Source of the DNA: Thermococcus indicus
GTDB lineage: Archaea > Methanobacteriota_B > Thermococci > Thermococcales > Thermococcaceae
Direction: 5' to 3'
Assembly (NCBI RefSeq): GCF_006274605.1
Contig: NZ_CP040846.1
Span: forward strand, 1,185,041 to 1,249,040
DNA length: 64,000 nt
A program made the position numbers and the translations under genes. Shown here piece by piece: positions 1 through 64,000 of the stretch. Under the pieces are notes generated by a model. The model made no database searches and was not told the origin of the DNA. It saw nothing but the letters and a program-made list of their open reading frames with translations. Within the stretch, counting starts at the first letter, position 1; every line of letters starts with the position of its first letter.

Positions 1-1733
1 AGGATTTTTTTGACTACTCCATCCTTTGGGGCGGGAATCTCGTTCTCCATCTTCATTGCCTCGAGGACGACCAACCCCTGACCGGTTTTGACCGAGTCTC
101 CCTCCTTGACGAGTATTCTCAAAATCTTGCCGGGCATTGGGGCAGTAACAAGGCCCTCACCGGCAGGAGCGGGAGTCGAGACAGGAGCAACCGAAGCCGG
201 AGCAGGGACCGCCGTGGGGATGGGTACAGGGGCAGTGGCTGTTTTCGGAGCACTGGGTGGAGTCGAAGCCCCCGCTATCTGGGGCAGGTACCTGAGGGCA
301 CTCAGGTCGATGCCCTCAACGCCGACCTCGAATTCGACGCCGTCCACGTAGACCTTGAACCTCTGAACCGTGGGCGGCAGCTCAGGCTTCTTCCTGCCCT
401 CCTTCCTGGCCCTGAAGAACTCCCTGGCTATCTGCGGGAAGAGGCAGTAGGTCAGAACATCCTCCTCCCTCTCCAGGTAGCCCAGCTCCTCAAGCTCCTT
501 TCTGCATTTCTCCAGCGCGGGTGCGAGCAACTCTCCAGGTCTTACGGTTATGGGTTCCTCCTCCCCCAGGACCTTTGCCCGCAGCTCGGGGTTTATCTCC
601 CCCGGCGGCCTTCCGTAGAGTCCCTTGATGTAGTTCTTGACCTCCTCGGTTATTCTCTCGTACCTTCCAAAGAGGACGTTGAGAACCGCCTGCGTTCCGA
701 CTATCTGGCTGGTCGGCGTCACCAGCGGCGGCCATCCAAGGTCTTCCCTGACGCGCGGTATCTCCTCCAGAACCTCCTGGAGCCGGTCTAAAGCTTTCAT
801 CTCGCCGAGCTGGCTTATGAGGTTGGAGTACATCCCGCCGGGAACCTGGTACTTCAGAACGTAGGGGTTCACCATGAGGGCCTCCCTGTGGAGCATTCCT
901 GAGTATTTCTCGTCTAGGAGCCTCTTCAGGTACCTCGAAACCTCGTGGATGAGCTCCCTGTCGAGGTGGCTCCCAACCGCTTCCGGCAGGGCGTGCCAGA
1001 TGGTCTGTATGCCCGGTTGAGCCGTTCCAAAGGCGAGTGGACTTATCGCGGTGTCTATGTAGTCCGCCCCGGCCTCGACGGCCTTGAGGTACGTTGCGAC
1101 GGCCATTCCGGTGGTGGAATGGGTGTGAACGTTTACGGGAACACCGTAGCGTTCCTTTATCTCGCTCACCAGCTCATAGGCCTTCCAGGGCGTCAGCAGG
1201 GCCGCCATGTCCTTGATGGTGATGACATCAACGTCCAGGGCGAGCAGTTCTTCCACCTTCTTCATGTAGTACTCGAGCGTGAACACCTTGCCCGTCGTGT
1301 AGGCTATCGCACCCTGAACCTCTGCGCCAACTTCTTTCGCCTTCCTTATCGCCACCTCCATGTTCCTGACGTCGTTTAGGGCATCGAATATTCTGAAGAT
1401 GTCTATTCCGTTCCTGTGGGCCAGCTCGACGAATTTTTCGACCACGTCGTCCGGATAGTGGCGGTAGCCGACGACGTTCTGCCCGCGGAGGAGCATCTGA
1501 AGCTTCGTCTTCCTTATGTGCTCTCTGAGGAGCCTCAGCCTCTCCCAGGGATCCTCCCGGAGGTAGCGGATGCAGACGTCGAAGGTAGCTCCTCCCCAGA
1601 CCTCCATGGAGTAGAAGCCGATTTTATCCATCTTCTCGGCTACTGCCAGCATGTCGTCAGTTATGAGTCGCGTCGCTATGAGGGACTGGTGAGCGTCCCT
1701 AAACGTTGTATCTATTATCTCAACCCTGCTCAT
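1..1733 (-). CDS. Biotin-dependent carboxyltransferase (oxaloacetate decarboxylase alpha / pyruvate carboxylase B type), 3' end cut
   Basis: Translation from the ATG at 1733-1731 gives a DRE-TIM-type carboxyltransferase. It opens MSRVEIIDTTFRDAHQS, then shows the metal site HTHSTTGMA and the TIKDMA lysine that is carbamylated in this family. An Ala/Pro-rich linker (about 170-270 on the plus strand) leads to a biotinyl domain with the EAMKMEN biotinylation motif near position 50. The window edge removes only about the last 15-20 residues of that domain. The family moves CO2 between biotin and pyruvate or oxaloacetate and usually needs a partner subunit, which is not seen here. A biotin protein ligase lies 1.1 kb away. 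Which substrate is used cannot be decided from sequence. Confidence 0.85.
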   Translation of the reverse strand, partial: MSRVEIIDTTFRDAHQSLIATRLITDDMLAVAEKMDKIGFYSMEVWGGATFDVCIRYLREDPWERLRLLREHIRKTKLQMLLRGQNVVGYRHYPDDVVEKFVELAHRNGIDIFRIFDALNDVRNMEVAIRKAKEVGAEVQGAIAYTTGKVFTLEYYMKKVEELLALDVDVITIKDMAALLTPWKAYELVSEIKERYGVPVNVHTHSTTGMAVATYLKAVEAGADYIDTAISPLAFGTAQPGIQTIWHALPEAVGSHLDRELIHEVSRYLKRLLDEKYSGMLHREALMVNPYVLKYQVPGGMYSNLISQLGEMKALDRLQEVLEEIPRVREDLGWPPLVTPTSQIVGTQAVLNVLFGRYERITEEVKNYIKGLYGRPPGEINPELRAKVLGEEEPITVRPGELLAPALEKCRKELEELGYLEREEDVLTYCLFPQIAREFFRARKEGRKKPELPPTVQRFKVYVDGVEFEVGVEGIDLSALRYLPQIAGASTPPSAPKTATAPVPIPTAVPAPASVAPVSTPAPAGEGLVTAPMPGKILRILVKEGDSVKTGQGLVVLEAMKMENEIPAPKDGVVKKI

Positions 1734-1853
1734 ACCCCCACCTCCATCCCGGGCTACAGTCAGCCATTTAAAAGTCTAACGACGTTCGGTGGAGAAGAAT
1801 TCGACAGAAGACGAAATGATGTCGCGCCGGAAAATTTGAAAATTGGTGAGGGC

Positions 1854-2699
1854 TCAGAGGAGCCCCTCAGCTTTCGCCGCTTCCTCAGGGTCCTCGTTGC
1901 GGTGGACGACGCGGAGGAGTGCCTTTATAAACGGCTCCGGGTCTTCACGCTGGAAGATGTTTCTTCCAACGACTGCTCCGGCTCCGCCGGCCTCTATAAC
2001 ATCCCAGACGAGCTTGAGGAAGTCCACGGGGTTATCGGTCTTCGCCCCGCCGCTCAGCAGGACAGGAACTCCTGCGGCGGCATCAACGACCTTGGCGAAG
2101 GTCTCCCTCGAGCCGGTCCAGTAGGTCTTTATCATGTCCGCGCCGCTCTCGACCGCGGCCCTGGCACCGTACATGACGACGCGGTAGTCCTCCTTTTTAC
2201 CGTACTTCTCGTTTATGTAGGGCCCGCGCGGGTAGGCGAACTGGACGACCGGGAAGCCGAGGTCGTGGGCGTAGCTCGCTATCTCCGCGAACTGACGCAT
2301 CATGGCATCTTCCTGTGGGGAACCCCAGTAAACGGTGGCAGCGATAGCGTCGGCGCCGAGCTTCACCGCATCCTCGACGTAGCCAAGCTGGCTCTGAAGG
2401 AGCTGGTCGTCCTTCGGGCGGAGGTTCGTCTTGCTGGTGAGCTTTATCATCAAACCTCTGTCGGGCTTCACGTCGTTGCCGGCTATTCTCGCGAGCCCCG
2501 GGAGCATCATGACGCCGTCGATTCCGGCCCTCATGACCTTCTTTATGATAATCCTCGGGTTAACGTGCTCCCAGTGCTCCTCGAAGTCCGTCGGCCCGTG
2601 CTCGAAGCCGTGATCCATGGCGAAGATGAGGGCCCTCCCGTCCCTCCTGAAGAAGCGCTTCATCCTCCTCCTTATACCCACGTTCTGGTATGCATCCAT
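1854..2699 (-). CDS. fba: Class I fructose-1,6-bisphosphate aldolase, archaeal type
   Basis: The product is 281 aa when started at [13 protein letters not shown]. The open frame extends far upstream, but this ATG has GGTGAT just before it and fits the archaeal FbaB/DhnA family length. Visible family features are [10 protein letters not shown] near the N terminus, the Schiff-base lysine in DMIKTYWTG, and phosphate-binding glycines in LLSGGAKT and GAGAVVGRN. It condenses glyceraldehyde-3-phosphate and dihydroxyacetone phosphate in glycolysis and gluconeogenesis. It is divergent from birA across a 97-bp promoter region with a Tgr-like palindrome (2703-2719). Confidence 0.9.
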
Positions 2700-2702
2700 A
2701 CT

Positions 2703-2719
2703 AATCACCGGGAGTGATA
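2703..2719 (-). promoter_or_regulatory. Tgr-type glycolytic operator (TGM-like) in the aldolase promoter
   Basis: On the minus strand the sequence is TATCAC-N5-GTGATT, matching 11 of 12 positions of the Thermococcales glycolytic motif TATCAC-N5-GTGATA bound by Tgr. It lies between the TATA-like CCTTAAATCC (2731-2740) and the aldolase ATG (2699), so it covers the expected transcription start. Its right half also forms the GGTGAT ribosome binding site. In known cases a motif downstream of the TATA box represses. Confidence 0.65.
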
Positions 2720-2796
2720 TATTCTTTTGGGGATTTAAGGTTTTCCTTGACGGAAAGTTGTTTAAGTCAGAACTGAGAAGTTCCACCGGTGATTCG

Positions 2797-3519
2797 ATGC
2801 CAGAACCGGACAGTAAGCTTATCGGTCGTAAAATAATCCGCCTGCCTGAGGTTGACTCCACCAACGAGTACGCGAAGCGAATAGTGCAGGATGTCCCGGA
2901 GGGAACGGTTGTCGTGGCGAAGCGGCAGACCGCCGGAAGGGGCAGGAAGGGCCGCTCCTGGACCTCCCCCGAGGGCGGTCTCTGGATGAGCATTATTCTC
3001 AAGCCCCCCAGGGTCGATCCAAGGCTCGTCTTCGTCGGGGCGCTGGCGGTCGTCGATACGCTCGCGGACTTCGGAATAGAGTCCGGGATAAAGTGGCCCA
3101 ACGACGTGTGGGCTGGTGGCAGGAAGATATCGGGAATACTGACCGAGGGAAAGGCCGGGGAGTACAGCATACTGGGAATCGGCCTCAACGTGAACAACGC
3201 CATCCCAGAGGAGCTCAGGGAAAACGCTGTGTCGATGATGCAGTTTACCGGCAGGGAGCTGCCGCTCGACGCCGTTCTTGAGAGGCTCCTGTTCCACCTG
3301 GAGGGATGGTATAGGGTTTTCCTCGAGAGGCCGGACCTGCTGATGGCGAAGGTTCGCGAGAGGGCGTTCATACTGGGGAAGGCCGTCACCGTAACCGAAG
3401 GTGATGAGAAAATCTCTGGCATGGCACTGGACATACTGGACGATGGCTCATTACTCATGAGCATTGACGGACAGTTAAGGAGGATCCTGTATGGGGACGT
3501 TTCGCTGAGGTTCTTCTAG
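2797..3519 (+). CDS. birA: Biotin--[acetyl-CoA-carboxylase] ligase, BirA class without DNA-binding domain
   Basis: The product is 240 aa from the ATG at 2797, which follows GGTGATTCG; longer in-frame starts overlap the aldolase promoter. Visible motifs are the N-terminal VDSTNEYAK, the biotinyl-AMP loop [23 protein letters not shown] with the catalytic lysine, and GIGLNVNN. It activates biotin with ATP and attaches it to the lysine of EAMKMEN-type domains. The likely client is the carboxyltransferase at 1-1733. There is no N-terminal winged helix, so a repressor function is not expected. Confidence 0.92.
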
Positions 3520-3622
3520 GTTCTTTGTCATTTTGTCAATATTTGGCGGATAAAATTAATATATCATCTCGAACTGATTGATTTTGCTGGCAATCAGTCA
3601 GCCCAATAAAGGGGGTGGAACA

Positions 3623-4915
3623 GTGGGAAAGGGACTTCTGAGGAGGTATCTGGACTACCCGGTTCTCTGGAAGATACTCTGGGGCCTCATTCTGGGCGCA
3701 GTGTTCGGTCTGGTGGCGGCCCACTTCGGCTGGCAGGACGCGGTTGAGACGTACATAAAGCCCTTCGGCGACCTCTTCGTCAGGCTCCTGAAGATGCTCG
3801 TCATGCCGATAGTCCTCGCGTCCCTTGTGGTGGGTGCATCAAGCATCAGCCCCGCCAGGTTGGGCCGCGTGGGCGTCAAGATCGTCGTTTACTACCTGTT
3901 TACCTCGGCGTTTGCGGTGTTCTTCGGCCTGCTCATGGGCAACCTCTTCCATGTGGGGAGCGGGGTTGACCTTGGAACCGGCGCCGGCAAGGCCATCGAG
4001 GCCCAGCCGCCGTCCCTGGTTGACACTCTCCTGAACATAGTGCCGACAAACCCCTTTGAGTCGCTCTCCAGCGGTGCGGTTCTTCAGACGATATTCTTTG
4101 CGATAGTCCTTGGGATAGCCCTCACGTACCTCATCAACAGGGAGGACGAGAGACTCAGGACGGCAGGAACGACACTTCTCAGGGCCTTTGACGGCCTTGC
4201 CGAGGCGATGTACCTCATAGTTGGCGGTGTCATGCAGTACGCACCGATAGGCGTCTTCGCGCTCATAGCCTACGTCATGGCAATCCAGGGTACGAAGGTC
4301 ATCGGGCCGCTGACAACGGTCGTTCTGGCGGTTTACGTCGGTTTGGTCCTTCAGATACTGCTTGTTTATGCCGTTCTGCTCAAAATCTTTGGTATCGACC
4401 CGGTGAAGTTCCTCAAAAGGGCAAAGGACGCCATGCTGACGGCCTTCGTCACGAGGAGCTCCAGCGGAACGCTGCCGGTCACGATGCGCGTTGCGGAGGA
4501 GGGGATGGGCATCGACAGGGGAATATTCTCCTTCACGCTGCCCCTCGGTGCGACGATAAACATGGACGGAACCGCGCTCTACCAGGGGGTTACGGTCCTG
4601 TTCGTCGCATACGCCATCGGCCAGCCGCTTTCACTGAGCCAGCAGCTCGTGGTTGTTCTCACGGCGGTTCTGGCCTCGATAGGAACTGCAGGAGTTCCCG
4701 GAGCTGGGGCGATAATGCTCGCCATGGTCCTCCAGAGCGTTGGCCTCGACCTCACTGCCGGAAGTCCGGTAGCCCTCGCCTACGCCATGATACTCGGCAT
4801 TGACGCCATCCTGGACATGGGCAGGACGATGGTGAACGTCACCGGCGACCTCGCGGGAACAACGATAGTTGCCAAGACCGAGGGAGAGCTGGACGAGTCG
4901 AAGTGGAAGGGCTGA
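3623..4915 (+). CDS. Sodium-coupled aspartate/dicarboxylate symporter (GltTk/GltPh family)
   Basis: The product is 430 aa from a GTG start at 3623 preceded by GGGGGTGG; this matches the start and length of the crystallised Thermococcus homologue as I recall it. The family hallmarks are present: the hairpin-1 serine-rich tip [10 protein letters not shown], the sodium/substrate motif [10 protein letters not shown], the hairpin-2 tip GTAGVPGAG, and the substrate-contacting [12 protein letters not shown]. Eight membrane spans plus two re-entrant hairpins are expected. The protein is a trimeric elevator importer of aspartate coupled to Na+. It stands alone with its own promoter near 3545-3565. Confidence 0.92.
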
Positions 4916-5040
4916 TCTCTGGTTTTATTTTCCTGTTCCTGCCCTTTCCAGGGTTTTCCTTTATCCGGGTTCTTGGGATAAAGTTAAATACCCCGGTGAG
5001 GCGCTATTTACCAGCAGAGATGAAATGGAGGTAGTGCCTA

Positions 5041-6513
5041 ATGAAAAGAGTCTTTGCGGTTATTTTTGCGGCGATTCTTCTGACGTCTGTCGTTGGCCCG
5101 AACTTCGCGCTTGCCGGGGATGCGACCCCCGTGGTCTACAAGCAGGACTTCACGTTCAAAATAGTCCTCCTGCCCAACGGCAGCGCCAACATCACCATGA
5201 CGAGCATCTGGCTGGGGCCGAAGGAGGAGATCGATAAGCAGATAGAGAAGATTCTCAACGAGACCCAGAACGGCAACATGACGATGGAGGAGGCCATAGA
5301 GAAGTTCGAGCAGGAGCAGCTCGCCCGGTACATCCAGGGGCTCACCCGGGCAGGGGTAAAGCTGGTGAACGAGAGCATGAAGTCCTACGGCATAGAGGAG
5401 GGCAACAACATAACCCTCGTCTTCAACGCGATAGCCCTCGACTACGCCAGGTACTACTCGTATGACCACTACTGGGAGCTCTGGATCGACCCGACTCGGG
5501 GATACGGCTCCATGATGGTTCCAGATACCGGGTTCCCCTTTGGAGTCGAGGCCAACAACACGTTTATAGTTGTTCTCCCGCCCAACGCGACTTTGCTCAG
5601 CTACCCCAAACCCTTCGTCAAGCAGTACAACCAGAGCAGGTTCGCGGTCGAGTCGAGTGCTGAAGGCGATACCGTCATCGTTCGCTCCCGCATATACCTC
5701 GAGCCCTGGCTGACCCCGGACGGTTTTAAGTCTCTCTTTGGGGACTACGGGGACTACTACATCCGCTACAAGACCCCCTACGAGGGAGTCGAGCACTACG
5801 AGAAGAGCGTAACCAACGAGTACGTTACCATTGACGTGTACTCCAACGGCACCGTCAGGCTGCACATGAAGGACGAATACGTGGAGCCCCTCAGGGACGT
5901 CATCGCCAGAAAGGCCGAGATAGTGTCGTACGGAGTTCAGAACGTTACTGAGTACATACTCAGGACTTACTCCCTTGCGCTCGGCTACCAGGGTGCCATA
6001 GTGGACGGTGGTAAGGTCACCATCCTCGGACTCAACGAGACAACCGCGCCCCTTGTCATCGACGCAGAGTACATGCTGAGGAACTTCACCAAGTACGAGA
6101 ACGGGTCGTACGTCTACACCTTTGATCCAACAATGGGAATGGCCCAGAGTCTCCAGGACAGGAGCGAGTACGAGGTAAACAACACCCTGCACCTCACCCT
6201 CAACCTGACCGACGGCGGGGAGTTCATCGAGGTGCCCGACAACATCAGCACCGAGGTCAAGGGCAACCGCTTTACCATGACCGTTGTCCGCAGGGGAAAC
6301 ACCCTGGAGATTGTCTCCAACGTTTACATCCGCTACGGCGCCCAGCCGGAGGACGTGAAGGAGCTTTTGGCCAACCGCACCAGCGCAACGGTAAGGTACA
6401 CCCTGGCGGCTGAGGAATCAAACGGGGGAATGAGCGACACAGGGAAGATGGCCGCGGTCATCGTCGCGGCGCTTATCGTGGTTCTGGCGGTGGCCTTCTG
6501 GAAGAGGCGCTGA
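5041..6513 (+). CDS. Secreted, C-terminally membrane-anchored surface protein of unknown function
   Basis: The product is 490 aa. It has an N-terminal signal peptide (MKRVFAVIFAAILLTSVVG, cleaved around ALA-GDA), a long extracellular region rich in N-x-S/T sequons and aromatic residues, and a C-terminal membrane segment (AAVIVAALIVVLAVAFW) ending KRR. GGAGGT precedes the ATG by about 8 bases. This is a type I surface protein exposed outside the cell. No enzymatic motif was recognised. The neighbours are unrelated, and it appears monocistronic with a TATA-like TTAAATA near 4985. Confidence 0.8.
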   Translation: MKRVFAVIFAAILLTSVVGPNFALAGDATPVVYKQDFTFKIVLLPNGSANITMTSIWLGPKEEIDKQIEKILNETQNGNMTMEEAIEKFEQEQLARYIQGLTRAGVKLVNESMKSYGIEEGNNITLVFNAIALDYARYYSYDHYWELWIDPTRGYGSMMVPDTGFPFGVEANNTFIVVLPPNATLLSYPKPFVKQYNQSRFAVESSAEGDTVIVRSRIYLEPWLTPDGFKSLFGDYGDYYIRYKTPYEGVEHYEKSVTNEYVTIDVYSNGTVRLHMKDEYVEPLRDVIARKAEIVSYGVQNVTEYILRTYSLALGYQGAIVDGGKVTILGLNETTAPLVIDAEYMLRNFTKYENGSYVYTFDPTMGMAQSLQDRSEYEVNNTLHLTLNLTDGGEFIEVPDNISTEVKGNRFTMTVVRRGNTLEIVSNVYIRYGAQPEDVKELLANRTSATVRYTLAAEESNGGMSDTGKMAAVIVAALIVVLAVAFWKRR

Positions 6514-6572
6514 GCCTTTTCTTTTCGATATTCATTTAAATGCTGAAGCCAAACTCTTCTGGGGTGATAAAG

Positions 6573-7211
6573 GTGACCCGCAAGCTCTACTACGAGGATG
6601 CCTACCTGAGGGAAGCGAAGGCGAAGGTTCTTGAGGTTAAAGAGAACGCCCTCCTCCTCGACCAGACGGTATTCTACCCAACCGGCGGCGGCCAGCCCCA
6701 CGACAGGGGAACCATAAATGGCGTTGAGGTTCTGGACGTCTATAAGGACGATGCCGGCAACGTCTGGCACGTGGTAGCCGAACCCGAGAAGTTCAAGCCC
6801 GGCGACGAGGTTGAGCTTAAAATCGACTGGGACTACCGCTACAGGCTCATGAGGATCCACAGCGCGATGCATCTCCTGGAGCACGTGCTGAACGAGGTTC
6901 TCCCCGGCGAGTGGGAGCTCTACGGCAGTGGCATGAGCGTCCAGAAGGGCCGCTACGACATAACCTACCCGGAGAACGTGAACCAGTGGAAGGAGCAGAT
7001 TATAGAAACCTTCAACAGGCTCGTTGACGAGGGCGGCGAGATGAAGATATGGTGGGAGGGCGAAACGCGCTACACCCAGATAAGGGACTTTGAGGTAATC
7101 CCCTGCGGAGGAACGCACGTGAGGGACATAAGGGAGATAGGCCACCTCAGGAAGTTCAAGCGCTCCAGCCTCGGAAAGGGGAAGCAGAGGCTGGAGATAT
7201 GGCTTGAGTAA
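6573..7211 (+). CDS. alaX: Alanyl-tRNA editing hydrolase AlaX
   Basis: The product is 212 aa when started at the GTG at 6573 (VTRKLYYEDAYL), which follows GGGGTGATAAAG; the upstream ATG at 6540 lacks a site. It matches the trans-editing domain of alanyl-tRNA synthetase: YPTGGGQPHD, the zinc ligands HSAMHLLEH, and the second pair in CGGTHVRD. The enzyme hydrolyses Ser-tRNA(Ala) or Gly-tRNA(Ala) in the cytoplasm. The size fits the medium AlaX class, lacking the synthetase core and the C-terminal extension. Confidence 0.9.
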   Translation: MTRKLYYEDAYLREAKAKVLEVKENALLLDQTVFYPTGGGQPHDRGTINGVEVLDVYKDDAGNVWHVVAEPEKFKPGDEVELKIDWDYRYRLMRIHSAMHLLEHVLNEVLPGEWELYGSGMSVQKGRYDITYPENVNQWKEQIIETFNRLVDEGGEMKIWWEGETRYTQIRDFEVIPCGGTHVRDIREIGHLRKFKRSSLGKGKQRLEIWLE

Positions 7212-7218
7212 GCCTTTG

Positions 7219-7446
7219 TCAGTCATCTTTAACTTTTCTTTTAGTGGGCTTCATCGTGTCAGGAACCGCTACGAAATGGACTCTCCCACTAAACCTCCTA
7301 AGAAGTTCCTCGGCACTTTTGATATGATAGTGCTCAAGGAATCTTTTCATAACACCTTCCCGAACCTCCCATATTATCCTGTCGTCTTCCATGATGCCTA
7401 CTAAGTCATACCCACATCCGGATAGTTCGTAAAGTTTTACCCTCAA
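7219..7446 (-). CDS. Small hypothetical protein
   Basis: A 75-78 aa reading frame on the minus strand with good coding character: LYELSGCGYDLVGIMEDD, then a charged helical segment, then a basic C terminus (MKPTKRKVKDD). The TTG at 7446-7444 has AGGTGG four bases upstream and is the preferred start; the GTG at 7455 is an alternative. The family is not recognised. It lies tail to tail with alaX and marks the left edge of the AT-richer island. Confidence 0.55.
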   Translation of the reverse strand: MRVKLYELSGCGYDLVGIMEDDRIIWEVREGVMKRFLEHYHIKSAEELLRRFSGRVHFVAVPDTMKPTKRKVKDD

Positions 7447-7548
7447 TGTTACCACCTACTCTCTTTGGACTTGACACTATTTGAATTTAATTATCCCACC
7501 AGCCGAAACTTCTTTTAAGTGATGCAGACATCACATAGTGGGGATAGC

Positions 7549-10500
7549 ATGATGAAACTTCCGGAACTGAAACCAAATGAGATTGCCCGCTTTTTTGAGC
7601 TTTACGAGTGCCCTCAATACATAAAACTCCTTTATGAGAAAAAGAGTGGCAAACTTGACAACTATTACTGTGTATTGGGTATCAAAAGTCGCGTGGACGA
7701 TGTTCTCGTTAGTTGGGGTGCCAAATTTGAAGAGATTCTCCTCGAGGAGTTACAGGCATTGTTTTCCAATTCAGAGTTTTACGGCCTCTTTAAGAAAACA
7801 AAAACCGAAAAATCTCCTAGTCGAGTATTCTTCGAAAGGAATTATCCCGACACCTGTGTTTACATTGACTCGGAAAAGGATTGTGTAGAAAAAAGCAAGA
7901 GCTATTAAGAAATCTATCCCGGGAAGTCCCAACCATAATCTATCAACCCTGTCTAAAAGGAACCATTGGAGCATTTCCCGTCGTGGGAAGGGCAGACTTC
8001 ATTGTGGCGGTTCCAGAAAACGAACGTTTCACCTTTTACGTTTTGGAGGCCAAATTCACAAAAGAGGAGAAGCTTTTCCATAGATTCCAAGCGATAATTT
8101 ACGCTTATCTCCTGAATCAGGTTTTAGACGGCCTCAAAATCGATGGAGAAATAAAGTTGGCGGTTGTAACCAAGGGAGCCCCACTAACTGAGTGGCCACC
8201 GACGGGAACCCTGAGCTTTCCCCAGGAGGTAGAGGAGTACATTTTAACCCTAGAGAACAAGCTGGGAGAAGACGGCCCGTTTTATGCCATGTTGAACTCA
8301 GAAAAAGCCGACCTCTGGCTTACAATGAGGTGCGCTGAGTGTCCATTCGAACCCGTCTGCATAGCTAAAGCCGTTGAGAGAAGAGACTTGGGGCTTCTTG
8401 GAATTCAGCCGGGCTATCAAAAAGTTTTCAGAGAGGCGGGAGTCAAAACCATTAATGACCTTGCCGATCTCTACGAGTTTCCCGTTGATAAGAAGGGTCG
8501 TTCATGGCCCACTAATTTCAAACGTCCCATAACCAAAAAACCTGAGGTAGTTGCCCACATAGTTGGAAAGACTGAACTCAGCAATCTTCCTAAGCTTTCT
8601 AAGATGGCTCAGGTAATAAAAAAGGAGATTGAGAGAAAAACAAATGACGTCAGACCCGAATTTATCCCCGGAACTGGCTACAGCTTGCCTGTAGAGAATG
8701 GATATTTTTACCCAGAGAACTCGCTTGTCAGGGTTTATCTCTTTGTTCAGCACAATCCGATACACGACACTCTGATTGGAATATCCGGCGTTGTGGAGAA
8801 CTCCGATTCCAAGCGGATAAGAGTCTTGGCCGAAGTCGCTGATGAAATTCCAGAGGGAGAAGAAGAGGCCCTCAAAATGGAGAGGAACCTCCTAGTGAAA
8901 TTTTTCACAGAAGTCCTCTATGCCATCATAGATGTTGCGCCAAACTTAGAGGGACAATATTATCGTGACCCTTACGCGAGAAACAAGAAGGGGGAACCCG
9001 CTTTCATGGTGGGTTCACGTGACGATGTGTTTCTCCACCTGTACTTTTACAGTAGATTTCACAGAGACAAGCTAATGGAGGCAGTGAAACGTCATAGGGA
9101 AGTCTACGGTATGAATGCCATCCGCTCATTTCTGAGTCTCCGGAAGGCGATTGACCAAGAAGGATATTCAATTATCAAGGATGAACTGATAAAGCGTCAT
9201 GCCCTTAGGTTCCCTCCGGGACTGGGGATAATTCCTGTGGTTCACCAATTTCAGCTTAACTGGGGGGAGGCTCCAGAAGAGTACCAGGGCAATGCACCCA
9301 GTTGTTCACATGGGGGTTGGTTTAGATGGAATGGGTTAGAAGAAAAGTTTGAGGACCTTTTCAGGTTCCTCGTTGAGAAGGATGAAAATGGCCGGTTGAT
9401 ACTGTTTAAGGAAGATAACTCGTGTCCCCTGTACAACATAGGAAAACACTCATTTGGGGGATATGGAAGGATTCCACCCCTTTATCCTATCTTCCATAGG
9501 GAAGACGAGCAAGTGCCGCTTTACGTGATATGGAATGCATTTACCAAGAACAAACAGGAGGAGCTGAAACATCTACTCAAGTACTTAGCGCTTGCCGTTA
9601 GGCATATTGAGCGTTCAATACCTGAAAGCACAAAGGACAGGTTTGTTAAAAAAACTCCGTTTAGCCTCCAGGACCTCGTCGATTTTAACATAGAGAATGT
9701 CAGTCTGGCGGAGGTTCTTGAAGAATACCAGAAACTCGAGTACAGCAAAAGGAAAGAGGAACTCCAAACTCACCACCGGCTTCCTCTCTCAGTTCGCGTG
9801 TTGAGTGGACGTAGCATAGTGATTAAGATCTCTAAGGTGGAAAAAGATAAGGGCAGGAAGATAAAAATAATCGGGCATGTAGTCCTTCCGCCAACCGACG
9901 ATGAAGGTATCTGGAGGGATTATGCCTCATCAGAAGCCCCGTTGTTTAGTTTAGATGAATCCTCATGGGTTGTCATTACCCCCATCAAAAACGAATGTAA
10001 AAAAGAAGGGGGCATGTGTCTCAGGCTCGTAATAACAGACAAGAAAGATCCAGCTTTTGAAATATCAAGATCCCCTCTTGCGGTGATCAATAGGTTTGAT
10101 AGAAAAACAGGGGAGGTTGAACTTTCCTTCCTTCCCCTTCGTCAGCATGGGCCGTTTTTGTTAAGCCACTCCTTCCCGAAAAATGACTATTCCGGAATTC
10201 AGATTAATGGTGAAACGATTTCAGGTGGGAGTTATTTAGCCATCGACCCCGCTATGGATGATCTTAACATGAACCGGGCCTACACGGTTCTCGAAGAAAT
10301 CCTCAAGGGTTCACGTCATCATTATCTCTACAAAAAACTGCAGGACATCTATTCATCAGAGAGGTTTACCCATGGGGACATTAAGAAATACCGGATACAT
10401 CTGTGGGAGAGAGAACACATTGAAGAGTTCGTGAATCTCCTCGAAAATGTTGGCAAAGTAAGCGATGGGGTCCATGCTCCAAACTCCAGCCAGAAGGGTT

Positions 10501-12017
10501 TTATTCTTGACATTGACCACTTCTTGGTGAGTCTCCAGGGGCCGCCTGGGACAGGCAAGACTTCGGGGGCTGTTGCGCCCGCGATACTGGCTAGGGCGTA
10601 TTCTTCAATAAAGCAGAAAAAGAACTCGGTTTTCATCGTCACTGGAGTTTCTCACAGAGCCATTGATGAAGCACTTATTAGAACCGCCAAATTGCGTTTA
10701 GCTCTTAGATCCCATGCCAAAGAGCTTGGAAATATTGAGCTCATTAGGGTGGCCAGTAGTGGAGATGCTCTCCCTCAAATAGAAAATAACTTAAGGGCAG
10801 AGAACTTCATGCCCGAGGAGTACAATGTCGCTCTAACGTACGCTGAAGGAAATAAGATTCGAGAATTGCTTTCCTCCACTCGGCTTGATGGGTGGTTGTC
10901 TCAAACAGGTCGTGTAAAGGTTATCTTCGCAACCCCCGGAACGATTTTCAAGCTATTCAAGGATTTGACTAAGTTCCCACCAATGGCTGAGCTTGTGGTT
11001 ATTGACGAAGCTAGTATGATGGACCTTCCAATGTTCATAATGGCAACTATGGGTGCTAAAGATAGTTCACAGGTTCTTATTGTAGGTGACCACAGGCAAA
11101 TGCAGCCGATCCAGACTCATAACTGGGAGGTTGAGGACAGAAAGACAATTGAGGAACACGTTCCATTTCTATCAGCAATAAACTTCTTGAGGTTCTTGCG
11201 TGGGGAGCTTGATCCAGAGGAGCACAAGGAGTTCGAAAAGCTCCTTTATCGGAATCCTCCCCTGTGGGAGAGCAAAGAAGTAATGGAGAATTTACTTCCC
11301 ATTCACCGGTTAAGAGAGACCCATCGTTTACCTCAGATTGCTGCGGAGATGCATTCTGAGCTTATCTACAGCAAGGACGGGATTGAGTTGGTAAGTAAGA
11401 AGAGAGGAGATAAGAAAAGACAATTGATGCAAGTTGTGACTAATCTTAAAGTTCCAGAGTGGGTAAGGTGGATTCTTCATCCTGAGTACCCCTATGTCAT
11501 TATTGAGCACAATGATACTTCTTCCACAAAGGTCAATGAACTCGAGGCAAAAATAGTCTCTGAAATAGTTAAAGCCATTCCAAGGGGGTTGGATGTTGGT
11601 GTAGTCGTCCCATATCGGGCTCATAAGGCGTTAATTTACAGGAAATTTAGGGATTTGGGTAGGGAAGTGTTAGTTGATACCATCGAGAGGTTTCAGGGCG
11701 GTGAGAAGGATGTCATCATAATATCCATGGCATCGAGTGACCCCACTTATTTAGCAACGGTTTTCGATTTTATTTATGACCAGAATCGGTTTAACGTGGC
11801 CGCCAGTAGGATGAGGGAGAAGCTGATATTGATTGCATCGAAGAGTCTCTTCACGGCGTCAGCCTTTGACTTGGAGCAGTTTGAGAAGGTCAAGGTTTGG
11901 AAACGGTTTTATTTACGGGTTAAGAAATCCGGGGAAACAAGTCCAATGTTGGATTTCAGAGCAATTGAAGATATCCCTATACGAGTCAGCTTATATAGGC
12001 TAAGAGAGTGGAAATAA
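7549..12017 (+). CDS. Cas4/RecB-like Fe-S nuclease fused to UPF1/Dna2-like SF1 helicase, interrupted by a -1 frameshift
   Basis: Two overlapping frames form one protein of about 1,489 aa if one base is added to the A-run at 7889-7894; the first frame otherwise stops at 7908. In order it shows an N-terminal cysteine (YECPQYIK), a PD-(D/E)xK nuclease core (GRADFI at about 147, LEAKF at about 164), and an iron-sulfur cysteine triplet CAECPFEPVC near 262-271. After a long middle region comes the SF1 helicase: GPPGTGKTSG (about 996), VIDEASMM, GDHRQMQPI, RLRETHRLP, TIERFQGGEKD and NVAASRMR. The architecture resembles Dna2 and single-protein nuclease-helicases of defence islands. It probably unwinds and degrades DNA. 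It converges with the glycosylase operon. Confidence 0.8.
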
Positions 12018-12067
12018 AAAGAGTCCCAGTTGAAGGCTTTCTTCGGGGGTAATTTGCCATGTCTTTG

Positions 12068-13363
12068 TTATGGTGGCATTATATAATACTGGCAATAACC
12101 CTTTAGTGGGCAGTTGTTGCACTTTGGTGTGCTTGTACATATTCCTTTTTCGATACCAAGGTCGTTGTTTCCACCTTCTTGACAGAATGCCACGAATACC
12201 ATGTCAACCACTCTTATCCAAATATCAAGCCTTCTGGCGATTTCACTGCAAATTTTGATGGTTTTATCTACGTTTTCTTCCGTAGGTTCCGGAGACTCAA
12301 GCCATCCCAAACGGTAGAAGAGCCGCAGGATCGTTGTGTCGGGTTTCATAACTTCAAATCCTAACTCCATTAGGTAGTGGTATGCCGTTACCTTTCCAAT
12401 TCCCTTGAATCTTCTAATGAGTGCGGGTCGTATCTTCTTCTTAATGCCCTCATAGTCGTAGAAGCTTACGCCAAACGAATCCAAGTAGTTGGCGAATGAT
12501 CCATATTTCTGAATTATTTTCTCAAACTCTCTTGCGTTGTGGATGCACGCTTCTATCTTTCTCCTGTTCCTAATCATGTTCTTGTCACTTAGCATTCTTT
12601 TTATGTCTTCTTCTCCATACCTCGCCACCTTTTTGAAGTCACTAAGGTATTTAAGTATGGTTGGCATTTTTTCTTCCACAATTCTGGCTTTCATGCCAGC
12701 GAAGAAGATAACCTGGACAAGGATAGAATACATTTCTTCATCAGTCAGTTCCTTGTATCTTCCAGCGTACTTGTTGAGCTTCTCTAAGTAGGCTTCAAAT
12801 TTTTTCTTGTCCCTGCTCTCCTCTTTTAGCTTCTTAAGAACCTCTTGAAAAACCCTAACATGCTCCTCGGGGTCGTGTTCAACGCTTACCGCTTGATCCA
12901 CCCCTGTTTGTACTGGTAAATTCAAAGAGTACCACAGGTTTCCATACTCTTTTAGGACGTCAAGCTGGTGGATTATCGTGCTGTCTTTCAGTGGAACAAT
13001 TACGAGACCGATATCATACCTCTGCAGGACCTCTCTGGCAACTCTTCTCAGTTCATTAATTTGGTCCCCTGCTCTGTAAAGTTCAACATCACTGTCCAAC
13101 GGCTTCTTAAACACCTCTTCGGCCAGCTTTCTGAGCTTCCTATCTTTAACAACATGCACACCAATCATTATCAGAGCATCTTCAAGCATTCCCTCGATAG
13201 TGGGAATCCAAGTTATTGATGTCTTTCCAAGCTCTGGATAGAGAGGTTTCAGCTCCCAAGCTGGGCGGTTGTTCTCATAGAGCAGTAGAATGTAACCGGG
13301 GTTTGGGAGGCCATAGGTAATGTAAGGCCGACTTCCCACGATAATAAAAGCCGTGACACCCAT
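12068..13363 (-). CDS. HhH-GPD DNA glycosylase with Fe-S loop and unknown N-terminal domain
   Basis: The product is 431 aa; GGGGTGG precedes the ATG. The first ~200 residues are unrecognised. Residues ~200-431 look like a Tag/EndoIII-type glycosylase: IRNRRKIEACIHNA, a helix-hairpin-helix FKGIGKVTAYHYL, and the GPD aspartate in KPDTTILRLFYRLG. The C-terminal cluster C-x5-C-x2-C-x5-C (from CTSTPKC) fits a 4Fe-4S loop. The EndoIII catalytic lysine position holds Val (GKVTA against GRKTA), so a monofunctional base excision activity is inferred. It is the third gene of an apparent minus-strand operon after ADP-ribosylglycohydrolase and a TPR protein. Its substrate is unknown. Confidence 0.72.
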   Translation of the reverse strand: MGVTAFIIVGSRPYITYGLPNPGYILLLYENNRPAWELKPLYPELGKTSITWIPTIEGMLEDALIMIGVHVVKDRKLRKLAEEVFKKPLDSDVELYRAGDQINELRRVAREVLQRYDIGLVIVPLKDSTIIHQLDVLKEYGNLWYSLNLPVQTGVDQAVSVEHDPEEHVRVFQEVLKKLKEESRDKKKFEAYLEKLNKYAGRYKELTDEEMYSILVQVIFFAGMKARIVEEKMPTILKYLSDFKKVARYGEEDIKRMLSDKNMIRNRRKIEACIHNAREFEKIIQKYGSFANYLDSFGVSFYDYEGIKKKIRPALIRRFKGIGKVTAYHYLMELGFEVMKPDTTILRLFYRLGWLESPEPTEENVDKTIKICSEIARRLDIWIRVVDMVFVAFCQEGGNNDLGIEKGICTSTPKCNNCPLKGYCQYYIMPP

Positions 13364-13403
13364 TTAGAGCCACCCCGATGGTTAAGTAACAATTTTCTAC
13401 CTT

Positions 13404-15053
13404 TTACTCTTTTTGAATACCCCTCTTCTCGCCCCTTTGAGACTCCTGCAACTTCGACACATTTTCCTTGTCACTTATTTTTGCAACGTCTTGAAGTAGT
13501 TTTGTACACTCAGCTATCTCGCTGGATAGTACGCGCTCCTCCCTATTTAGTATTGAGAGCAGAGTATCGGTTAGCGGCCACTTGTCACGGTCAATTTGCT
13601 CGAGTATCTTCTTGGCCTCTTCGGCACTTAAATTCCCACTAACCAAGTCAAGCGCAACCTTCATTGTGTAGATATCTGTGTTGGTGTTTCCGGTCATTTT
13701 TATTATCCTCTCAATGGCTTCATCGTAAAGTGAAACGTCACCAAAATCGTGTTTCGTAGAGTAATGGATGCATATTGATTTTACCATGCAATCGACTGCC
13801 TCTTTCTTCATCCCCAAATCTGCATAAGTTAAAGCCAAATTGTGCAGGACGAGACCCCTTTCATCTGGCGTTCTTGCGTATTCCAATGCTTTTTTGAGCA
13901 CTGGCAAGGCTTTTTCGGGACGATTAGTTTCATAATAATGTGTCCCAAGATTGTTCAGCGTTATTGAGTGGTATTCCGGAACAACACCGAGCTCTATGGC
14001 TTTCTTCTCAAGCTCGACAGCTAGCTGTAAGTACCTCTCAGCTTCCTCAGGACAGTCCTGCTGTGGGAAGTAGATTAAAGAGACTGAAGTGGCAACTCTG
14101 GCAGCCTTAATGTAATACTCAGCCGCCAGCTTTTCTGGCGTTGTTCCTTTAATTGAGCTAAAAATCTCGTCCAAAAGCTTGGTTATCCCATCATCACCAC
14201 TGTTGTCCCTGTGCTTTTCCAGTTGATAATCAGCAATGCTAATGAGTAACTTTATGTAGCCATCGGCATAAATGAGCTTTTCTCGTTGCCAGACTTCCTC
14301 GTACGCTTTCTCGAGGTCCTTTAAAGAGTATTCGGAAAATCCTTTTGCAAGGAACTCCTTAACCGTTATCCCCTCAGGTCTCACGAGCTCCTGGAGGTCT
14401 TTATAACGTCTTTTGTCCACGTAATCGGATTTTACCCACTTTTCGAGTGCCCTACACCGCTCTGGGGCATCTTTCCCCCGTTTGTTATCAATCTCCTGAC
14501 GGAGTGCTTCATACCTGATTTCTCTGAGGTACTCCCCCATGTCCAAGCTTTGGGAAAGAAAACCGGGAGAAAGGGATAACAGTTCCCTCACCCATTCATT
14601 TGGTGGATTGAGTATGTCATGGCAGATTTTTTCTGCCAGTTTGCATGGTAGTTCTAGGACATTCCAGTATGAGGGTTTTCCATCCTTCCTAATAACTTGC
14701 TCTGATTTTGCCAAGTATTTTCCATCAACTGTTTTTTCAATTTTCCATCCGGTAATCTCGTTCAGAGTTTGCTCGATGGGACACCAAGCTATTGATTTAA
14801 CGACTTTCTCTTCTTTGTCACTTTCAGCAAGGAACATGCAGTAAAGAAAGGCCTTTATTTCCTCTAAAGACACGCCCTCTGTATATCCTACGAAATTTTG
14901 AAGGTAATAAACAACCGTGGCGAGCATGGGGAGCCTCCTCATGGAAGCGAAATTCCCCCAGTCTTCGCATTCTTTAGATGTCCTGAGTTTTCTGAGGAGT
15001 TCCTCGATGGTGTCTTTCCTCTTTTCATAGAGCCTCATGAGCTGGGATTCCAT
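13404..15053 (-). CDS. TPR-repeat protein of unknown function
   Basis: The product is 549 aa started at MESQLMRLYEKRK, whose ATG follows GGAGGACTCGGC; a further upstream start exists. The N-terminal half is helical and unrecognised. The C-terminal half carries tetratricopeptide-like repeats, for example HSITLNNLGTHYYETNRPEK and RGLVLHNLALTYADLGMK. No signal peptide or catalytic motif was seen. It overlaps the 3' end of the ADP-ribosylglycohydrolase gene by 29 bp, so the two are probably translationally coupled, and it runs 40 bp before the glycosylase gene. A scaffolding or sensing role is inferred from architecture only. Confidence 0.7.
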   Translation of the reverse strand: MESQLMRLYEKRKDTIEELLRKLRTSKECEDWGNFASMRRLPMLATVVYYLQNFVGYTEGVSLEEIKAFLYCMFLAESDKEEKVVKSIAWCPIEQTLNEITGWKIEKTVDGKYLAKSEQVIRKDGKPSYWNVLELPCKLAEKICHDILNPPNEWVRELLSLSPGFLSQSLDMGEYLREIRYEALRQEIDNKRGKDAPERCRALEKWVKSDYVDKRRYKDLQELVRPEGITVKEFLAKGFSEYSLKDLEKAYEEVWQREKLIYADGYIKLLISIADYQLEKHRDNSGDDGITKLLDEIFSSIKGTTPEKLAAEYYIKAARVATSVSLIYFPQQDCPEEAERYLQLAVELEKKAIELGVVPEYHSITLNNLGTHYYETNRPEKALPVLKKALEYARTPDERGLVLHNLALTYADLGMKKEAVDCMVKSICIHYSTKHDFGDVSLYDEAIERIIKMTGNTNTDIYTMKVALDLVSGNLSAEEAKKILEQIDRDKWPLTDTLLSILNREERVLSSEIAECTKLLQDVAKISDKENVSKLQESQRGEKRGIQKE

Positions 15054-16008
15054 GCCGAGTCCTCCTTTGTCCTCCTGGGAGAAGGCTATCAACGAATTCG
15101 TCGATTATTTTCCTCACATATTCCCCGGCCTCAATCTTCTCAAGCCACTCTTTGGGAATGCTGTCGATTCCATAATACGTCCCAGCCAAGCCGCCAGTAA
15201 CGGCTCCGGTAGTGTCAGCGTCCTCTCCAAGAGAGACTACCTCCTTTACTGCATCGGCAAAGCCCTCATTTCTTAGAAACGCCCAGAGACTCGCCTCAAG
15301 AGTGTGGACAACGTAACCACTGCCCCTAATCTCGCTCCGCTCTACTTTGTGAATTCTCCCGCTCAAGACTCTATCGTAGTGGGTGAGCTCCTTGGCAAAC
15401 GGCTCTATTGAGTAGAACTTTTCCGCTGTTGCTATTGCCTCGTGGTAAGCTCCCGGCTTGTCCATTCCATCAAGAATGTTCCATATGATTAACGAATAGA
15501 TGCCACAACCAATGAGTGAGCGGGGATGAGCGTGGGTAATCATTGAGACCTCGTGAATGAGCTTGAGCTTCTCCTCCAGCGGGCTGAGTTTGAAGTAGGC
15601 ATAATAAGCGGCTGGCAGGATTCTCATTAATGAACCATTGCCATTGTCCCACTCTCCACTACCACCAGCTTCGAGAGGTGGAACACCACTGGCAATGCGC
15701 TCTATTGCCATTGAGGTTGTGTTGCCCTGGTCGAAGGGATATCCCCTCGGCGTGAATTCGCCGTCATAATACCAACGGAGGAAGTTTTCTGCAATCTTCT
15801 CGACGCTGTAGCCTTTTGTCAGTGCGTGGGCGGTTGCCAAGGTTAAGGAGGAGTCATCGCTCCACAAGCCGTCAAGCATTGGAATTTCCTCGGGTCTTGG
15901 ATAATCCAGCTCCATCGCAAGTCTGCTGGTGAACTGAAATGTCAATCCAAAGGCATCTCCAACAAGAACCCCCCAGAGGCCGCCTTCAAGCCTTGACCGA
16001 AGTTCCAT
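15025..16008 (-). CDS. ADP-ribosylglycohydrolase (ARH/DraG family)
   Basis: The product is 327 aa. Family metal-site motifs are clear: GDAFG near the N terminus, WSDDSSLT (usually WTDDT), NGNGSLMRILP, and the C-terminal GEDADTTGAVTGGLAG, whose acidic residues bind the two magnesium ions. The family removes ADP-ribose from proteins or nucleic acids. It leads a minus-strand operon with a TPR protein and a DNA glycosylase, which suggests reversal of an ADP-ribosyl modification of nucleic acid or a partner, but no ADP-ribosyltransferase is visible nearby. Transcription probably starts in the palindrome-rich region 16009-16200. Confidence 0.85.
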   Translation of the reverse strand: MELRSRLEGGLWGVLVGDAFGLTFQFTSRLAMELDYPRPEEIPMLDGLWSDDSSLTLATAHALTKGYSVEKIAENFLRWYYDGEFTPRGYPFDQGNTTSMAIERIASGVPPLEAGGSGEWDNGNGSLMRILPAAYYAYFKLSPLEEKLKLIHEVSMITHAHPRSLIGCGIYSLIIWNILDGMDKPGAYHEAIATAEKFYSIEPFAKELTHYDRVLSGRIHKVERSEIRGSGYVVHTLEASLWAFLRNEGFADAVKEVVSLGEDADTTGAVTGGLAGTYYGIDSIPKEWLEKIEAGEYVRKIIDEFVDSLLPGGQRRTRHGIPAHEAL

Positions 16009-16272
16009 TCCCCTGCCCCCACAACCGTTGCATTCCGCCTCAAATTTTGAGGTGGCATTACGCTCACCAACAACGGCGGGATATTACACAGTAGAAACCA
16101 AGGGTATATTTCTTTTACTATTGTTCCACTACGTTGCGGAAATAGTTGCTCATCTTTATATCATCCATGAAGGGTAATTAACATTTTTGCTCGTCACCTC
16201 AACTTCACGTGTGTGCGCTATTCGTGTGTGCGCTTTGAATTTTTTCAAAAAAATCTTATATTATCAGTGAAC

Positions 16273-16293
16273 CTGCGTTTGATTCAAACGCAG
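16273..16293. repeat. Perfect 10-1-10 palindrome
   Basis: CTGCGTTTGA and TCAAACGCAG pair perfectly around a single T. It lies 265 bp upstream of the ADP-ribosylglycohydrolase start and 396 bp upstream of the antitoxin-like gene. It could be an operator or a structural hairpin; there is no run of T after it on either strand to suggest a terminator. Confidence 0.75.
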
Positions 16294-16346
16294 AAAGTAG
16301 CGTTAATCATGTGTTCGCACAATGTTAATGCGCAACAACTCACGCA

Positions 16347-16460
16347 AAAACGCTACAAGTAGCGTGAAAGATTCACGCTGATTCTTAGAGAATTATAGAT
16401 TTTTTGAAAAAATTCAGAAAAAATAAAAAATAAACACACACGATGAAATTGTGCACGATT
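16347..16460 (+). repeat. Left arm of 114-bp perfect inverted repeat
   Basis: By eye, this stretch is the exact reverse complement of 17371-17484. The arm is itself a string of small palindromes: CGCTAC-AA-GTAGCG, GCGTGAA-AGA-TTCACGC, ATTCT-TAG-AGAAT and ATTTTTT-G-AAAAAAT, followed by an A-rich stretch and GTGCAC. The outer flanks (CACGC left, CACGT right) partly extend the symmetry. The arms enclose about 910 bp holding only the convergent toxin and antitoxin-like genes. Confidence 0.9.
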
Positions 16461-16668
16461 CTAACCGACTTGACGACAATGATAACCTTGTTTTCCTTGC
16501 ACTGTCGAAAGGTTTCTGACCTCTTCCGCTCTGGGGGTTAAATGCACACGAATCAAGACTATAACTATTATGATCCGTCATCCTGTGCGCACCTCGGCGA
16601 ACTGATCCAATGGGTTTAGGCGGGTAAAAACGTATTTAACCCGAGGACAAGCCACAATTGGTGGGAGA

Positions 16669-16908
16669 ATGAGTGAAGTTATTAACCCTAACGTGCTTCT
16701 CCAAAAGACAGACCAGAAGGAGAAGAAATTAGAAAAACTCAGGCTTGAGGTTCTAAAAATGAGAGCTGAAAGCCTCTCCGTTGAGGAAGTAGACGAAGAA
16801 ACCATTAAAGACCTCAAAAAGAGGTTTGAGGAGTATAAGAGCGGGAAAGCGGAAGTAGTTAGCGGAGACAAAGCAGTTAGGATACTCTCGGAGATTTTGG
16901 AGGATTAA
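16669..16908 (+). CDS. Small antitoxin-like protein facing a RelE toxin
   Basis: The product is 79 aa, highly charged and predicted mostly helical (KTDQKEKKLEKLRLEVLK, DEETIKDLKKRFEEY), in the manner of RelB-type antitoxins, although no family motif is decisive. The ATG at 16669 follows GGTGGGAGA, with a TATA-like TATTTAACC about 35 bases upstream. Its 3' end overlaps the 3' end of the RelE-like gene by 32 bp on the opposite strand, which is unusual since antitoxin and toxin normally share an operon. Function is inferred from size, charge and context only. Confidence 0.65.
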   Translation: MSEVINPNVLLQKTDQKEKKLEKLRLEVLKMRAESLSVEEVDEETIKDLKKRFEEYKSGKAEVVSGDKAVRILSEILED

Positions 16909-17176
16909 CGCTTATAGGCCCTTCTCTCGGCCCTATTTTAGCCAAATAAATAACCTTATCCTCCCAATCAACCCCGTAAAAAACCCTATATCCCCCAAGC
17001 CGTAAGACATAGGCCGGAAAGCCCTTAACCTTCATGCTCTTAACTCTTCCCACGTCGTAACCCCTGGGAACAGGAGAATCAGGATCTACCCTTAAAGCCT
17101 CGATGGATTCAACCAATTTCTTAATGTGTGCTGGTTCCTTAGTGTCTACCTTAATAAATTGGGCGGGAGGGGACAT
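16877..17176 (-). CDS. RelE/ParE-superfamily toxin-like protein
   Basis: The product is 99 aa. The C-terminal half carries the RelE fold signature seen in archaeal RelE: YVLRLGGYRVFYGVDW followed by EDKVIYLAKIGPREG. RelE toxins cleave mRNA in the ribosomal A site. The N-terminal region (HIKKLVESIEALR) fits the helical hairpin of the family. No strong ribosome binding site precedes the ATG, and the CTTTTTA just upstream may indicate a leaderless or weak transcript. Two 25-bp direct repeats (17233-17301) lie upstream. It converges with the antitoxin-like gene. Confidence 0.72.
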   Translation of the reverse strand: MSPPAQFIKVDTKEPAHIKKLVESIEALRVDPDSPVPRGYDVGRVKSMKVKGFPAYVLRLGGYRVFYGVDWEDKVIYLAKIGPREGPISVNPPKSPRVS

Positions 17177-17232
17177 TAAAAAGTTTTCAGAAGGGGTAAT
17201 TAATTAAGAAAGGAGATTTACTTTAATACAAA

Positions 17233-17301
17233 CTCTTCGATGCGGTGAAAAATTAAGAAGGTGAAGCAATTAAAAGCTCTTTGATGTGTGGAAAAATTAA
17301 G
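17233..17301. repeat. Pair of 25-bp direct repeats upstream of the RelE-like gene
   Basis: 17233-17257 and 17277-17301 match at 21 of 25 positions, sharing the core GAAAAATTAAG and CTCTT-GATG-G. The spacing between starts is 44 bp, about four helical turns. Lying 57 bp upstream of the toxin start, they are candidate binding sites for the antitoxin or another regulator. Confidence 0.6.
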
Positions 17302-17370
17302 CGTAAAGTATTATTCACAATAGGGCATATACAATCACCTGCACTCGCATGCTCAGCGTTGAGGTCACAA

Positions 17371-17484
17371 AATCGTGCACAATTTCATCGTGTGTGTTTA
17401 TTTTTTATTTTTTCTGAATTTTTTCAAAAAATCTATAATTCTCTAAGAATCAGCGTGAATCTTTCACGCTACTTGTAGCGTTTT
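17371..17484 (-). repeat. Right arm of 114-bp perfect inverted repeat
   Basis: Reverse complement of 16347-16460 with no mismatch seen. Outside it, more palindromes follow, for example TCACAT-T-ATGTGA (about 17505-17517), and a degenerate copy of the arm's A-rich/CACACGA end (about 17533-17560). The arm's integrity implies recent duplication, ongoing gene conversion or functional constraint. Confidence 0.9.
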
Positions 17485-17630
17485 CACGTGAGAAGTTAAG
17501 CGTTCACATTATGTGAGCACACAAAATTATTTTCAAAAAATAAACACACGAGATGTGCACACACGTGGGTTCGCGCTGACTCTTGGAGAATGAGAACGTG
17601 TATTCGTTATAGTAGAACCTCTGCAAACCA

Positions 17631-17710
17631 TTGCAAACCTATGCAGACCTGTGCAAACTTCTGCAAAAACCTCTGCAAACCACCGCCAACTCCTGCAGGC
17701 CTATGCAAAA
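17631..17710 (+). repeat. Degenerate 10-bp tandem repeat array (TGCAAACC type)
   Basis: About eight units resembling NTGCAAACCN follow each other at 10-bp steps, with one 2-bp slip after the fifth unit. Examples start near 17631, 17641, 17651, 17661 and 17672. The period equals one helical turn, so all units face the same side of the duplex, as in iterons or cooperative operators. It is not a multiple of three, which argues against a coding origin. Confidence 0.65.
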
Positions 17711-17792
17711 AGTTGATTCAACAAACTCGGTCAAAAGTTTACAGAGGTTGACCCTCTGTTTTCCGCCCACTACTGGAAGGTTTTTAGGGAAA

Positions 17793-17815
17793 AGTGCGCC
17801 ACCATATGGCGCACT
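17793..17815. repeat. Perfect 9-5-9 palindrome
   Basis: AGTGCGCCA and TGGCGCACT pair perfectly around CCATA. It lies between the 10-bp repeat array and the cas1 fragment. No T-run follows, so a protein-binding site or hairpin is more likely than a terminator. Confidence 0.7.
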
Positions 17816-17985
17816 AGATGTTTGTTGAAATCGTCCTTTCTCCTGCTCTTTTCTTTCCGTTTCTGAAAAGTTCTTAATTCATTCTAAGGGCAGCGGGGCC
17901 ATGTCGTTCGATGTGATACTCCCCTCCTCAGCGAGTACTGAAGCAGTTGACAAACCAGCCACTTCCGTGCAACACCAGGTTGAAT
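17816..17985. other. Noncoding junction between island and CRISPR locus
   Basis: No gene is supported. Base composition turns GC-richer from about 17890. On the minus strand this stretch follows the stop of the cas1 fragment and may hold further decayed cas sequence that I could not recognise. Confidence 0.4.
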
Positions 17986-18123
17986 TCAATCCCATGAATC
18001 CGTTCGCAGAGGTGCGCGCGTTTTCACCGGGATGGTCTTCCGGACGCCATCCCCCTCAAACTGGAGCGTGCCCTTAACGCACCTAAGCGTCCCGGGCCGG
18101 GTTATGTAGAGCGGTCTTTTCAT
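17986..18123 (-). pseudogene. N-terminal fragment of cas1
   Basis: From the ATG at 18123 the minus strand encodes MKRPLYITRPGTL, then TLQFEGDGVRKTIPV, which matches the N-terminal beta-domain pattern of Cas1 (KRPLYI-x-G-L, then TL-F, then IPV). After IPV the frame loses similarity (KTRAPLRTDSWD) and stops at 17986, 45 codons in all against about 320 for an intact Cas1. It begins 16 bp beyond the degenerate last repeat of the small array, the place expected for adaptation genes. No remaining Cas1 core, Cas2 or Cas4 was found. This is probably a relic of a lost adaptation module. Confidence 0.6.
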
Positions 18124-18138
18124 CCCGTTTCCCCCAGC

Positions 18139-18521
18139 TATGCTATACAATTCTGTTCTACGGAAACTGAGCGTGGAAGTTAGTGAGAAATTTATGGCTA
18201 TGCTGGTTACGTTTCCACACAATCCTGTTCTACGGAAACGGAAATCTGGGTGTGGAAGTTTGAGATACAGGGCTACGAGGTGTTTCCACACAACTCTGTT
18301 CTACGGAAACTTACGTTTTCCTCTACAAAGGGATTTCCTCAGGCAGGAGAACGTTTCCACACAACTCTGTTCTACGGAAACGAGGGGTATAAGAGGAGGG
18401 ATTATCGGTGAAGTCCATCAATGTTTCCACACAACTCTGTTCTACGGAAACGTGAAAGACATGCCGAGAACTTCATACGCCATTAGGTTCGAGTTTCCAC
18501 ACAATCCTGTTCTACGGAAAC
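18139..18521 (-). CRISPR. CRISPR array 1: six 29-bp repeats, five spacers
   Basis: Repeats lie at 18139-18167 (5' half degenerate), 18211-18239, 18282-18310, 18353-18381, 18423-18451 and 18493-18521. On the plus strand they begin GTTTCCACACAA and end TTCTACGGAAAC, with T/C variation at two central positions. Spacers are 41-43 bp. The degenerate repeat at the left end marks the trailer, and a TATA-like box lies right of the array, so it is transcribed on the minus strand. Repeats are related to, but shorter than, those of array 2 (GTTCTACGG replaces GTGACTACTG). Confidence 0.95.
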
Positions 18522-18580
18522 TCTGGGTGTTATTGCCGTGTTTCTCATGTATCCCTCTCTCTTTGATTCTATTTAAGACT
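18522..18580 (-). promoter_or_regulatory. Leader/promoter of CRISPR array 1
   Basis: On the minus strand CTTAAATA (complement of 18570-18577) sits 48 bp before the first repeat, matching the arrangement at array 2 where the same octamer sits 50 bp away. A second TATA-like stretch, TTATAAAT, occurs near 18609-18616. Confidence 0.6.
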
Positions 18581-18930
18581 TTCCTCGGAAAGCGGTGCAT
18601 GGAGGTTGATTTATAACCCCTACACTCATACTTTTCGGGCTTCGCGTTCTTTTCTGGGGTTTTTGAACGTTCCCCGCCCCCTCTGAACGATATTCGGGAT
18701 GAGCTGGCTTCTCGATGTTAATCGCGGCTGGGGTCTCTGTTTTTCATTTCTGGAGCATATTTTGGAGCGTTTGTCCCAGCTTTTGCCGGCTTTTCACGGT
18801 GAAGAAGTTGAGCCCTCCAGCGCTTCAATTCTCCCGGAAACCTGCCCTTGGGATTAAAAATGGAAACGGAAGAAGAACGAAAAGGTATCGCGTCTCGACT
18901 GCCCATTTCCCAGGCTTTGCTCTACCCGTG
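18581..18930. other. Intergenic region between csx1 and array 1
   Basis: About 350 bp with no supported gene. On the minus strand it follows the csx1 stop and probably holds its terminator plus the upstream part of the array 1 leader. Confidence 0.4.
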
Positions 18931-20211
18931 CTACCCTCCGAGGGTCTTTGAGAGTATGTTCTCGATGACCTTCCAAGGCTCCTTCATGGCACCGCCGTAC
19001 TTCACTTTCTCCCTCGTGTACCTGACGTAGAGCTCGCCCTCGCGCTTCAGCTCGATGAGGTTGGCCTCAAGACCGGCGTGAGCCAAAAAGTTCCTGTCGT
19101 CCACCTGCCGGTTGGGGTTTTTGCCCGCCATTTCAAAGAGCTCTACCAGACGGATCCAGCTCGGGCTGTTGAACTTCAGAGCCTCCGACAGCTTGTTTAG
19201 CTCTTTCTTGGTGGATGCCCTAACGCTTCCCCTGAAGATTCTCTCGGATACCTCCAGGAGTTCTTCCAGGGAAAGCTCATCCTTTGGGAGGCCAGCGGTT
19301 TCAAGGGCTTTGGCCTGGAAGTGGAGCTTGACAAGGACGCCGAAGCCCTTCCCGAGGGAGAGCCTCCTCTCGACCCTTCCGGGTGAGAGGGCTATCGCCT
19401 CTGTGTACGCCGCTTCCAGCTCTTCGATTGCCCCCGCCAGTCTATCGACCTCTGGAAACGCCGAGGCGAAGACGAGGGGCAGGCCGTTGATGACCGACGA
19501 AATCCATGCGTTCAGCCTGCCCCGTGATTTTCTCACGTTTTCCATCCTTTTGAGACCCTTCATAACCTCGCCGTATTCCCTGCCCGGGAGGGAGTAGTTA
19601 CCAAGGTATTCTCCGCTTTTCTCTGGGAGGGGCTCCGTAAGGGGCGAGGGGGTTAGCTTTCTCTCCTCAATTACGTTTATCGTCAGCTCGTGGGTTATTT
19701 TGGGAACGTAGGGGTCGGAGTTGTAGGCGGTGAACTTTACCTCGTTCACTATGGCCGCGATGCCGAGGAGCTCCTCCAGTGCCCTGTAGGCGAGCAGGGT
19801 TATGTAGTTCAGCCCATGGGTAGAATCGAAGTGGACTTCGAGGTCTCCCCTGGGTGGGATTATCTCCGCGAGTTTGTGTAGCAGGTAATGGTAGGCGTCC
19901 ATGGCGTTTCCCCTGAACGTTCCGTGTGAGAACTGCCCTATGCCGGGGACGATGATGACGTCAACTTCCCTGCCGGCTCCTATTCTGTCGAGGAAATCCA
20001 TCACCCTGCCCCTCACGTCTTCCCTGAGGGCTTCAAGTGAACTGAAGTCCCTTCCGAGGGTGTCCGAGAGCAGTATGACAGTCCAGTCGGGCTTTATGAC
20101 CTTTTGCAGGATCGGGAGCGTGGAGGGGCCGACGCTTTCCTCCTCGCCGAAGCAGTACTTTATCTCCGTCCACCTCTCGAAGTCTCCCCACGAAACGACC
20201 AGGAGCTTCAT
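18931..20211 (-). CDS. csx1: Csx1, CARF-HEPN ribonuclease of type III CRISPR
   Basis: The product is 426 aa from MKLLVVSWGDFERW. The ATG overlaps the csm5 stop as ATGA and follows GGTGAT; a longer frame upstream lies inside csm5. The N-terminal CARF domain shows STLPILQ, LSDTLG and FDSTHGLNYI, closely following the Pyrococcus Csx1 pattern. The C-terminal HEPN motif R-x4-H is seen in DDRNFLAHAG. Cyclic oligoadenylate made by Cas10 binds the CARF domain and activates RNA cleavage. It is the last gene of the cas operon. Confidence 0.9.
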   Translation of the reverse strand: MKLLVVSWGDFERWTEIKYCFGEEESVGPSTLPILQKVIKPDWTVILLSDTLGRDFSSLEALREDVRGRVMDFLDRIGAGREVDVIIVPGIGQFSHGTFRGNAMDAYHYLLHKLAEIIPPRGDLEVHFDSTHGLNYITLLAYRALEELLGIAAIVNEVKFTAYNSDPYVPKITHELTINVIEERKLTPSPLTEPLPEKSGEYLGNYSLPGREYGEVMKGLKRMENVRKSRGRLNAWISSVINGLPLVFASAFPEVDRLAGAIEELEAAYTEAIALSPGRVERRLSLGKGFGVLVKLHFQAKALETAGLPKDELSLEELLEVSERIFRGSVRASTKKELNKLSEALKFNSPSWIRLVELFEMAGKNPNRQVDDRNFLAHAGLEANLIELKREGELYVRYTREKVKYGGAMKEPWKVIENILSKTLGG

Positions 20212-21416
20212 CCCAACATCACCCATCCCATTGGCTTCCCATCGGCGAGTCTCCTCGTCTTGGGGAACTCCCTGGACAGACCCCTCCCGCGAGGTTTTTT
20301 GCCAAGTCCGAGCTTTTTCCTCAGGCTTTCCCACTTCCTCTCCTTTCCCAGCAGCAGCCCGATGGTCATAGCGAGCCAGCCACTCCCCCATCCGAGCCTT
20401 AAGATGCGACCGCCGTAACCCTGGATGGAGGCGTAGAACGCTTTAACTTTCTCCGCGTTTCTTCCGTACCTTCTAACCCCCTCAAGCTCGGTCCTTACAA
20501 GCTCGCCGTGGAACTCATCCACGGCCTCCCAAAGGAACCCCTCAAAGACCTTCCACGGTTCTCCGAGGTCTTTCAGGCACTCCCAGAGGAGCCCGTTGAA
20601 GTGGCCGGCGTTGAGCCTAAGAGTCTCGGCGTTTACATTGATTTCGACGTTCAGAGCGGTGCCGGGTTCGAGGGCCTCGACCCATATCGGTATTGGCTGG
20701 GGATTCCCGATGACATCAACGCGGTAGAGTGCGAGGTGCCTTCTGCCAACCGGCGGGCTGTCCCTTACGATAAGGGCCCTCAGGGGGTCGCGTTTCGGTT
20801 CGTACTTCACGCCCCGTCTGTCGGTTTCCATCCCAAAGACTATGGCCTCAAGAAGGTCGTCGGCCTTTTTCGCCTCGAACCGGTATCTCCTCTGGCTCTC
20901 AGCCTTTCTCAGCTCCTCCAGGAGATAATCCACGTAGAACTCAGCCAGGCTTCCGCTCCACCCGATTTTCTCGGCCAGCCTTCTGTCTGTTCTTAAAACT
21001 ACTTTCATGGCCGTTCCCGAATCCCCGCACTCCCGCAGAACTTTGTAGAGAATCGCCGTTCTTAAAGCCCCTTTCAGGCTCGAACCGGGGATGTATGGCC
21101 TTCCGTTTACCTTCATGAACTCCTTCACGGTCATGCTCCTCTTTCCAACTTCGCCGCGAACGGGAAGGGAGTAGAGGGAGTATTCCCTTACATCCAGTCC
21201 GAGCTCGTCTATGTAACCTTTCCAGATGTAGGAATCGCCGGAAGGGTTTTTGAGCAGGTACAGTATCTCTTCAAGGCTTACCCCCATGTCAGTCAGCTTT
21301 TTCATGAGCTTCTCCGTGTCGAGGACGTAAACGACGCCGTCGCCGGGGTAGAGGTCGAGGGGCGTTAGCTCGTTTCCGTTACCGATGTGGAGGGGTGAGA
21401 GGACCCTCAGCATCAT
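20208..21416 (-). CDS. csm5: Csm5, RAMP subunit of the Csm complex
   Basis: The product is 402 aa. RAMP features are VLSPLHIGNGNEL at the N terminus, the GRPYIPGSSLKGALRTAIL loop, and a C-terminal glycine-rich LRLGWGSGWLAMTIG, followed by KTRRLADGKPMGWV, which is typical of Csm5. It caps the crRNA 3' side of the type III-A effector. It overlaps csm4 by 4 bp and csx1 by 4 bp, so it is translated as part of one operon. Confidence 0.9.
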   Translation of the reverse strand: MMLRVLSPLHIGNGNELTPLDLYPGDGVVYVLDTEKLMKKLTDMGVSLEEILYLLKNPSGDSYIWKGYIDELGLDVREYSLYSLPVRGEVGKRSMTVKEFMKVNGRPYIPGSSLKGALRTAILYKVLRECGDSGTAMKVVLRTDRRLAEKIGWSGSLAEFYVDYLLEELRKAESQRRYRFEAKKADDLLEAIVFGMETDRRGVKYEPKRDPLRALIVRDSPPVGRRHLALYRVDVIGNPQPIPIWVEALEPGTALNVEINVNAETLRLNAGHFNGLLWECLKDLGEPWKVFEGFLWEAVDEFHGELVRTELEGVRRYGRNAEKVKAFYASIQGYGGRILRLGWGSGWLAMTIGLLLGKERKWESLRKKLGLGKKPRGRGLSREFPKTRRLADGKPMGWVMLG

Positions 21417-22261
21417 TCGAGACCCTCCGGAATAATGGCTGGCAGGGGGAAAGTGAGACCGTAGGTGTAGACCTTGAAGGGCAGTCCCATCTCAAGGCCT
21501 TCGACCCTTCCGGGGTCGTCTCTTATCACCGAGCCCTCGGCTATGAACGTCATCTTGGGCTTTCTCTTCCCGAAGCTCCAGCCGCCCTTTCTCAGGGTTC
21601 TCCAGAGTACCGGCCTCTTCGTAGGCAAGGCATTGGAGAGTGTGACTGCGTAGGGACTTGCGGGGGCATTGATTTTTATGGACTCGAAGGAGGGCTCAAA
21701 GAGGCCGAAGCCCCAGGTTGACTTTCCTCCGATGCCGCTGTCCCCTAAGAGCCTCACCGCGGGCTTTATGAACTCATTGAAAACATCTCCGGGGCCGGAA
21801 TACAGGAAGTACAGGCCGGAGTCGTCCCTGAACCGAACCTCCTCCCAGAAGTAAATTGAAGAATCCTGCGCGACTCTATCGAGGACGACCTTTGGAACGT
21901 CTACGATAGAGTGGGTGTTCTCCTCGGGAACCTCGAACGGTTTCAGCCTCAGGGCCTTCTCAAAATTTTCGAGATCGAGATAAGCCGCTCGCTTCATCCT
22001 CTTGACCCTGGCTGTGTCGCCCCCAAAATCCATGAGCTCAACGGTGAGGGGCTTTGGGAGGTAGTATGTATCGCCTGAGTATGGAAAGGCCGAGCTTATC
22101 CTCGCGCCCTCTTTGAAGGCCCATAACAGTTCCTCAACGGCCTTACCCCCATCGAGCGTGGCGAGGGCGTTCGCAATGGCTCCGAAGAGCGTATCCGCGT
22201 GGGGAATCCCCGTTACCGGCCCCTTGGGTCTCAGGCGGACCACTTGGAATTTCCCCATCAC
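21413..22261 (-). CDS. csm4: Csm4, RAMP subunit binding the crRNA 5' handle
   Basis: The product is 282 aa. Position in the operon, size and motifs (HADTLFGAIANAL near the N terminus, GIGGKSTWGFGLFEP in the glycine-rich loop) identify Csm4. Csm4 pairs with Cas10 and grips the repeat-derived 5' handle. It overlaps both csm3 and csm5 by 4 bp. Confidence 0.9.
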   Translation of the reverse strand: MMGKFQVVRLRPKGPVTGIPHADTLFGAIANALATLDGGKAVEELLWAFKEGARISSAFPYSGDTYYLPKPLTVELMDFGGDTARVKRMKRAAYLDLENFEKALRLKPFEVPEENTHSIVDVPKVVLDRVAQDSSIYFWEEVRFRDDSGLYFLYSGPGDVFNEFIKPAVRLLGDSGIGGKSTWGFGLFEPSFESIKINAPASPYAVTLSNALPTKRPVLWRTLRKGGWSFGKRKPKMTFIAEGSVIRDDPGRVEGLEMGLPFKVYTYGLTFPLPAIIPEGLE

Positions 22262-23133
22262 TCAGCCCCCAGCCTGCTCTTCACCCCCGAGAAGAGCCCA
22301 TCGAACTCCTTTAAAACCTCTGAGACTGACTTTTCTCCAACCTCAACTGTGATCTTCTCTTCATCGGCTCCGGTTCTGTAGTACTCTGGAGTCCTGAGCT
22401 CGATGTAATCAAACTCGAACTCAACTTTACCATAGCCCCTTGAACCCGAGCCGCCGAGGTAGCTGTCCTCAAGCAGAGCCATCGCCGTGAGGAGGTTCCT
22501 CACGTCATCCTCCCAGTGGTCAAGCCTCTCGACGTTGTAGATTATCTCGAACTCAAACTCGGTTCCGGCAACGACACGCTCGTTGGTTCTGGGGTTGGCT
22601 TGGGAGGTAACGCGGTCTATACCGACCTCTATCTTTGCCTCCGTTAGCTCTTCACCCGATTTCCACCTTTCGACCCACTCCTCTGTCAAAAATGCGTCTC
22701 TAACTATTACCCTAGAGGGGAAGTTGCTCTCGTTTCCGCTCGCTCCGAAGAGCCTGCATACCGGACAGTTAAGAGCGGAATCGTAATCCGGGCAGATGTG
22801 TATCCAACCCTTGTTGATTCGCCTGTTGAAGAACTTCCCACAGTTCTCTTGGTTGGTTGGCCTACAGCTTCCCGGAGAGTATTTTGAGAGTACCGGATAG
22901 CGCTCTTTCATTCCCTCAAGCTGAGAGTTTACGAAGACTTCGAAGAGTGCCCTTAGACGACCCTTCAAGGACGAACCCGGAATGTACGGCAGCCCAGTGT
23001 GGGGGTCCTTTATGACTGGGTTGTCTATCCCCCCAATTTCGGAGATGTCCCTCTGAGAGCCTATATGGAGACCCGTCACGGCCTTAATCCTTCCCCTTAC
23101 AACAAGCTTTCCATAAAATTCCCTATTCATCAC
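22258..23133 (-). CDS. csm3: Csm3, backbone RAMP and target-RNA nuclease
   Basis: The product is 291 aa. LHIGSQRDISEIGGIDNPVI contains the aspartate after GGI that cuts target RNA at 6-nt intervals in characterised Csm3. YIPGSSLKGRLRALFE, a cysteine group (CRPTNQENC, CPDYDSALNCPVC) likely holding zinc, and GGSGSRGYGKVEF complete the family pattern. It forms the helical backbone along the crRNA. It overlaps csm2 and csm4 by 4 bp. Confidence 0.93.
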   Translation of the reverse strand: MMNREFYGKLVVRGRIKAVTGLHIGSQRDISEIGGIDNPVIKDPHTGLPYIPGSSLKGRLRALFEVFVNSQLEGMKERYPVLSKYSPGSCRPTNQENCGKFFNRRINKGWIHICPDYDSALNCPVCRLFGASGNESNFPSRVIVRDAFLTEEWVERWKSGEELTEAKIEVGIDRVTSQANPRTNERVVAGTEFEFEIIYNVERLDHWEDDVRNLLTAMALLEDSYLGGSGSRGYGKVEFEFDYIELRTPEYYRTGADEEKITVEVGEKSVSEVLKEFDGLFSGVKSRLGAE

Positions 23134-23690
23134 TCCCTACCCCCGAAAAACCTGTGATAGGCGACGATCGCCTGAAGGAAGTCGTAAAACTTATCAAAGT
23201 TATCCTTGGTGGGTTCCTGCATGAGAACTTCGAGCATCGGATCAAGGACACTGTGGAAGGCCTCGAGGGGGTATCTCGGCTGTCCGGTTGCTTTTCCAAC
23301 CGTGTATGCTAAGAGATAGCGCATCTTGACGATGTCGTCTTTTATATTCCCGTCTCCCCTCTTGGCTTTTAACTCCGTGGTCCTTGCCATCTCTAGGATC
23401 TTCCTCACTTGGTTAGTCTTCAAGCCTTGGGCAACAAGATACGCCGCAACTGTGATTGCATTGGCCAGTCTCCTCTCCGGACTCCACTCATTGAACTTTC
23501 TCGCATCGCTAACCACACGGGTAAAGTAGGGGTTTATACTGTTCCTATCGAGGGTCCTGTTTCCGAGTGCGGTTTTTATCCCCACGACATCTGGGAATTC
23601 TCCAAAAAGCTTGGACGCGTCCGTCCGGGAAAACTCCCTCCCGGAGTGCCTGTTCCTACCATATCCGCCTTGATAGCCCACAACCTTCAC
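23130..23690 (-). CDS. csm2: Csm2, small helical subunit
   Basis: The product is 186 aa, longer than many Csm2 because of a Gly/Arg-rich N-terminal extension (GYQGGYGRNRHSGREFSR). The helical core shows AITVAAYLVAQGLKTNQVRK and MRYLLAYTVGKATGQPRYPL. It stacks beside the Csm3 filament and stabilises the crRNA-target duplex. It overlaps cas10 and csm3 by 4 bp. Confidence 0.88.
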   Translation of the reverse strand: MKVVGYQGGYGRNRHSGREFSRTDASKLFGEFPDVVGIKTALGNRTLDRNSINPYFTRVVSDARKFNEWSPERRLANAITVAAYLVAQGLKTNQVRKILEMARTTELKAKRGDGNIKDDIVKMRYLLAYTVGKATGQPRYPLEAFHSVLDPMLEVLMQEPTKDNFDKFYDFLQAIVAYHRFFGGRE

Positions 23691-26026
23691 CTCCTAACGG
23701 CCATAAGCACGATTTTCAGAACCCCATCAATCCAGTAAATCGGCTGGGGTTCGTTTTTTTCAACGGCGTTCGCATCAATCCCCACAAGCTCTGGGAAAAG
23801 GTCCGAGAGGCCGTGCCTTCCGAGGAGATATGCCGTGAGGTATGCCCAGCGGACATCGTTTGGGGTTCTTACGTAGAGCTCCCTAAGCTCAAGGAGACGC
23901 ATTAATAAGCCCCTCTTCGAGTCAAAGGGCTTTCTAAGCCTTCCATTCCCGGCATACACTTTTGGTGTGTACCTCTTCCAGAGCTCCCCGTATTCGTCCC
24001 AGGTGTACGATAAGGGGTGCCTTCCGTCCTCCGGACGGCTTCTTTCAATTACCGTTACCCTGTTTCTCCCCTCATCCTTTGCCTTCTCAAGCCTCTCGCC
24101 CACGACCTCGGCCATCCTGTATATCGGGGTCTTCGGGTCGAAGTAGCCCAGGCCTGCCGAGAGCGTTAAGCCGTTTCCGGTGTATGCCCTGAACGTTTCC
24201 CTTATCCTGAAGGCCAGCTCGAAGACTTGGTCCCACGCTCCAACGATGAAGAAGTCGTCGCCACCGGCGTACACAACGACGATGTCCGGTTTCTCAGGCC
24301 ATCCCCTCAGGGAAGGTACGTACTCCGAAACGTATCCGAACTTTCCTTTGATTATGGCCCCCAGGTATCCCTTGAAAAAGTAGTCCATGAAGCGTGAAGC
24401 CGTGGCCAGCTTCGACGGACTGTCCATGGAACGGAAGAAGTCTCCTAGGAAGTCAACGTCTCCCTTGAGGACACCGATTCTTTTTACTCCGGTTGATGCC
24501 TCCGCAAGCTCTTCAAAGTCTGCTATTCCTCCCTTCGAGGACTCCCTGTAATAGTCCGCCACGAAGTACGGAACGAACTCGATTTCAGGTGGCAAGTTGG
24601 CCGGTGGCTTTAGCGTGTTCTTCAGTAAGAGGGCCTTCCCGGAAGACACTTCGCCGAGATGTGGGACAAAGCCCGAGAACGGGCCTTCCATGAGGGCTGC
24701 AGGGTCGTCTTTTCCGGAAAAGACAAAGCCCCCGATCTTCGGCAGGTTCTTCCCCAGCTCCGCGAGACCATTGCAGGTGCTACAGACCCTGACCTCGGGG
24801 TCGAGAACAAACGGTTCGAGCTTCCCCTCTGGAACTTCTCTCCCACAAACCGGGCACTCCTCCAGCTTTTCTGCCTTTGGGACATTGAAGAGGCTCTCAA
24901 CCTCTCCAAAGCGCCTGAGCTTCCTTACGGCGAGCTTCTTTTTCAGCCTTCCCCTTGCCCTCTCAAAGAGATTCTCTGATTTGCTTCTTCCGAGTTCTTC
25001 ACCCGTCACCGGCTCCCAGTCGAGGGCCAAGTAAAGGGATCCGTCGAATTCATTCCACAGCCACTCTGAAACGTGCTTCCTGATGCCCTCAAGCTCCCCC
25101 ACTGCTTCCGGTGTATTCTGGGCGATTATTAGAAAGTGACCACCGGCGTTGAATATCACGTTCGCCCTCGTCAGGTTCAATCTCCTGAGAATCTCAAGCA
25201 CCACGTCCCAGCCAAGGAGCCCCAGGTAGGCGCTCCTGGCGCGCAGGTACTTAAGGGTTCCCTTACCGCTAATGCGGTATATGAAGTCCTGTATTCCGGA
25301 AAAGTCGCCCTCAATGAGGAGAAAACGCTTCTCCTTTTTACAGGTTCCGGATTTGACTTCCTCCACGGTGCATCCGGAGTGGAGCATAGCAAGGGCTATG
25401 GCAGAGGTCATGCGCATGTGGTCGTAAAGGGAGATGGTGTTCCCCTCAAGCGTTACCGAGCTCACAAAGCTCAGGTACTTTTCGAGAAGGGGCATTAGTC
25501 TATCTGTTTTGAGAGGGGATTCAATAAGCTCTCCTGTGAGCCTTCTGATGATATCTCGGTAGTCCGTCCCCGAGATGCGGACATCCCCAGCCGGCATCGG
25601 GAGTCCTGCCCCGAAATCCAATGGGTAGAGGGGATACTTTAGGTCTCTGCTAAAGACAGATGCCAACGGTCTGAAAACATAGAACTCTCTGCCTTCCCCT
25701 TCCCTCTCTGAGGAGGATAGGTTGTCGGCCTCATAGACTATCCAGAGGGCATTGAAAACATCCTCTTCCGACAGCCCAAACCTCTCGGGGGAAACCTCTC
25801 GAATCTTGGCCCTCATACGCTCCTCGTTCTCCATGTGATCCCAGTGATGGAACTCTGAGAAAAGCGCTAAGAGCTCGTATTCTTCCCTCTCTGTGCTTCT
25901 GGCAATATCCCTGAGAAAGAGGGCACCCTGAGTGGAATGGTCACCCGAGTAGAGACCGGCCCTCTGGACGGGCTTGCCGACGTCATGTAAAAGTCCGCCG
26001 AGGGCCACAAGTTCCCTTAAATCCAA
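23687..26026 (-). CDS. cas10: Cas10 (Csm1), signature subunit with HD nuclease and GGDD cyclase
   Basis: The product is 779 aa. The N-terminal HD domain is intact (LLHDVGKPVQRAG, later FHHWDH). A zinc ribbon with two CxxC pairs (CPVCG, VCSTCN) lies at about 390-420. The palm cyclase motif GGDD (YAGGDDFFIVGAWD) lies at about 588-591. In type III-A complexes target RNA binding switches on single-stranded DNA cleavage by HD and cyclic oligoadenylate synthesis by the palm. Both sites look competent. It starts 4 bp after the cas6 stop. Confidence 0.95.
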   Translation of the reverse strand: MDLRELVALGGLLHDVGKPVQRAGLYSGDHSTQGALFLRDIARSTEREEYELLALFSEFHHWDHMENEERMRAKIREVSPERFGLSEEDVFNALWIVYEADNLSSSEREGEGREFYVFRPLASVFSRDLKYPLYPLDFGAGLPMPAGDVRISGTDYRDIIRRLTGELIESPLKTDRLMPLLEKYLSFVSSVTLEGNTISLYDHMRMTSAIALAMLHSGCTVEEVKSGTCKKEKRFLLIEGDFSGIQDFIYRISGKGTLKYLRARSAYLGLLGWDVVLEILRRLNLTRANVIFNAGGHFLIIAQNTPEAVGELEGIRKHVSEWLWNEFDGSLYLALDWEPVTGEELGRSKSENLFERARGRLKKKLAVRKLRRFGEVESLFNVPKAEKLEECPVCGREVPEGKLEPFVLDPEVRVCSTCNGLAELGKNLPKIGGFVFSGKDDPAALMEGPFSGFVPHLGEVSSGKALLLKNTLKPPANLPPEIEFVPYFVADYYRESSKGGIADFEELAEASTGVKRIGVLKGDVDFLGDFFRSMDSPSKLATASRFMDYFFKGYLGAIIKGKFGYVSEYVPSLRGWPEKPDIVVVYAGGDDFFIVGAWDQVFELAFRIRETFRAYTGNGLTLSAGLGYFDPKTPIYRMAEVVGERLEKAKDEGRNRVTVIERSRPEDGRHPLSYTWDEYGELWKRYTPKVYAGNGRLRKPFDSKRGLLMRLLELRELYVRTPNDVRWAYLTAYLLGRHGLSDLFPELVGIDANAVEKNEPQPIYWIDGVLKIVLMAVRR

Positions 26027-26030
26027 GTCA

Positions 26031-26744
26031 TCACCTCCTTATGGGATTTAAAAATCCAAAGCCTAAACTGTTCTTTTCACCCAGCCCGGCTTCCATGATG
26101 AACTCGTAGAACCTTCTTTCCTCGGCTCTTATTCTGTCTTTCTCAAGAAGCTCCCAGTGGGAACCTATCACCGGAAAAGCGCGGCCCCACTTAACGACCC
26201 TCACGTAGACGTCCAGCTTTCCATTTTTCCTGAGCTTAGGTATCATGCGGTCGAATATCGGGCCATCGAGATGGAAGTCCTCCCCATAGAAAGCGTTGTA
26301 CTTCTTCTCGGCGTTTTCCTTAAGTCTATTGAGGAAGAAGTGGAGGTCTCTGTGGGCGTGGAGTTTGAAGTACTCGTTCTCCCGGGAGTTTTTGTATATG
26401 ACAACGGGAGAACCCGTTTGGAAGTGCTTTCTGGGGGGCAGTTTGAACTTTTTGAGTTCTGCTATTATGAGCTCCTCGGTGCCGAGGTGGACACTCACCC
26501 TGTCCTTCAAGCTGGAATGGAGGGCATTGATGAAGTCTTTATCCGGGGATGATACTATAAGGGTTGGTCGTCCGGAGCGGTCAATGAAGAAGTCCGAGAA
26601 GGTGAAGAACTTGAACTTCGCCTCGCTGTGGCGCTCCCCGTACTCCGTGCCCCTCAACATGTTGTAGATGAATCCCTGGACAGCGTGTTTGTTGGGTCTG
26701 ATGCTTCCGTTTCCGTCCGGATAAAACGCCACCTTAAGCCTCAT
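26031..26744 (-). CDS. cas6: Cas6, CRISPR repeat endoribonuclease
   Basis: The product is 237 aa from MRLKVAFYPDG, whose ATG follows GGTGACGCTC; an upstream in-frame ATG (26882) runs toward the array and lacks a site. The ferredoxin-like double fold shows HAVQGFIYNML and the C-terminal glycine-rich GLGEKNSLGFGFLN, very close to Pyrococcus Cas6. It cuts pre-crRNA within repeats, leaving an 8-nt 5' handle. It leads the cas operon and lies immediately downstream of array 2, in the same direction. Confidence 0.92.
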   Translation of the reverse strand: MRLKVAFYPDGNGSIRPNKHAVQGFIYNMLRGTEYGERHSEAKFKFFTFSDFFIDRSGRPTLIVSSPDKDFINALHSSLKDRVSVHLGTEELIIAELKKFKLPPRKHFQTGSPVVIYKNSRENEYFKLHAHRDLHFFLNRLKENAEKKYNAFYGEDFHLDGPIFDRMIPKLRKNGKLDVYVRVVKWGRAFPVIGSHWELLEKDRIRAEERRFYEFIMEAGLGEKNSLGFGFLNPIRR

Positions 26745-26786
26745 GAGCGTCACCGAAGGGAGGCCTAAATAACTTAGGTTGGTATA

Positions 26787-26795
26787 GTTTATAAC
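26787..26795 (-). promoter_or_regulatory. TATA box of the cas6-cas10-csm-csx1 operon
   Basis: On the minus strand GTTATAAAC lies about 45 bp before the cas6 ATG, giving a short leader of about 20 nt. This lets the operon be transcribed independently of read-through from array 2. Confidence 0.5.
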
Positions 26796-26897
26796 GGTTT
26801 TGAGCACGTCATCAGAGGGGTTGAAACAAAGGGTTCCAGACGGTCCCCACCCCGTGTGACTACCAAAACAAACCGTTTTCACCTAGATTGAGAACAG

Positions 26898-29684
26898 CTG
26901 AACACACAATTCTGTAGCTACTGAAACGGCTAAGATCAGGGCCTACATCACTGCCAGGAACTCCTTTCCACACAATTCTGTGACTACTGAAACGACGGAT
27001 AGTAGTCTATGATTACAGTAACTACTGTGACTTTCCACACAATTCTGTGACTACTGAAACGTTTGATGCCTGCTCAGCCATATCCAATATTTGTGAACTT
27101 TCCACACAATTCTGTGACTACTGAAACATATGATGGAGGTCATGGCTATTGAACTGAGGAAGATCTTTCCACACAATTCTGTGACTACTGAAACCTGAAA
27201 AATGAGGACGACTGAGCTCGCCTGGAAACTTTTTCCACACAATTCTGTGACTACTGAAACTCCGCGACGCCTCGACCGGAGAAGTCCTGAATGGGGTTTT
27301 CCACACAATTCTGTGACTACTGAAACTTAACAGAGAATGATAAGGCCGTTATCCATAGAGTTCGTTTTCCACACAATTCTGTGACTACTGAAACACGAGG
27401 ATAGTCATTGACCCTGAGACTGGCAAGATAATGTGTTTTCCACACAATTCTGTGACTACTGAAACCTTACTCTGTGTTAGGACTCCCACGAGCGAGATTA
27501 GTTTTCCACACAATTCTGTGACTACTGAAACAAAGGGGGCCTCGTCATTGACGTGACATTCGACGATGTTTTCCACACAATTCTGTGACTACTGAAACGC
27601 TTGTTGAATCTCTTTGAGCCAGTAGCGAGGTAGTTCGTTTTCCACACAATTCTGTGACTACTGAAACTTGAGCGGGTAAAGCGGGTTGAGGTCGTTACCG
27701 AGCCAGGTTTTCCACACAATTCTGTGACTACTGAAACGGTTTTCGTTCTTTATCTTGGGTTTTGGTTTGATTTGGTTTTCCACACAATTCTGTGACTACT
27801 GAAACTGAGTTTTACGGTGCGTAGTCAGAGGTATGTGTCTAGGTTTTCCACACAATTCTGTGACTACTGAAACAACGAGGATACAGGTTCCACTCACATG
27901 CAGATTTTACGTTTTCCACACAATTCTGTGACTACTGAAACGTTTGATGATGAAATCTATGAGCTTGAAGAGGAGGTGTTTTCCACACAATTCTGTGACT
28001 ACTGAAACTTCCGCACACCATAGAGAACCCGACCCCTGCCCAGAGTTTTCCACACAATTCTGTGACTACTGAAACCTTCACGGAGAGAAAGGGCTGGTAC
28101 ATCGTTTCGTTCTTTTCCACACAATTCTGTGACTACTGAAACTTATATGCGGGCCTTGGCGTGGCGTCGGTCTCTCCTATCTTTTCCACACAATTCTGTG
28201 ACTACTGAAACGTCGGTGGCAAGTCCTTTAGAGGTGTGCGCCTCGAAGTTTTCCACACAATTCTGTGACTACTGAAACTGTTTGCACGGTATATGAATTT
28301 GCAGGAATGATTGAGTTTTCCACACAATTCTGTGACTACTGAAACTGAAGACCCTTAAGAGTGTTCTTTCAAGGATTAAGAGTTTTCCACACAATTCTGT
28401 GACTACTGAAACGCTTACCTTTGGGACGTTGTTCCTACCACCCCACTTGTTTTCCACACAATTCTGTGACTACTGAAACCCGTATGTAGCTGTCCTGCGC
28501 CGACTGCACGAAGTTCGTTTTCCACACAATTCTGTGACTACTGAAACTATAAAAACGGACAACTAGTAAGCACTACACAACTTGCTTTCCACACAATTCT
28601 GTGACTACTGAAACGACCACTCCCACGAACCCATAACAAAAGTTACAGCATCTTTCCACACAATTCTGTGACTACTGAAACAAGGTGTTAAATGCCCTTT
28701 TAACGCCCTTTATCTCTTCTTTCCACACAATTCTGTGACTACTGAAACATCTGCAACTCCCTCCTTGAGCTCGACTTTTGTGAACTTTCCACACAATTCT
28801 GTGACTACTGAAACGCGGGTTCTCTGGGGCAGTCGTAGCGGCGGCATTTTCCTTTCCACACAATTCTGTGACTACTGAAACCCGGCTGGCGAGCACATAC
28901 TGCACGCACTCATAGCCACTTTCCACACAATTCTGTGACTACTGAAACCACTTGAGAGGGACGTTCTAAGGGTCGAGCTCTGGACTTTCCACACAATTCT
29001 GTGACTACTGAAACATGACCCTCTTGTGATTATCTGGTTTTATTCTCATGACTTTCCACACAATTCTGTGACTACTGAAACCGCCCCTCTCATAAGCCTC
29101 AATCCTAACTTCCACCACCTTTCCACACAATTCTGTGACTACTGAAACTGAAATCGAGGCCAAAAAGTGGGAGTGGTGGTAATAACCTTTCCACACAATT
29201 CTGTGACTACTGAAACCCCTCGCCCGTCGCCTCCGGACCGCGAGGGAGGCTATCTTTCCACACAATTCTGTGACTACTGAAACTCGAGATAACACAAAAA
29301 GCAATTCAGAAGCTCTTCGCTTTCCACACAATTCTGTGACTACTGAAACTTTTGTGAGCTTTACTAACACTGCCATCGACGTCATCTTTCCACACAATTC
29401 TGTGACTACTGAAACTTAACTGCCCCAACTCTGCGAGGAGGGCCTCCGTGTCCCTTTCCACACAATTCTGTGACTACTGAAACTCACCGGCACGGCCCTA
29501 AGCTTGCCGGCTTCTATCGCCTTTCCACACAATTCTGTGACTACTGAAACCTGTTGGTGATTGTAGGTTTGTTGGTGTGGTTCATGCTTTCCACACAATT
29601 CTGTGACTACTGAAACTATTGTGTTCGATGTTGTATTAACTCGCATTGTAGAGGCTTTCCACACAATTCTGTGACTACTGAAAC
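26898..29684 (-). CRISPR. CRISPR array 2: 42 repeats of 30-31 bp, 41 spacers
   Basis: Repeats read on the plus strand as CTTTCCACACAATTCTG followed by TGACTACTGAAAC; starts run from 26898 (degenerate, trailer end) through 26964, 27031 and so on to 29655. Spacers are mostly 35-41 bp. The degenerate repeat at the left and the TATA box at the right give minus-strand transcription; crRNAs would carry a handle ending GTGTGGAAAG, like the Pyrococcus handle ending GAAAG. Repeats 6-25 (27231-28547) start TTTTCC instead of CTTTCC, nearly always with an extra G before them. Confidence 0.97.
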
Positions 29685-29760
29685 AGGCGGGAATTTTGCC
29701 CTGTTTTACCCATTGGCTTTCTACGCTCTCCAGATATTTAAGGGTTTCTGGAAGCCTCAA
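29685..29760 (-). promoter_or_regulatory. Leader/promoter of CRISPR array 2
   Basis: On the minus strand CTTAAATA (complement of 29735-29742) lies 50 bp before the first repeat. Transcription would start about 25 bp inside this leader. The same octamer at nearly the same distance precedes array 1. Confidence 0.65.
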
Positions 29761-30151
29761 GAATTCGAGCTTTTTCCGGTCTTCAATTTCAGGGTGATAA
29801 GCCCTGGGACTCTCAATTGGGGCTGTTGTATGGCTTCTCCCTTTGACGTTCATTATTGTTCACGTGATTTCCAAAGGGTTGAGAGGGGGTGTTTTTTGGA
29901 GAACACCTCTCTAAGACGACTAATCGTCAAAAGATTCTATCTGGCCCAGATACTACTATTTTAGGGAGCTTTTTAGGAGTTTTCTCAAATTCTCCCTTAG
30001 AACGGGTTACAATATTAACCGTGCAATATTACGGATTGTTACATTTTGGGGACGACAATTTTTGACTTCCAGTCTCATCTTGCCCCTTCTATCCCAGTTT
30101 TAACCCCGGTAATTCCCCCGTTTGGGAAAAGGAACCTTTTCGGCGTGATAC
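29761..30151. other. Intergenic region upstream of CRISPR array 2
   Basis: No gene supported; a frame crossing the leader on the minus strand reads on into repeats. Around 30008-30046 two CAATATTA units and flanking GTTAC words occur (possible regulator sites). The segment nearest 30151 is the 3' side of the trmG10 gene. Confidence 0.4.
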
Positions 30152-31144
30152 TCACCTCTCAAAAACGTAGAAATACCTCTCCAGGCTCTTGTGCACGCGT
30201 TGGTAGTACCTGCCAACCGGCTTAAAGCCGACCCTCTCGGCTTCCTCTTCCCCGTCGAAGTCCGCTGGAAACGCTATCGCCAGCCTCCCGCCCGGCTCGA
30301 GAACCCCGTGGATGCTCTCCAGCACCTTCCTGTACAGCTCGTTCCTCCTCCTGCCGGCGAGGGTCGCTGAGGTTCCGTAGGGTGGGTCAGTGGCTACCGC
30401 CTCGAACGTTTTATCAAAAAGCTCCGAAAGCCTCGTCGCGTCGCCGAGTTTAAGCTCGAAATCCTTCACCCCGTAGTGCCTGAGGTTCCTTTCGGCCCCT
30501 TCAACCATCTCCGGCCTGATATCGACCCCATAGACCTTGAGGCCGAGCAGCCCTGCCTCCATGAGGATTCCGCCGGCACCCATCATGGGGTCGAGGAGTT
30601 CCCTTTTGGCCTTCGTGAGGTTCACAAGAGCGCGGGAGATCCTCGGGTGGAGCGAAATCGGTCTGAAAAACGGCCTGTGGTGGGCCTTCCTCCTCTCGAA
30701 GTCCTTGGGGTCAAAGAACCTGAGCCTTATCCCCGCGTAGACCCTCTCGCCGCAGTAAACCCTAACCAGAGTGTCCGGCTTTGAGAGGTTCACGTGAAAA
30801 CCCTGGGCGTGTATCACCGCCCCCAGCTTCCTCGGCAGGTCGAGGACGTCGTGCCGGCAGTTGGCCATCGTCTCGGTATCGACCTTGAAGGTTCCCCGGA
30901 TCGGCCAGTCCACCTCCTCGGCCTTCTGAAGGAGCTCCCCTATGGAGTCGGCTTCCACGATAAGCTCCCCGTATTCGTGAGCGAGGCCGAGCCGGTCGAG
31001 GTAGGGGAAAGCCGTCTCATCCGCATCGAGCTTCAGGAACAGGTAGTCTTGGCCGATTATCCTTCCGCCGGCCAGTTCCAGCATGGCCTTTACCTCGTCC
31101 TTCGCCATCTCCGGCAGGTTCCCGAGTATCTCAAGGTAGAGCAT
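30152..31144 (-). CDS. tRNA (guanine(10)-N2)-dimethyltransferase, TrmG10/Trm11 family
   Basis: The product is 330 aa. An N-terminal THUMP-type RNA-binding half (residues ~1-150) is followed by a Rossmann methyltransferase: the SAM site [27 protein letters not shown], and the amino-methyltransferase motif [10 protein letters not shown]. The family makes m2G and m2,2G at position 10 of tRNA, using SAM, in the cytoplasm. It matches the Pyrococcus enzyme pattern. It stands alone with its own promoter near 31150-31180. Confidence 0.9.
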
Positions 31145-31301
31145 GGTTGGAGCTTTTCAGAGGGGTTTTTAAGCTTGTTCCCCTTCGTTTGTTATTCCTG
31201 GGAGTGGACCGGGCCATTCCATCGGCGCGATTAAGTTCGTAAATCATCCGCCTGCGAAACGTTAATAGGGGTGTGGGTGAATGTTATATCGGTGAATTTC
31301 C

Positions 31302-31646
31302 ATGGAGATAACTGACAAAGAGGTTTTTGAGATTGCCATAAACGCGGAGATACGGGCCAAGGAGGCCTACGAGAAGCTCGCTTCTCTCTCCACCAGCGAC
31401 ATAATACGCGACGAGCTTCTCTTCCTCGCGAAGGAGGAGGACAAGCACCGCGAGATAATCGAGAAGATGGCCGAGAAGTTTGAAGGGGCCAGGACGGAGC
31501 CCAAGAAAATAGAGATCGACGTCATGGGCGAGTTCAGGGTCATAGCCGAGAAGCTGTCGGAGCTCGTTCAGAGGCCTGGCTACCCCGACATATACAGGGA
31601 GGAGTTCTACGACCAGCTGATGAAGGATATAAACTTCAACTTCTAG
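31302..31646 (+). CDS. Ferritin-like (rubrerythrin-domain) protein
   Basis: The product is 114 aa with ExxH-type iron ligands in INAEIRAKEAYEKLA and AKEEDKHREIIEKMAE, typical of two helices of a half ferritin bundle, followed by an acidic tail. GGTGAATTTCC precedes the ATG. It would dimerise to build a di-iron site and act in peroxide removal or iron handling. There is no rubredoxin domain. It is the first of seven ferritin-like genes between 31.3 and 43.3 kb. Confidence 0.8.
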   Translation: MEITDKEVFEIAINAEIRAKEAYEKLASLSTSDIIRDELLFLAKEEDKHREIIEKMAEKFEGARTEPKKIEIDVMGEFRVIAEKLSELVQRPGYPDIYREEFYDQLMKDINFNF

Positions 31647-31802
31647 CCCGCCTCTTACTATTTCCTCGTATTATGATTACCAAGGTTTTGATGTGTTCAC
31701 AATTGTTTTTTAAAGTTGTTTACAGAAAACTCCAGAACACCGAAAGCTTAATAAGCGACATTGATGTAACATTAAGTGCAAAACCCCGTTGGGGGGAGGG
31801 CG

Positions 31803-32219
31803 ATGCTAAGGAATGTGTTGGCCCTGTTCTTGCTGGGAGTTTTATTCTTTTCAGGAGTGGCCGTGGCACTGGACGGCGACGAGCCGGAGGCAATAACCAG
31901 GGACCCCCTCGTCCACGACGAGAACACCTACGCGCCCACCGACGATGGAAGTCTCTACTGCTGGATAAGCGGGTACGCGAGCCAGAGCAAGCCCGGTTAC
32001 CTCTACAACATACACGGCGACGCTGGTTCGACTGGAGTTTGTGAGCTATGGACTACAAAGTTCAGCCCGTCCACCGCAACCCCACCGGCCGGATACGCCT
32101 GGGACTCCGCCCAGATAGCCGCCACCGGCTGGTGCCCCTTATGGCCCAAGACCATCTACGCCGAGATAACCTGGGTTCCGGGAACTACCTACACAAGTAC
32201 AACCGAGAAAGGTGAGTGA
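31803..32219 (+). CDS. Small secreted protein leading an ABC-transporter operon
   Basis: The product is 138 aa from MLRNVLALFLLGVLFFSG, a clear signal peptide cleaved near ALA-LDG; GGGGGAGGG precedes the ATG. The mature part is Gly/Ser/Thr/Trp-rich with three cysteines (LYCWIS, GVCELW, GWCPLW) each near an aromatic residue. No family is recognised. It is 21 bp upstream of an anchored protein gene and an ABC system. A secreted effector, ligand or structural protein served by that transporter is possible. Confidence 0.65.
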   Translation: MLRNVLALFLLGVLFFSGVAVALDGDEPEAITRDPLVHDENTYAPTDDGSLYCWISGYASQSKPGYLYNIHGDAGSTGVCELWTTKFSPSTATPPAGYAWDSAQIAATGWCPLWPKTIYAEITWVPGTTYTSTTEKGE

Positions 32220-32240
32220 ATCGGAATCGGGGGGAATCAC

Positions 32241-33290
32241 ATGGAGAGGGTTTCCAGGTTTTTCGTTCTCCTCTTTTTCGTTCTCTTGATCCTAAGCCCG
32301 CTCGCCTCGGCAACGCCCTACTGGTTCAAGGAAGGGATATACGCCAAGTACGTCGCCAGGGGCTGGCTGTCAATCGACCTGGACACCTCCGCGGGGAACG
32401 TGACCTATTACTGCCCCAGGGTGGAGTTCACGTGGCGCGTCCTCAACGTTTCAGACGATAAGGCCCGGCTATCGCTCCTTCTACTCGGGTTCAACTGCAC
32501 CCGGGAGGCCTACTCCACTCTCGGCCTGGAGGAGGCGAGGGCCCTTCTCCGGAAGTACCAGGAGCGCTACAACTTCACCGGAGGTGACTGCCTGGAGGTG
32601 CCGATCGCCGGCGGCAACGTCACCGTGTGCGAGGAGAGCTACTATGAACGGACGGCGCAGCGGTCAGTTAGCCTGATGATTATGGAAGGTGAGGGCAGGC
32701 TGGCCAACAAGTCGTACATACCGGAGAACTTCAGCAGGGCCGGGGTCGTCGAGATCGACCTGACCACGGGGAAAATCCACGTGAACGGCACCCCCGTTGG
32801 GGGAAACTTCCTCTGGGCCGAGAATCCGGCCAACGTGACCGGGCTTGAGATACTGCCGGCGCTGAAAGTTGAGAATGTCAAAATGATAAACTCGACCGCG
32901 ATGACGTACTACGGCGACTTTAACGCCCCGGTTTACATGGCCCACACGAACATGATGAACCTAAAACGGATTGTTGGAAAGGACGTTATCCTCTACGACG
33001 GATCGAGCGGCCTGGCGGTGGCTTTCTTCACGCCCTTCAGCCCGCTGTGGAAGGCCCTCGGCGTGAGCAGTACCATGATTCAGGACACCGAGTTTGCCGA
33101 GGAGCACGAGGAGGAGATCAAGGAAAGCAACAAGATGCCGCCCTTCGGCCTCGTCCTGGCCAAGACAAACATAGACTTCACCAAGCCAGCAGAGCTTCCC
33201 GACGAGGGGCCCTCAAAAACGGCCATCTTTGCTGTCGCTGGCATCGTTGCAGTTCTCGGCGCGCTCTTCCTCTGGAGGTGGAGGAGGTGA
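32241..33290 (+). CDS. Membrane-anchored extracellular protein of an ABC-transporter operon
   Basis: The product is 349 aa with a signal peptide (FFVLLFFVLLILSPLASA), an extracellular domain with many N-x-S/T sequons and paired cysteines (YYCPR, FNCTRE, GDCLEV, TVCEE), and a C-terminal membrane anchor (TAIFAVAGIVAVLGALFLW) ending RWRR. No enzymatic motif was recognised. Its stop overlaps the permease start (GTGA). It is plausibly a surface receptor or maturation partner for the transporter. Confidence 0.72.
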   Translation: MERVSRFFVLLFFVLLILSPLASATPYWFKEGIYAKYVARGWLSIDLDTSAGNVTYYCPRVEFTWRVLNVSDDKARLSLLLLGFNCTREAYSTLGLEEARALLRKYQERYNFTGGDCLEVPIAGGNVTVCEESYYERTAQRSVSLMIMEGEGRLANKSYIPENFSRAGVVEIDLTTGKIHVNGTPVGGNFLWAENPANVTGLEILPALKVENVKMINSTAMTYYGDFNAPVYMAHTNMMNLKRIVGKDVILYDGSSGLAVAFFTPFSPLWKALGVSSTMIQDTEFAEEHEEEIKESNKMPPFGLVLAKTNIDFTKPAELPDEGPSKTAIFAVAGIVAVLGALFLWRWRR

Positions 33291-34030
33291 AGGAAGTCCT
33301 CCGCTGGGAGCTCCGCTCCCCGCTCAATTTGACCCTGGCCTCGGCCGGGGCGGTTCTCGTTGGAACGGTGATGAAGAGGTACTACCTGACCTGGAGCGCT
33401 GGTTCCCATGGCGGGCCTCATGGGGTAAATATACTTGGTTCGGTCTTCCGGACGGCATTCACCGGCGACGTTTACCTGATCCTCGCGATACTGGTTCCCT
33501 TCATAATAACCCTGGCCGTAAGGCTTGAAAGAGATGAAGGTGTTGCCCTCTCGGTGTACTCCCTCCCGGTTTCGAGGGTTAGGATCCTCCTCGCCAAGTT
33601 CCTGGCGGCTTTTCTCGCGCTCTTCCTCTTCGCCTTTTCAGTGTACCTCCTCGTCTTTGGCATGCACTTCTCGGCAACCCCCGGTGCCGTGCTCAGCGTC
33701 CTGAAAATCCACACGGCCCAGATGGCGTTCTTCTACTTCTCCGCCCTGCTCTTCATGACCTCCGTTGCGGCCCTGATAGCGATAGCCTCGCCCAACACCT
33801 ACGTCTCCATCTTCGGGGGATTCATAGCGCTCTATCTCCCCATGTTTTTGGGGACGACCTGGTACGGGCCGGTGCCTTGGCGGAATGCCCTGATAGACTA
33901 TAGATCCGCGACGATTTCGGTGTGGTCGGACCCAGTGTTCTCGTGGGCTTTCGTGAAGATGACTCTCCTTCCGGCGCTGGTACTTATAGCCTTTTACCTC
34001 CTCATCGGCAACTGGAGGGACGTGAGATGA
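33287..34030 (+). CDS. ABC-2-type transporter permease
   Basis: The product is 247 aa from a GTG overlapping the previous stop. About six membrane segments are seen, with long hydrophobic stretches near VYLILAILVPFIITLAV, FLAAFLALFLFAFSVYLLVF, MAFFYFSALLFMTSVAALIA and LLPALVLIAFYLLIG. The cytoplasmic loop SLPVSRVRILLAKF is typical of ABC-2 exporters that contact the ATPase. The ATPase is two genes downstream, with which it overlaps through an intervening gene. Confidence 0.8.
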   Translation: MKEVLRWELRSPLNLTLASAGAVLVGTVMKRYYLTWSAGSHGGPHGVNILGSVFRTAFTGDVYLILAILVPFIITLAVRLERDEGVALSVYSLPVSRVRILLAKFLAAFLALFLFAFSVYLLVFGMHFSATPGAVLSVLKIHTAQMAFFYFSALLFMTSVAALIAIASPNTYVSIFGGFIALYLPMFLGTTWYGPVPWRNALIDYRSATISVWSDPVFSWAFVKMTLLPALVLIAFYLLIGNWRDVR

Positions 34031-34464
34031 GGCTCCTCCGGGCCCTCCTCCTCACCCTCATGCTGGTTTCTTTGGTCGGCCTTGCCCTTCAGTCGAACCT
34101 CAGGCCGAGCGACGTTCACTACAAAACGGCCTTCGTCTCCGAAAGGGATGCGACTGCAGTTTACATATCCTCAATGGCGTCGGTGAAGCTCTACGCCGTT
34201 GGGACCGGGGAGTTCTGGATAGAAGACCTGCAGACGGGGGAGACGATATTCACCGGCGAAGTGGAGGGCAACGGGGCGTTCTCGCTCGTCTTTCCCCACC
34301 CAGGATACTACGAGTTCGGCGGGAACTCAAGAGGGGGCATCACCATAACGATAACGCCCGTTGATGTCGGCTTCCCGGGGAAGCAGAAGTCGGCACACCT
34401 GTGGGTCTCGGCCTTGTTCGGAGGGCTTTTAGCGCTTACCCTGCTTGGGGGTGGGAGGAGATGA
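34027..34464 (+). CDS. Small membrane protein of the ABC operon
   Basis: The product is 145 aa, starting with the ATG of an ATGA overlap. It has an N-terminal hydrophobic segment (ALLLTLMLVSLVGLAL) and a second near the C terminus (LWVSALFGGLLALTLL), framing a beta-rich extracellular domain (TGEFWIEDLQTGETIFTGEV). Function is unknown. Its place between permease and ATPase genes makes it a likely accessory subunit. Confidence 0.68.
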   Translation: MRLLRALLLTLMLVSLVGLALQSNLRPSDVHYKTAFVSERDATAVYISSMASVKLYAVGTGEFWIEDLQTGETIFTGEVEGNGAFSLVFPHPGYYEFGGNSRGGITITITPVDVGFPGKQKSAHLWVSALFGGLLALTLLGGGRR

Positions 34465-35171
34465 GCGCGGTAATCGAGGCGAGGGACCTTCACAAGTACT
34501 TCGGCCCGATAAGGGCCCTTCAGGGGGTCACGGTGGAGATACCCGAGGGCCTGACGCTCATCCTCGGCCCCAACGGAGGCGGAAAGAGCACCTTCATGAA
34601 GGTCGCGCTGGGCCTCTACAAGCCAACGAAAGGAACCGTGAGGCTCCTCGGAAAGGATCCCTGGCGGCACCCGGAGGTGAGGAAGAGCATCGGTGTGGCC
34701 TTCGACCCTGGAAGGTTCCCGAAGCTGACCACCGGGAGAGAGTGGCTGGAGTTCATTGCACGGACGCGGGGAGCGAATCCGGACGATGTTGAGAAGGCAG
34801 CGAGGCTCTTCGGCATCGAAGATGCCCTCGACAGGAGGATAGACGGCTACTCCTCGGGAATGGTGAAGAGGCTTAGCCTCGCGCAGGCCTTCGTTGGAGA
34901 GCCGGAGGTGGTTTTCCTTGACGAGCCTCTGGCCAACCTGGACTTTGAGAGTGTCGCAGAAATCGTGGGCATCATCGGGAAGTGGAAGGGCAGGGGCAGA
35001 AGCTTCGTTCTCATAAGCCACATATGGGAGCCCTTTGAGCGGCTGGCCGACTACGGAGTGGTCATCAGCGGCGGGAAGGTCTACCTGAAGGGGGAGTTTG
35101 GAGAGATGGCCGGGGAGATAGCCGCGATGTTCCGCCCACCTGGGACGGATACGGCCCAGAATTCGAAATGA
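34461..35171 (+). CDS. ABC transporter ATP-binding protein (exporter type)
   Basis: The product is 236 aa starting at MSAVIEARDLHKYFGP within an ATGA overlap. It shows Walker A GPNGGGKST, the signature YSSGMVKRLSLAQAF (SSG- rather than LSGGQ-type, common in ABC-2 exporters), Walker B VVFLDEPLANLD, and the switch histidine in ISHIWEP. It powers the permease encoded upstream. The direction is probably export, judged from the ABC-2 permease. The cargo is unknown. Confidence 0.88.
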   Translation: MSAVIEARDLHKYFGPIRALQGVTVEIPEGLTLILGPNGGGKSTFMKVALGLYKPTKGTVRLLGKDPWRHPEVRKSIGVAFDPGRFPKLTTGREWLEFIARTRGANPDDVEKAARLFGIEDALDRRIDGYSSGMVKRLSLAQAFVGEPEVVFLDEPLANLDFESVAEIVGIIGKWKGRGRSFVLISHIWEPFERLADYGVVISGGKVYLKGEFGEMAGEIAAMFRPPGTDTAQNSK

Positions 35172-35174
35172 GCC

Positions 35175-35522
35175 TCATCCTCCGAACTCCCCGTTCAACG
35201 CTATCCAGCCCACGTAGATTAGAAACGCTAACACGGAGTACTCCATAAGTGCCGCGAGCCTTTGATGGCCGGTCTTTTCCACCTTCTTTGCTAACACCTC
35301 CGTTCCCGCGTAGGTATGGAGGAGCAGGAGGGAGACGAAGCCCAGCTTAACCAGCCGGCTGAGGTGGATCGCCTGGGAGCGGGAGAATGTCAGAAGCCCC
35401 AGCGAGGCGTTTCTGGCTGCCTCGCTCGTCAGCCCGTAGCCGCTGATGACGAGAAGCCCCGCTAAGAGGAGCAGGGGCAGGGAGGTCCACTCGACAATCG
35501 CAATGGCGGTCTTTGCCTTCAT
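35175..35522 (-). CDS. Four-helix membrane protein next to a sulfite-oxidase-like molybdoprotein
   Basis: The product is 115 aa from MKAKTAIAIVEW; GGTGAT precedes this ATG, and the longer frame overlaps the upstream gene. Three or four membrane helices carry histidines (SQAIHLSRL, LLHTYAG), compatible with a small b-type heme anchor of the DUF4405/YedZ kind, though this is inference. The upstream gene encodes the molybdopterin protein, so this is probably its membrane electron partner. Confidence 0.65.
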   Translation of the reverse strand: MKAKTAIAIVEWTSLPLLLLAGLLVISGYGLTSEAARNASLGLLTFSRSQAIHLSRLVKLGFVSLLLLHTYAGTEVLAKKVEKTGHQRLAALMEYSVLAFLIYVGWIALNGEFGG

Positions 35523-35526
35523 CTCA

Positions 35527-36099
35527 TCACCTGCCCGGGGATAGCTCATCGGGGATGTAAGCGTCGTCAGGATAGCCGGCGCTCTCCCACGTGCCTGTAA
35601 AGTCGTAGCTCACGAGCTCGATTCCCGTCAGGTACTTTATCCACTTGTAGCCCCACCTGCCCGGAGCGACTATTCTCGGAGTTATCGGCTCGCCGTTAAA
35701 CTCATAGGCTATGATTATGTCTTCGTCCTCCCTTACCGCGTCGAGGTAGAGGTCCGTCGTAAAACCGTCGCTGGCGTAGAGGGCCACCTTGTATGCCCTG
35801 CTCTTGGGCTTTGCCAGTTCAATGACTGTCCTCAACGGAACGCCCTTCCACGTTCCATTCTTCCTGACCTTTCCCGGTTCGCCGACGCAGTAGAGGGGCG
35901 CCTCAACCTCCCTCGATGGGAGCTTCGAGAGCTCGTCGTAGGTGATGTTGTAGGGCCTTTCAACGAGCCCCGTGACCTGGATGACGCCGAGCTCCTTTGG
36001 AGCCTCAACCGTTGCTGTGTTCCCATCGTCTCTTGCCAGTAGGTACGTCCCGCCGATGAGGAGAATGATTATAAGAAATGCGAAAACATCTTTTCTCAT
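35527..36099 (-). CDS. Membrane-tethered molybdopterin oxidoreductase (sulfite-oxidase/MsrP fold)
   Basis: The product is 190 aa with an N-terminal signal-anchor (VFAFLIIILLIGGTYLLA). The sulfite-oxidase core follows: ITYDELSKLPSREV, the metal-ligand cysteine in LYCVGEPG, WKGVPLRTVIELA, and ITPRIVAPGRWGYKWIKYL. Such proteins carry Mo or W pterin outside the membrane. No dimerisation domain is present. Thermococcales often use tungsten, so either metal is possible. It is paired with a membrane helix protein just downstream. Confidence 0.8.
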   Translation of the reverse strand: MRKDVFAFLIIILLIGGTYLLARDDGNTATVEAPKELGVIQVTGLVERPYNITYDELSKLPSREVEAPLYCVGEPGKVRKNGTWKGVPLRTVIELAKPKSRAYKVALYASDGFTTDLYLDAVREDEDIIIAYEFNGEPITPRIVAPGRWGYKWIKYLTGIELVSYDFTGTWESAGYPDDAYIPDELSPGR

Positions 36100-36193
36100 A
36101 ATATCACGACCTTCGCCCAGAACAGGGCCTTAATTGCCCTACTCGCGGGCGTATAAAAGGTTTTTTGGGCAGTTCTGGGTACTGGCCATTAAC

Positions 36194-36721
36194 TTACACC
36201 TTTTTCAGCACCACGAACTCCTTATAGTCCATCACCTTGACGAAGCCCTTTCTCATATAATATGAATAAGCCTCGAGCTCCGGGAAGGTTATCACGTACG
36301 CTTCCTTGCCGAGCTCCTGAAGTCTCTCTATGGCGAACTCCAAGAGCTTTGATCCATACCCCCTGCCTTTGTATGACGGATCCACCATGAAGAACTCGAT
36401 TAGTCCGGTTCTCTCCCTCCTTATCTCCTCCGGCACCCACCAGACGTCCTTGCCTTCGAGGTTGTAAACCAGGGCCACGGTGCCCATTACCCTCCCGTCA
36501 CTATCGCGCAGGACGTAGAGCTCGTCGAACTCCTTCCCAAGGCGGAACTCAAGGAACGGTTCGTAAACGCGCTTAAAGCCATCGAAATCATCCGTTGATG
36601 GCTTGTTCTCCACCCACTCCAGCGCGGGATACGCTCCGTTCGTGCCCCGGTAAACCCTGAAGACGAAGTGAACCAGCTCCCCCTTAAGTGCCAGTGGCTC
36701 ATCCACCCTCTCAATCCTCAT
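36194..36721 (-). CDS. GNAT-family N-acetyltransferase
   Basis: The product is 175 aa. The acetyl-CoA motif A is seen in FMVDPSYKGRGYGSKLLE and the C-terminal beta-strands in AYSYYMRKGFVKVMDYKEFV. The substrate cannot be told from sequence. It is divergent from a ferritin-like gene, with TATA-like elements in the 54-bp gap. Confidence 0.8.
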   Translation of the reverse strand: MRIERVDEPLALKGELVHFVFRVYRGTNGAYPALEWVENKPSTDDFDGFKRVYEPFLEFRLGKEFDELYVLRDSDGRVMGTVALVYNLEGKDVWWVPEEIRRERTGLIEFFMVDPSYKGRGYGSKLLEFAIERLQELGKEAYVITFPELEAYSYYMRKGFVKVMDYKEFVVLKKV

Positions 36722-36775
36722 ACCTGTCCACCAAAGGTTATTAGGACCCGAAACCTAAAACGTTTTGGTGATAAC

Positions 36776-37255
36776 ATGAATGAACTCCAGGCTTTGGCCC
36801 TTGCCCTTGAAGTCGAGAAAGCCGAGTTGAAGTTCTACATAAGGCTGGCGAAAAAGGCCGACGACGAACGGGCTAGGAGAATGTTTCTGTTTCTGGCAAA
36901 CGAGGAAGCGGGCCACTGGGAGCTGTTCGAGGAAAAGTTCGTCGAGAAGCTCATAGAGGAGTGCGAGCTCCCCGCGGTTGACAGGGCCGCCCTTGAGAGC
37001 CTCCTGGTGGAGGCCGACGAAAAGAAGCTGAGCGAGGTGGACGCGGTAAAGATAGGGATGGAGCAGGAAAAGAAGACCTGGGAGTTCTACGAGAGGGCCG
37101 CGAGGGAGGCGAAGCACGAGGACGTCAAGCGCGTGTTTGAGGAGCTGGCAAAGGTCGAGAAGGGTCACTACGAGCTTCTGAAGGCCCAGTACGACTCGGT
37201 GATGAAGACCGGCATCTGGATGGACTACCAGGACTTCAGCCTCGAGGTGGACTAA
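36776..37255 (+). CDS. Ferritin-like protein with two helical-pair repeats
   Basis: The product is 159 aa from MNELQALALALEVEK after GGTGATAAC. Two ExxH-type halves are seen: EVEKAELKFYIRLAKKA with ANEEAGHWELFEEK, and GMEQEKKTWEFYERAA with AKVEKGHYELLKAQ. This gives the full four-helix di-iron bundle of an erythrin. There is no rubredoxin domain. It probably reduces peroxide or stores iron in the cytoplasm. Confidence 0.83.
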   Translation: MNELQALALALEVEKAELKFYIRLAKKADDERARRMFLFLANEEAGHWELFEEKFVEKLIEECELPAVDRAALESLLVEADEKKLSEVDAVKIGMEQEKKTWEFYERAAREAKHEDVKRVFEELAKVEKGHYELLKAQYDSVMKTGIWMDYQDFSLEVD

Positions 37256-37365
37256 TCCATCAATGATAAAGCACCGCTGGGATAGGAGCACAGGGCCCTC
37301 TGTTCTTGCTTTTTAACCTGGGGGGTATCTGGGCTCTTGTTCCTTACGGCGGGCAGCTTGAGACC

Positions 37366-38016
37366 TCAGAGCCCTATAATATCGGGCAGAACTTCGGGGG
37401 CTTCCAATAGCTGAACGTCCTGCCTTTTACGAAGCTCCCCGCGCAGCCAGTACGAGTGCTCGGCCCCAACTAAGACGAGCATCTTGCCGTCCTTCCTTCT
37501 TTCACTTGCTTTGAGGATCTGCTCCAGAAAATGCTGGTTCCATGCTTCCCATGCTGTCCTTTCTTTATCCCCGAACAGTGAGTTCTGGTACCTGCGTTTG
37601 ATCTCAAAATGGCGGTCCGTTTCGTAGGAGTTAACGTCAATGACCGAATTCCACCAGTTGAAAAGCACCTCATAAAGGGCTTCCACGTAGAGCTTGAAGT
37701 GCTCCAGAGCGTCTGGATTGTTTTCCTGCACCTCTTCCATTGATTCCCTCGCCATTCGTATCAGTTCGGAATACTTCGGCTCGGGCGGTTCGAGTGGGAG
37801 GACTTTACACTTCAGTCTGTCAATCAGGGGATAAACGCTGTTCTGGTATTCCTGCTTTATCGTCTGCGGTATTCTGCCCTCAACGTCGGAGGGCCTCAGC
37901 TCAACGGCGAGAACATCCGGCGAGAAACTCCAGATTATATGCGCCAGGTCTTCATAGGTGTAGTAATTCACGTGGTCGTGGAACTGGTGCAAGGTGGAGA
38001 GAACTATAACTTTCAT
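37366..38016 (-). CDS. Predicted TraB/ChaN-like protein
   Basis: The product is 216 aa. The start KVIVLSTLHQFHDH and VLAVELRPSDVEGR, with the later LVLVGAEHSYWLRGEL, resemble the histidine-containing strands of the TraB/GumN/ChaN superfamily, whose members include proteases and heme-binding proteins. The match is by pattern only and the activity is uncertain. It lies between two oxidative-stress gene groups, which is suggestive but not proof of a role there. Confidence 0.5.
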   Translation of the reverse strand: MKVIVLSTLHQFHDHVNYYTYEDLAHIIWSFSPDVLAVELRPSDVEGRIPQTIKQEYQNSVYPLIDRLKCKVLPLEPPEPKYSELIRMARESMEEVQENNPDALEHFKLYVEALYEVLFNWWNSVIDVNSYETDRHFEIKRRYQNSLFGDKERTAWEAWNQHFLEQILKASERRKDGKMLVLVGAEHSYWLRGELRKRQDVQLLEAPEVLPDIIGL

Positions 38017-38129
38017 AATATCACGTCCTAATATGGTGTAGAGAAAAGGGGCTATATAAGACTTTGTCTAAAGAACTACTCGCCTTCAAGAAATGGGAAA
38101 TGATTAATGCAGTCCTTTGTGTCCACACT

Positions 38130-38507
38130 TCATTCCAGCAAAACGTTGACGAGCTTGACCCTTCTGCCCGTTTTCTCCCTGATTCTTTCTATTATCTCCG
38201 GGTCGTTGAAGTCGATAACTTTGCCCCCACTTATCAGGTTAATGTGCGGCTCTGTGTTGAGCTCCACCCTAGTCTCTCCGTCCAGGGAGAATAATTCAAT
38301 GAGACCCAGCTCTTTCAGAGTTAGGACGTTGGAATACAGTGTGGAGAAGCTCATTGTTGGGAATTCCCCTTTGATCTCGCTGAGGATATCCTTGAGTGAG
38401 GGATGTTCGCTTCCGATTCTATCGAGTATCTCCACCAGTTTGAGCCTCTGGGGTGTGAGCTTGTAGTTATGCTCTTTGAGTCTTTTAAGAGCCTTCTCTT
38501 TCCACAT
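38130..38507 (-). CDS. Fur/PerR-family transcriptional regulator
   Basis: The product is 125 aa. The winged helix is typical: LTPQRLKLVEILDRI, MSFSTLYSNVLTLKELGLI. The C-terminal part carries ELNTEPHINLISGGKVIDF but lacks the usual HHH-rich metal loop and the CxxC zinc pairs, so metal sensing may be reduced or different. It is divergent from dpsL across a paired TTCTAA palindrome. By analogy with Pyrococcus PerR it probably represses the iron/oxidative cluster. Confidence 0.8.
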   Translation of the reverse strand: MWKEKALKRLKEHNYKLTPQRLKLVEILDRIGSEHPSLKDILSEIKGEFPTMSFSTLYSNVLTLKELGLIELFSLDGETRVELNTEPHINLISGGKVIDFNDPEIIERIREKTGRRVKLVNVLLE

Positions 38508-38539
38508 GGTTTAACCTACACCGCCTAGCTTATAAGGCT

Positions 38540-38568
38540 TTCTAATTAGAAATTGCTTCTAAATGGAA
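38540..38568. promoter_or_regulatory. Paired PerR-like operator between regulator and dpsL
   Basis: TTCTAATTAGAA (38540-38551) is a perfect palindrome and TTCTAAATGGAA (38557-38568) a near copy, 17 bp apart centre to centre. They lie between the divergent regulator and dpsL genes, next to TATA-like stretches TTATAAGG and TTTATTAAG, so binding could shut both promoters. Confidence 0.65.
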
Positions 38569-38610
38569 AGCTTTATTAAGTAGGAACGCTAACAGCGTAT
38601 GGTGAAAACT

Positions 38611-39162
38611 ATGTCTGAACACAACCGAAGGCTCGTTGAGAAGGCCGGGATAGATGTGGAAAAGCTTTTGGATATGCTGCTTAAAGCTGCAGCCGCGGAG
38701 TTTACGACCTATTACTACTACACGGTTCTGAGAAACCATGCGGCAGGTATGGAGGGGGAGACGATAAAGGAAATAATCGAGGACGCCCGTCTTGAAGATA
38801 GGAACCACTTCGAGGCCCTTGTTCCGAGGATATACGAGCTTGGCGGTGAGCTCCCGAGGGACATCGTTGACTTCTCCAAGATGGCCTGGTGCCGCGACGC
38901 TTACCTTCCGGAGGAACCGACCGTTGAGAACATCCTCAAGGTTCTCCTTGAGGCGGAGCGCTGTGCGGTCGGCGTTTACACCGAGATATGCAAGTACACC
39001 TTTGGAAAGGACCCGAGGACGTACGATTTAGCTCTGGCGATACTCCACGAGGAGATCGAGCACGAGGCATGGTTCGAGGAGCTCCTCACCGGCAAGCCGA
39101 GCGGGCACTTCAGGAGAACCAAGCCCGGGGAGAGCCCCTTCGTTTCGAAGTTCCTGAGGTGA
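38611..39162 (+). CDS. Dps-like protein (DPSL)
   Basis: The product is 183 aa from [13 protein letters not shown], since GGTGAAAACT precedes this ATG; an ATG four codons upstream is less likely. It follows Pyrococcus [58 protein letters not shown]. The bacterioferritin-like iron ligands are in a Dps-like frame, with the thiol cysteines typical of DPSL ([19 protein letters not shown]). The family forms dodecamers that use peroxide to oxidise and store iron. It is divergent from the PerR-like gene. Confidence 0.9.
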
Positions 39163-39205
39163 AAAGTGTTATTAACGTCGGGACGTACTGTGTAGTGGTG
39201 ATACC

Positions 39206-39508
39206 ATGCTAGCCGAAAAACCCTACCTTCTCGGCAGGGAGAAGCCCCTCTCAAAGAGGGAAATAGCCCAGGCCCTACGCTGGGCCATAGAAGCCGAGCT
39301 CGACGCCATAAGCTTCTACGAGCAGCTGGCCGAGCTTATTGAAGATGAAAGGATAAAGCATATCTTCCACGACGTTGCCAATGAGGAGAAGGAGCACGTC
39401 GGGGAGTTCCTGGCGGCGCTCCTTGAAGTCGATGAGGAGCTCGTGAAGTACATGAAGGAAGGCTTTGAGGAGGTTGAGGAAGAAACAGGCATAAAGGTCG
39501 AACTGTGA
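39206..39508 (+). CDS. Encapsulated-ferritin-like protein without shell domain
   Basis: The product is 100 aa. REIAQALRWAIEAELDAI, FYEQLAEL and ANEEKEHVGEFLAALL closely follow the EncFtn domain that in Pyrococcus is fused to the encapsulin shell. Here the protein ends at TGIKVEL, just where the shell fusion would begin. The next gene is another ferritin-like protein, not an encapsulin, and no shell protein exists in the window. It should form the ring decamer with ferroxidase sites between subunits. GGTGATACC precedes the ATG. Confidence 0.78.
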   Translation: MLAEKPYLLGREKPLSKREIAQALRWAIEAELDAISFYEQLAELIEDERIKHIFHDVANEEKEHVGEFLAALLEVDEELVKYMKEGFEEVEEETGIKVEL

Positions 39509-39634
39509 CCTTTTCGTTCCCCTTTTCCATTCCTTTCCTTCGATTCTCGTGCACTGGACGGTATTTTAATGCACTATTATGCTTGATGAAAAACGTTATT
39601 AAGGTTCGATGTCCATATAAATCTGGTGATGCAC

Positions 39635-40078
39635 ATGGTTGAACCACTAGTTAAGAGGGCCTACGAGACCGAAAAGAAGGCCGCCGCAAGCTACACGGAC
39701 GGTCTCGGCCTCATAAGGGGACAGGGACTGAGGTACACCAAGGTTGAGGACGTTGTCGGCAGGATAGCCGTGGACACGATAATACACAAGCACCTGATGA
39801 AGGCCATCCTGGAGGCTCAGAAGGAGTTGGAGAAGCTCGCGGGAGAAGGCCCCATAGAGGAGGTCAAGGAGGTCGAACTTGTACCGGAGCAGAAGGCCCT
39901 GGTCAAGCGCTTTGCCGAGATGCATCTGGAGATTGAAAAGGACATGATAGAGACCTACCAGAAGATGGCCGAGAAGATGACACACCCGCTGTTTAAAGGC
40001 CTCGCCGAGGCCCTTGTCGAGAACGAGAAGGAACACCACAGAATTCTGGCGGAGCTAATAGCAAAGTACAGGGAGTGA
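39635..40078 (+). CDS. Ferritin-like/erythrin-related helical protein
   Basis: The product is 147 aa from the ATG at 39635 after GGTGATGCAC; earlier in-frame starts lie inside the ribosome binding site. VDTIIHKHLMKAILEAQKEL and ALVENEKEHHRILAELIAK place Glu/His residues as in ferritin-like bundles; MHLEIEKDMIETYQKMAEK supplies another acidic helix. It is more divergent than its neighbours, and a complete di-iron site is not certain. Confidence 0.68.
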   Translation: MVEPLVKRAYETEKKAAASYTDGLGLIRGQGLRYTKVEDVVGRIAVDTIIHKHLMKAILEAQKELEKLAGEGPIEEVKEVELVPEQKALVKRFAEMHLEIEKDMIETYQKMAEKMTHPLFKGLAEALVENEKEHHRILAELIAKYRE

Positions 40079-40141
40079 ATAACGGAGACGTACCCTTTTC
40101 TGGCCTCTTTTTAATTTGTGGGTTGAAAAAGAAAAACTGGA
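40079..40141. terminator. Bidirectional T-rich terminator between convergent genes
   Basis: Plus strand carries CCCTTTTCTGGCCTCTTTTT after the ferritin-like stop. The minus strand carries GTTTTTCTTTTTC after the facing stop. T-runs without hairpins terminate archaeal transcription. Confidence 0.45.
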
Positions 40142-40663
40142 CTACGGTCCAACGTGCATCATCTGGCTGTACATCTCCCAGTCGAGGAGGAGCTCGTATT
40201 CGGCGCGTAGAGTGTAGTAGTGGCCCTTCTCCATGTCGCTGAGGTAGCGCATGAGTCTTTTTCTGTCCTCTGTCTCTACAATTTTTTCGATCTCTTCATA
40301 GAATTGGGCGGCTATCTCCTCGGCACGCATAGCCCAGCGGATGAGTTCTATGATGTCCTGAGCACTGTGGAGCTCCCTTGCAACGGGCTGAAGTTCGGGC
40401 CCTATGTGCTCCTCGGGGTAGAGAACCTCTTTTCCCGGGAACATAGACCCGTACATCTTTCTCAGGAGCGCTTCGTGCTTGCCTTCCTCTCCCGCGAGCC
40501 ATGTTATCTTTTCCTTCAGGGCGGGTATCTCTATCCTCTCAGCGAGGCTCTCATAGAACTTCCGGGCCCCGATCTCGGCCTTTATGGCCATTCCGAGGAG
40601 CTCCTCAAGGGAGAACTCCTTAACCTTTTCGAGGGGAAGCCCCTCCTCAAGTTCCTGAACCAT
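40142..40663 (-). CDS. Ferritin-like (erythrin) protein
   Basis: The product is 173 aa with two Glu/His helical pairs: MAIKAEIGARKFYESLAER with AGEEGKHEALLRKMYG, and RWAMRAEEIAAQFYEEIEK with SDMEKGHYYTLRAEYE. This is a complete di-iron bundle without a rubredoxin domain. It starts 3 bp after the stop of a MIP18-like gene and shares an operon with it, which may link it to iron-sulfur assembly or repair. Confidence 0.82.
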   Translation of the reverse strand: MVQELEEGLPLEKVKEFSLEELLGMAIKAEIGARKFYESLAERIEIPALKEKITWLAGEEGKHEALLRKMYGSMFPGKEVLYPEEHIGPELQPVARELHSAQDIIELIRWAMRAEEIAAQFYEEIEKIVETEDRKRLMRYLSDMEKGHYYTLRAEYELLLDWEMYSQMMHVGP

Positions 40664-40666
40664 AAA

Positions 40667-41017
40667 TCACCCCTCCGCAAGCAACAGTCCAATTTCGTTG
40701 TAGATTCTTATTCTATTAAACCCTTCCGCTTTCAGGGCGTCCATTATCTCTCCCAGTATTCTGTTCTGGACGTTTATGGCCAGTACCTGGCAGAAGTGAC
40801 ACTCCGGCGTTGACCTGGCCATCAAAAGAAAAACCTCGACCTCGTCCCCTTTCACGGTCAGCCCATAGAGGAGCCCCTCTTCGACGATATTGAGCCCGGT
40901 TTCGGGGTCGTGGACTTTTTCCAGAATCCTGACTACCCTGGAGACTTCGGGGGGCAGGTCCTCCCTGGGGCCCCTTTTGGGCTTCTTCTTTGCTTTGAAA
41001 AGTCCAAAGAGTCCCAA
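40667..41017 (-). CDS. MIP18/DUF59-family Fe-S maturation-like protein 1
   Basis: The product is 116 aa from a TTG start; GGAG lies about 13 bases upstream. A basic N-terminal tail (KAKKKPKRGPRED) precedes the DUF59 core EVSRVVRILEKVHDPETGLNIVEEGLLYGL. The conserved cysteine region reads TPECHFCQVLA. The family helps place Fe-S clusters in target proteins. It is the second of two tandem DUF59 genes with a ferritin-like gene behind. Confidence 0.75.
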   Translation of the reverse strand: MGLFGLFKAKKKPKRGPREDLPPEVSRVVRILEKVHDPETGLNIVEEGLLYGLTVKGDEVEVFLLMARSTPECHFCQVLAINVQNRILGEIMDALKAEGFNRIRIYNEIGLLLAEG

Positions 41018-41020
41018 GGC

Positions 41021-41380
41021 TCAGGCCTTCTCCGTGCTTATATCCTCAATTGTATACCCCTTCTTGTTCTCAAAAACTCCGACGGGGTTGTTCTTGAGGT
41101 CGTAGACGTAGACGTTCTGGAACTTCACCAGGGCAAAGCGCTCTATTATGTCGCCTATTATCTTGGAGTACGCTATCGCACTCGCTCCGGTTATGTTGTA
41201 CTCGGCGTGGCTCTCGAAGTTGAGCCAGACCTTGAGAGTATCCTCAGTAACCTCCAGACCAGCCACAACACCCGAGTCGAGTATGTCTCCACCCGTGACG
41301 GGGTCGGTTATCTTTGCGAGTTCATCGAGAACAGCCCTGTAGTGTTCTGGCCACTCCCTGCCGGGCATATAAACCTTCAT
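41021..41380 (-). CDS. MIP18/DUF59-family Fe-S maturation-like protein 2
   Basis: The product is 119 aa after AGGTGAGAAAA. The core AVLDELAKITDPVTGGDILDSGVVAGLEV matches DUF59, but the usual cysteine position is occupied by NITGASAIAY with no cysteine, so this copy may be structural. It lies 3 bp upstream of the first copy, and both probably work together as a hetero-pair. Confidence 0.7.
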   Translation of the reverse strand: MKVYMPGREWPEHYRAVLDELAKITDPVTGGDILDSGVVAGLEVTEDTLKVWLNFESHAEYNITGASAIAYSKIIGDIIERFALVKFQNVYVYDLKNNPVGVFENKKGYTIEDISTEKA

Positions 41381-41413
41381 TTTTTCTCACCTGAGGAGAG
41401 TTGGAGTGCCCCA

Positions 41414-42019
41414 TTATAAGCTTTCCTGGGCAGTTCTGGGGAAGCGTTCCCTGAGGACGCCGTGAAGCGCGACGAGTATTGCAACCCAGAGGGCGGTTGA
41501 GATGATGTACAGCCCCATGGCCAGCGGATTTCCGGGTTCGGACGCGTTCAGGGGCACGGAGAGGGTGAACAGCCACGCCGAAAGCCTCGCTCCCCTGCTG
41601 TAGGGTTTGGGGGTGTGGACGTAGAAGGCCGCGGCGTCCATGAGGATCACGACGGCTATGGCAGAGAACGATTCGATAACGTACAGAACCCTGTCCCCGC
41701 TCAGCACGAGCGAGCCCACTATCACCGCCACCTGGACGAGCATCTCGGGCTTCGCCCTCACGAGGCCGCTTTCCGAGAGTGCGTAGACTATCAGGGCCGG
41801 CCCGAGAATGGCGGGGAGTGCCATGACCTCGGTTCCCATACCCAGCATCAGCTCGATGAATCCGAGTGCCGTCAGGAGACCGCCGAGGAACATGAACCGC
41901 GAGATGCTCCTGGTTCCGAGCCGGAACTTCTCTATATTCCTTGAAAGGTTCCACGTCAGGAGAATCCCGAGAAGAACAAGGATCCCACCGACCCCCATGA
42001 TACCATGATAGGGATGCAT
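41414..42019 (-). CDS. Polytopic membrane protein of unknown function
   Basis: The product is 201 aa with about six membrane segments (MGVGGILVLLGILLTW, FMFLGGLLTALGFIELML, LPAILGPALIVYALSE, MLVQVAVIVGSLVLSG, SAIAVVILMDAAAFYV, ALWVAILVALHGVL). There is no recognised family. It separates the DUF59 pair from the superoxide reductase genes on the same strand. Confidence 0.65.
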   Translation of the reverse strand: MHPYHGIMGVGGILVLLGILLTWNLSRNIEKFRLGTRSISRFMFLGGLLTALGFIELMLGMGTEVMALPAILGPALIVYALSESGLVRAKPEMLVQVAVIVGSLVLSGDRVLYVIESFSAIAVVILMDAAAFYVHTPKPYSRGARLSAWLFTLSVPLNASEPGNPLAMGLYIISTALWVAILVALHGVLRERFPRTAQESL

Positions 42020-42128
42020 TCTTTATCATCTCATTCATTGCTTATTGTTTGGGTAGGGCGGTTGCGTAAATAAACCTTCCGGCCGGTTCGCGGCGAATCA
42101 CTAAAAAATAGGGGTTGGGGCGGAAAAT

Positions 42129-42476
42129 TCACTCAAGCGTGACCTCGTTCTCCCAGAGGCCGTGGATGTTGCAGTAGCTGAGGGCATAGAGCTTGCCCTT
42201 CTTCTGGGTCCTGAAGAAGAAGACCGCCTTCGGCTCGGTCAGCGGGTCGCCGTGGTTGGTGAAGGCAACCCTGCCGACGAGAACCGGGAAGTTCTCTCCC
42301 TCCGGGTGGAAGTAGAGCTCAATCCAGGCGATGTGGTGCTCGGGGGTGTTCGGGTGCGGTATCTCCTTGCCGACGCTGACCTCGACCTTGACGAGGTCGC
42401 CGTCCTTCTCGTACTCTATAACGGGGACGTGCTTCTCCCCCTTCCAGTCTCCACTCTTTATGGTTCCGCTAAGCAT
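42129..42476 (-). CDS. sor: Superoxide reductase (1Fe, neelaredoxin type)
   Basis: The product is 115 aa from MLSGTIKSGDWKGEKH, the start equivalent to Pyrococcus SOR; the longer frame runs into the rubredoxin gene. Ligands are in place: Glu14 and His16 (GEKHVP), His41 and His47 (PHPNTPEHH), Cys102 and His105 (SYCNIHG). A loop of about 9 residues in the Pyrococcus protein is missing before EPKAVFFF. It reduces superoxide to peroxide with electrons from rubredoxin, whose gene is 10 bp upstream. Confidence 0.95.
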   Translation of the reverse strand: MLSGTIKSGDWKGEKHVPVIEYEKDGDLVKVEVSVGKEIPHPNTPEHHIAWIELYFHPEGENFPVLVGRVAFTNHGDPLTEPKAVFFFRTQKKGKLYALSYCNIHGLWENEVTLE

Positions 42477-42486
42477 CTCAACCACC

Positions 42487-42648
42487 TCACTCGATCTTTT
42501 CAAACATATCCTTTGGTGCACCGCAGAGCGGGCAGACCCAGTCCTCGGGAAGGTCCTCAAACTTTGTTCCAGGGGCTATCCCGGCGTCCTCGTCACCTTC
42601 ATCCTCATCGTAGATGTAGCCACAAACTATACACTTCCACTTCGCCAT
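42487..42648 (-). CDS. Rubredoxin
   Basis: The product is 53 aa: [19 protein letters not shown], then the second pair [17 protein letters not shown], giving the two CxxCG knuckles that hold one iron. The start ATG (42648) follows GGTGAAAGAA. It carries electrons from NROR to superoxide reductase and rubrerythrin. The gene lies between rbr and sor on one strand, so the three are likely cotranscribed. Confidence 0.97.
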
Positions 42649-42727
42649 TTCTTTCACCACCCTAATGTTATTAGTCCGGCCTTATAAGGTTTGCGCCTCA
42701 AACTTGAGAAACGGAAAAACGAAAGAT

Positions 42728-43243
42728 TCATTCAAAGACCACGAACTTGTCCCTGGGGGCACCGCAGACCGGGCAGTACTCGGGGGCTTCATCGACGGCG
42801 GTGTATCCACATACCGGGCAGATATAGACCTTCTTTATCTCGATGTCTTTCCCGTTTTCGGCGAGCTCCTTAGCTTTCTTGTAAAGTTCTGCATGTATCT
42901 TCTCCGCCTCCAGGGCGTAGTGGGTCGTCCTAACCGCGTCCTTCTCGCCCTGGAACTCCGCGGCGTTCTTGAAGACCGGGTACATCTCCTCGACCTCGTA
43001 GGTCTCGCCGTCTATGCCAGCCTGCAGGTTCTCGGGGGTCTTCCCGAGGTGTCCGAGCGCTATGAAGTGGTTCTTCGCGTGGACGAATTCCGCATAAGCT
43101 ATGGCCCTGAAAAGCTTCGCTATTCCGGGAAAACCCTCCTTTTCGGCCTTCTCGGCAAAAATCAGGTACTTCATGTGGGCCATGCTTTCTCCGGCGAAGG
43201 CATCCTCCAGAAACTTCCGGGTCATTTTTCTTTCCACTGCCAT
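42728..43243 (-). CDS. Rubrerythrin
   Basis: The product is 171 aa. The ferritin-like part shows DAFAGESMAHMKYLIFAEKA and AYAEFVHAKNHF, then THYALEAEKIHAELYKKA. The C-terminal rubredoxin domain has YICPVCGYTAVD and EYCPVCGAPRDKF. It is nearly the Pyrococcus NADH peroxidase pattern and reduces hydrogen peroxide with rubredoxin electrons. GGTGATATCGT precedes the ATG. Confidence 0.96.
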   Translation of the reverse strand: MAVERKMTRKFLEDAFAGESMAHMKYLIFAEKAEKEGFPGIAKLFRAIAYAEFVHAKNHFIALGHLGKTPENLQAGIDGETYEVEEMYPVFKNAAEFQGEKDAVRTTHYALEAEKIHAELYKKAKELAENGKDIEIKKVYICPVCGYTAVDEAPEYCPVCGAPRDKFVVFE

Positions 43244-43289
43244 ACGATATCACCAACGAACGATGCTGCAATATCCCTTCGAGTTTGGA

Positions 43290-43320
43290 GTATATAACGA
43301 TTTTCCAAACCTAAGGTTTG
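43290..43320 (-). promoter_or_regulatory. Rubrerythrin promoter with palindromic operator
   Basis: On the minus strand a TATA box GTTATATAC (43290-43298) lies about 47 bp before the rubrerythrin ATG. A perfect 6-3-6 palindrome CAAACC-TAA-GGTTTG (43306-43320) lies just upstream of it, the position of an archaeal activator or repressor site. Confidence 0.55.
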
Positions 43321-43334
43321 AGGAAACCCGCACT

Positions 43335-44417
43335 TCAGTCAATAGGCAGTCCCTCTTTAATGGCTTTTTCGAGCCTGAACGCTTTCTTCATGTCACCCAG
43401 TACAACGGCGCCGCTGACTTTGCCGCCATCGTAGAAGACCCTGGTGTCCTCATCGAGCCATTGCGCCTGGCCCTTGGTCCTTCCGATAATCGCCACACCG
43501 AAGTCGGCGAACTTGAAGAATGCAGACCTGAATGGGACGTAATTGGCCTCCTTCCCGGCCAGTATTCTTGCGAGAACCTTCGCCTGCTCCACTGCCGTTT
43601 TGGCGGTTCCCCCGATGACTCCTCCCAGTTCAGCGCAGTCCCCTATGGCGTAGACGTCCCTGGCCGATGTTCTGAGGTGGTCATCGACCAGTATTCCCCT
43701 GCCGGCATGGATGCCACTCCTCACGGCCAGCTCCTTGTTAGGTACTATCCCGAAGGCGCAGACCTTCAGTCTGCCCTTGATGTAGCCCCTGTCCGTCTTA
43801 AGACCCTCCCCGTCGGCTCCCAGGGCGTTCGTTTCCAGATGGAACTCAACTCCAGCACCTTCGAGCGCTTCCTTTATGCGTCCGCTGAGCTCATCGTCAA
43901 GGCCGAGCAGGGTTTTCCTTCTGTGAACAAGCCTGACTGTGTATCCTGCCTTGGCAAGGTTTCCCGCCAGTTCGAGGGCTATGAAACCTCCGCCGAGGAT
44001 CGTTATTTCTCCCTCTTTCTCAAGGCGCTCTTTTATCAGCCTTGCATCGCTGAGGGTTCTGAGCGTTAGGATGTGCTCCCTTCCAGGAATCGAGGGCTCC
44101 CTTGCCCTGGCCCCCGTCGCGATCACGAGAACGTCGTAGGGCACCTCCCCGGCACTCGTCACGAGAACCCTTCGCAGTCTGTCAACCAGCTTTGCCTCAG
44201 CTCCGAGGAGCAGGGTTATCCCTTTCTTCTCGTACCAGTCCAGGGAATAGGGAAAGAGCCTTTCCTCCGGCAGAAAGCCCGCTATGTAGTGGCTCAGCAT
44301 GGGTTTTGAGTAGTGGGGCAGGTTTTCCTTCTCGACTATCGTTACCTCGAACTCCTCGCTCAGGTCCTTGGCGAGCTCAACGCCACCGGGCCCGTTACCG
44401 ACTATGACGAGTCTCAT
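43335..44417 (-). CDS. NAD(P)H:rubredoxin oxidoreductase (NROR)
   Basis: The product is 360 aa from [24 protein letters not shown] precedes this ATG. There are two Rossmann folds: FAD site [13 protein letters not shown] and NAD(P) site [15 protein letters not shown], with the FAD motif [11 protein letters not shown] and [23 protein letters not shown] follows the Pyrococcus enzyme. It feeds electrons to rubredoxin for superoxide reductase, rubrerythrin and the flavodiiron protein, whose genes flank it on the same strand. Confidence 0.93.
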
Positions 44418-44439
44418 TGAACGCACCTCAAAAAGAGGA

Positions 44440-45669
44440 TTAAGAAAGCCACGCTATTAGTTTTCTGACGCCCTCTCTAAGGCGTTCCTCGTCGTCCGGC
44501 CTCGGCATGCCGCGGCTCTCAACTACATCAACGAGGTCAAACTTGCTCCTCGTTATGAGGGTCTCTATCTTCTTGCCAGCGACGCCGGCCCATCCAAAGG
44601 CTCCAACAATGAGAACCGGTTTTTCATAGTTGGCCTTGTCCAGCATCTCGTAGAGGGTGTAGCGTATCCTCGGATGTATCTCCGCCTCGTAGGTCGAGGC
44701 ACCGATGATTATCGCCTCGCTGTCAGGGACTTCGCCGAGTATGTCGCTCACCGCCGGAGCTTCTTTGTCAGTGAACTTGTAGACGACGGGCTTCTTTCCG
44801 TGCTTTTTGAGCTCGTCTATGACGATCTCCATCCTCCTCTCGACGAAGCCGTACATCGAATCGTATATAACCAGAACCTTGTCCTTCGTTGGAATTCCGG
44901 CCCCAACTCTCTCGTAGTGCTCGAATATCCTGGCCGGGTTCTTCCTCCAGATAAGCCCATGCCCGGGGAGTATCATTTTTGCATTCTCAACTATGCCGAG
45001 GCTCTTGAGCTTCTTGATGTTCTGGACGATGTACTTGTGATAGTGCCCGATGACCGTAACGATGTACTTCGTCACGTGGGGGAGGTACTTTTTAACGACC
45101 TCCTCGTCGCTGTCGTCTATAGTCTCCGGAATCCCGTAGCCGCCGCCGGCGTCACAGCCAAACAAAAGCCTGTCCTCGACGATATAGGTAATCATAGTGT
45201 CCGGCCAGTGGAGCCAGGGGACGGTTATGAAGCGGAAAGTCCTTCCGCCGATTTGAATCTCCTCGCCGTCCTTGATGATGTGGAAGTTCTCGACAGCTTT
45301 CTCGCCGTAGAAGCCTTCTAAGAAGCGCTTGGCAAAGTTAGTGCCTATGAGCTTTGCCCGATAACCATTGGCCTCAAGGATCGCTGGAATCGCCCCGCTG
45401 TGGTCGGGCTCCGTGTGGTGGATTATAATGTGAGTTATCTCCTTCGGGTCAACGAGCTTCTTCAGGGTCTCAAGGAACTCCTCTGTGTAGTCCTTCTTCC
45501 AAGCGTCAAAGAGAACAACCGCATCGCCGGTCTTCATGAGGTAAGCGTTGTAGGTTATCCCCTCTGGGATGTCCCACGTTGCTTCAAAGTACCTTATCCT
45601 GTCGTCGTCAATCCTCAGAATGTAGAGTTCGGGTTCGTCGAGTATCTTTTCGACCCATATCTTGGGCAT
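44440..45669 (-). CDS. Flavodiiron protein (FprA/rubredoxin:oxygen oxidoreductase)
   Basis: The product is 409 aa from [16 protein letters not shown] after GGTGGTGAAA. The metallo-beta-lactamase half carries the di-iron motif HHTEPDHSG, then [18 protein letters not shown] and PGHGLIW. The C-terminal flavodoxin half begins [16 protein letters not shown] with [11 protein letters not shown]. It reduces oxygen to water (or NO) with rubredoxin electrons. It is 22 bp upstream of NROR in the likely operon. Confidence 0.93.
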
Positions 45670-45768
45670 TTTCACCACCGAACCTATTTGGTGCGTGAGC
45701 ATAAAAAACCTTTCTTAACCAAAAAGTTAGGGACAGAAATGGGTAGGGTTGAAAATTGGAAAAGGAAC

Positions 45769-46221
45769 TCACCCTCCCTCCAAAAGCTTGAATATCTCCT
45801 CCAGGTCGGGCACTTCCCTTATCGGATAGACCTTGAAGAACGCAACTTTTCCTTCTTCGTCTATGAGGACGTTTGCCCTCTCCGAAAAGCCCTCCTTTTC
45901 GCAGAACAGGCCGTAGAGCTTCGCAACCCCTCCGTGCGGCCAGAAATCGCTCAGGATTCTAAGTTTCTTGAGGCCGATGTGCTCGGCCCAGGCCTTCTTG
46001 CTCGGCACGGGGTCAACGCTTATCCCAACGGGAACGACGTTCAGGCCCTCAAAGCGTTCGTGGTTCTCTTCCAGGGCTTTCATCTGCTTCTCGCATATCC
46101 CGGTCCACGCCAGCGGGTGGAAGGACAGCAGAACCTTCTTCCCTCTGAAATCGCTCAGTCTGAAATCCTCTCCGTTCTGATCCTTCAGAACGAAATCCGG
46201 GGCTTCTTCCCCAATCTTCAT
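45769..46221 (-). CDS. Peroxiredoxin
   Basis: The product is 150 aa from MKIGEEAPDFVLKDQNG after GGAGGTGTG. The active site PLAWTGIC gives the P-x3-T-x2-C motif; a second cysteine in GLFCEKEG could be the resolving residue. It reduces peroxides in the cytoplasm. It is on the same strand as the flavodiiron/NROR genes with a 100-bp gap. Confidence 0.9.
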   Translation of the reverse strand: MKIGEEAPDFVLKDQNGEDFRLSDFRGKKVLLSFHPLAWTGICEKQMKALEENHERFEGLNVVPVGISVDPVPSKKAWAEHIGLKKLRILSDFWPHGGVAKLYGLFCEKEGFSERANVLIDEEGKVAFFKVYPIREVPDLEEIFKLLEGG

Positions 46222-46266
46222 ATGACACACCTCCAGTGCTTTCAAATTGGAAAAATGAAAGGTTCC

Positions 46267-47145
46267 TCAGAGCCTCTTACTCTCGAAGAACTTCTCAACG
46301 AGGTCCAGTCTCGGCTCGCGTTTCCACAGAGGTCGTTTATCCACCCGGTAAGCAGGAACGCTCTCCTCAAAGGTCGGTTTCTCGTTGATGTAGAAGATTC
46401 CTAAGGGTAATGGGTCTGTCTCTATCGCCCGCTTAAATGCCGCTTCCCTATCGTGCGGGTCGTGATCCTCCATCCAGTAGGTGTGCTCCCTGTACCATGC
46501 GTAGGTGTTCACCTTGTTGAAGCTGACGCACGGGTGGAGGATGTCGACTATTGCCAGGCCCCTGTGCCGGATTGCCTTCTTGATTATCTCGACGCTCTCC
46601 TTGAAGTAGCCCATGAAGGTTCTGGCGACAAAGGAGGCGTTCATGGCTATGGCCAGTGCCACAGGGTTGAAGGGCTCCTCAAAGACTCCCCACGGCTGGG
46701 TCGGAGTTTTCATTCCAATCATCGTCGTCGGTGACGCCTGTCCCTTTGTGAGGCCGTATATCTGGTTGTCGTGGATGAGGACGGTTATGTTGGGGTTGCG
46801 CCTTATGGCGTGGAGCAGGTGGTTGCCGCCTTCGGCATACATGTCGCCGTCTCCACCCTCGGCTATGACCGTCAGCTCGGGGTTTGCCGCCTTCACGCCG
46901 GTAGCTATAGGTATCGCCCTGCCGTGGAGCGTGTGGTAGCCGTTGGCATTGATGTAGTGGGGCATCTTCGCGGCCTGGCCTATTCCGCTAATTATCGCCA
47001 CTTCACTCGGCCTTAGTCCGAGTTCTGCCAGGGCAGAGATGAGAATATTCCTTATACCGAAGTTTCCACAGCCGGGGCACCAGGCGACGTCCTCGCTTCC
47101 CGGCCTTCTGGGCTCAAAGGCCTCCCTGCCGGTGGGCAGATTCAT
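46267..47145 (-). CDS. 2-oxoacid:ferredoxin oxidoreductase, beta (TPP) subunit
   Basis: The product is 292 aa. Thiamine diphosphate and magnesium sites are in GDGDMYAEGGNHLLHAIRR and IHDNQIYGLTKGQ; cysteine residues for a 4Fe-4S cluster lie in DVAWCPGCGNFG and LHPCVSFN. It works with the fused alpha/gamma subunit encoded just upstream, with which it overlaps by 4 bp. The two-subunit form resembles archaeal KorAB-like enzymes. The substrate is probably pyruvate, 2-oxoglutarate or another 2-oxoacid and cannot be fixed here. Confidence 0.88.
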   Translation of the reverse strand: MNLPTGREAFEPRRPGSEDVAWCPGCGNFGIRNILISALAELGLRPSEVAIISGIGQAAKMPHYINANGYHTLHGRAIPIATGVKAANPELTVIAEGGDGDMYAEGGNHLLHAIRRNPNITVLIHDNQIYGLTKGQASPTTMIGMKTPTQPWGVFEEPFNPVALAIAMNASFVARTFMGYFKESVEIIKKAIRHRGLAIVDILHPCVSFNKVNTYAWYREHTYWMEDHDPHDREAAFKRAIETDPLPLGIFYINEKPTFEESVPAYRVDKRPLWKREPRLDLVEKFFESKRL

Positions 47146-48854
47146 TCTACCACCCCCTTCAGGGCATCAAAAACCTCTTCCACCGAAAACGGCCTCCCGT
47201 CGTACTTCAGAACCCTGTGGTGGACCTCGACGCCGAGCTCCTTCCTGAGAAGGTCTGCGAACTGGCCGGTGATGTTGTTCTCGACTACGATCACCGTCTT
47301 GTCCTCGAAGAACCGCTTCGTCCCCGGGTTGAGGGGGTAAACCCAGCTGAAGTGGAGCAAAGCAACGTCGTCCCTCCCGAGCTTCTCAAGGGCTTCCTCG
47401 ACGACGTGGAGCGTCGAGCCCCACGAAACCACTAGGTATTTTGCGTCCTCATTCCCGAAGAGCTTCGGCAGGGGTGCGTTCTTCCTTATCGTTTCGAGCT
47501 TTTTAACTGCCCTCTTCTTCTGCATCTTTCTCGTAAGCTTGGCGTCCTCCGTTATGTCTCCCCACTCGTCGTGCTCGTTGCCGTTGGCTATGACTACTTC
47601 CTCGCCGTAACCGGGAACCGCTCTGGGAGAGATTCCGTCTTCCGTAAGCTCGTACCTCCGATAGCCGGGCTTTGCCTCAACGATGTGCCTCTCGAACCTC
47701 ACCTTCTTCAGCTCTGGCTTTGGCAGGTTGTAGTAGGTGTCAACAAAATATTCGTCGGTGAGGATTATCACTGGAACCTGGTATTTATCGGCCAGGTTGA
47801 AGGCCTCGGCGCTGAGGTAGAACGCCTCCTCCATGCTCCCTGGCGCGAGGATTATCCTCGGAAAGTCGCCGTGGCCGGCGTAAAGGACGAGGTTTAGGTC
47901 GCCCTGCATCGTCCTCGTCGGCAGGCCCGTCGCGGGCCCGGGCCTCTGGGCGAGGTGTATAACTATTGGGTTTTCGGCCATTCCAGCTAAGCTTAGCGCC
48001 TCGCTCATGAGGGCAAAGCCTCCTCCTGAGGTGCTCACCATGGCTCTGGCCCCTGCGAACCACGCTCCGAGAGCCATGTTTATCGCCGAAATCTCGTCCT
48101 CGACCTGTTCAACCACTATCCCGAACTCTTCTGCGTGCTGTGCCGCGAAGGTCGAGACGCCAGTTGAGGGGCTCATCGGGTAGAAGCTGAGGAAGTTCAT
48201 GCCTCCAGCTAAAGCACCTATGCCAACCGCTTCCGTTCCGCTGAGGAGGATTTCTTCCCTCACTTTTTCGTCCCTCTCGACCTCCACCCTTATCGTCCCT
48301 TCCTCGCAGAGCTTAACGCCCAGCTCGTAGCCCTTCTTTGCCGCTTCGATGTTTTTTCCAACAACGTTCTCGCCCTTGCTCCCGAAGCGCTTCCTTATGT
48401 ACTCCTCGACCGCTCCAAAGTCGCCGTGGAAGAGGCCGACTATCAGGCCGGCGGCGGTCGTGTTAAGGTAGAGCTGGCTCCCCGTTTCGAGGGCGAGCTT
48501 TGTTAGAGGGACTTCCACGAGGTTTATGCTATCGAGAAAGCTCTCCTCGACGTTCTCCCTCTCGCCGAGGACGACGGTGTTCTCACTGATCCTGTGCGCG
48601 ACCCAGCTCAGGACGCCCTGCTTGAATGGAACGAGGATGTCTATTCTTTTCACAAAAGCCCTGACGCGCCTTGAAGAAACGCGTATCTCGGTGGTGTTTA
48701 TCCCGCCCCTCACGCGGGACATGTACTCCTTGTTTGCATAGACGTGGTAGCCGGAGCGCTTGAGCGCGTAAGTCAGGATTCCCTCAACGGTCTGAATTCC
48801 CTGCCCGGCCGCTCCGCCGAGAACTATGGAAACCTCACCACGGAACTCAGACAT
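47142..48854 (-). CDS. 2-oxoacid:ferredoxin oxidoreductase, fused gamma-alpha subunit
   Basis: The product is 570 aa. The gamma part starts VLGGAAGQGIQTVEGIL, and the alpha part shows FYPMSPSTGVSTF with the conserved YPMSPST substrate signature, GAWFAGARAMVSTSGGGFALM and RPGPATGLPTRTMQGDL. Such enzymes oxidise 2-oxoacids to acyl-CoA and reduce ferredoxin. There is no separate ferredoxin-like delta gene nearby. It is divergent from msrAB. Confidence 0.9.
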   Translation of the reverse strand: MSEFRGEVSIVLGGAAGQGIQTVEGILTYALKRSGYHVYANKEYMSRVRGGINTTEIRVSSRRVRAFVKRIDILVPFKQGVLSWVAHRISENTVVLGERENVEESFLDSINLVEVPLTKLALETGSQLYLNTTAAGLIVGLFHGDFGAVEEYIRKRFGSKGENVVGKNIEAAKKGYELGVKLCEEGTIRVEVERDEKVREEILLSGTEAVGIGALAGGMNFLSFYPMSPSTGVSTFAAQHAEEFGIVVEQVEDEISAINMALGAWFAGARAMVSTSGGGFALMSEALSLAGMAENPIVIHLAQRPGPATGLPTRTMQGDLNLVLYAGHGDFPRIILAPGSMEEAFYLSAEAFNLADKYQVPVIILTDEYFVDTYYNLPKPELKKVRFERHIVEAKPGYRRYELTEDGISPRAVPGYGEEVVIANGNEHDEWGDITEDAKLTRKMQKKRAVKKLETIRKNAPLPKLFGNEDAKYLVVSWGSTLHVVEEALEKLGRDDVALLHFSWVYPLNPGTKRFFEDKTVIVVENNITGQFADLLRKELGVEVHHRVLKYDGRPFSVEEVFDALKGVVE

Positions 48855-49000
48855 GGTACATCACTCCCACAGGTCTTCTGCCGGGGGTCTGCATTTCAAT
48901 CAGCTTCGCCAGAAGTTCGAGCACAAAACGAAAACCCTTTCGGGCAGATTTCGGAACAAACTTGTTCACTTATAACCACCAAGATGTAATAATGTGCAAA

Positions 49001-49026
49001 ACTATATAAAGATTACCGAGGTAATC
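49001..49026. promoter_or_regulatory. msrAB promoter with 7-2-7 palindrome
   Basis: The TATA box ACTATATAAA (49001-49010) is followed directly by the perfect palindrome GATTACC-GA-GGTAATC (49011-49026), which covers the expected start site of msrAB. A repressor bound here would block transcription. Confidence 0.6.
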
Positions 49027-49042
49027 AGGTTGGCTGGTCGAT

Positions 49043-50068
49043 ATGAACCGAAAAGAAAATGAACCCGAAGTTGCCATCTTTGCAGGTGGCTGTTTCTGGT
49101 GCATGGAGGAGGCCTTTGAGAGACTGCCTGGTGTAATTGAGGCGATAGCTGGCTACACCGGAGGCTGGGTCGAGAACCCAACGTATGAGCTGGTCTCTAC
49201 CGGGGAAACCGGCCACCGCGAAGCCGTCAAAGTCATCTACGACCCTTCAAAGATTTCCTACGAGAGACTCCTGGAAATCTTCTGGAAAAACATAGACCCG
49301 ACCGACCCGTACGGCCAGTTCGCCGACAGGGGCGAGCAGTACAGGACGGCGATTTTCTACCTAAATGACAAGCAGAGGACGTTGGCTGAAGAGTCCAGGA
49401 GGAGGCTTGGGCTTTCTGGAATCTTCGATGAGCCGATAGCGACGGAGATACTGCCTGCCAGGGAGTTTTATCCCGCTGAAGACTATCATCAGGGATACTA
49501 TCTCACCTTTTCGGAGCACTACAAGCGCTACAAGCTCTATTCCGGGAGGCTCGGCTTCATAAAGGCCGTCTGGGAGGAGAACAGACGCTTCCGCCTGTTC
49601 CCGGAGAGGGAGCGCTACTGGCTCGGCTGGAGAAAGCCTGCCGATTCGGAGCTTAGGAAACTGCTGACGCCCCTCCAGTACGCGGTCACACAGCTCGGAG
49701 TCACCGAGAAGCCCTTCCAGAACGAGTACTGGGATCATCACGAGGAGGGCATCTACGTCGATGTGGTGTCCGGTGAGCCGCTCTTCAGCTCCCTAGACAA
49801 GTTCGACTCCGGAACGGGATGGCCGAGCTTCACTAAGCCCCTTGAGGAATGGGCGGTAGTTGAGGCCGAGGAGTGCGAGGGCTTCCTCTGCGGGAGGGAG
49901 GTGAGGAGTCGCTTCGCCGACTCTCATCTCGGCCACGTCTTTGAGGAGCCAACGCCGACCGGAAAGAGGTACTGCATAAACTCGGCCTCGCTGAGGTTTA
50001 TTCCGAGGGAAGAACTGAGGAGGTACGGGTACATAGCCTACGAGCGGCTCTTCAGGCAAAACCCGTAA
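49043..50068 (+). CDS. Bifunctional methionine sulfoxide reductase MsrA-MsrB
   Basis: The product is 341 aa. MsrA at the N terminus has the catalytic [14 protein letters not shown]. The C-terminal MsrB shows [25 protein letters not shown] and the catalytic cysteine in [13 protein letters not shown]. It repairs both S and R methionine sulfoxide stereoisomers, with the domains in A-B order. The ATG at 49043 has a weak site (GGCTGG). Its presence fits the oxygen-defence theme of the region. Confidence 0.93.
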
Positions 50069-50105
50069 CCAGAAGGTTTATCGCATCAACCGCAGACTAG
50101 GAACC

Positions 50106-50642
50106 ATGTTGCGGTATCTGAAATATTCCGGAATAGCCGGCGGAGTAATCTACTGGCTCTTCGTTGCATGGGCGGTAAAAGAAAACCCGTGGTTCTCCTT
50201 CTGGGAAAACGCGCTCAGCGACCTTGGAACTGCCGAGGCGAACTTTCCGTGGATATATAACTACGGGTTGATGTTCACCGCGGTGTTTATTCTGGCGTTC
50301 TCGATATACTTAATAATCTCCGCGGAAAACAAGCTCGAAACAGTCGGGGGCGCTTACGTCAGCATCTCCGCCATCTTCCTTGCGCTCATCGGAGTTTTTC
50401 CCGGCGGAACGAGGCCCCATACCTTTGTCTCGACATACTTCTTCGTGCAGTTCTTCCTCGGGATGCTCATCTACGGGGCGGGTTCAAAGGACAGAGTTAT
50501 TCGCTACGGTTCCGGGCTTCTCTTTGCACTCGCCCTGCTGGGGACTCTCGTAAGCTGGCCGTCGGTGGCGCTGATAGAGACCTACGAGATAGTCCTGATA
50601 ATGGTCTTTACGGCTTTGGTCGCTCTCTCGGGTACCCATTAA
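50106..50642 (+). CDS. DUF998-type membrane protein
   Basis: The product is 178 aa with about six membrane segments. The N-terminal YSGIAGGVIYWLFVAWAV, ENALSDLGTA and the central FPGGTRPHTFVSTYFF are typical of DUF998. Function is unknown. It starts 38 bp after msrAB and may be cotranscribed. Confidence 0.7.
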   Translation: MLRYLKYSGIAGGVIYWLFVAWAVKENPWFSFWENALSDLGTAEANFPWIYNYGLMFTAVFILAFSIYLIISAENKLETVGGAYVSISAIFLALIGVFPGGTRPHTFVSTYFFVQFFLGMLIYGAGSKDRVIRYGSGLLFALALLGTLVSWPSVALIETYEIVLIMVFTALVALSGTH

Positions 50643-50723
50643 AACTTGATCCTGGCCAAAAAGTTATACGGCCTTTTTTCTACATCCCTGTGTACGGGTG
50701 TGTTTCGCCGAGGAGGTCTTGCC

Positions 50724-51200
50724 ATGCCGCCCCTTCCACCGCCGATAAGGGGGAGACCCGACGCCTGGAAGGAACTCGCCCCGGAAACTGCTGAAAAGGC
50801 CATAGAGACCGTGAAAAACGCTCTTCCCTTCTTCACAGCCGGAACGCCAATAGTCCACCGCGCACCCCATGGAACCCACGTTGATGTGCCCGTGATGTAC
50901 CTGAGCTTCGCCATAGACAGGCTTCACTACAACCCCGAAACTGGAAACCCCCTCCCCAAGGGACTGCCCGGAGCGTACTCTGGTGAAATCGATCCTGCCG
51001 CGGTGAAGGAAAAGGCCGGGGAAATCCTCAAAGAGCTCCGCGTTCTTGATGCTGCAGAGTTTCGCGAGCCGGAGAACTGCTGGGTTGTTCCGGTGGCGTG
51101 GAAAAGCTTTATAATCTTGCACGTCCGCGTCTCGGTCGATGGCAGAGAGCTCGTTCCGGATTACGGACTTACAGAGGAGGTCAGGAGACACGGCATCTGA
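50724..51200 (+). CDS. Hypothetical protein
   Basis: The product is 158 aa from MPPLPPPIRGRPDAW after GGAGGTCTTGCC; the longer frame upstream lacks a site. It is soluble, with YLSFAIDRLHYNPETG and EENC-type residues, and no known family was recognised. It overlaps the following permease gene by 62 bp if the latter's first ATG is used. Confidence 0.6.
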   Translation: MPPLPPPIRGRPDAWKELAPETAEKAIETVKNALPFFTAGTPIVHRAPHGTHVDVPVMYLSFAIDRLHYNPETGNPLPKGLPGAYSGEIDPAAVKEKAGEILKELRVLDAAEFREPENCWVVPVAWKSFIILHVRVSVDGRELVPDYGLTEEVRRHGI

Positions 51201-52278
51201 GAGGCTGAAAAGCTTTGCAAGGCGTGAATGGTTCCTTACGGCCCTAATAGTCCTTTACTTAGTCCTGCTCATCAACGACCGCTCTCTGCTCGTTAGAACT
51301 CCCTCCCTTATTGACTGGGAAAGCTTAGCCTTGATAACGTCCCTCGTACTGGTTTCAAAGGGTCTTGAGCTGTCCGGGGCATTTACCCGACTCTCGCTGG
51401 GACTCATAGGACTGTCCGGAGGTTCGGAGAGGAGGTTAATGCTCCTTCTCATCCCCCTCATAGCCCTCTCCTCGGCAGTGATAATGAACGACACGGCGAT
51501 GCTCGTTTTCATTCCACTGGTCGTCATCACCGCCCGGCTCGCGGGAATAAACACCGCCCGTGCAGTTACGCTCTCGGCCATAGCGGCCAACGTCGGCTCT
51601 TCTCTAACCCCGATCGGCAACCCCCAGAACATCATAATCTGGAACGCCTATGGGATTTCCTTCGTGGGGTTCGTAACCCAAATGCTCCCCTTCGTCCTCC
51701 TCTGGCTCGTTATCCTCCTGCTCTTTACCCTAACCGTACAGAGAAAACGGCTTTCTGTGGGGGAACTGCCTCCCGTTGCCATCAGAAAGGGACTCCTCAT
51801 TTCCTCGGCCTCTCTGCTGGTGGTTAACGTCGCATTGGCGGAAACCGGGAATTCGCTCTGGACGCTCCCCCTGACGCTGGCCGTTCTTCTCGTCTTTGGC
51901 AGGGAGGCTCTGCTGGGCTTCGACTGGGCCCTCGTGCTCACCTTTGCGTTTATCTTCATTGACTTCGGTGAAATCGCCCGCCTGATTTCCAGCTCTGCCA
52001 TGCTCCCCTCCGGAGGGCTGGCGCTGTTCCTTGCCTCGGCAGGTTTGAGCCAGCTCATCAGCAACGTCCCGGCGACGGTGGTCTTCCTCGGTTCAAAACC
52101 GGAATGGCTTCCCCTGGCGCTGGGCGTGAACCTCGGTGGAACGGGAATAATAGTAGGCTCCCTCGCGAACCTCATAGCCCTCCGCATCTCCGGAATTGGT
52201 ATAAAGGACTTCCACAGGTATTCAGTGCCTTATTTTCTTGCTATTTTAACAGTGTCTATTGTCCTCCTTTATTTATAA
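51139..52278 (+). CDS. Anion permease, ArsB/NhaD/SLC13-like
   Basis: The product is 379 aa with ten or more membrane segments. The duplicated signature loops are SLTPIGNPQNIIIW and ISNVPATVVFL, diagnostic of the ion transporter superfamily (ArsB, NhaD, SLC13); NDTAMLVFIPLV is another conserved stretch. The substrate could be arsenite, a dicarboxylate or a cation exchanged for sodium. The start is uncertain, since the 51139 ATG overlaps the gene before and its site is weak. Confidence 0.72.
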   Translation: MAESSFRITDLQRRSGDTASERLKSFARREWFLTALIVLYLVLLINDRSLLVRTPSLIDWESLALITSLVLVSKGLELSGAFTRLSLGLIGLSGGSERRLMLLLIPLIALSSAVIMNDTAMLVFIPLVVITARLAGINTARAVTLSAIAANVGSSLTPIGNPQNIIIWNAYGISFVGFVTQMLPFVLLWLVILLLFTLTVQRKRLSVGELPPVAIRKGLLISSASLLVVNVALAETGNSLWTLPLTLAVLLVFGREALLGFDWALVLTFAFIFIDFGEIARLISSSAMLPSGGLALFLASAGLSQLISNVPATVVFLGSKPEWLPLALGVNLGGTGIIVGSLANLIALRISGIGIKDFHRYSVPYFLAILTVSIVLLYL

Positions 52279-52334
52279 AGCCTCTCTTCGGGTTCCCAAC
52301 TAATCCAGTTTCAATGAATCCAAACTTGTGAGCA

Positions 52335-52436
52335 TTAGGCGCCCCTAATTTTTTGGTTTTCAAACTTCTATTTGTATGTTTACAAACAGAAAGTCTTAAA
52401 TACTTCGGGTGTTCTGACGTTATTAGGACAGCCTAA
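52335..52436. promoter_or_regulatory. feo operon promoter with two DtxR-type boxes
   Basis: TTAGG-CGCC-CCTAA (52335-52348) and TTAGG-ACAG-CCTAA (52423-52436) are perfect palindromes of the TTAGG-N4-CCTAA kind bound by DtxR/IdeR-family iron regulators. The second lies 20 bp past the TATA box CTTAAATA (52395-52402), at the start site. A further palindrome TTTGTA-TGTT-TACAAA (52371-52386) lies just upstream of the TATA box. Iron-dependent repression of the operon is inferred. Confidence 0.7.
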
Positions 52437-52470
52437 CGGCAATCCTCAAAAGTGTACAGGAGGGGATTCG

Positions 52471-52683
52471 ATGAGGCTCTGCGAAGTTGAACCCGGAAGG
52501 AGTGTTCGGGTGAAGAGAATAACCGGTGGACCGGTTGGACGTTTTATGGAGATGGGTCTCCTGCCCGGAACGGAGGTAAAGGTCGTGAAGAGAGCTCCAT
52601 TGGGGGACCCAATAGAGGTCATTGTCAGGGGATACAGGCTCTCACTCAGACTTGAGGAAGCAAAATATCTGGAGGTGGAGTGA
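52471..52683 (+). CDS. feoA: FeoA-domain protein 1
   Basis: The product is 70 aa from MRLCEVEPGRSVRV after GGAGGGGATTCG. SH3-like FeoA core: GPVGRFMEMGLLPGTEVKVV and GDPIEVIVRGYRLSLR. FeoA proteins bind FeoB and regulate ferrous iron uptake. It leads the operon, with the stop next to the start of the second FeoA gene. Confidence 0.9.
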   Translation: MRLCEVEPGRSVRVKRITGGPVGRFMEMGLLPGTEVKVVKRAPLGDPIEVIVRGYRLSLRLEEAKYLEVE

Positions 52684-52917
52684 ATGCTTCCGCTGACGTT
52701 TGTTGAAGAGGGCAGGGAGGTCGTTCTTAGGGCCGTTCACGGCGGAAAGGGAATGGCGAAAAAGCTGACCGAGATGGGCCTCGTGCCCGGGACGAGGGTG
52801 AAAATCGTTAGAAACCAGCGTTGTGGTCCCCTGGTAATCAGGGTTAAGGATTCCGACCTCGCGATAGGTTGGCGTATAGCGACGAGAATTTATGTGGAGG
52901 TGGACGGAAATGGATGA
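52684..52917 (+). CDS. FeoA-domain protein 2
   Basis: The product is 77 aa. GKGMAKKLTEMGLVPGTRVKIV followed by GPLVIRVKDSDLAIGWRIA match FeoA. The gene starts with no gap after the first FeoA gene and overlaps feoB by 8 bp. Two tandem FeoA domains suggest a two-part regulation of FeoB. Confidence 0.88.
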   Translation: MLPLTFVEEGREVVLRAVHGGKGMAKKLTEMGLVPGTRVKIVRNQRCGPLVIRVKDSDLAIGWRIATRIYVEVDGNG

Positions 52918-54916
52918 GCTAACCCTCGCCATAATCGGAAACCCCAACTCAGGAAAAACCACACTCTTCAATGCCCTAACCGGGCTCAAACAGAAGGTCG
53001 CCAACTGGCCGGGCGTTACCGTTGAGAAGAAAGAGGGAGAGCTTGAAATCAAAGGCAAAAGGTTCAGGCTCGTTGATTTACCCGGTGTTTACAGTCTCGC
53101 GGCTCATTCCATCGATGAAAAAATAGCAAGGGACTTCATACTCAACGAGAGGCCTGAAGTTGTTATAGACGTTGTAGATGCCTCGGCACTTGAAAGAAAC
53201 CTCTACCTGGCGCTCCAGCTCCTTGAAATGGGTGTTAAAGTCGTCATAGCACTTAACAAGATGGATTTGGCGGAAGAAAAGGGCCTCAGGATTGACCCCA
53301 AGAAGCTCGAAGAAGCTCTTGGTGTCCCCGTGGTTCCGACCATCGGAACCAAAAAACAGGGGATAGAGGAGCTTAAAGAGGCCATTTACAATGCCCTGAA
53401 AGCCAGCCCCTTGGAAATAAAGTATCCCTCCCTTGAGCCCTACATTGAGAGACTGGCAAAGATAATCGAGAACGACGAGAAATTTTCCAGGATGAACCCC
53501 CGTTGGGTGGCTCTGAGGCTTATTGAAGGCGACGAAGACATAGTAAAACTTGTTAAGGATAGCTCGGTGGGTTCACAGGCACTTGAAGAACTCAAAAAAA
53601 TAATACAAGAGCTTGGCGGTGAGGATGAAGCAAAACTCAGAGTCGCCGATGCGAGGTACAGATTTGCCTCAGAGATTGCCAGAAAGGCCATAGTCGCGAG
53701 GGAAGAAAGATTAACGCTCACGGAGATGCTCGATGAGGTATTTACCCACAAGTACTTTGGAATTCCGGTTTTCATAACCTTCGTCTGGATGGCGTTCAAG
53801 TTCGCCCTCGACATAGCCGGACCCTTCATAGACATAACGGACATGTTCTTCGGCTGGCTGGCGGAGACGGTTGGTGGTGCGATAGGCAATGAAGTCCTCG
53901 CTTCTCTGATTGGTGATGGGATAATAGCCGGTGTCGGTAGCGTGCTCGTCTTCGTTCCCCAGATAGCGTTCCTCTTCCTTGCCTTTGCGTGGCTTGAGGA
54001 TTCGGGCTACATGGCAAGGGCGGCATTCGTCATGGACAGGATAATGAGCCGCTTTGGCCTGCACGGAAAATCCCTCATTCCGCTCCTGCTCGGCTTCAGC
54101 TGTAACGTTCCGGCGGTGATGGCCGCGAGAACACTTGAAGATGAAAAAGACAGAATCCTGACCGTGATTGTGAACCCGCTGATGTCGTGCTCAGCAAGGC
54201 TGCCGGTGTACGCGCTCTTTGCTGGAGCATTCTTCGTTGGGAGGGAAGGAATGGTAGTAACGACAATGTACCTCATGGGAATAGCGTTGGCACTGGTCGT
54301 TGCACTAATCTTCAGGAAGACCCTTTTCAAGGGCGAACCTTCCCCGTTCGTCATGGAGCTCCCGCCCTACAACAGACCCAACTGGGGGCTCATACTGAGC
54401 GTAACGTGGACGAGGACGCAGAAGTTCCTGAAGAAGGCCGGAACCATAATCTTCGGAACGGTGGTGCTGATATGGCTGCTATCCGTTACCGGGCCTGGAG
54501 GCTACCTCGGGCCGGAGGCGTTTGAGAGTGCCGAGCTGCTTGAAAAGTCGTGGGTCGGCTTCCTCGGTCATGCTCTTGAGCCGCTCTTCAGGCCGATGGG
54601 ATGGGACTGGAAAGCGGTTGCAGGGCTGATATTCGGGCTTTTGGCCAAGGAGGTTGTCGTTGGAACCCTTGGAATACTCCACGGCGTTGGTGAAGAGGGC
54701 CTGGCAGAGGTGCTAGTCGCGGCGGGGGATTTCACACCGCTTACGGCCTTCGCTTACATGGCCTTCGTGCTGATCTACGTCCCCTGTATAGCCACCATCG
54801 GTGCAATAAGGCAGGAGATTGGGGGCAAGTGGGCGGCTTTTACGGTGATTTATGAGATAGTCCTTGCCTACGTCGTTGCCCTCACAATAGTTCTCATAGG
54901 GGGTGCACTGCTATGA
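52910..54916 (+). CDS. feoB: Ferrous iron transporter FeoB
   Basis: The product is 668 aa from MDELTLAIIGNPNSGK; the start overlaps the second FeoA gene. The G domain has G1 GNPNSGKTTLF, G3 DLPGVYSL and G4 LNKMD. The membrane part shows LEDSGYMARAAFVMDRIM, GFSCNVPAVMAARTL and VNPLMSCSARLPVY, with several cysteines and the Gate repeats of FeoB. It moves Fe(II) into the cell, probably powered or gated by GTP. Confidence 0.96.
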   Translation: MDELTLAIIGNPNSGKTTLFNALTGLKQKVANWPGVTVEKKEGELEIKGKRFRLVDLPGVYSLAAHSIDEKIARDFILNERPEVVIDVVDASALERNLYLALQLLEMGVKVVIALNKMDLAEEKGLRIDPKKLEEALGVPVVPTIGTKKQGIEELKEAIYNALKASPLEIKYPSLEPYIERLAKIIENDEKFSRMNPRWVALRLIEGDEDIVKLVKDSSVGSQALEELKKIIQELGGEDEAKLRVADARYRFASEIARKAIVAREERLTLTEMLDEVFTHKYFGIPVFITFVWMAFKFALDIAGPFIDITDMFFGWLAETVGGAIGNEVLASLIGDGIIAGVGSVLVFVPQIAFLFLAFAWLEDSGYMARAAFVMDRIMSRFGLHGKSLIPLLLGFSCNVPAVMAARTLEDEKDRILTVIVNPLMSCSARLPVYALFAGAFFVGREGMVVTTMYLMGIALALVVALIFRKTLFKGEPSPFVMELPPYNRPNWGLILSVTWTRTQKFLKKAGTIIFGTVVLIWLLSVTGPGGYLGPEAFESAELLEKSWVGFLGHALEPLFRPMGWDWKAVAGLIFGLLAKEVVVGTLGILHGVGEEGLAEVLVAAGDFTPLTAFAYMAFVLIYVPCIATIGAIRQEIGGKWAAFTVIYEIVLAYVVALTIVLIGGALL

Positions 54917-55332
54917 TATTCGCAATAGCCCTGGTACTTGGCATTATCAACGTCGTCTATGGAATAGCAGAACTCATTGCATGGACTGGGAGGGAGCTCA
55001 GCCTTGGCATTCCCCTTTCTGGGGATCCATTCGTGGGCATAGCCCTGCTGACGGTTGGGGCAATATACATCACGGGCTTCAAAAAATACACAGAAAGAAA
55101 CAGCAGGGCGGTAGCGTATCCCTACGCGGGTTCACTCCTCGGAACGGGCCTCGGAATCGTTGGGGCATTCATGATGCTGAGCGATGCCCTCAACGCCTAC
55201 GTAATAGAGGGAACCTCCTGGAATCCTGTGGAGAGTGTGACCACGTACTTCGTCCTTGGCCTGCTCTCGGCCGCATTTTACATGTTTATAAAGAACCCAC
55301 GCCATGGGGCATCACCGGGGGGAGGGGCATGA
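54913..55332 (+). CDS. Small membrane protein of the feo operon
   Basis: The product is 139 aa with four membrane segments (IFAIALVLGIINVVYGIAELI, VGIALLTVGAIYITGF, SLLGTGLGIVGAFMML, TYFVLGLLSAAFYMFI). It overlaps feoB and the radical SAM gene by ATGA at each end, so it is translated with them. The family is not recognised. Confidence 0.7.
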   Translation: MIFAIALVLGIINVVYGIAELIAWTGRELSLGIPLSGDPFVGIALLTVGAIYITGFKKYTERNSRAVAYPYAGSLLGTGLGIVGAFMMLSDALNAYVIEGTSWNPVESVTTYFVLGLLSAAFYMFIKNPRHGASPGGGA

Positions 55333-56519
55333 AGTGGGTCAAAACCCACCACTCCGCCCTTTCCCCTCTAAGAAGGTTTAAGAAACCCGTGGAGGTTTCC
55401 CTTCCAAAGCTCTACCGGAACAGGAAAGGTTTCGTTTATGTTCATGTGCCATTCTGTTTAAACAACTGCAGGTTCTGCATACTCTATCGGGAAAAGCCAA
55501 GTGTTCCCCTTGACTCCTACGTCAATGCCGTAAAGAGGGAACTTCAAAGGTTCAAATCCTTCAAAGCAAAGGTGGTTTACTTCGGCGGGGGAACGCCCAC
55601 ATTGCTGTCGGGTGAGCAGCTTGGAGAGATAATTGATTCGATTAGAGGAAAATCCCGACCGAAGGAGATAACAGTCGAAACGACGGTGAGGGAATTCACG
55701 AGAGAGAAAGCCGAGGAGCTCGTATCTCTCGGTGTGAACAGGGTTAGCTTTGGAATCCAGACGTTCAACGAAAAGAAAAGACTTTTCCTCGGCAGAAAAT
55801 CCGGACTGGATGAGATAATCAAAAAGATTGAGCTGGCAAGGGAGCATTTCATAGTCTCGATAGATTTGCTCTACGATTTGCCCTATGGGAACACGCTCAT
55901 TGATGACATCAGAACAGCGATAGAACTCGGCGTTGATGGATTATCCATTTACCCGCTGGAGCATACTGGATACACAAAAGATTACCCCCATCCATCGGTT
56001 GAAGAAAACGAGAGGGACTTTCTGAAAGCATACGAAATCCTAAGGGAAAACGGTTACGGGCACATCAACATGAACCACTTCACCAGTGGGAAGGACGAAT
56101 TCTTATATTCGAGGGTATTTACTCGGCCATGGATACCTCTCCTCGGGATTGGATGTGGGGCTGGAGGACATGTGGACTTTTACCAGACCTTCCACCCGCC
56201 GGGAGTTAGAGCCTACATCCAAAACCCGTACAGAGTAATGATCTTCGCGAGCGAGTCATTTGAAGTGGAAAGGTTCCTGTCGGGGTTATTTGAAGGTGAG
56301 CTTGAATTGGGAGAATGTGGTTTGGAGGAATTTCCCTCCCTGAAGCTGGCCATTGAAAAAGGCTGGGGCGTTTTTGATGGGAACGGGTTTAGGTTAACTC
56401 CCAGAGGGCTCTTCTGGGCCAACACTTTGGCGTACATGATGTGCCTCGATTATCTGCGGAACCGCTTTTGCGAGTTTTCCAGCTCATCTTTAAAAACTGA
56501 AAGTGGTGAAGTCGTATGA
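55329..56519 (+). CDS. HemN/HemW-like radical SAM enzyme in iron operon
   Basis: The product is 396 aa starting in an ATGA overlap; the open frame upstream is a shadow of the membrane-protein gene. The radical SAM cysteines are Cys43, Cys47 and Cys50 (PFCLNNCRFC), followed by the SAM-binding YFGGGTPTLLS and VNRVSFGIQTFNE with LLYDLPYG, all typical of the HemN/HemW/ChuW group. HemW-type members handle heme; ChuW/HutW open heme anaerobically. Neighbouring FeoB, an FecBCD-type importer and a flavodoxin favour heme or metal-chelate metabolism, but porphyrin work is not proven. Confidence 0.75.
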   Translation: MKWVKTHHSALSPLRRFKKPVEVSLPKLYRNRKGFVYVHVPFCLNNCRFCILYREKPSVPLDSYVNAVKRELQRFKSFKAKVVYFGGGTPTLLSGEQLGEIIDSIRGKSRPKEITVETTVREFTREKAEELVSLGVNRVSFGIQTFNEKKRLFLGRKSGLDEIIKKIELAREHFIVSIDLLYDLPYGNTLIDDIRTAIELGVDGLSIYPLEHTGYTKDYPHPSVEENERDFLKAYEILRENGYGHINMNHFTSGKDEFLYSRVFTRPWIPLLGIGCGAGGHVDFYQTFHPPGVRAYIQNPYRVMIFASESFEVERFLSGLFEGELELGECGLEEFPSLKLAIEKGWGVFDGNGFRLTPRGLFWANTLAYMMCLDYLRNRFCEFSSSSLKTESGEVV

Positions 56520-57655
56520 AAAAACTAGTTGGCATATTCCTTGCGGTGCTGATAGTTTTTTCGACCGGCTGTCTGGGTGGAGGAGAAGAGGCTCCCTCAG
56601 AGACACTACAGACTAAGGAGGAATCTCCCGTCCAAGAAACGTCCCCCACACAATCCGCCAGAGAGGGATCCCCAACGAAAGTTTCGCCAACTCCCACAGC
56701 TCCCGAAGGGACTTCCCTGACCGATGCCGTGGGCAGGACAGTAGAACTCGAACTCCCGGTTAAACGGGCGATAGTGCTCCCCTCAACGGCCCTTGAAGTC
56801 GTCCACATTCTTAGGGCTGAAGAGCAAGTTGCTGGAGTTTCTATGGCCGTGATGAGGAACGGTCTCCTGCCAGAAAGCCTGAAGGCAAAGCCCATTGTTT
56901 CGAGAAGCGTCACAATAGAGGACTGGGAGAAGGTGATAGAGCTCAATCCGGACGTCATAATAAACCTGCACTTTTCCGGCATGTTCAATCCCGAGGAGTT
57001 CGCGAAGAAGGCCGAAAACCATGGAATACCCGTGGTGTTCCTCAGGGAGGAGAAGCTTGAGGACGTGGCCAAGACCTTCGAGATAATGGGCAAACTCTTC
57101 AGAAAGGAAGACAGGGCTAAAGAGTTCATGGACTACTTCAATGCCCAGGTAAACGAGGTTAAGGAGATATCGGCACAGATCGGGGAAAGAAGGATGGTCA
57201 TAATAATCCAGCCGATAATGGGCAAGCTCTACCTAATCAACGGCAACGACATTCTCGCCGAGGTGGTCAGGCTTATCGGCGGTGAATACGCGGTTAACGT
57301 AACCGTTCAGGGCAGAATGCCGGTTAGGGTGCAGATGGACAAGGAGAAGATAATAAGCAACTACAAAGACGTGGACGTGATTATACTCACGACCAGCCCC
57401 ATGACCAAGCCCGAGGACGTTGAGAAGCTGAAGGAAGAGATGCTCAACGACGCGGTCTGGAAGGGTATGAAAGCCGTCAAAGAAGGCAGGGTTGTAGTTC
57501 TCAGAAGCGACCTTGGCAAAGGTTCCTACTTCCGCTGGGGTCCGAGGATGGCGGTGGGAATGTGGCAGGTCGGCAGGGCCGTATATCCGGAACACTACCC
57601 TGACTGGAAAGATAAGGAGAAGGAGTTCCTTGAGAGGTTCTACGGACAGGGGTGA
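56516..57655 (+). CDS. ABC transporter substrate-binding lipoprotein (FecB/BtuF family)
   Basis: The product is 379 aa with a lipoprotein signal (LAVLIVFSTGC, lipid cysteine 19), a Ser/Thr/Pro-rich linker at ~25-70, and a BtuF/FecB core: LTDAVGRTVELELPVKRAI, NPDVIINLHF. It binds an iron chelate, heme or cobalamin outside the membrane and hands it to the permease encoded next. It overlaps the radical SAM gene by ATGA. Confidence 0.88.
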   Translation: MKKLVGIFLAVLIVFSTGCLGGGEEAPSETLQTKEESPVQETSPTQSAREGSPTKVSPTPTAPEGTSLTDAVGRTVELELPVKRAIVLPSTALEVVHILRAEEQVAGVSMAVMRNGLLPESLKAKPIVSRSVTIEDWEKVIELNPDVIINLHFSGMFNPEEFAKKAENHGIPVVFLREEKLEDVAKTFEIMGKLFRKEDRAKEFMDYFNAQVNEVKEISAQIGERRMVIIIQPIMGKLYLINGNDILAEVVRLIGGEYAVNVTVQGRMPVRVQMDKEKIISNYKDVDVIILTTSPMTKPEDVEKLKEEMLNDAVWKGMKAVKEGRVVVLRSDLGKGSYFRWGPRMAVGMWQVGRAVYPEHYPDWKDKEKEFLERFYGQG

Positions 57656-57660
57656 GCGGG

Positions 57661-58635
57661 ATGGAACACTACAAGAGAATGCCTGTGAGCTCTTCCATAT
57701 TTGGAAAGGCTTTCTTCGTCTTCCTTCCAATTTTGGCCATTTTCCTCGGGATATTCGTTGGTAGCTACCCGACCAATCCGTTCTCGCTCGATGAAATTGG
57801 AAAAACCATCATAATGAACATCCGCCTTCCGAGAACTTTGCTCGCCGTTTCCGCTGGAATAGGGTTGAGTCTGGCTGGAATGACCTTTCAGGCTGTTTTC
57901 AGGAATCCCCTCGTTGAGGGTTCCCTCCTCGGCGTGAGTGCCGGTGCGGCGGTTGGTGCGGCCTTGGGCTTTGCCTTTCTGCCCCAGTTTGGGATAACCC
58001 CATTGGCGCTCCTCTTTGGAATGGTGGCGGTTGGTTTCGCCTACATGATAGCGAGGATGGGTGGCAGACTAACCCCCGTCTCACTCATCCTCGGTGGCGT
58101 CATAGTCTCGGCCCTCTTCTCGGCAGTGCTCTCAATACTCCTGATTCTCCTGCCCAATGAGGGCCTTTCTGGAATAGTCATCTGGATGATGGGCAGCTTC
58201 TCAAACGCCGAGTGGTGGATGATAAAGTATTCCCTTCCTGCAGTCTCAATAATCGGGGTTGTGATATACCTCCTCTCCTTCAAGCTCGACGTCCTGAGCC
58301 TCGGTGAGGAAGCGGAACTGCTGGGAGTTAACTTGACCCTGTGGAGGACAATCTTTGTTTTCCTTGCCTCGGCGCTCGTTGCGTGCATAGTGTCATTCAC
58401 CGGAATGATTGGGTGGGTCGGTCTCGTGGTTCCCCACATAGCGAGAATGATTGTCGGGCCTGAACACTCCAGTCTAACCCCGACAGTCGTTTCAATTGGG
58501 GTAACCACCACCGTGATGGCGGACGTGCTCGTTAGACTGCTTCCTTTCGACGTTCCGGTTGGTATCCTAATGACGCTAATAGGAGTCCCGTTCTTCGCAT
58601 ACCTGCTCAAAAAAACGGGGGGTGGATGGAGTTGA
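57661..58635 (+). CDS. ABC transporter permease, FecCD family
   Basis: The product is 324 aa from MEHYKRMPVSS after GGGGTGAGCGGG. Family features are NIRLPRTLLAVSAGIGLSLAG, RNPLVEGSLLGVSAGAAVGA, MGSFSNAEWWM and MIGWVGLVVPHIARMIVGPEH. About ten membrane spans are expected; the dimer imports iron chelates, heme or B12. The substrate is not decidable. It overlaps the flavodoxin gene by 10 bp. Confidence 0.92.
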   Translation: MEHYKRMPVSSSIFGKAFFVFLPILAIFLGIFVGSYPTNPFSLDEIGKTIIMNIRLPRTLLAVSAGIGLSLAGMTFQAVFRNPLVEGSLLGVSAGAAVGAALGFAFLPQFGITPLALLFGMVAVGFAYMIARMGGRLTPVSLILGGVIVSALFSAVLSILLILLPNEGLSGIVIWMMGSFSNAEWWMIKYSLPAVSIIGVVIYLLSFKLDVLSLGEEAELLGVNLTLWRTIFVFLASALVACIVSFTGMIGWVGLVVPHIARMIVGPEHSSLTPTVVSIGVTTTVMADVLVRLLPFDVPVGILMTLIGVPFFAYLLKKTGGGWS

Positions 58636-59185
58636 AGGCACTCGTTGTTTACGCAACCAGGTACGGCTCGTCAAAGAGGGCCGCGGAGATAGTTGGAAAA
58701 ACCCTCGGAGAAGGAACGGAGATTGTTAACGTGGAAAAGTTTCCATCGCCAGAAAGCTATGACCTCGTGGTCTTCGTCGCCCCAATCTACGGCGACGGGC
58801 CGCTAAAGCCGATGATGGAGTACATCGAGAGGTACAAAGAGAAGCTGGAGGAAGTTCCCAAGGCGTTCCTCCTTCTCGCGCTCGATACATCCGGTGTGGT
58901 CTTCAGAGGGGAGCTCCACGGGGGAATACTCTACTCAAAGCCGCTGGTTGAAGCCTTCGAGGTGCCCCCTTTTACGGCAAGCTCGTTGGGGGCGAGCTCG
59001 ACCCGGACAAGCTCGATGACCACGACAGAAAAGTTCTCGAAAGGGTTTACTCAATGATAGGGGGCAAACTTGAGAAGAAGAGTCGTTTCAGCGAGGAAGA
59101 GATTGAGGCGTTCGCAAAGAGATTGAAGAGGTTCTACGAGATGTTCGGAAAAGATTTCCGGAGGGGAGGAGATGTTAAAGGCTGA
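58626..59185 (+). CDS. Flavodoxin, interrupted by a -1 frameshift
   Basis: The first frame (from 58626) reads VVYATRYGSSKRAAEIVG, VFVAPIYGDGPLK and LALDTSGVVFRGE, then loses sense after EVPP at about 58965. Adding one base in the C5-T4 run (58965-58973) joins it to FYGKLVGGELDPDKLDDHD and KRLKRFYEMFGKDF, giving a normal ~186-aa flavodoxin that ends at 59185. It carries electrons on FMN and could serve the radical SAM enzyme. It overlaps the ATPase gene by 14 bp. It may be a base error or a real mutation. Confidence 0.78.
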
Positions 59186-59930
59186 GAACCTGAGCTTCTC
59201 CTACGGCTCTTTTTCCCTTGAAGATGTGAGCATTGAGGTGAAAGAGGGAGAAATACTGTCCCTCCTCGGGCCGAACGGAGCCGGAAAGAGCACCTTACTC
59301 AAGCTCATGTTTGGAATCCTGAGGCCACATAAGGGGGAAGTGCTCGTTGATGGACACAACGTGCTGGAGCTCCCGGTTAATGAAAGGGCTAAAAAGATCG
59401 GCTTTGTTCCTCAGAAGCATCACCCGGCCTTCGCTTTCAGGGCGATTGACTTCGTTCTCCTCGGTGCGGCACCTGAAATAGGCCTCTTTGGAGCCCCAAC
59501 CAGAAAACACCGGAAAAGAGCATACAAGCTGTTGAGGATGTTCGGGCTTGAAAAGTACGCCGGGAGGCCTTACACTTCCCTCAGTGGTGGCCAGATGCAG
59601 CTTTTGCTGATTGCGAGGGCACTCATGATGGACCCAAGATACCTCCTTCTCGACGAACCGATAAACCACCTCGACCTTAGAAACGCCATTCTCGTCATGA
59701 AAAAGATTCAGCAGCTCGCAAAGAACGGGGTGGGAGTGGTGATGGTTCTCCACGACCCCAACATGGCAGCACTGTTTTCGGACAGGGTTTCGATAATGAA
59801 AGATGGCAGAATTCTGCAAACGGGAACGCCGGAGGAAATACTGAGGTGCGAAGTCCTTGAGTGCGCCTACGAGACTAAGTTCCTCGTCGTTGATGACCCG
59901 GTCAGGGTTGTAGTGCCCCAGGTGGTATAA
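59172..59930 (+). CDS. ABC transporter ATPase, FecE/BtuD type
   Basis: The product is 252 aa. Walker A GPNGAGKST, Q-loop FVPQKHHP, signature LSGGQMQLLLIARAL, Walker B YLLLDEPINHLD and switch histidine VLHDPNMAA are present. It drives the FecCD-type permease encoded upstream. It begins inside the flavodoxin gene end and is followed with no gap by the FeoC-like gene. Confidence 0.93.
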   Translation: MLKAENLSFSYGSFSLEDVSIEVKEGEILSLLGPNGAGKSTLLKLMFGILRPHKGEVLVDGHNVLELPVNERAKKIGFVPQKHHPAFAFRAIDFVLLGAAPEIGLFGAPTRKHRKRAYKLLRMFGLEKYAGRPYTSLSGGQMQLLLIARALMMDPRYLLLDEPINHLDLRNAILVMKKIQQLAKNGVGVVMVLHDPNMAALFSDRVSIMKDGRILQTGTPEEILRCEVLECAYETKFLVVDDPVRVVVPQVV

Positions 59931-60164
59931 ATGCTGAAGGATGTGCTCCGGCTTATTGAAGAGGGAACGAGCAATCCAAAGGAGATTGCCAAAAAACTCG
60001 GCGTAGAGGAAGAAAAAGTCCTCGGGGCAATAGAGATTTTAAAGTCTCTGGGTTATCTTAAGTCTAATGAGCAGGAGAGCTGCTCCGCCTGTCCGTTAAA
60101 GAACCTGTGCCCGACTTCTTGCTCCCCAGGAGACAGGGTTCTCTACTTTGAGCTCTCGCGATGA
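59931..60164 (+). CDS. FeoC-like winged-helix Fe-S protein
   Basis: The product is 77 aa. The N-terminal winged helix (NPKEIAKKLGVEEEKVLGAI) is followed by a cysteine cluster CSACPLKNLCPTSC, as in FeoC-type proteins that hold an iron-sulfur cluster and modulate FeoB. It ends the iron-uptake operon. Confidence 0.8.
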   Translation: MLKDVLRLIEEGTSNPKEIAKKLGVEEEKVLGAIEILKSLGYLKSNEQESCSACPLKNLCPTSCSPGDRVLYFELSR

Positions 60165-60207
60165 TTTTTTCTGTTTCTTTGATGTCAGCAGTCCTTATCG
60201 GGAAAAG

Positions 60208-60239
60208 TTTATAAGACATTTGCACAACTGCTCAAATGT
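60208..60239 (+). promoter_or_regulatory. Metal-responsive promoter and ArsR/SmtB operator
   Basis: TATA box TTTATAAG (60208-60215) is followed at once by the perfect inverted repeat ACATTTG-N10-CAAATGT (60216-60239). Position and form suit self-repression by the ArsR/SmtB protein encoded at 60254. Confidence 0.65.
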
Positions 60240-60253
60240 AGAGGTGATGAAAA

Positions 60254-60610
60254 ATGACCGAAGTGTGTAAGGTGTACGAGGAACATCTGGACAGAATCCT
60301 GGAGGCCCAGGCAAATCTGCCGGAGGATGAGGTTGTGTTGGAGGTAGCGGACTTTTTCGATGCCCTCGGGAACCCGACGAGGCTTAAAATCCTGCTCGCG
60401 CTAATGGAAGCCGGAGAGCTCTGTACCTGTGATTTATCCGCGATAACCAGGCTCTCCGTATCCGCTATTTCGCACCAGCTTCGCATCCTCAAGGACAGGA
60501 AGATCGTAACTTACCGCAAGGACGGCAAGAACGTCTTCTATCGCCTCGACGACGAGCACATCAGGGATATACTGAGAACCGCCCTCGCGCACCTCTCGGA
60601 GGTGAAGTGA
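60254..60610 (+). CDS. ArsR/SmtB-family metal-sensing repressor (CadC-like)
   Basis: The product is 118 aa. The N-terminal TEVCKVYEEHLD supplies one thiolate and the alpha3 motif ELCTCDL two more, the CadC/ArsR-type metal site. The winged helix is SVSAISHQLRILKDRKIV and wing YRKDGKNVFYRL. On binding Cd, Zn or Pb it should leave the operator next to its start and release the P-type ATPase gene, which begins within its stop codon. Confidence 0.9.
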   Translation: MTEVCKVYEEHLDRILEAQANLPEDEVVLEVADFFDALGNPTRLKILLALMEAGELCTCDLSAITRLSVSAISHQLRILKDRKIVTYRKDGKNVFYRLDDEHIRDILRTALAHLSEVK

Positions 60611-62684
60611 TGGCTACCAAACTCAAGCTTGAGGGACTCGACTGCGCGAGCTGTGCATACGAGATAGAGGAGGCCCTCAAGAAGGAGGGCTTCGAGTTCG
60701 CCGTTGTGAATTTCACCACCAAGGAGGCCATCATAACGGGTGATGTTGAAAAAGCGAAAGAGATCATCAAGAAGGTCGAGCCGGACGTTGAGGTCATGGA
60801 GGCTGACGAGCACGGTCATGAACACGCTCACGACCACGGAGAAATGAACTGGAAGACGGTGTACCAGATCGGGGTTTCTCTGGCCCTGTTTGCGATAGGC
60901 ATAGTAATGCGCTACTACTACGGCATAGACGACGCCCTCGTCTTCGGCATCTTCCTTGCCAGCTACCTCATATCCGGCTGGAGGGTTTTAAGGAGCGCAG
61001 TTGTCAATTCTCTTCACGGCAACGTCTTTGACGAGAACTTCCTCATCGCGATAGCCACCATAGGGGCCTTCCTAATCCGGGAGTATCCGGAAGGAGTGGC
61101 GGTGATGCTCTTCTACGTCGTGGGAGAGTTCTTCCAGGACATGGCCGTGGACAGGTCAAGGCGCTCGATAAAGGCACTGCTTGCCCTTAAGGCTGAGTAT
61201 GCAAACCTGCTCAGGAACGGTGAGGTTATTCAGGTAAAGCCGGAGGAGCTGGAGGTTGGGGACGTTATCATTATCAAGCCCGGCGAGAGGGTCCCCGTTG
61301 ATGGACTCGTGATTGAGGGCGACTCAACCGTTGACGCCTCCGCTTTAACGGGGGAGAGCGTTCCCAGGACGGTGAAGGAAGGGGAGGAAATCCTGTCGGG
61401 CATGGTCAACCTATCAGGCGTCCTTAAAGTTCGGTGACCAAGGAGCTAAGCGAGTCAACAATCTCTCGCATCCTCGAGCTCGTCGAAAACGCCAGCGCCA
61501 GAAAGGCCAAGACCGAGAAGTTCATAACGCGCTTCGCCCACTACTATACGCCTGCCGTCGTCGGCATGGCGGGGCTCATAGCCACGGTTCCGCCGCTGAT
61601 TACGGGAGATCCATTTTCAACGTGGGTTTACAGGGCGCTGGTTCTGCTCGTGATTTCGTGTCCGTGTGCGCTTGTCCTCTCAATCCCGCTCGGCTACTTC
61701 GGGGGTATCGGAAGGGCCGCCAGGGAGGGCATACTCGTCAAGGGCTCCAACTACCTCGATGCCCTCAAAGATGCCAGCATCGTCGCCTTTGACAAGACCG
61801 GCACGCTGACCAAGGGGGTCTTCAAGGTCACCAAAGTGGAAACGAGGAACGGCTTCAGCGAGGAAGAAATCATCAGATTCGCGGCTCTGGCGGAGGCCCA
61901 CTCGAACCACCCGATTGCCAAGGCGATACGTGAAGCTTACGGTGAGGAAATCAACGAGGCGGAGATAGTCGAGTACGAGGAGATAGCCGGCCACGGCGTC
62001 AGGGCGAAGATAGATGGCGTGGAGGTCATGGTCGGAAACGACAGGCTTTTGCACCGCTTTAACATCGAGCACGACACGTGCAGGGTTAAGGGAACGGTGG
62101 CCCACGTCGTCATCAACGGAAAGTACGCCGGCTACATAATAATCTCGGACGAGATAAAGGAGGACGCCCCGCTCGCTGTGAAGGAGCTCAAGCGCCTTGG
62201 CATCAGGAAGGTCGTCATGGTCACGGGGGACAGCAGAGACGTTGCCGAGGAGATAGCGAGGCAACTCGGGTTAGACGGCTTCTATGCGGAGCTCCTGCCG
62301 GAGGACAAGGTGAGGGTAATAGAAGAACTTGAGGCGGAGAAAGGGGACGGAAAGGTCGTCTTCGTGGGAGACGGAATAAACGACGCCCCAGTCTTGGCCA
62401 GGGCCGATGTGGGCGTTGCGATGGGCGCGCTCGGAAGCGACGCGGCAATAGAGACTGCTGACGTCGTCATAATGGACGACAAGCCGTCCAAGCTGCCGAG
62501 GGGTATCAGGATAGCCAGGAAGACGCAGAGGATAGTGTGGCAGAACATAATCTTTGCCTTAGCGGTTAAACTGTCCTTCATAGGCCTCGGAATCCTCGGG
62601 GAGGCGACGATGTGGGAGGCGGTATTTGCCGACGTTGGTGTCGCCCTCATAGCGGTCTTCAACGCGATGAGGATTCTGAGGTGA
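60610..62684 (+). CDS. P1B-2 heavy-metal P-type ATPase (ZntA/CadA type), split by -1 frameshift
   Basis: The first frame runs from 60610 to a stop at 61435-61437, and the second continues to 62684; one extra G at 61433-61434 (GGTGACC) joins LSGVLKVR to VTKELSEST, giving about 691 aa. In order are the metal-binding GLDCASCAYEI, a His-rich linker (EHGHEHAHDHGE), ALTGESVPRT, SCPCALVLSIP, DKTGTLTKG, HSNHPIA and GDGINDAPVLA. The CPC motif plus the aspartate in FADVGVALIAVFN fit Zn/Cd/Pb export. It is expected to be inducible by the CadC-like repressor. Confidence 0.85.
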
Positions 62685-62696
62685 AGCTCTCTGTTT

Positions 62697-63314
62697 TTAT
62701 CTTTCTCTCTTCAGTTCCTTCACCATTCTGTAGAACTCATAAGTCCGCCCCTCGAGTCCTACGGTGTGCTCCCTCTCAACGGAGTAGCCGAGCTTTTTGT
62801 AGACGGCAATGGCGACCTTGTTTTCCCTCTCAACGTCGAGGGCTATCCTTTTTGCCCCGCTCTCCCTCGCCAGCTCCTCAGCCTTCAGCATCAGGGCCTT
62901 TCCTATCTTTCTCCCGCGAAATTCTGGATAAACGGCAACGTTGCTGACGTAGTAGTCCCCTTCTTCAAGCCTGCCGGAGCCCCCTCCAGCGCTCAGAAAA
63001 GCCGGGAGCCTCTTTAGAAAGTCGAAGCCAAGGGTCTTCATCATCAGCCAGCCCGTTCTTTTCTCCTCCCTCTCTTTGGTCTTCCAGTCGTAGCTCAGGA
63101 GCATTCCGGCTATTTGGCCTTCGTAAACCGCAAAGACAACGTGCTCGTGGCTGAAGAGGTTGGCCTTTTCAATGAAGAGCCTCTCGAAGACCTCCCGGAA
63201 TTTCGGCCCGAGGAGTGCCGGAAAGTACTCCGGCGCGGAGATCTCCATAAGCCTCACGAAGTGCTCGGCCTCGGTTTTCTTCCCTTCTCCGGTCGTGAGA
63301 ATTATCTTGGTCAT
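62697..63314 (-). CDS. GNAT-family N-acetyltransferase
   Basis: The product is 205 aa. The acetyl-CoA motif is VAVYPEFRGRKIGKALMLKAEE, preceded by a conserved DYYVSN strand and followed by VAIAVYKKLGYSVERE. The substrate is unknown. It faces the ATPase gene tail to tail with a short gap. Confidence 0.82.
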   Translation of the reverse strand: MTKIILTTGEGKKTEAEHFVRLMEISAPEYFPALLGPKFREVFERLFIEKANLFSHEHVVFAVYEGQIAGMLLSYDWKTKEREEKRTGWLMMKTLGFDFLKRLPAFLSAGGGSGRLEEGDYYVSNVAVYPEFRGRKIGKALMLKAEELARESGAKRIALDVERENKVAIAVYKKLGYSVEREHTVGLEGRTYEFYRMVKELKRER

Positions 63315-63367
63315 AATAATTTTTATGAGTGGTTTTCATTAATAATCATTTTGGGAGCGGTGCACCT

Positions 63368-63613
63368 ATGGCGATCAAAATGCAGGTACTCAAGAGGTTC
63401 CTCTCCACACTTTCTCTGGGCTACATTCTCTTCTTCTACTCGGAGATGATGTCCTGGACGCGGTGGAGGCTGGATGATACCTTCTTGGGACTCATAATGA
63501 CGTGGCTTGTCTATTCGGTTCTGGCCTTCTTTGTGCTGCTCATGGTGAATCGATTCAGGGTAGGGGACGTTTACTCAGTTTCCTTGTGGGGCGGTCTTTG
63601 GTTGGCTCGTTGA
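63368..63613 (+). pseudogene. Small membrane protein, probably frameshifted at its C-terminal part
   Basis: Starting at MAIKMQVLKRFLSTLSLGYI, two membrane segments follow (ILFFYSEMM, TWLVYSVLAFFVLLMV). The frame stops at 63613 after VYSVSLWGGLWLAR. One added G in the run 63588-63591 changes this to VYSVSLWGAVFGWLVDG, a good fit to a Thermococcales membrane family that I recall continuing GALFGWLVEG. Downstream sequence (to about 63788) then reads through with weaker resemblance. It is either a base error or a decaying gene. Confidence 0.5.
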
Positions 63614-63793
63614 TGGCCTCACCAGGTTAGCGAGTTTTGGGTTCTCTTTTACTCAATTTGTTTTCGTTAATTGGAGTCATTTTTCAACGGTTAGAATCTT
63701 TTTTTTTCATTTTGGTTATAAATTACTATCAAAGAGAAAAACTTTTAAGGACTTGGATTTTATGTCCATTGAAAACTCTTGGAGGTGAGTCCC
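63614..63793. other. AT-rich intergenic region or decayed gene end
   Basis: It has long T-runs (for example TTTTTTTTCATTTT near 63700) that could be a terminator, then a TATA-like ACTTTTAAGG near 63741 before the last gene. It may include the frameshifted end of the membrane gene. Confidence 0.4.
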
Positions 63794-64000
63794 TTGAAGT
63801 GGCGTCCTTTGGTGGCAGTCCTCTTGGGACTGCTCCTGCTTGGAGTGACGGCTGGAAGTGCCATGGCAATGCCATTTCAGAAGGAGCCTATAAAGCCTCA
63901 GAACCAAGTTGGACTTGGAAGTGTAGTTATGACTCGCTTGGAAAGCACTAGTGGGGCAATTATAGAGAAGCACCGCCAGTACATTGGGACAGGAGCTGGT
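63794..64000 (+). CDS. Secreted protein, 3' part beyond the window
   Basis: A TTG start at 63794 follows GGAGGTGAGTCCC. The translation is a signal peptide (LVAVLLGLLLLGVTAGSAMA), then a mature part MPFQKEPIKPQNQVGLG and on to the window end, open for 69 codons. The family cannot be judged from this length. Confidence 0.65.
   Translation, partial: MKWRPLVAVLLGLLLLGVTAGSAMAMPFQKEPIKPQNQVGLGSVVMTRLESTSGAIIEKHRQYIGTGAG

Follow-up and report, generated by a model that had tools for sequence, protein, structure and literature searches.

An operon of Thermococcus indicus joining an ADP-ribosylglycohydrolase, a TPR protein and an F2N-HhH glycosylase: a candidate base-excision module of archaeal defence islands

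The 64,000-nucleotide stretch of Thermococcus indicus DNA analyzed here (the window) carries one intact minus-strand operon, encoding an ADP-ribosylglycohydrolase (ARH), a winged-helix-like/TPR protein and a fusion of a domain termed F2N to an HhH Fe-S glycosylase. The three-gene operon is confirmed. We consider it quite possible, though somewhat short of probable, that it represents a horizontally moving accessory module that contributes base excision to a type IV-like, i.e., modification-dependent, antiviral island. In such a module, for which we infer the antiviral function, the base-excision target, the order of steps and the substrate of every enzyme, the glycosylase would remove an unusual base from the DNA of an invader, thereby creating abasic sites. 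F2N and the winged-helix/TPR protein would serve for sensing, docking or regulation, as a part that may elsewhere be plugged onto McrBC or other effectors. The ARH would take off ADP-ribose or a similar glycosidic adduct, either from virus-hit host proteins or from the decorated target, and so free the remaining parts to act.

The ARH gene (15025..16008, minus strand; 327 aa; PF03747, 4.5e-69) is the first of the operon. It is followed by the TPR protein gene (13404..15053, minus strand), which encodes 549 aa from its ATG and combines an N-terminal winged-helix-like domain with TPR repeats (TPR_12, 2e-13), and by the gene of the F2N-HhH-GPD Fe-S glycosylase fusion (12068..13363, minus strand; 431 aa; Adenine_glyco, 6e-16). 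The ARH and TPR genes overlap by 29 bp and a gap of 40 bp separates the TPR gene from the glycosylase gene, so that the predicted row of adjacent minus-strand genes, overlapping or nearly touching, is borne out. The starts of the second and third genes are preceded by purine-rich, ribosome-site-like sequence; a TTG start of the TPR gene at 15092 is unlikely because its relatives begin at ATG. All three genes are under purifying selection, with dN/dS values of 0.07-0.09 for the ARH and 0.11-0.20 for the TPR protein. The operon had been placed in an AT-rich island. This holds for the glycosylase and TPR genes, with GC contents of 0.43 and 0.44, but the ARH gene reaches 0.51 compared to 0.52 for the whole window and is therefore not itself AT-rich.

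The linkage recurs. The operon-type ARH was found in 13 of 115 Thermococci genomes, in one case on the plasmid pTBMP1, and in 11 of these the locus also contains a TPR-family gene. As the genes co-occur in other genomes, the original prediction survives the challenge of non-co-occurrence. The ARH loci have a mosaic make-up that also includes McrBC, an RNase J-like enzyme, GGCT and GATase, and in seven genomes the ARH cluster contains or adjoins McrC, or DUF2357 together with McrB. The surroundings are defence-like, as had been proposed. McrB and McrC, relatives of the McrBC type IV restriction system, share the island in several genomes but are not part of the operon in the window, and the only McrC match of this genome lies at C1:1633025, about 0.4 Mb off.

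A glycosylase is present in 8 of the 13 loci and belongs to one of two HhH types that never occur together: TAG-like enzymes in the genomes G000, G033 and G047, and an AGOG-like paralogue in G045, G063, G065, G088 and G095, which in G045 is located 15 bp upstream of the ARH gene. The five other loci showed no glycosylase on the DNA examined. The AGOG of the ARH loci is a second copy, scoring about 85-103 bits versus about 255-288 bits for the housekeeping AGOG, and keeps its Lys and Asp. Divergent AGOG and ARH coincide in six genomes (P 5e-5 by the hypergeometric test, without correction for phylogeny). A base-excision enzyme is thus recurrently coupled to the operon-type ARH, including by non-orthologous replacement.

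Part of this gene set has been described before. The 2016 report PMC5126054 describes an ARH-TPR-GGCT part as 'module III' of the Pyrococcus yayanosii mobile island PYG1 and on pTBMP1 of Thermococcus barophilus, where the ARH and TPR genes of the window recur in unchanged order, accompanied there by GGCT, GATase II and F4. The coordinates and gene sizes of our G033 locus agree with PYG1, and the methyladenine-glycosylase-like PYCH_15190 matches the HhH domain of the window; in G033 this domain is a separate gene without F2N (dN/dS 0.10). In contrast, the HhH domain of the window is fused to F2N, and no GGCT, GATase, McrBC or integrase gene was found in its cluster. The view that the system is undescribed therefore stands only in that no named system with this gene set appeared in the literature searched, and does not hold for the ARH-TPR-GGCT part.

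The paper gives no molecular function for module III, and the passages drawn on here describe no virus challenge of the PYG1 deletion. They report temperature and pressure effects on growth of the P. yayanosii delta-PYG1 strain, which grew more poorly at 100 °C, and a response of the module III genes to temperature and pressure. These phenotypes, and the membership of TAG-like and AGOG-like enzymes in repair families, would suit an environmental stress and DNA repair island that mends heat- or oxidation-damaged DNA and recycles damaged adducts, its defence context being incidental. We regard this as quite improbable, since the distribution is patchy, the locations include a plasmid and an integrase-driven island, and the divergent AGOG copies coexist with a housekeeping AGOG.

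The ARH matches PF03747 over the entire profile with 233.7 bits (cut-off 26.2). Its metal-site motifs SDD (S50-D51-D52) and EDxDT (262-266) are intact; residues S50, D51, D52, E262, D263, D265 and T266 are invariant across 12 relatives, and solved ARHs can be aligned over these stretches. The closest solved relative is Lmo0067 (8za7; 233 bits), and other near ones are protein-type hydrolases of the Tri1/DraG kind. DarT (PF14487) was detected in none of the 115 Thermococci genomes, this one included, and no coupled ADP-ribosyltransferase was noticed in the ARH loci when searched with this family. ADP-ribosylated DNA produced by DarT was consequently rejected as the target, and the module is in this respect unlike a DarTG-like system. 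A general coupling of ARH and glycosylase was rejected as well, as six sampled ARHs of bacterial plasmids have no glycosylase neighbour. Taken together, the missing DarT, the nearest solved ARHs and the plasmid sample do not support the suggested response to ADP-ribosylated DNA.

The first two of these observations would also fit host repair centred on the ARH, which would reverse the ADP-ribosylation that viral or toxin transferases place on proteins or RNA of the host, the winged-helix/TPR protein serving as its regulator or chaperone, while nucleases and glycosylases would be add-on effectors. A second ARH paralogue in the clusters of G047, G063, G065 and G088 points the same way. So does the likeness to the ARG-centred systems with which, as PMC9503650 predicts, hosts act against viral ADP-ribosylation. 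These have an ARH without coupled transferase, as the module seems to have, and share with it a possible HTH regulator and nuclease/helicase neighbours. However, their phosphatase, Nudix/WYL regulator and named chaperone family were not noticed in the module, nor were the phosphatase or Nudix/WYL regulator in the Thermococcales clusters. Such repair also leaves the mutually exclusive base-excision enzymes, GGCT and GATase unexplained, and bacterial genomes carry F2N, GGCT and TPR genes without an operon-type ARH (G115 and G116, the two genomes with an F2N operon that were searched). Overall, we judge it unlikely.

F1N (14604..15053, minus strand), the domain with which the TPR protein starts, also occurs as a stand-alone gene of 143-162 aa that adjoins McrB-type genes in other islands. 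In the structural model of the whole protein (pLDDT 84) the TPR fold begins at about residue 206, and the order of helices and hairpin suggests that F1N is a winged-helix domain; its sole match among Pfam winged-helix families was insignificant (E 0.23).

F2N comprises residues 1-152 of the glycosylase (12908..13363, minus strand), about 150 residues instead of the roughly 200 originally assigned to the N-terminal part. It is a separate family with no Pfam or NCBIfam entry and, judged by its sequence, we present it as a distinct, previously unnamed one. Two genomes have it joined directly to the HhH domain, the second being G047 with a full-length relative (58%), whereas other Thermococcales as well as bacteria carry it as a gene of its own. 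A first contig scan with the whole 431-aa protein returned zero matches, probably because the peptide patterns were too specific. Structure searches with the full-length glycosylase model were dominated by the HhH domain, and a profile match (8e-5) with a Rossmann 2x2 protein of designed origin was taken to reflect fold-type similarity at most, not a known fold for F2N. A viral or plasmid origin was rejected, as the search of viral contigs gave no relative and that of plasmids none of the bacterial type.

In Bacilli, F2N lies downstream of TPR-wHTH and double-GGCT genes, and among the hand-picked neighbours of the defence scan bacterial F2N genes are often near Zorya, BREX, GmrSD, McrB, R-M, type I MTase or Pbe (PbeA) genes. 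The F2N-GGCT-TPR pattern is common to Bacilli and Thermococcales; F2N has its deepest conserved partners in GGCT and TPR-wHTH genes rather than in ARH or glycosylase. This shared pattern beside unrelated defence systems, as well as the Trans_reg_C DNA-binding domain of the bacterial protein B2, could be taken to indicate a regulatory 'hub' cassette in which F2N, winged-helix/TPR and GGCT respond to a small metabolite and govern the adjoining defence system, with glycosylase and ARH as passengers. Both the F2N-HhH fusion and the strong purifying selection on the HhH domain speak against a passenger role, and we find this rather improbable. A base-excision module remains our preferred reading, although several observations count against it: the growth phenotypes of delta-PYG1, the dispensable ARH ORF of the Brig3 work, the plasmid ARHs and five Thermococci ARH loci that showed no glycosylase, the lack of the ARH in G115 and G116, and the absence of McrBC from the cluster of the window. 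Within it, F2N may be an unrecognised defence-island component of at least archaea and Bacillota, an interchangeable sensor together with the GGCT-type enzyme and the winged-helix/TPR protein; in Thermococcales, fusion or adjacency would have connected it with base-excision enzymes and ARH, giving an HhH-based base-excision restriction distinct from the uracil-DNA-glycosylase fold of Brig. This wider proposal is somewhat doubtful. If true, F2N would be a new marker for locating defence islands.

The Brig systems provide a published parallel. A predicted ARH adjoins brig1 as well as its homologue in N. zhouii (PMC11078745), and the Brig3/BapA fragment, for which demodification followed by excision was shown, contains an ARH ORF that was dispensable against T4(5hmC) (PMC13160076). 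Like the module, Brig1 and Brig3/BapA thus place a base-excision enzyme near an ARH in a defence setting, and share the logic of demodifying enzyme plus glycosylase. No F2N/TPR partner is described for them, and the role of the ARH is unproven in Brig loci as well. If our reading is true, archaea too would use base excision against viruses, and with a second glycosylase fold; the finding of ARH next to defence glycosylases, in Thermococcales as in Brig loci, would be a testable pairing instead of a repeated coincidence.

The claimed neighbours of the operon are present in the window. A PD-(D/E)XK nuclease-SF1 helicase (7519..12017, plus strand), whose ORF is interrupted by a frameshift near 7890, is convergent with it; the others are CRISPR arrays accompanied by Cmr-type genes and a ParE-like toxin. 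The nuclease-helicase was rejected as a fixed partner: relatives occur in 18 genomes and, in the regions mapped, G037 (L095) alone has one close to a related McrBC island, with no ARH there. CRISPR was rejected because other ARH loci share no CRISPR gene family.

Brig enzymes belong to the uracil-DNA-glycosylase superfamily, whereas the enzyme of the window lacks that fold and carries a TAG-like HhH-GPD domain with an Fe-S loop (12068..12886, minus strand), sharing the HhH fold with TAG, EndoIII and MutY. As predicted, Val replaces the catalytic Lys of EndoIII (V325), and it does so in both relatives carrying the domain; the catalytic Asp is kept (D342). The Fe-S loop reads C409-x5-C415-x2-C418-x5-C424, its first spacing one residue shorter than the x6 of EndoIII. 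With Lys replaced and Asp kept, the enzyme is, from these residues, probably without AP-lyase activity. The likening to EndoIII therefore holds for D342 and the four-Cys loop, but not for the missing Lys or the best match: TAG was top-ranked by Foldseek (2.5e-5), with a VIA Z of 14.7 (rmsd 3.5, 150 aligned) versus about 12 for EndoIII. The enzyme differs from these known glycosylases in joining a C-terminal Fe-S loop and an EndoIII-type Asp to a missing Lys. The sequence resembles TAG only across residues about 206-298 and scores 41.2 bits against NCBIfam tag, under the cut-off of 232.5. The phmmer alignment starts past the Glu of the TAG pocket, and the Glu and Trp positions look replaced, as judged by eye only. 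The glycosylase also matched PADLOC 'OGG' (5e-12), and a link to CBASS-type OGG genes was considered from this score alone.

The predicted triple of minus-strand genes was confirmed in this Thermococcales genome of 2.23 Mb. It comprises the ADP-ribosylglycohydrolase gene ARH (15025-16008; strong family match, 4.5e-69), the gene of a 549-aa TPR protein (13404-15053; likewise strong, 2e-13) and a 431-aa glycosylase gene (12068-13363), whose moderate best match is to the methyladenine glycosylase family (6e-16). ARH and TPR overlap by 29 bp, TPR and the glycosylase gene are spaced by 40 bp, and the ribosome sites are plausible. The glycosylase contains both the Fe-S cysteines and the catalytic Asp, and indeed carries Val at the position of the EndoIII catalytic Lys. 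Where synonymous sites were unsaturated, dN/dS values were ~0.07-0.09 for ARH, 0.11-0.20 for TPR and 0.10 for the HhH domain of the glycosylase, low values indicating genes in working order.

Among 115 Thermococci genomes, 13 carry ARH, 16 encode the TPR protein or just its N-terminal domain, and nine have the 431-aa glycosylase family at high similarity (13 if weak HhH-only matches in another family are included). Loci were mapped in 15 other genomes (16 stretches), those of G031, G084 and G102 lying on short contigs that may hide neighbours. Of the 13 ARH genomes, 11 have a TPR-family gene at the ARH locus, in most cases adjoining ARH; the distance is 2.8 kb in G095 and ~5 kb in G088, and G035 has the N-terminal domain only. 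F2 genes, encoding the glycosylase's N-terminal domain (F2N) and/or its HhH part, are found at the ARH locus in seven genomes; G102 and G084 additionally have F2N right beside a TPR or McrB gene. The mapped loci are mosaics of recurring parts: McrB, McrC or DUF2357, an RNase J-like metallo-hydrolase, a class II glutamine amidotransferase, gamma-glutamylcyclotransferase (GGCT), a DUF7662 protein, a DUF6884/DpdC-like protein and a second ARH. The latter, more divergent and N-terminally extended, adjoins the first in G047, G065 and G088 and lies nearby in G063 (L057 8315-10472; L055 8622-10765; L058 3111-5220; L056 5336-10082).

The glycosylase (model pLDDT 90) consists of two modules. Six other Thermococcales genomes encode residues 1-152, i.e., F2N, as a gene of its own, G033 has a frameshifted HhH part without F2N, and the fusion is found in this genome and G047. 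In the structure model, the HhH part is nearest to DNA-3-methyladenine glycosylase I (TAG; Z 14.7), followed by EndoIII and OGG (~12). Five other ARH loci carry in its place a divergent paralogue of AGOG, a second HhH glycosylase type, with catalytic Lys and Asp retained; all five genomes also possess a housekeeping AGOG (~270 bits). None of the mapped ARH loci holds both types, a pattern that we interpret as non-orthologous replacement and regard as the best argument for a role of base excision in the module. Divergent AGOG (8 genomes) and ARH (13) coincide in six of 94 Thermococcaceae (P ~5e-5, kinship ignored), in G032 on separate contigs. A 280-aa family without Pfam match, F7, lies beside or near the AGOG-like glycosylase, and beside the HhH gene in G033 (L054, L056, L057, L058, L059, L052), usually accompanied by a DUF6884/DpdC-like gene; it is a possible glycosylase partner.

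The most likely reading, which we hold tentatively, is a base-excision accessory module of a modification-dependent antiviral island, in which the glycosylase side would excise bases and ARH would serve as demodifying enzyme. Similarly, brig1 and a homologue each adjoin predicted ARHs (PMC11078745), and in Brig3/BapA, BapA removes glucose before excision follows; the ARH ORF of that fragment was dispensable in the authors' test (PMC13160076). A rather unlikely alternative is an ARH-centred reversal of ADP-ribosylation, and ARG-centred host systems against viral ADP-ribosylation have been predicted (PMC9503650). The ADP-ribosylated DNA of the original prediction found no support: DarT is absent from the Thermococci genomes searched, among solved ARHs the nearest are Lmo0067 and hydrolases of the protein type, and sampled plasmid ARHs show no link to glycosylases. 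DraG and Tri1 act on protein substrates.

F2N had no match in Pfam or NCBIfam. When 84,980 species were searched with a profile, 27 loci were returned, 23 of them bacterial and mostly in Bacillaceae. F2N lies directly downstream of a double-GGCT-type-domain gene at 12 bacterial loci (spacing mostly 1-39 bp), and at 10 it accompanies a TPR protein bearing a DNA-binding domain of the Trans_reg_C family. It is present in 11 of 397 sampled genomes of the Bacillaceae order, with GGCT immediately upstream in 10 and TPR beside it in nine. Among the genes within 10 kb are ZorA, BREX BrxC and BrxP, GmrSD, McrB-like, type I methyltransferase and PbeA genes; about half of the neighbours, picked by hand for an unblinded scan, scored as known defence genes. 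The bacterial GGCT-F2N operon is joined by an M42/M20-like peptidase that carries an additional N-terminal domain (L089 4310-5830; L084 7616-9001; L094 8422-9858), a hint of gamma-glutamyl peptide chemistry.

In the archaeal TPR protein (model pLDDT 84), repeats start at about residue 206, and the modelled helices followed by a hairpin upstream would fit the order of a winged helix; Pfam winged-helix families gave no significant match. This domain is a separate small gene in G037, G058 and G097 (shorter match in G114), flanked by McrB-type genes on one side and on the other by a metallo-hydrolase, in some cases plus GGCT. That the genes form a regulatory cassette is improbable in our estimation.

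Least likely we rank a stress or repair island. The integrase-mobile PYG1 island of P. yayanosii, whose coordinates and gene sizes agree with G033, contains a "module III" (TPR, small ORF, ARH, GGCT, GATase, hypothetical) also present on pTBMP1, and its deletion reduced growth at 100 °C and increased it at 80 MPa (PMC5126054). No paper naming the whole gene set was found, nor a name for F2N, in literature covering few subscription journals.

Beside the operon, a single-base difference within an A-run near 7890 breaks a nuclease-helicase (7519-12017) into two ORFs that overlap; its relatives in G070 (84% DNA identity) and G037 are uninterrupted proteins of ~1490 aa, and the break may equally reflect decay, sequencing error or slippage. 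At 16669-17176, an antitoxin-like gene (plus strand) and a ParE-like gene (minus strand) converge with overlapping 3' ends, whereas toxin-antitoxin pairs are usually encoded on one strand. Several tandem copies of a ~10-bp motif (17606-17709; e.g., AACCTCTGCA, AACCTATGCA), lying in the gap from the toxin gene to the CRISPR array, look iteron-like. CRISPR arrays with related yet distinct repeats, at 18136-18522 (6 units) and 26899-29700 (~40 units), bound a Cmr-type gene block.

Follow-up and report, generated by a model that had tools for sequence, protein, structure and literature searches.

A probable decayed copy of a convergent, plasmid-type RelBE gene pair between palindromic elements beside a type III CRISPR locus of Thermococcus indicus

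The segment at positions 16347-17484 of the 64,000-nucleotide stretch of Thermococcus indicus DNA analysed here (the window) is quite probably a convergent RelBE pair like those on archaeal plasmids of the pEXT9a type, present here as a decayed copy on the chromosome between palindromic elements. The tail-to-tail arrangement of its genes, rightly singled out by the first-pass annotation as unusual for a type II toxin-antitoxin pair, belongs to the gene family and not to the inverted repeat around it, and it is this conserved convergent RelBE variant that is worth following. The features concerned are these:

16200..16451, no strand: left flank, an imperfect palindrome of two head-to-head units, U1 (+) and U2 (-)
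16310..16460, plus strand: left arm, 151 nt at 93%, with the perfect 114-nt part at 16347-16460
16623..16668, plus strand: promoter-like region of the antitoxin, with a AAAACGTATTTAACC box and GGTGGGAG, kept in nearly all convergent loci
16669..16908, plus strand: RelB-like antitoxin, 79 aa, reading frame open
16877..17176, minus strand: RelE-like toxin remnant, 99-aa frame
17371..17521, minus strand: right arm, 151 nt at 93%, with the perfect 114-nt part at 17371-17484
17386..17555, no strand: right flank, a second imperfect palindrome of two head-to-head units, U3 (+) and U4 (-)
18024..18123, minus strand: 5' stub of cas1, some 33 codons long, which matches the beginning of an intact cas1 from another genome (G018, L042:4583-4659) at 78% on the nucleotide level

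That the two genes form a toxin-antitoxin-like pair holds as far as homology goes (ParE_toxin, Unstab_antitox and chain A of PDB entry 1WMI), but the toxin has lost both its N-terminal helix and its C-terminal motif. It passes the Pfam ParE_toxin profile (6e-6, 27.2 bits against a cut-off of 23) and matches 1WMI chain A at 1.6e-7, compared with 5e-21 for the toxin family profile. This profile match is accompanied neither by the N-terminal helix (the VFVEAKRWL region, missing in alignment with the copies of the resident plasmid, G053 and G009) nor by the C-terminal R..AY motif, as a deletion of one base towards the 3' end of the gene turns EPRGRAYKR into GPREGPISVN... and removes the conserved RAYK. 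Because of the same deletion the frame runs past its normal stop, and the 32-bp overlap with the antitoxin reported at first, although present, is therefore not ancestral (in the plasmid copy the two genes share 4 bp). BLAST homology to the resident plasmid ends at 17136, and the promoter-like box seen before most other toxins has no clear counterpart here. Judged from its sequence, the protein would be a remnant of the RelE/ParE superfamily (aRelE-like) that is probably not a functional member, and it is presumably inactive; with the enclosed toxin degenerate, the idea that it is used for stability is implausible, as is any role as an addiction module.

The antitoxin has kept its frame, promoter-like box and ribosome-binding site, with a dN/dS of 0.2 relative to the plasmid copy, and may therefore still be expressed and useful. 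It is small, passes Pfam Unstab_antitox (PF09720; 3.1e-5, 24.3 bits against a cut-off of 23.3), as a RelB-like protein would, and is homologous to the antitoxins of operonic relBE loci; there is no match between it and 1WMI chain B. Four positions that agree across nine other aligned antitoxins are substituted in the window (E20K, P37S, L46I and E50K), and I14T and M17K fall within a probable coiled coil. When substitutions are polarised by two outgroups, the window lineage has 7 synonymous and 10 non-synonymous changes in the antitoxin and 2 and 7 in the toxin, the plasmid lineage 4 and 3 in the antitoxin and 2 and 3 in the toxin; small as these counts are, the window lineage looks to be under relaxed constraint. 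Elsewhere in the chromosome there is a partial antitoxin of the same family, consisting of the C-terminal half only (L022:810-929, about 1059319-1059427 of the chromosomal contig).

The host itself carries a close relative of the pair. The second of its contigs, 7674 bp long, is a plasmid that encodes a Prim-Pol replication protein, and this resident plasmid bears a convergent pair 89% identical to that of the window over 512 bp. Upstream of the plasmid pair is a perfect tandem duplication of 127 bp (L020:3436-3689), and a shorter TTGCA series occurs at L020:3767-3840. Imperfect 10-bp tandem repeats (AACCTATGCA) likewise lie immediately beyond the right flank of the window, at 17616-17681. We considered whether these TGCA repeats represent a common iteron and set the idea aside, there being only three in-register copies on the plasmid; most other pairs have no TGCA repeats near them.

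Beyond the host, pEXT9a, pMETVU01 and a further 11 genomes carry copies of the pair, and 51 of 94 Thermococcaceae genomes contain a match to the toxin profile. The antitoxin was mapped in 30 retrieved loci plus one locus of genome G024 (L007). Eleven loci with a full-length toxin (L052-L062, the host plasmid included) are convergent, with stop codons overlapping by 4 bp in ten of them and genes placed end to end in the remaining one; together with pEXT9a and pMETVU01 they make 13 intact convergent loci besides the window, from which the G024 locus, convergent but with a broken toxin, is excluded. The intact relatives of this pair are always tail to tail, which is unusual for a RelBE-type system. 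In 19 other relatives, the toxin is immediately preceded on its own strand by a small reading frame, as in a relB-relE operon, and the antitoxin profile is matched by this upstream frame in 13 of the 19. The type II arrangement of one operon, usually with the antitoxin first, is therefore seen in these 19 and departed from in the window and the 13 intact loci. The toxin tree needs two layout changes, and a single convergent clade is not rejected (p-AU 0.15).

Nearly all convergent antitoxins are preceded by a conserved AAAACATATTTAACC-type box, and most of the convergent toxins by a T/A-rich one, some 45 bases ahead of the start; with promoter-like boxes upstream of both genes, each gene probably has its own promoter. 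Runs of T can terminate archaeal transcription. At least five T follow closely after the antitoxin stop in 8 of 14 aligned loci (window included), and in convergent loci such runs could act as terminators. Two loci, L057 (G059) and L007 (G024), have a single antitoxin with a toxin gene on either side, the additional RelE-like gene being located immediately upstream of the antitoxin and on its strand. Viral contigs yielded no relative of the toxin. A literature search on convergent type II pairs in archaea, with most subscription papers outside its scope, returned nothing relevant, and we make no claim of priority.

The structure enclosing the window pair is more elaborate than a simple inverted repeat. 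The perfect repeat described in the first-pass annotation stands: 16347-16460 and 17371-17484 are exact reverse complements over 114 of 114 nt, with 910 nt between them, a match whose chance occurrence is negligible (p^114 of about 2e-68 per position pair). Homology extends outward from it, over 151 nt at 93% and then as weaker similarity out to 16193 and 17580. Compared with itself, the left flank (16200-16451) is self-complementary at 62.5% over 259 columns (E=1.8e-12) and contains several small hairpins, and the right flank (17386-17555) is self-complementary at 61.5% over 182 columns (E=2.6e-4). As single-stranded DNA both fold far better than shuffled sequences (z=-6.1 on the left, z=-4.7 on the right). 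Since there is also a direct-orientation match between the two flanks (65% over 115 columns), they consist of four copies of one unit, laid out as [U> <U]-genes-[U> <U]. The four half-flanks were used to make a profile, which matches those four by construction and places the units at 16186-16329 (+), 16313-16466 (-), 17366-17518 (+) and 17464-17582 (-). The outer edge of the 114-nt identity is sharp, with similarity beyond it at the level of diverged unit copies. The identical tract would therefore reflect gene conversion, or recent (inverted) copying, between two older palindromic flanks.

Nothing like these flanks was recovered elsewhere. A BLAST search of the host genome with the left flank returned only the two arms and short A/T-rich matches, the arms are absent from 93 other Thermococcaceae genomes, and phage and plasmid collections hold no credible match to them; copies with other cargo, which the first-pass annotation had proposed to look for, were thus not found. 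The unit profile gives nothing above 20 bits in 61 genomes of the genus beyond the four units of the window. An insertion-sequence or MITE family was ruled out as the identity of the arms, there being no additional copies; arm matches of 31-34 bp elsewhere are A/T-rich low-complexity sequence, and viral contigs contain three exact 16-base matches, by our estimate no more than chance would produce in a collection of that size. Credible matches in an Rfam search were confined to CRISPR repeats. Genome G018 has a hairpin-rich stretch beside its CRISPR-cas locus, near cas1 (L042:2371-2600), part of which (L042:2371-2475) gives a weak match to the unit profile (14 bits; E=9e-4 in 30 kb, 0.05 genome-wide); it is not a long palindrome and is retained as a lead only.

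The segment is flanked on the left by an ADP-ribosylglycohydrolase gene and on the right by a type III-A CRISPR locus, whose Csx1 gene is the neighbour on that side. In the genus, host included, these genes occur in 7 and 17 of 61 genomes, respectively, and in no other of the 61 do they occur together; there is consequently no empty site for comparison. The cas1 stub adjoins a CRISPR array (18136-18522), and the G018 counterpart has a full-length cas1, cas2 and a further array (L042:2700-4660) that are missing in the window. With a stub here and complete cas1-cas2 there, the segment sits in a scar of cas1-cas2 loss. A second array of 37 repeats (26960-29410) lies beside the csm genes. The spacers of both window arrays have no match among the resident plasmid and the related plasmids and loci tested.

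We propose that the pair came from a pEXT9a-type plasmid and now lies, decayed, in this scar, at the trailer end of a type III CRISPR array, its arms being remnants of a palindromic region rather than mobility ends. The perfect 114-nt repeat counts against seeing the segment as a relic, as it implies some recent activity at the arms, and so does the preserved frame of the antitoxin with its expression signals. The first-pass annotation had suggested that a bounded cassette of this kind could be an invertible segment, a new mobile unit or a selfish insertion. Inversion or movement of the 910-bp segment through the 114-bp arms, by homologous recombination or by a recombinase acting in trans, would account for a sharp-edged identity that recombination between the arms would maintain, and the long palindromic flanks could serve as recombination sites. 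However, there is no further copy of the arms in the host, the 93 other Thermococcaceae genomes, phages or plasmids; neither repeated copies nor an empty site were found in the genomes, phages and plasmids searched; no recombinase was found between the arms, as had been noted from the start; the 13 intact convergent pairs lack arms, none of the other convergent pairs examined having long enclosing ones; and the cargo is decayed. A cassette of this sort seems very improbable. Homologous recombination between the arms could still invert the segment. The flanks could alternatively derive from an integrated plasmid or virus, now extinct, that delivered the pair and whose replication origin, or another structural region, they would represent; this possibility concerns the arms only, is compatible with a relic and seems fairly unlikely to us. 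Large imperfect palindromes do occur in predicted origin regions of pEXT9a-type plasmids (pMETVU01 4409-4573, 72% self-complementary, E=5e-18; pEXT9a 7610-7687), but these share no sequence similarity with the window flanks, so that kinship between the two was ruled out, and no other gene recognisable as plasmid-derived was found beside the pair. In its predicted origin region pMETVU01 (L083) has two such palindromes, 4409-4573 and about 4737-4900, with common end motifs, and similar TGTACA-centred structures occur in pEXT9a.

The remaining alternatives concern the antitoxin. Anti-addiction, in which an intact chromosomal antitoxin neutralises the RelE of a resident plasmid or of incoming relatives and so permits plasmid loss, is an established concept for bacterial type II systems, covered by reviews (e.g. 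PMC2654758). The presence of the 89% identical plasmid pair in the same host, the retention of the antitoxin's promoter-like box, ribosome-binding site and frame beside a broken toxin, and its dN/dS of 0.2 against the plasmid copy all favour such a role, but the four altered, otherwise invariant positions (E20K and E50K among them), the changes I14T and M17K in the probable coiled coil and a relaxed-looking substitution pattern speak against it, and on balance we find it rather unlikely. It is doubtful, too, whether a broader reading applies, in which intact convergent relB and relE genes have interlocked stops, separate promoters and control by antisense RNA while the orphan antitoxin of the window confers immunity to the plasmid; as part of it, the convergent pair could conceivably have been rearranged from an operon, with antisense transcripts adding RNA-level control to neutralisation by protein. 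For the intact relatives of the decayed pair proposed here, the anatomy of the loci suggests that each gene would have a separate promoter, that the antitoxin would bind and neutralise the toxin as in RelBE and that the interlocked 3' ends would favour overlapping antisense transcripts.

The intact relatives break the usual type II rule of a single operon with the antitoxin first and shared autoregulation. As convergent pairs on archaeal plasmids and chromosomes have operonic cousins in the same genus, the need for co-transcription can be tested directly, including whether overlapping 3' ends replace its role in keeping a toxin-antitoxin pair safe.

The closest known systems are the RelBE genes of pEXT9a and pMETVU01 (Krupovic et al. 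2013, PMC3543421), in a text that does not mention their convergent arrangement:

pEXT9a, 2791-3087 (plus) and 3084-3365 (minus): 4-bp overlap
pMETVU01, 877-1119 (plus) and 1120-1404 (minus): no overlap

They share protein families and gene convergence with the window pair, but their toxins are full-length and they are carried on plasmids without enclosing arms. The family profile matches 88 residues of aRelE of Pyrococcus horikoshii (PHS013, PDB 1WMI chain A; E=5e-21), including the C-terminal PRGRAYK, whereas the window toxin is without the first-helix region and the RAYK end. Operonic relBE loci of Thermococcus (e.g. L063-L069) have homologous toxin and antitoxin families in the standard type II layout, in which the antitoxin immediately precedes the toxin on one strand, in contrast to the convergent genes of the window. 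Composite and miniature elements with long terminal inverted repeats resemble the window in that repeats bound a short segment; the window segment differs from them in being a single copy with palindromic flanks and no transposase, whose cargo has homologues elsewhere without repeats.
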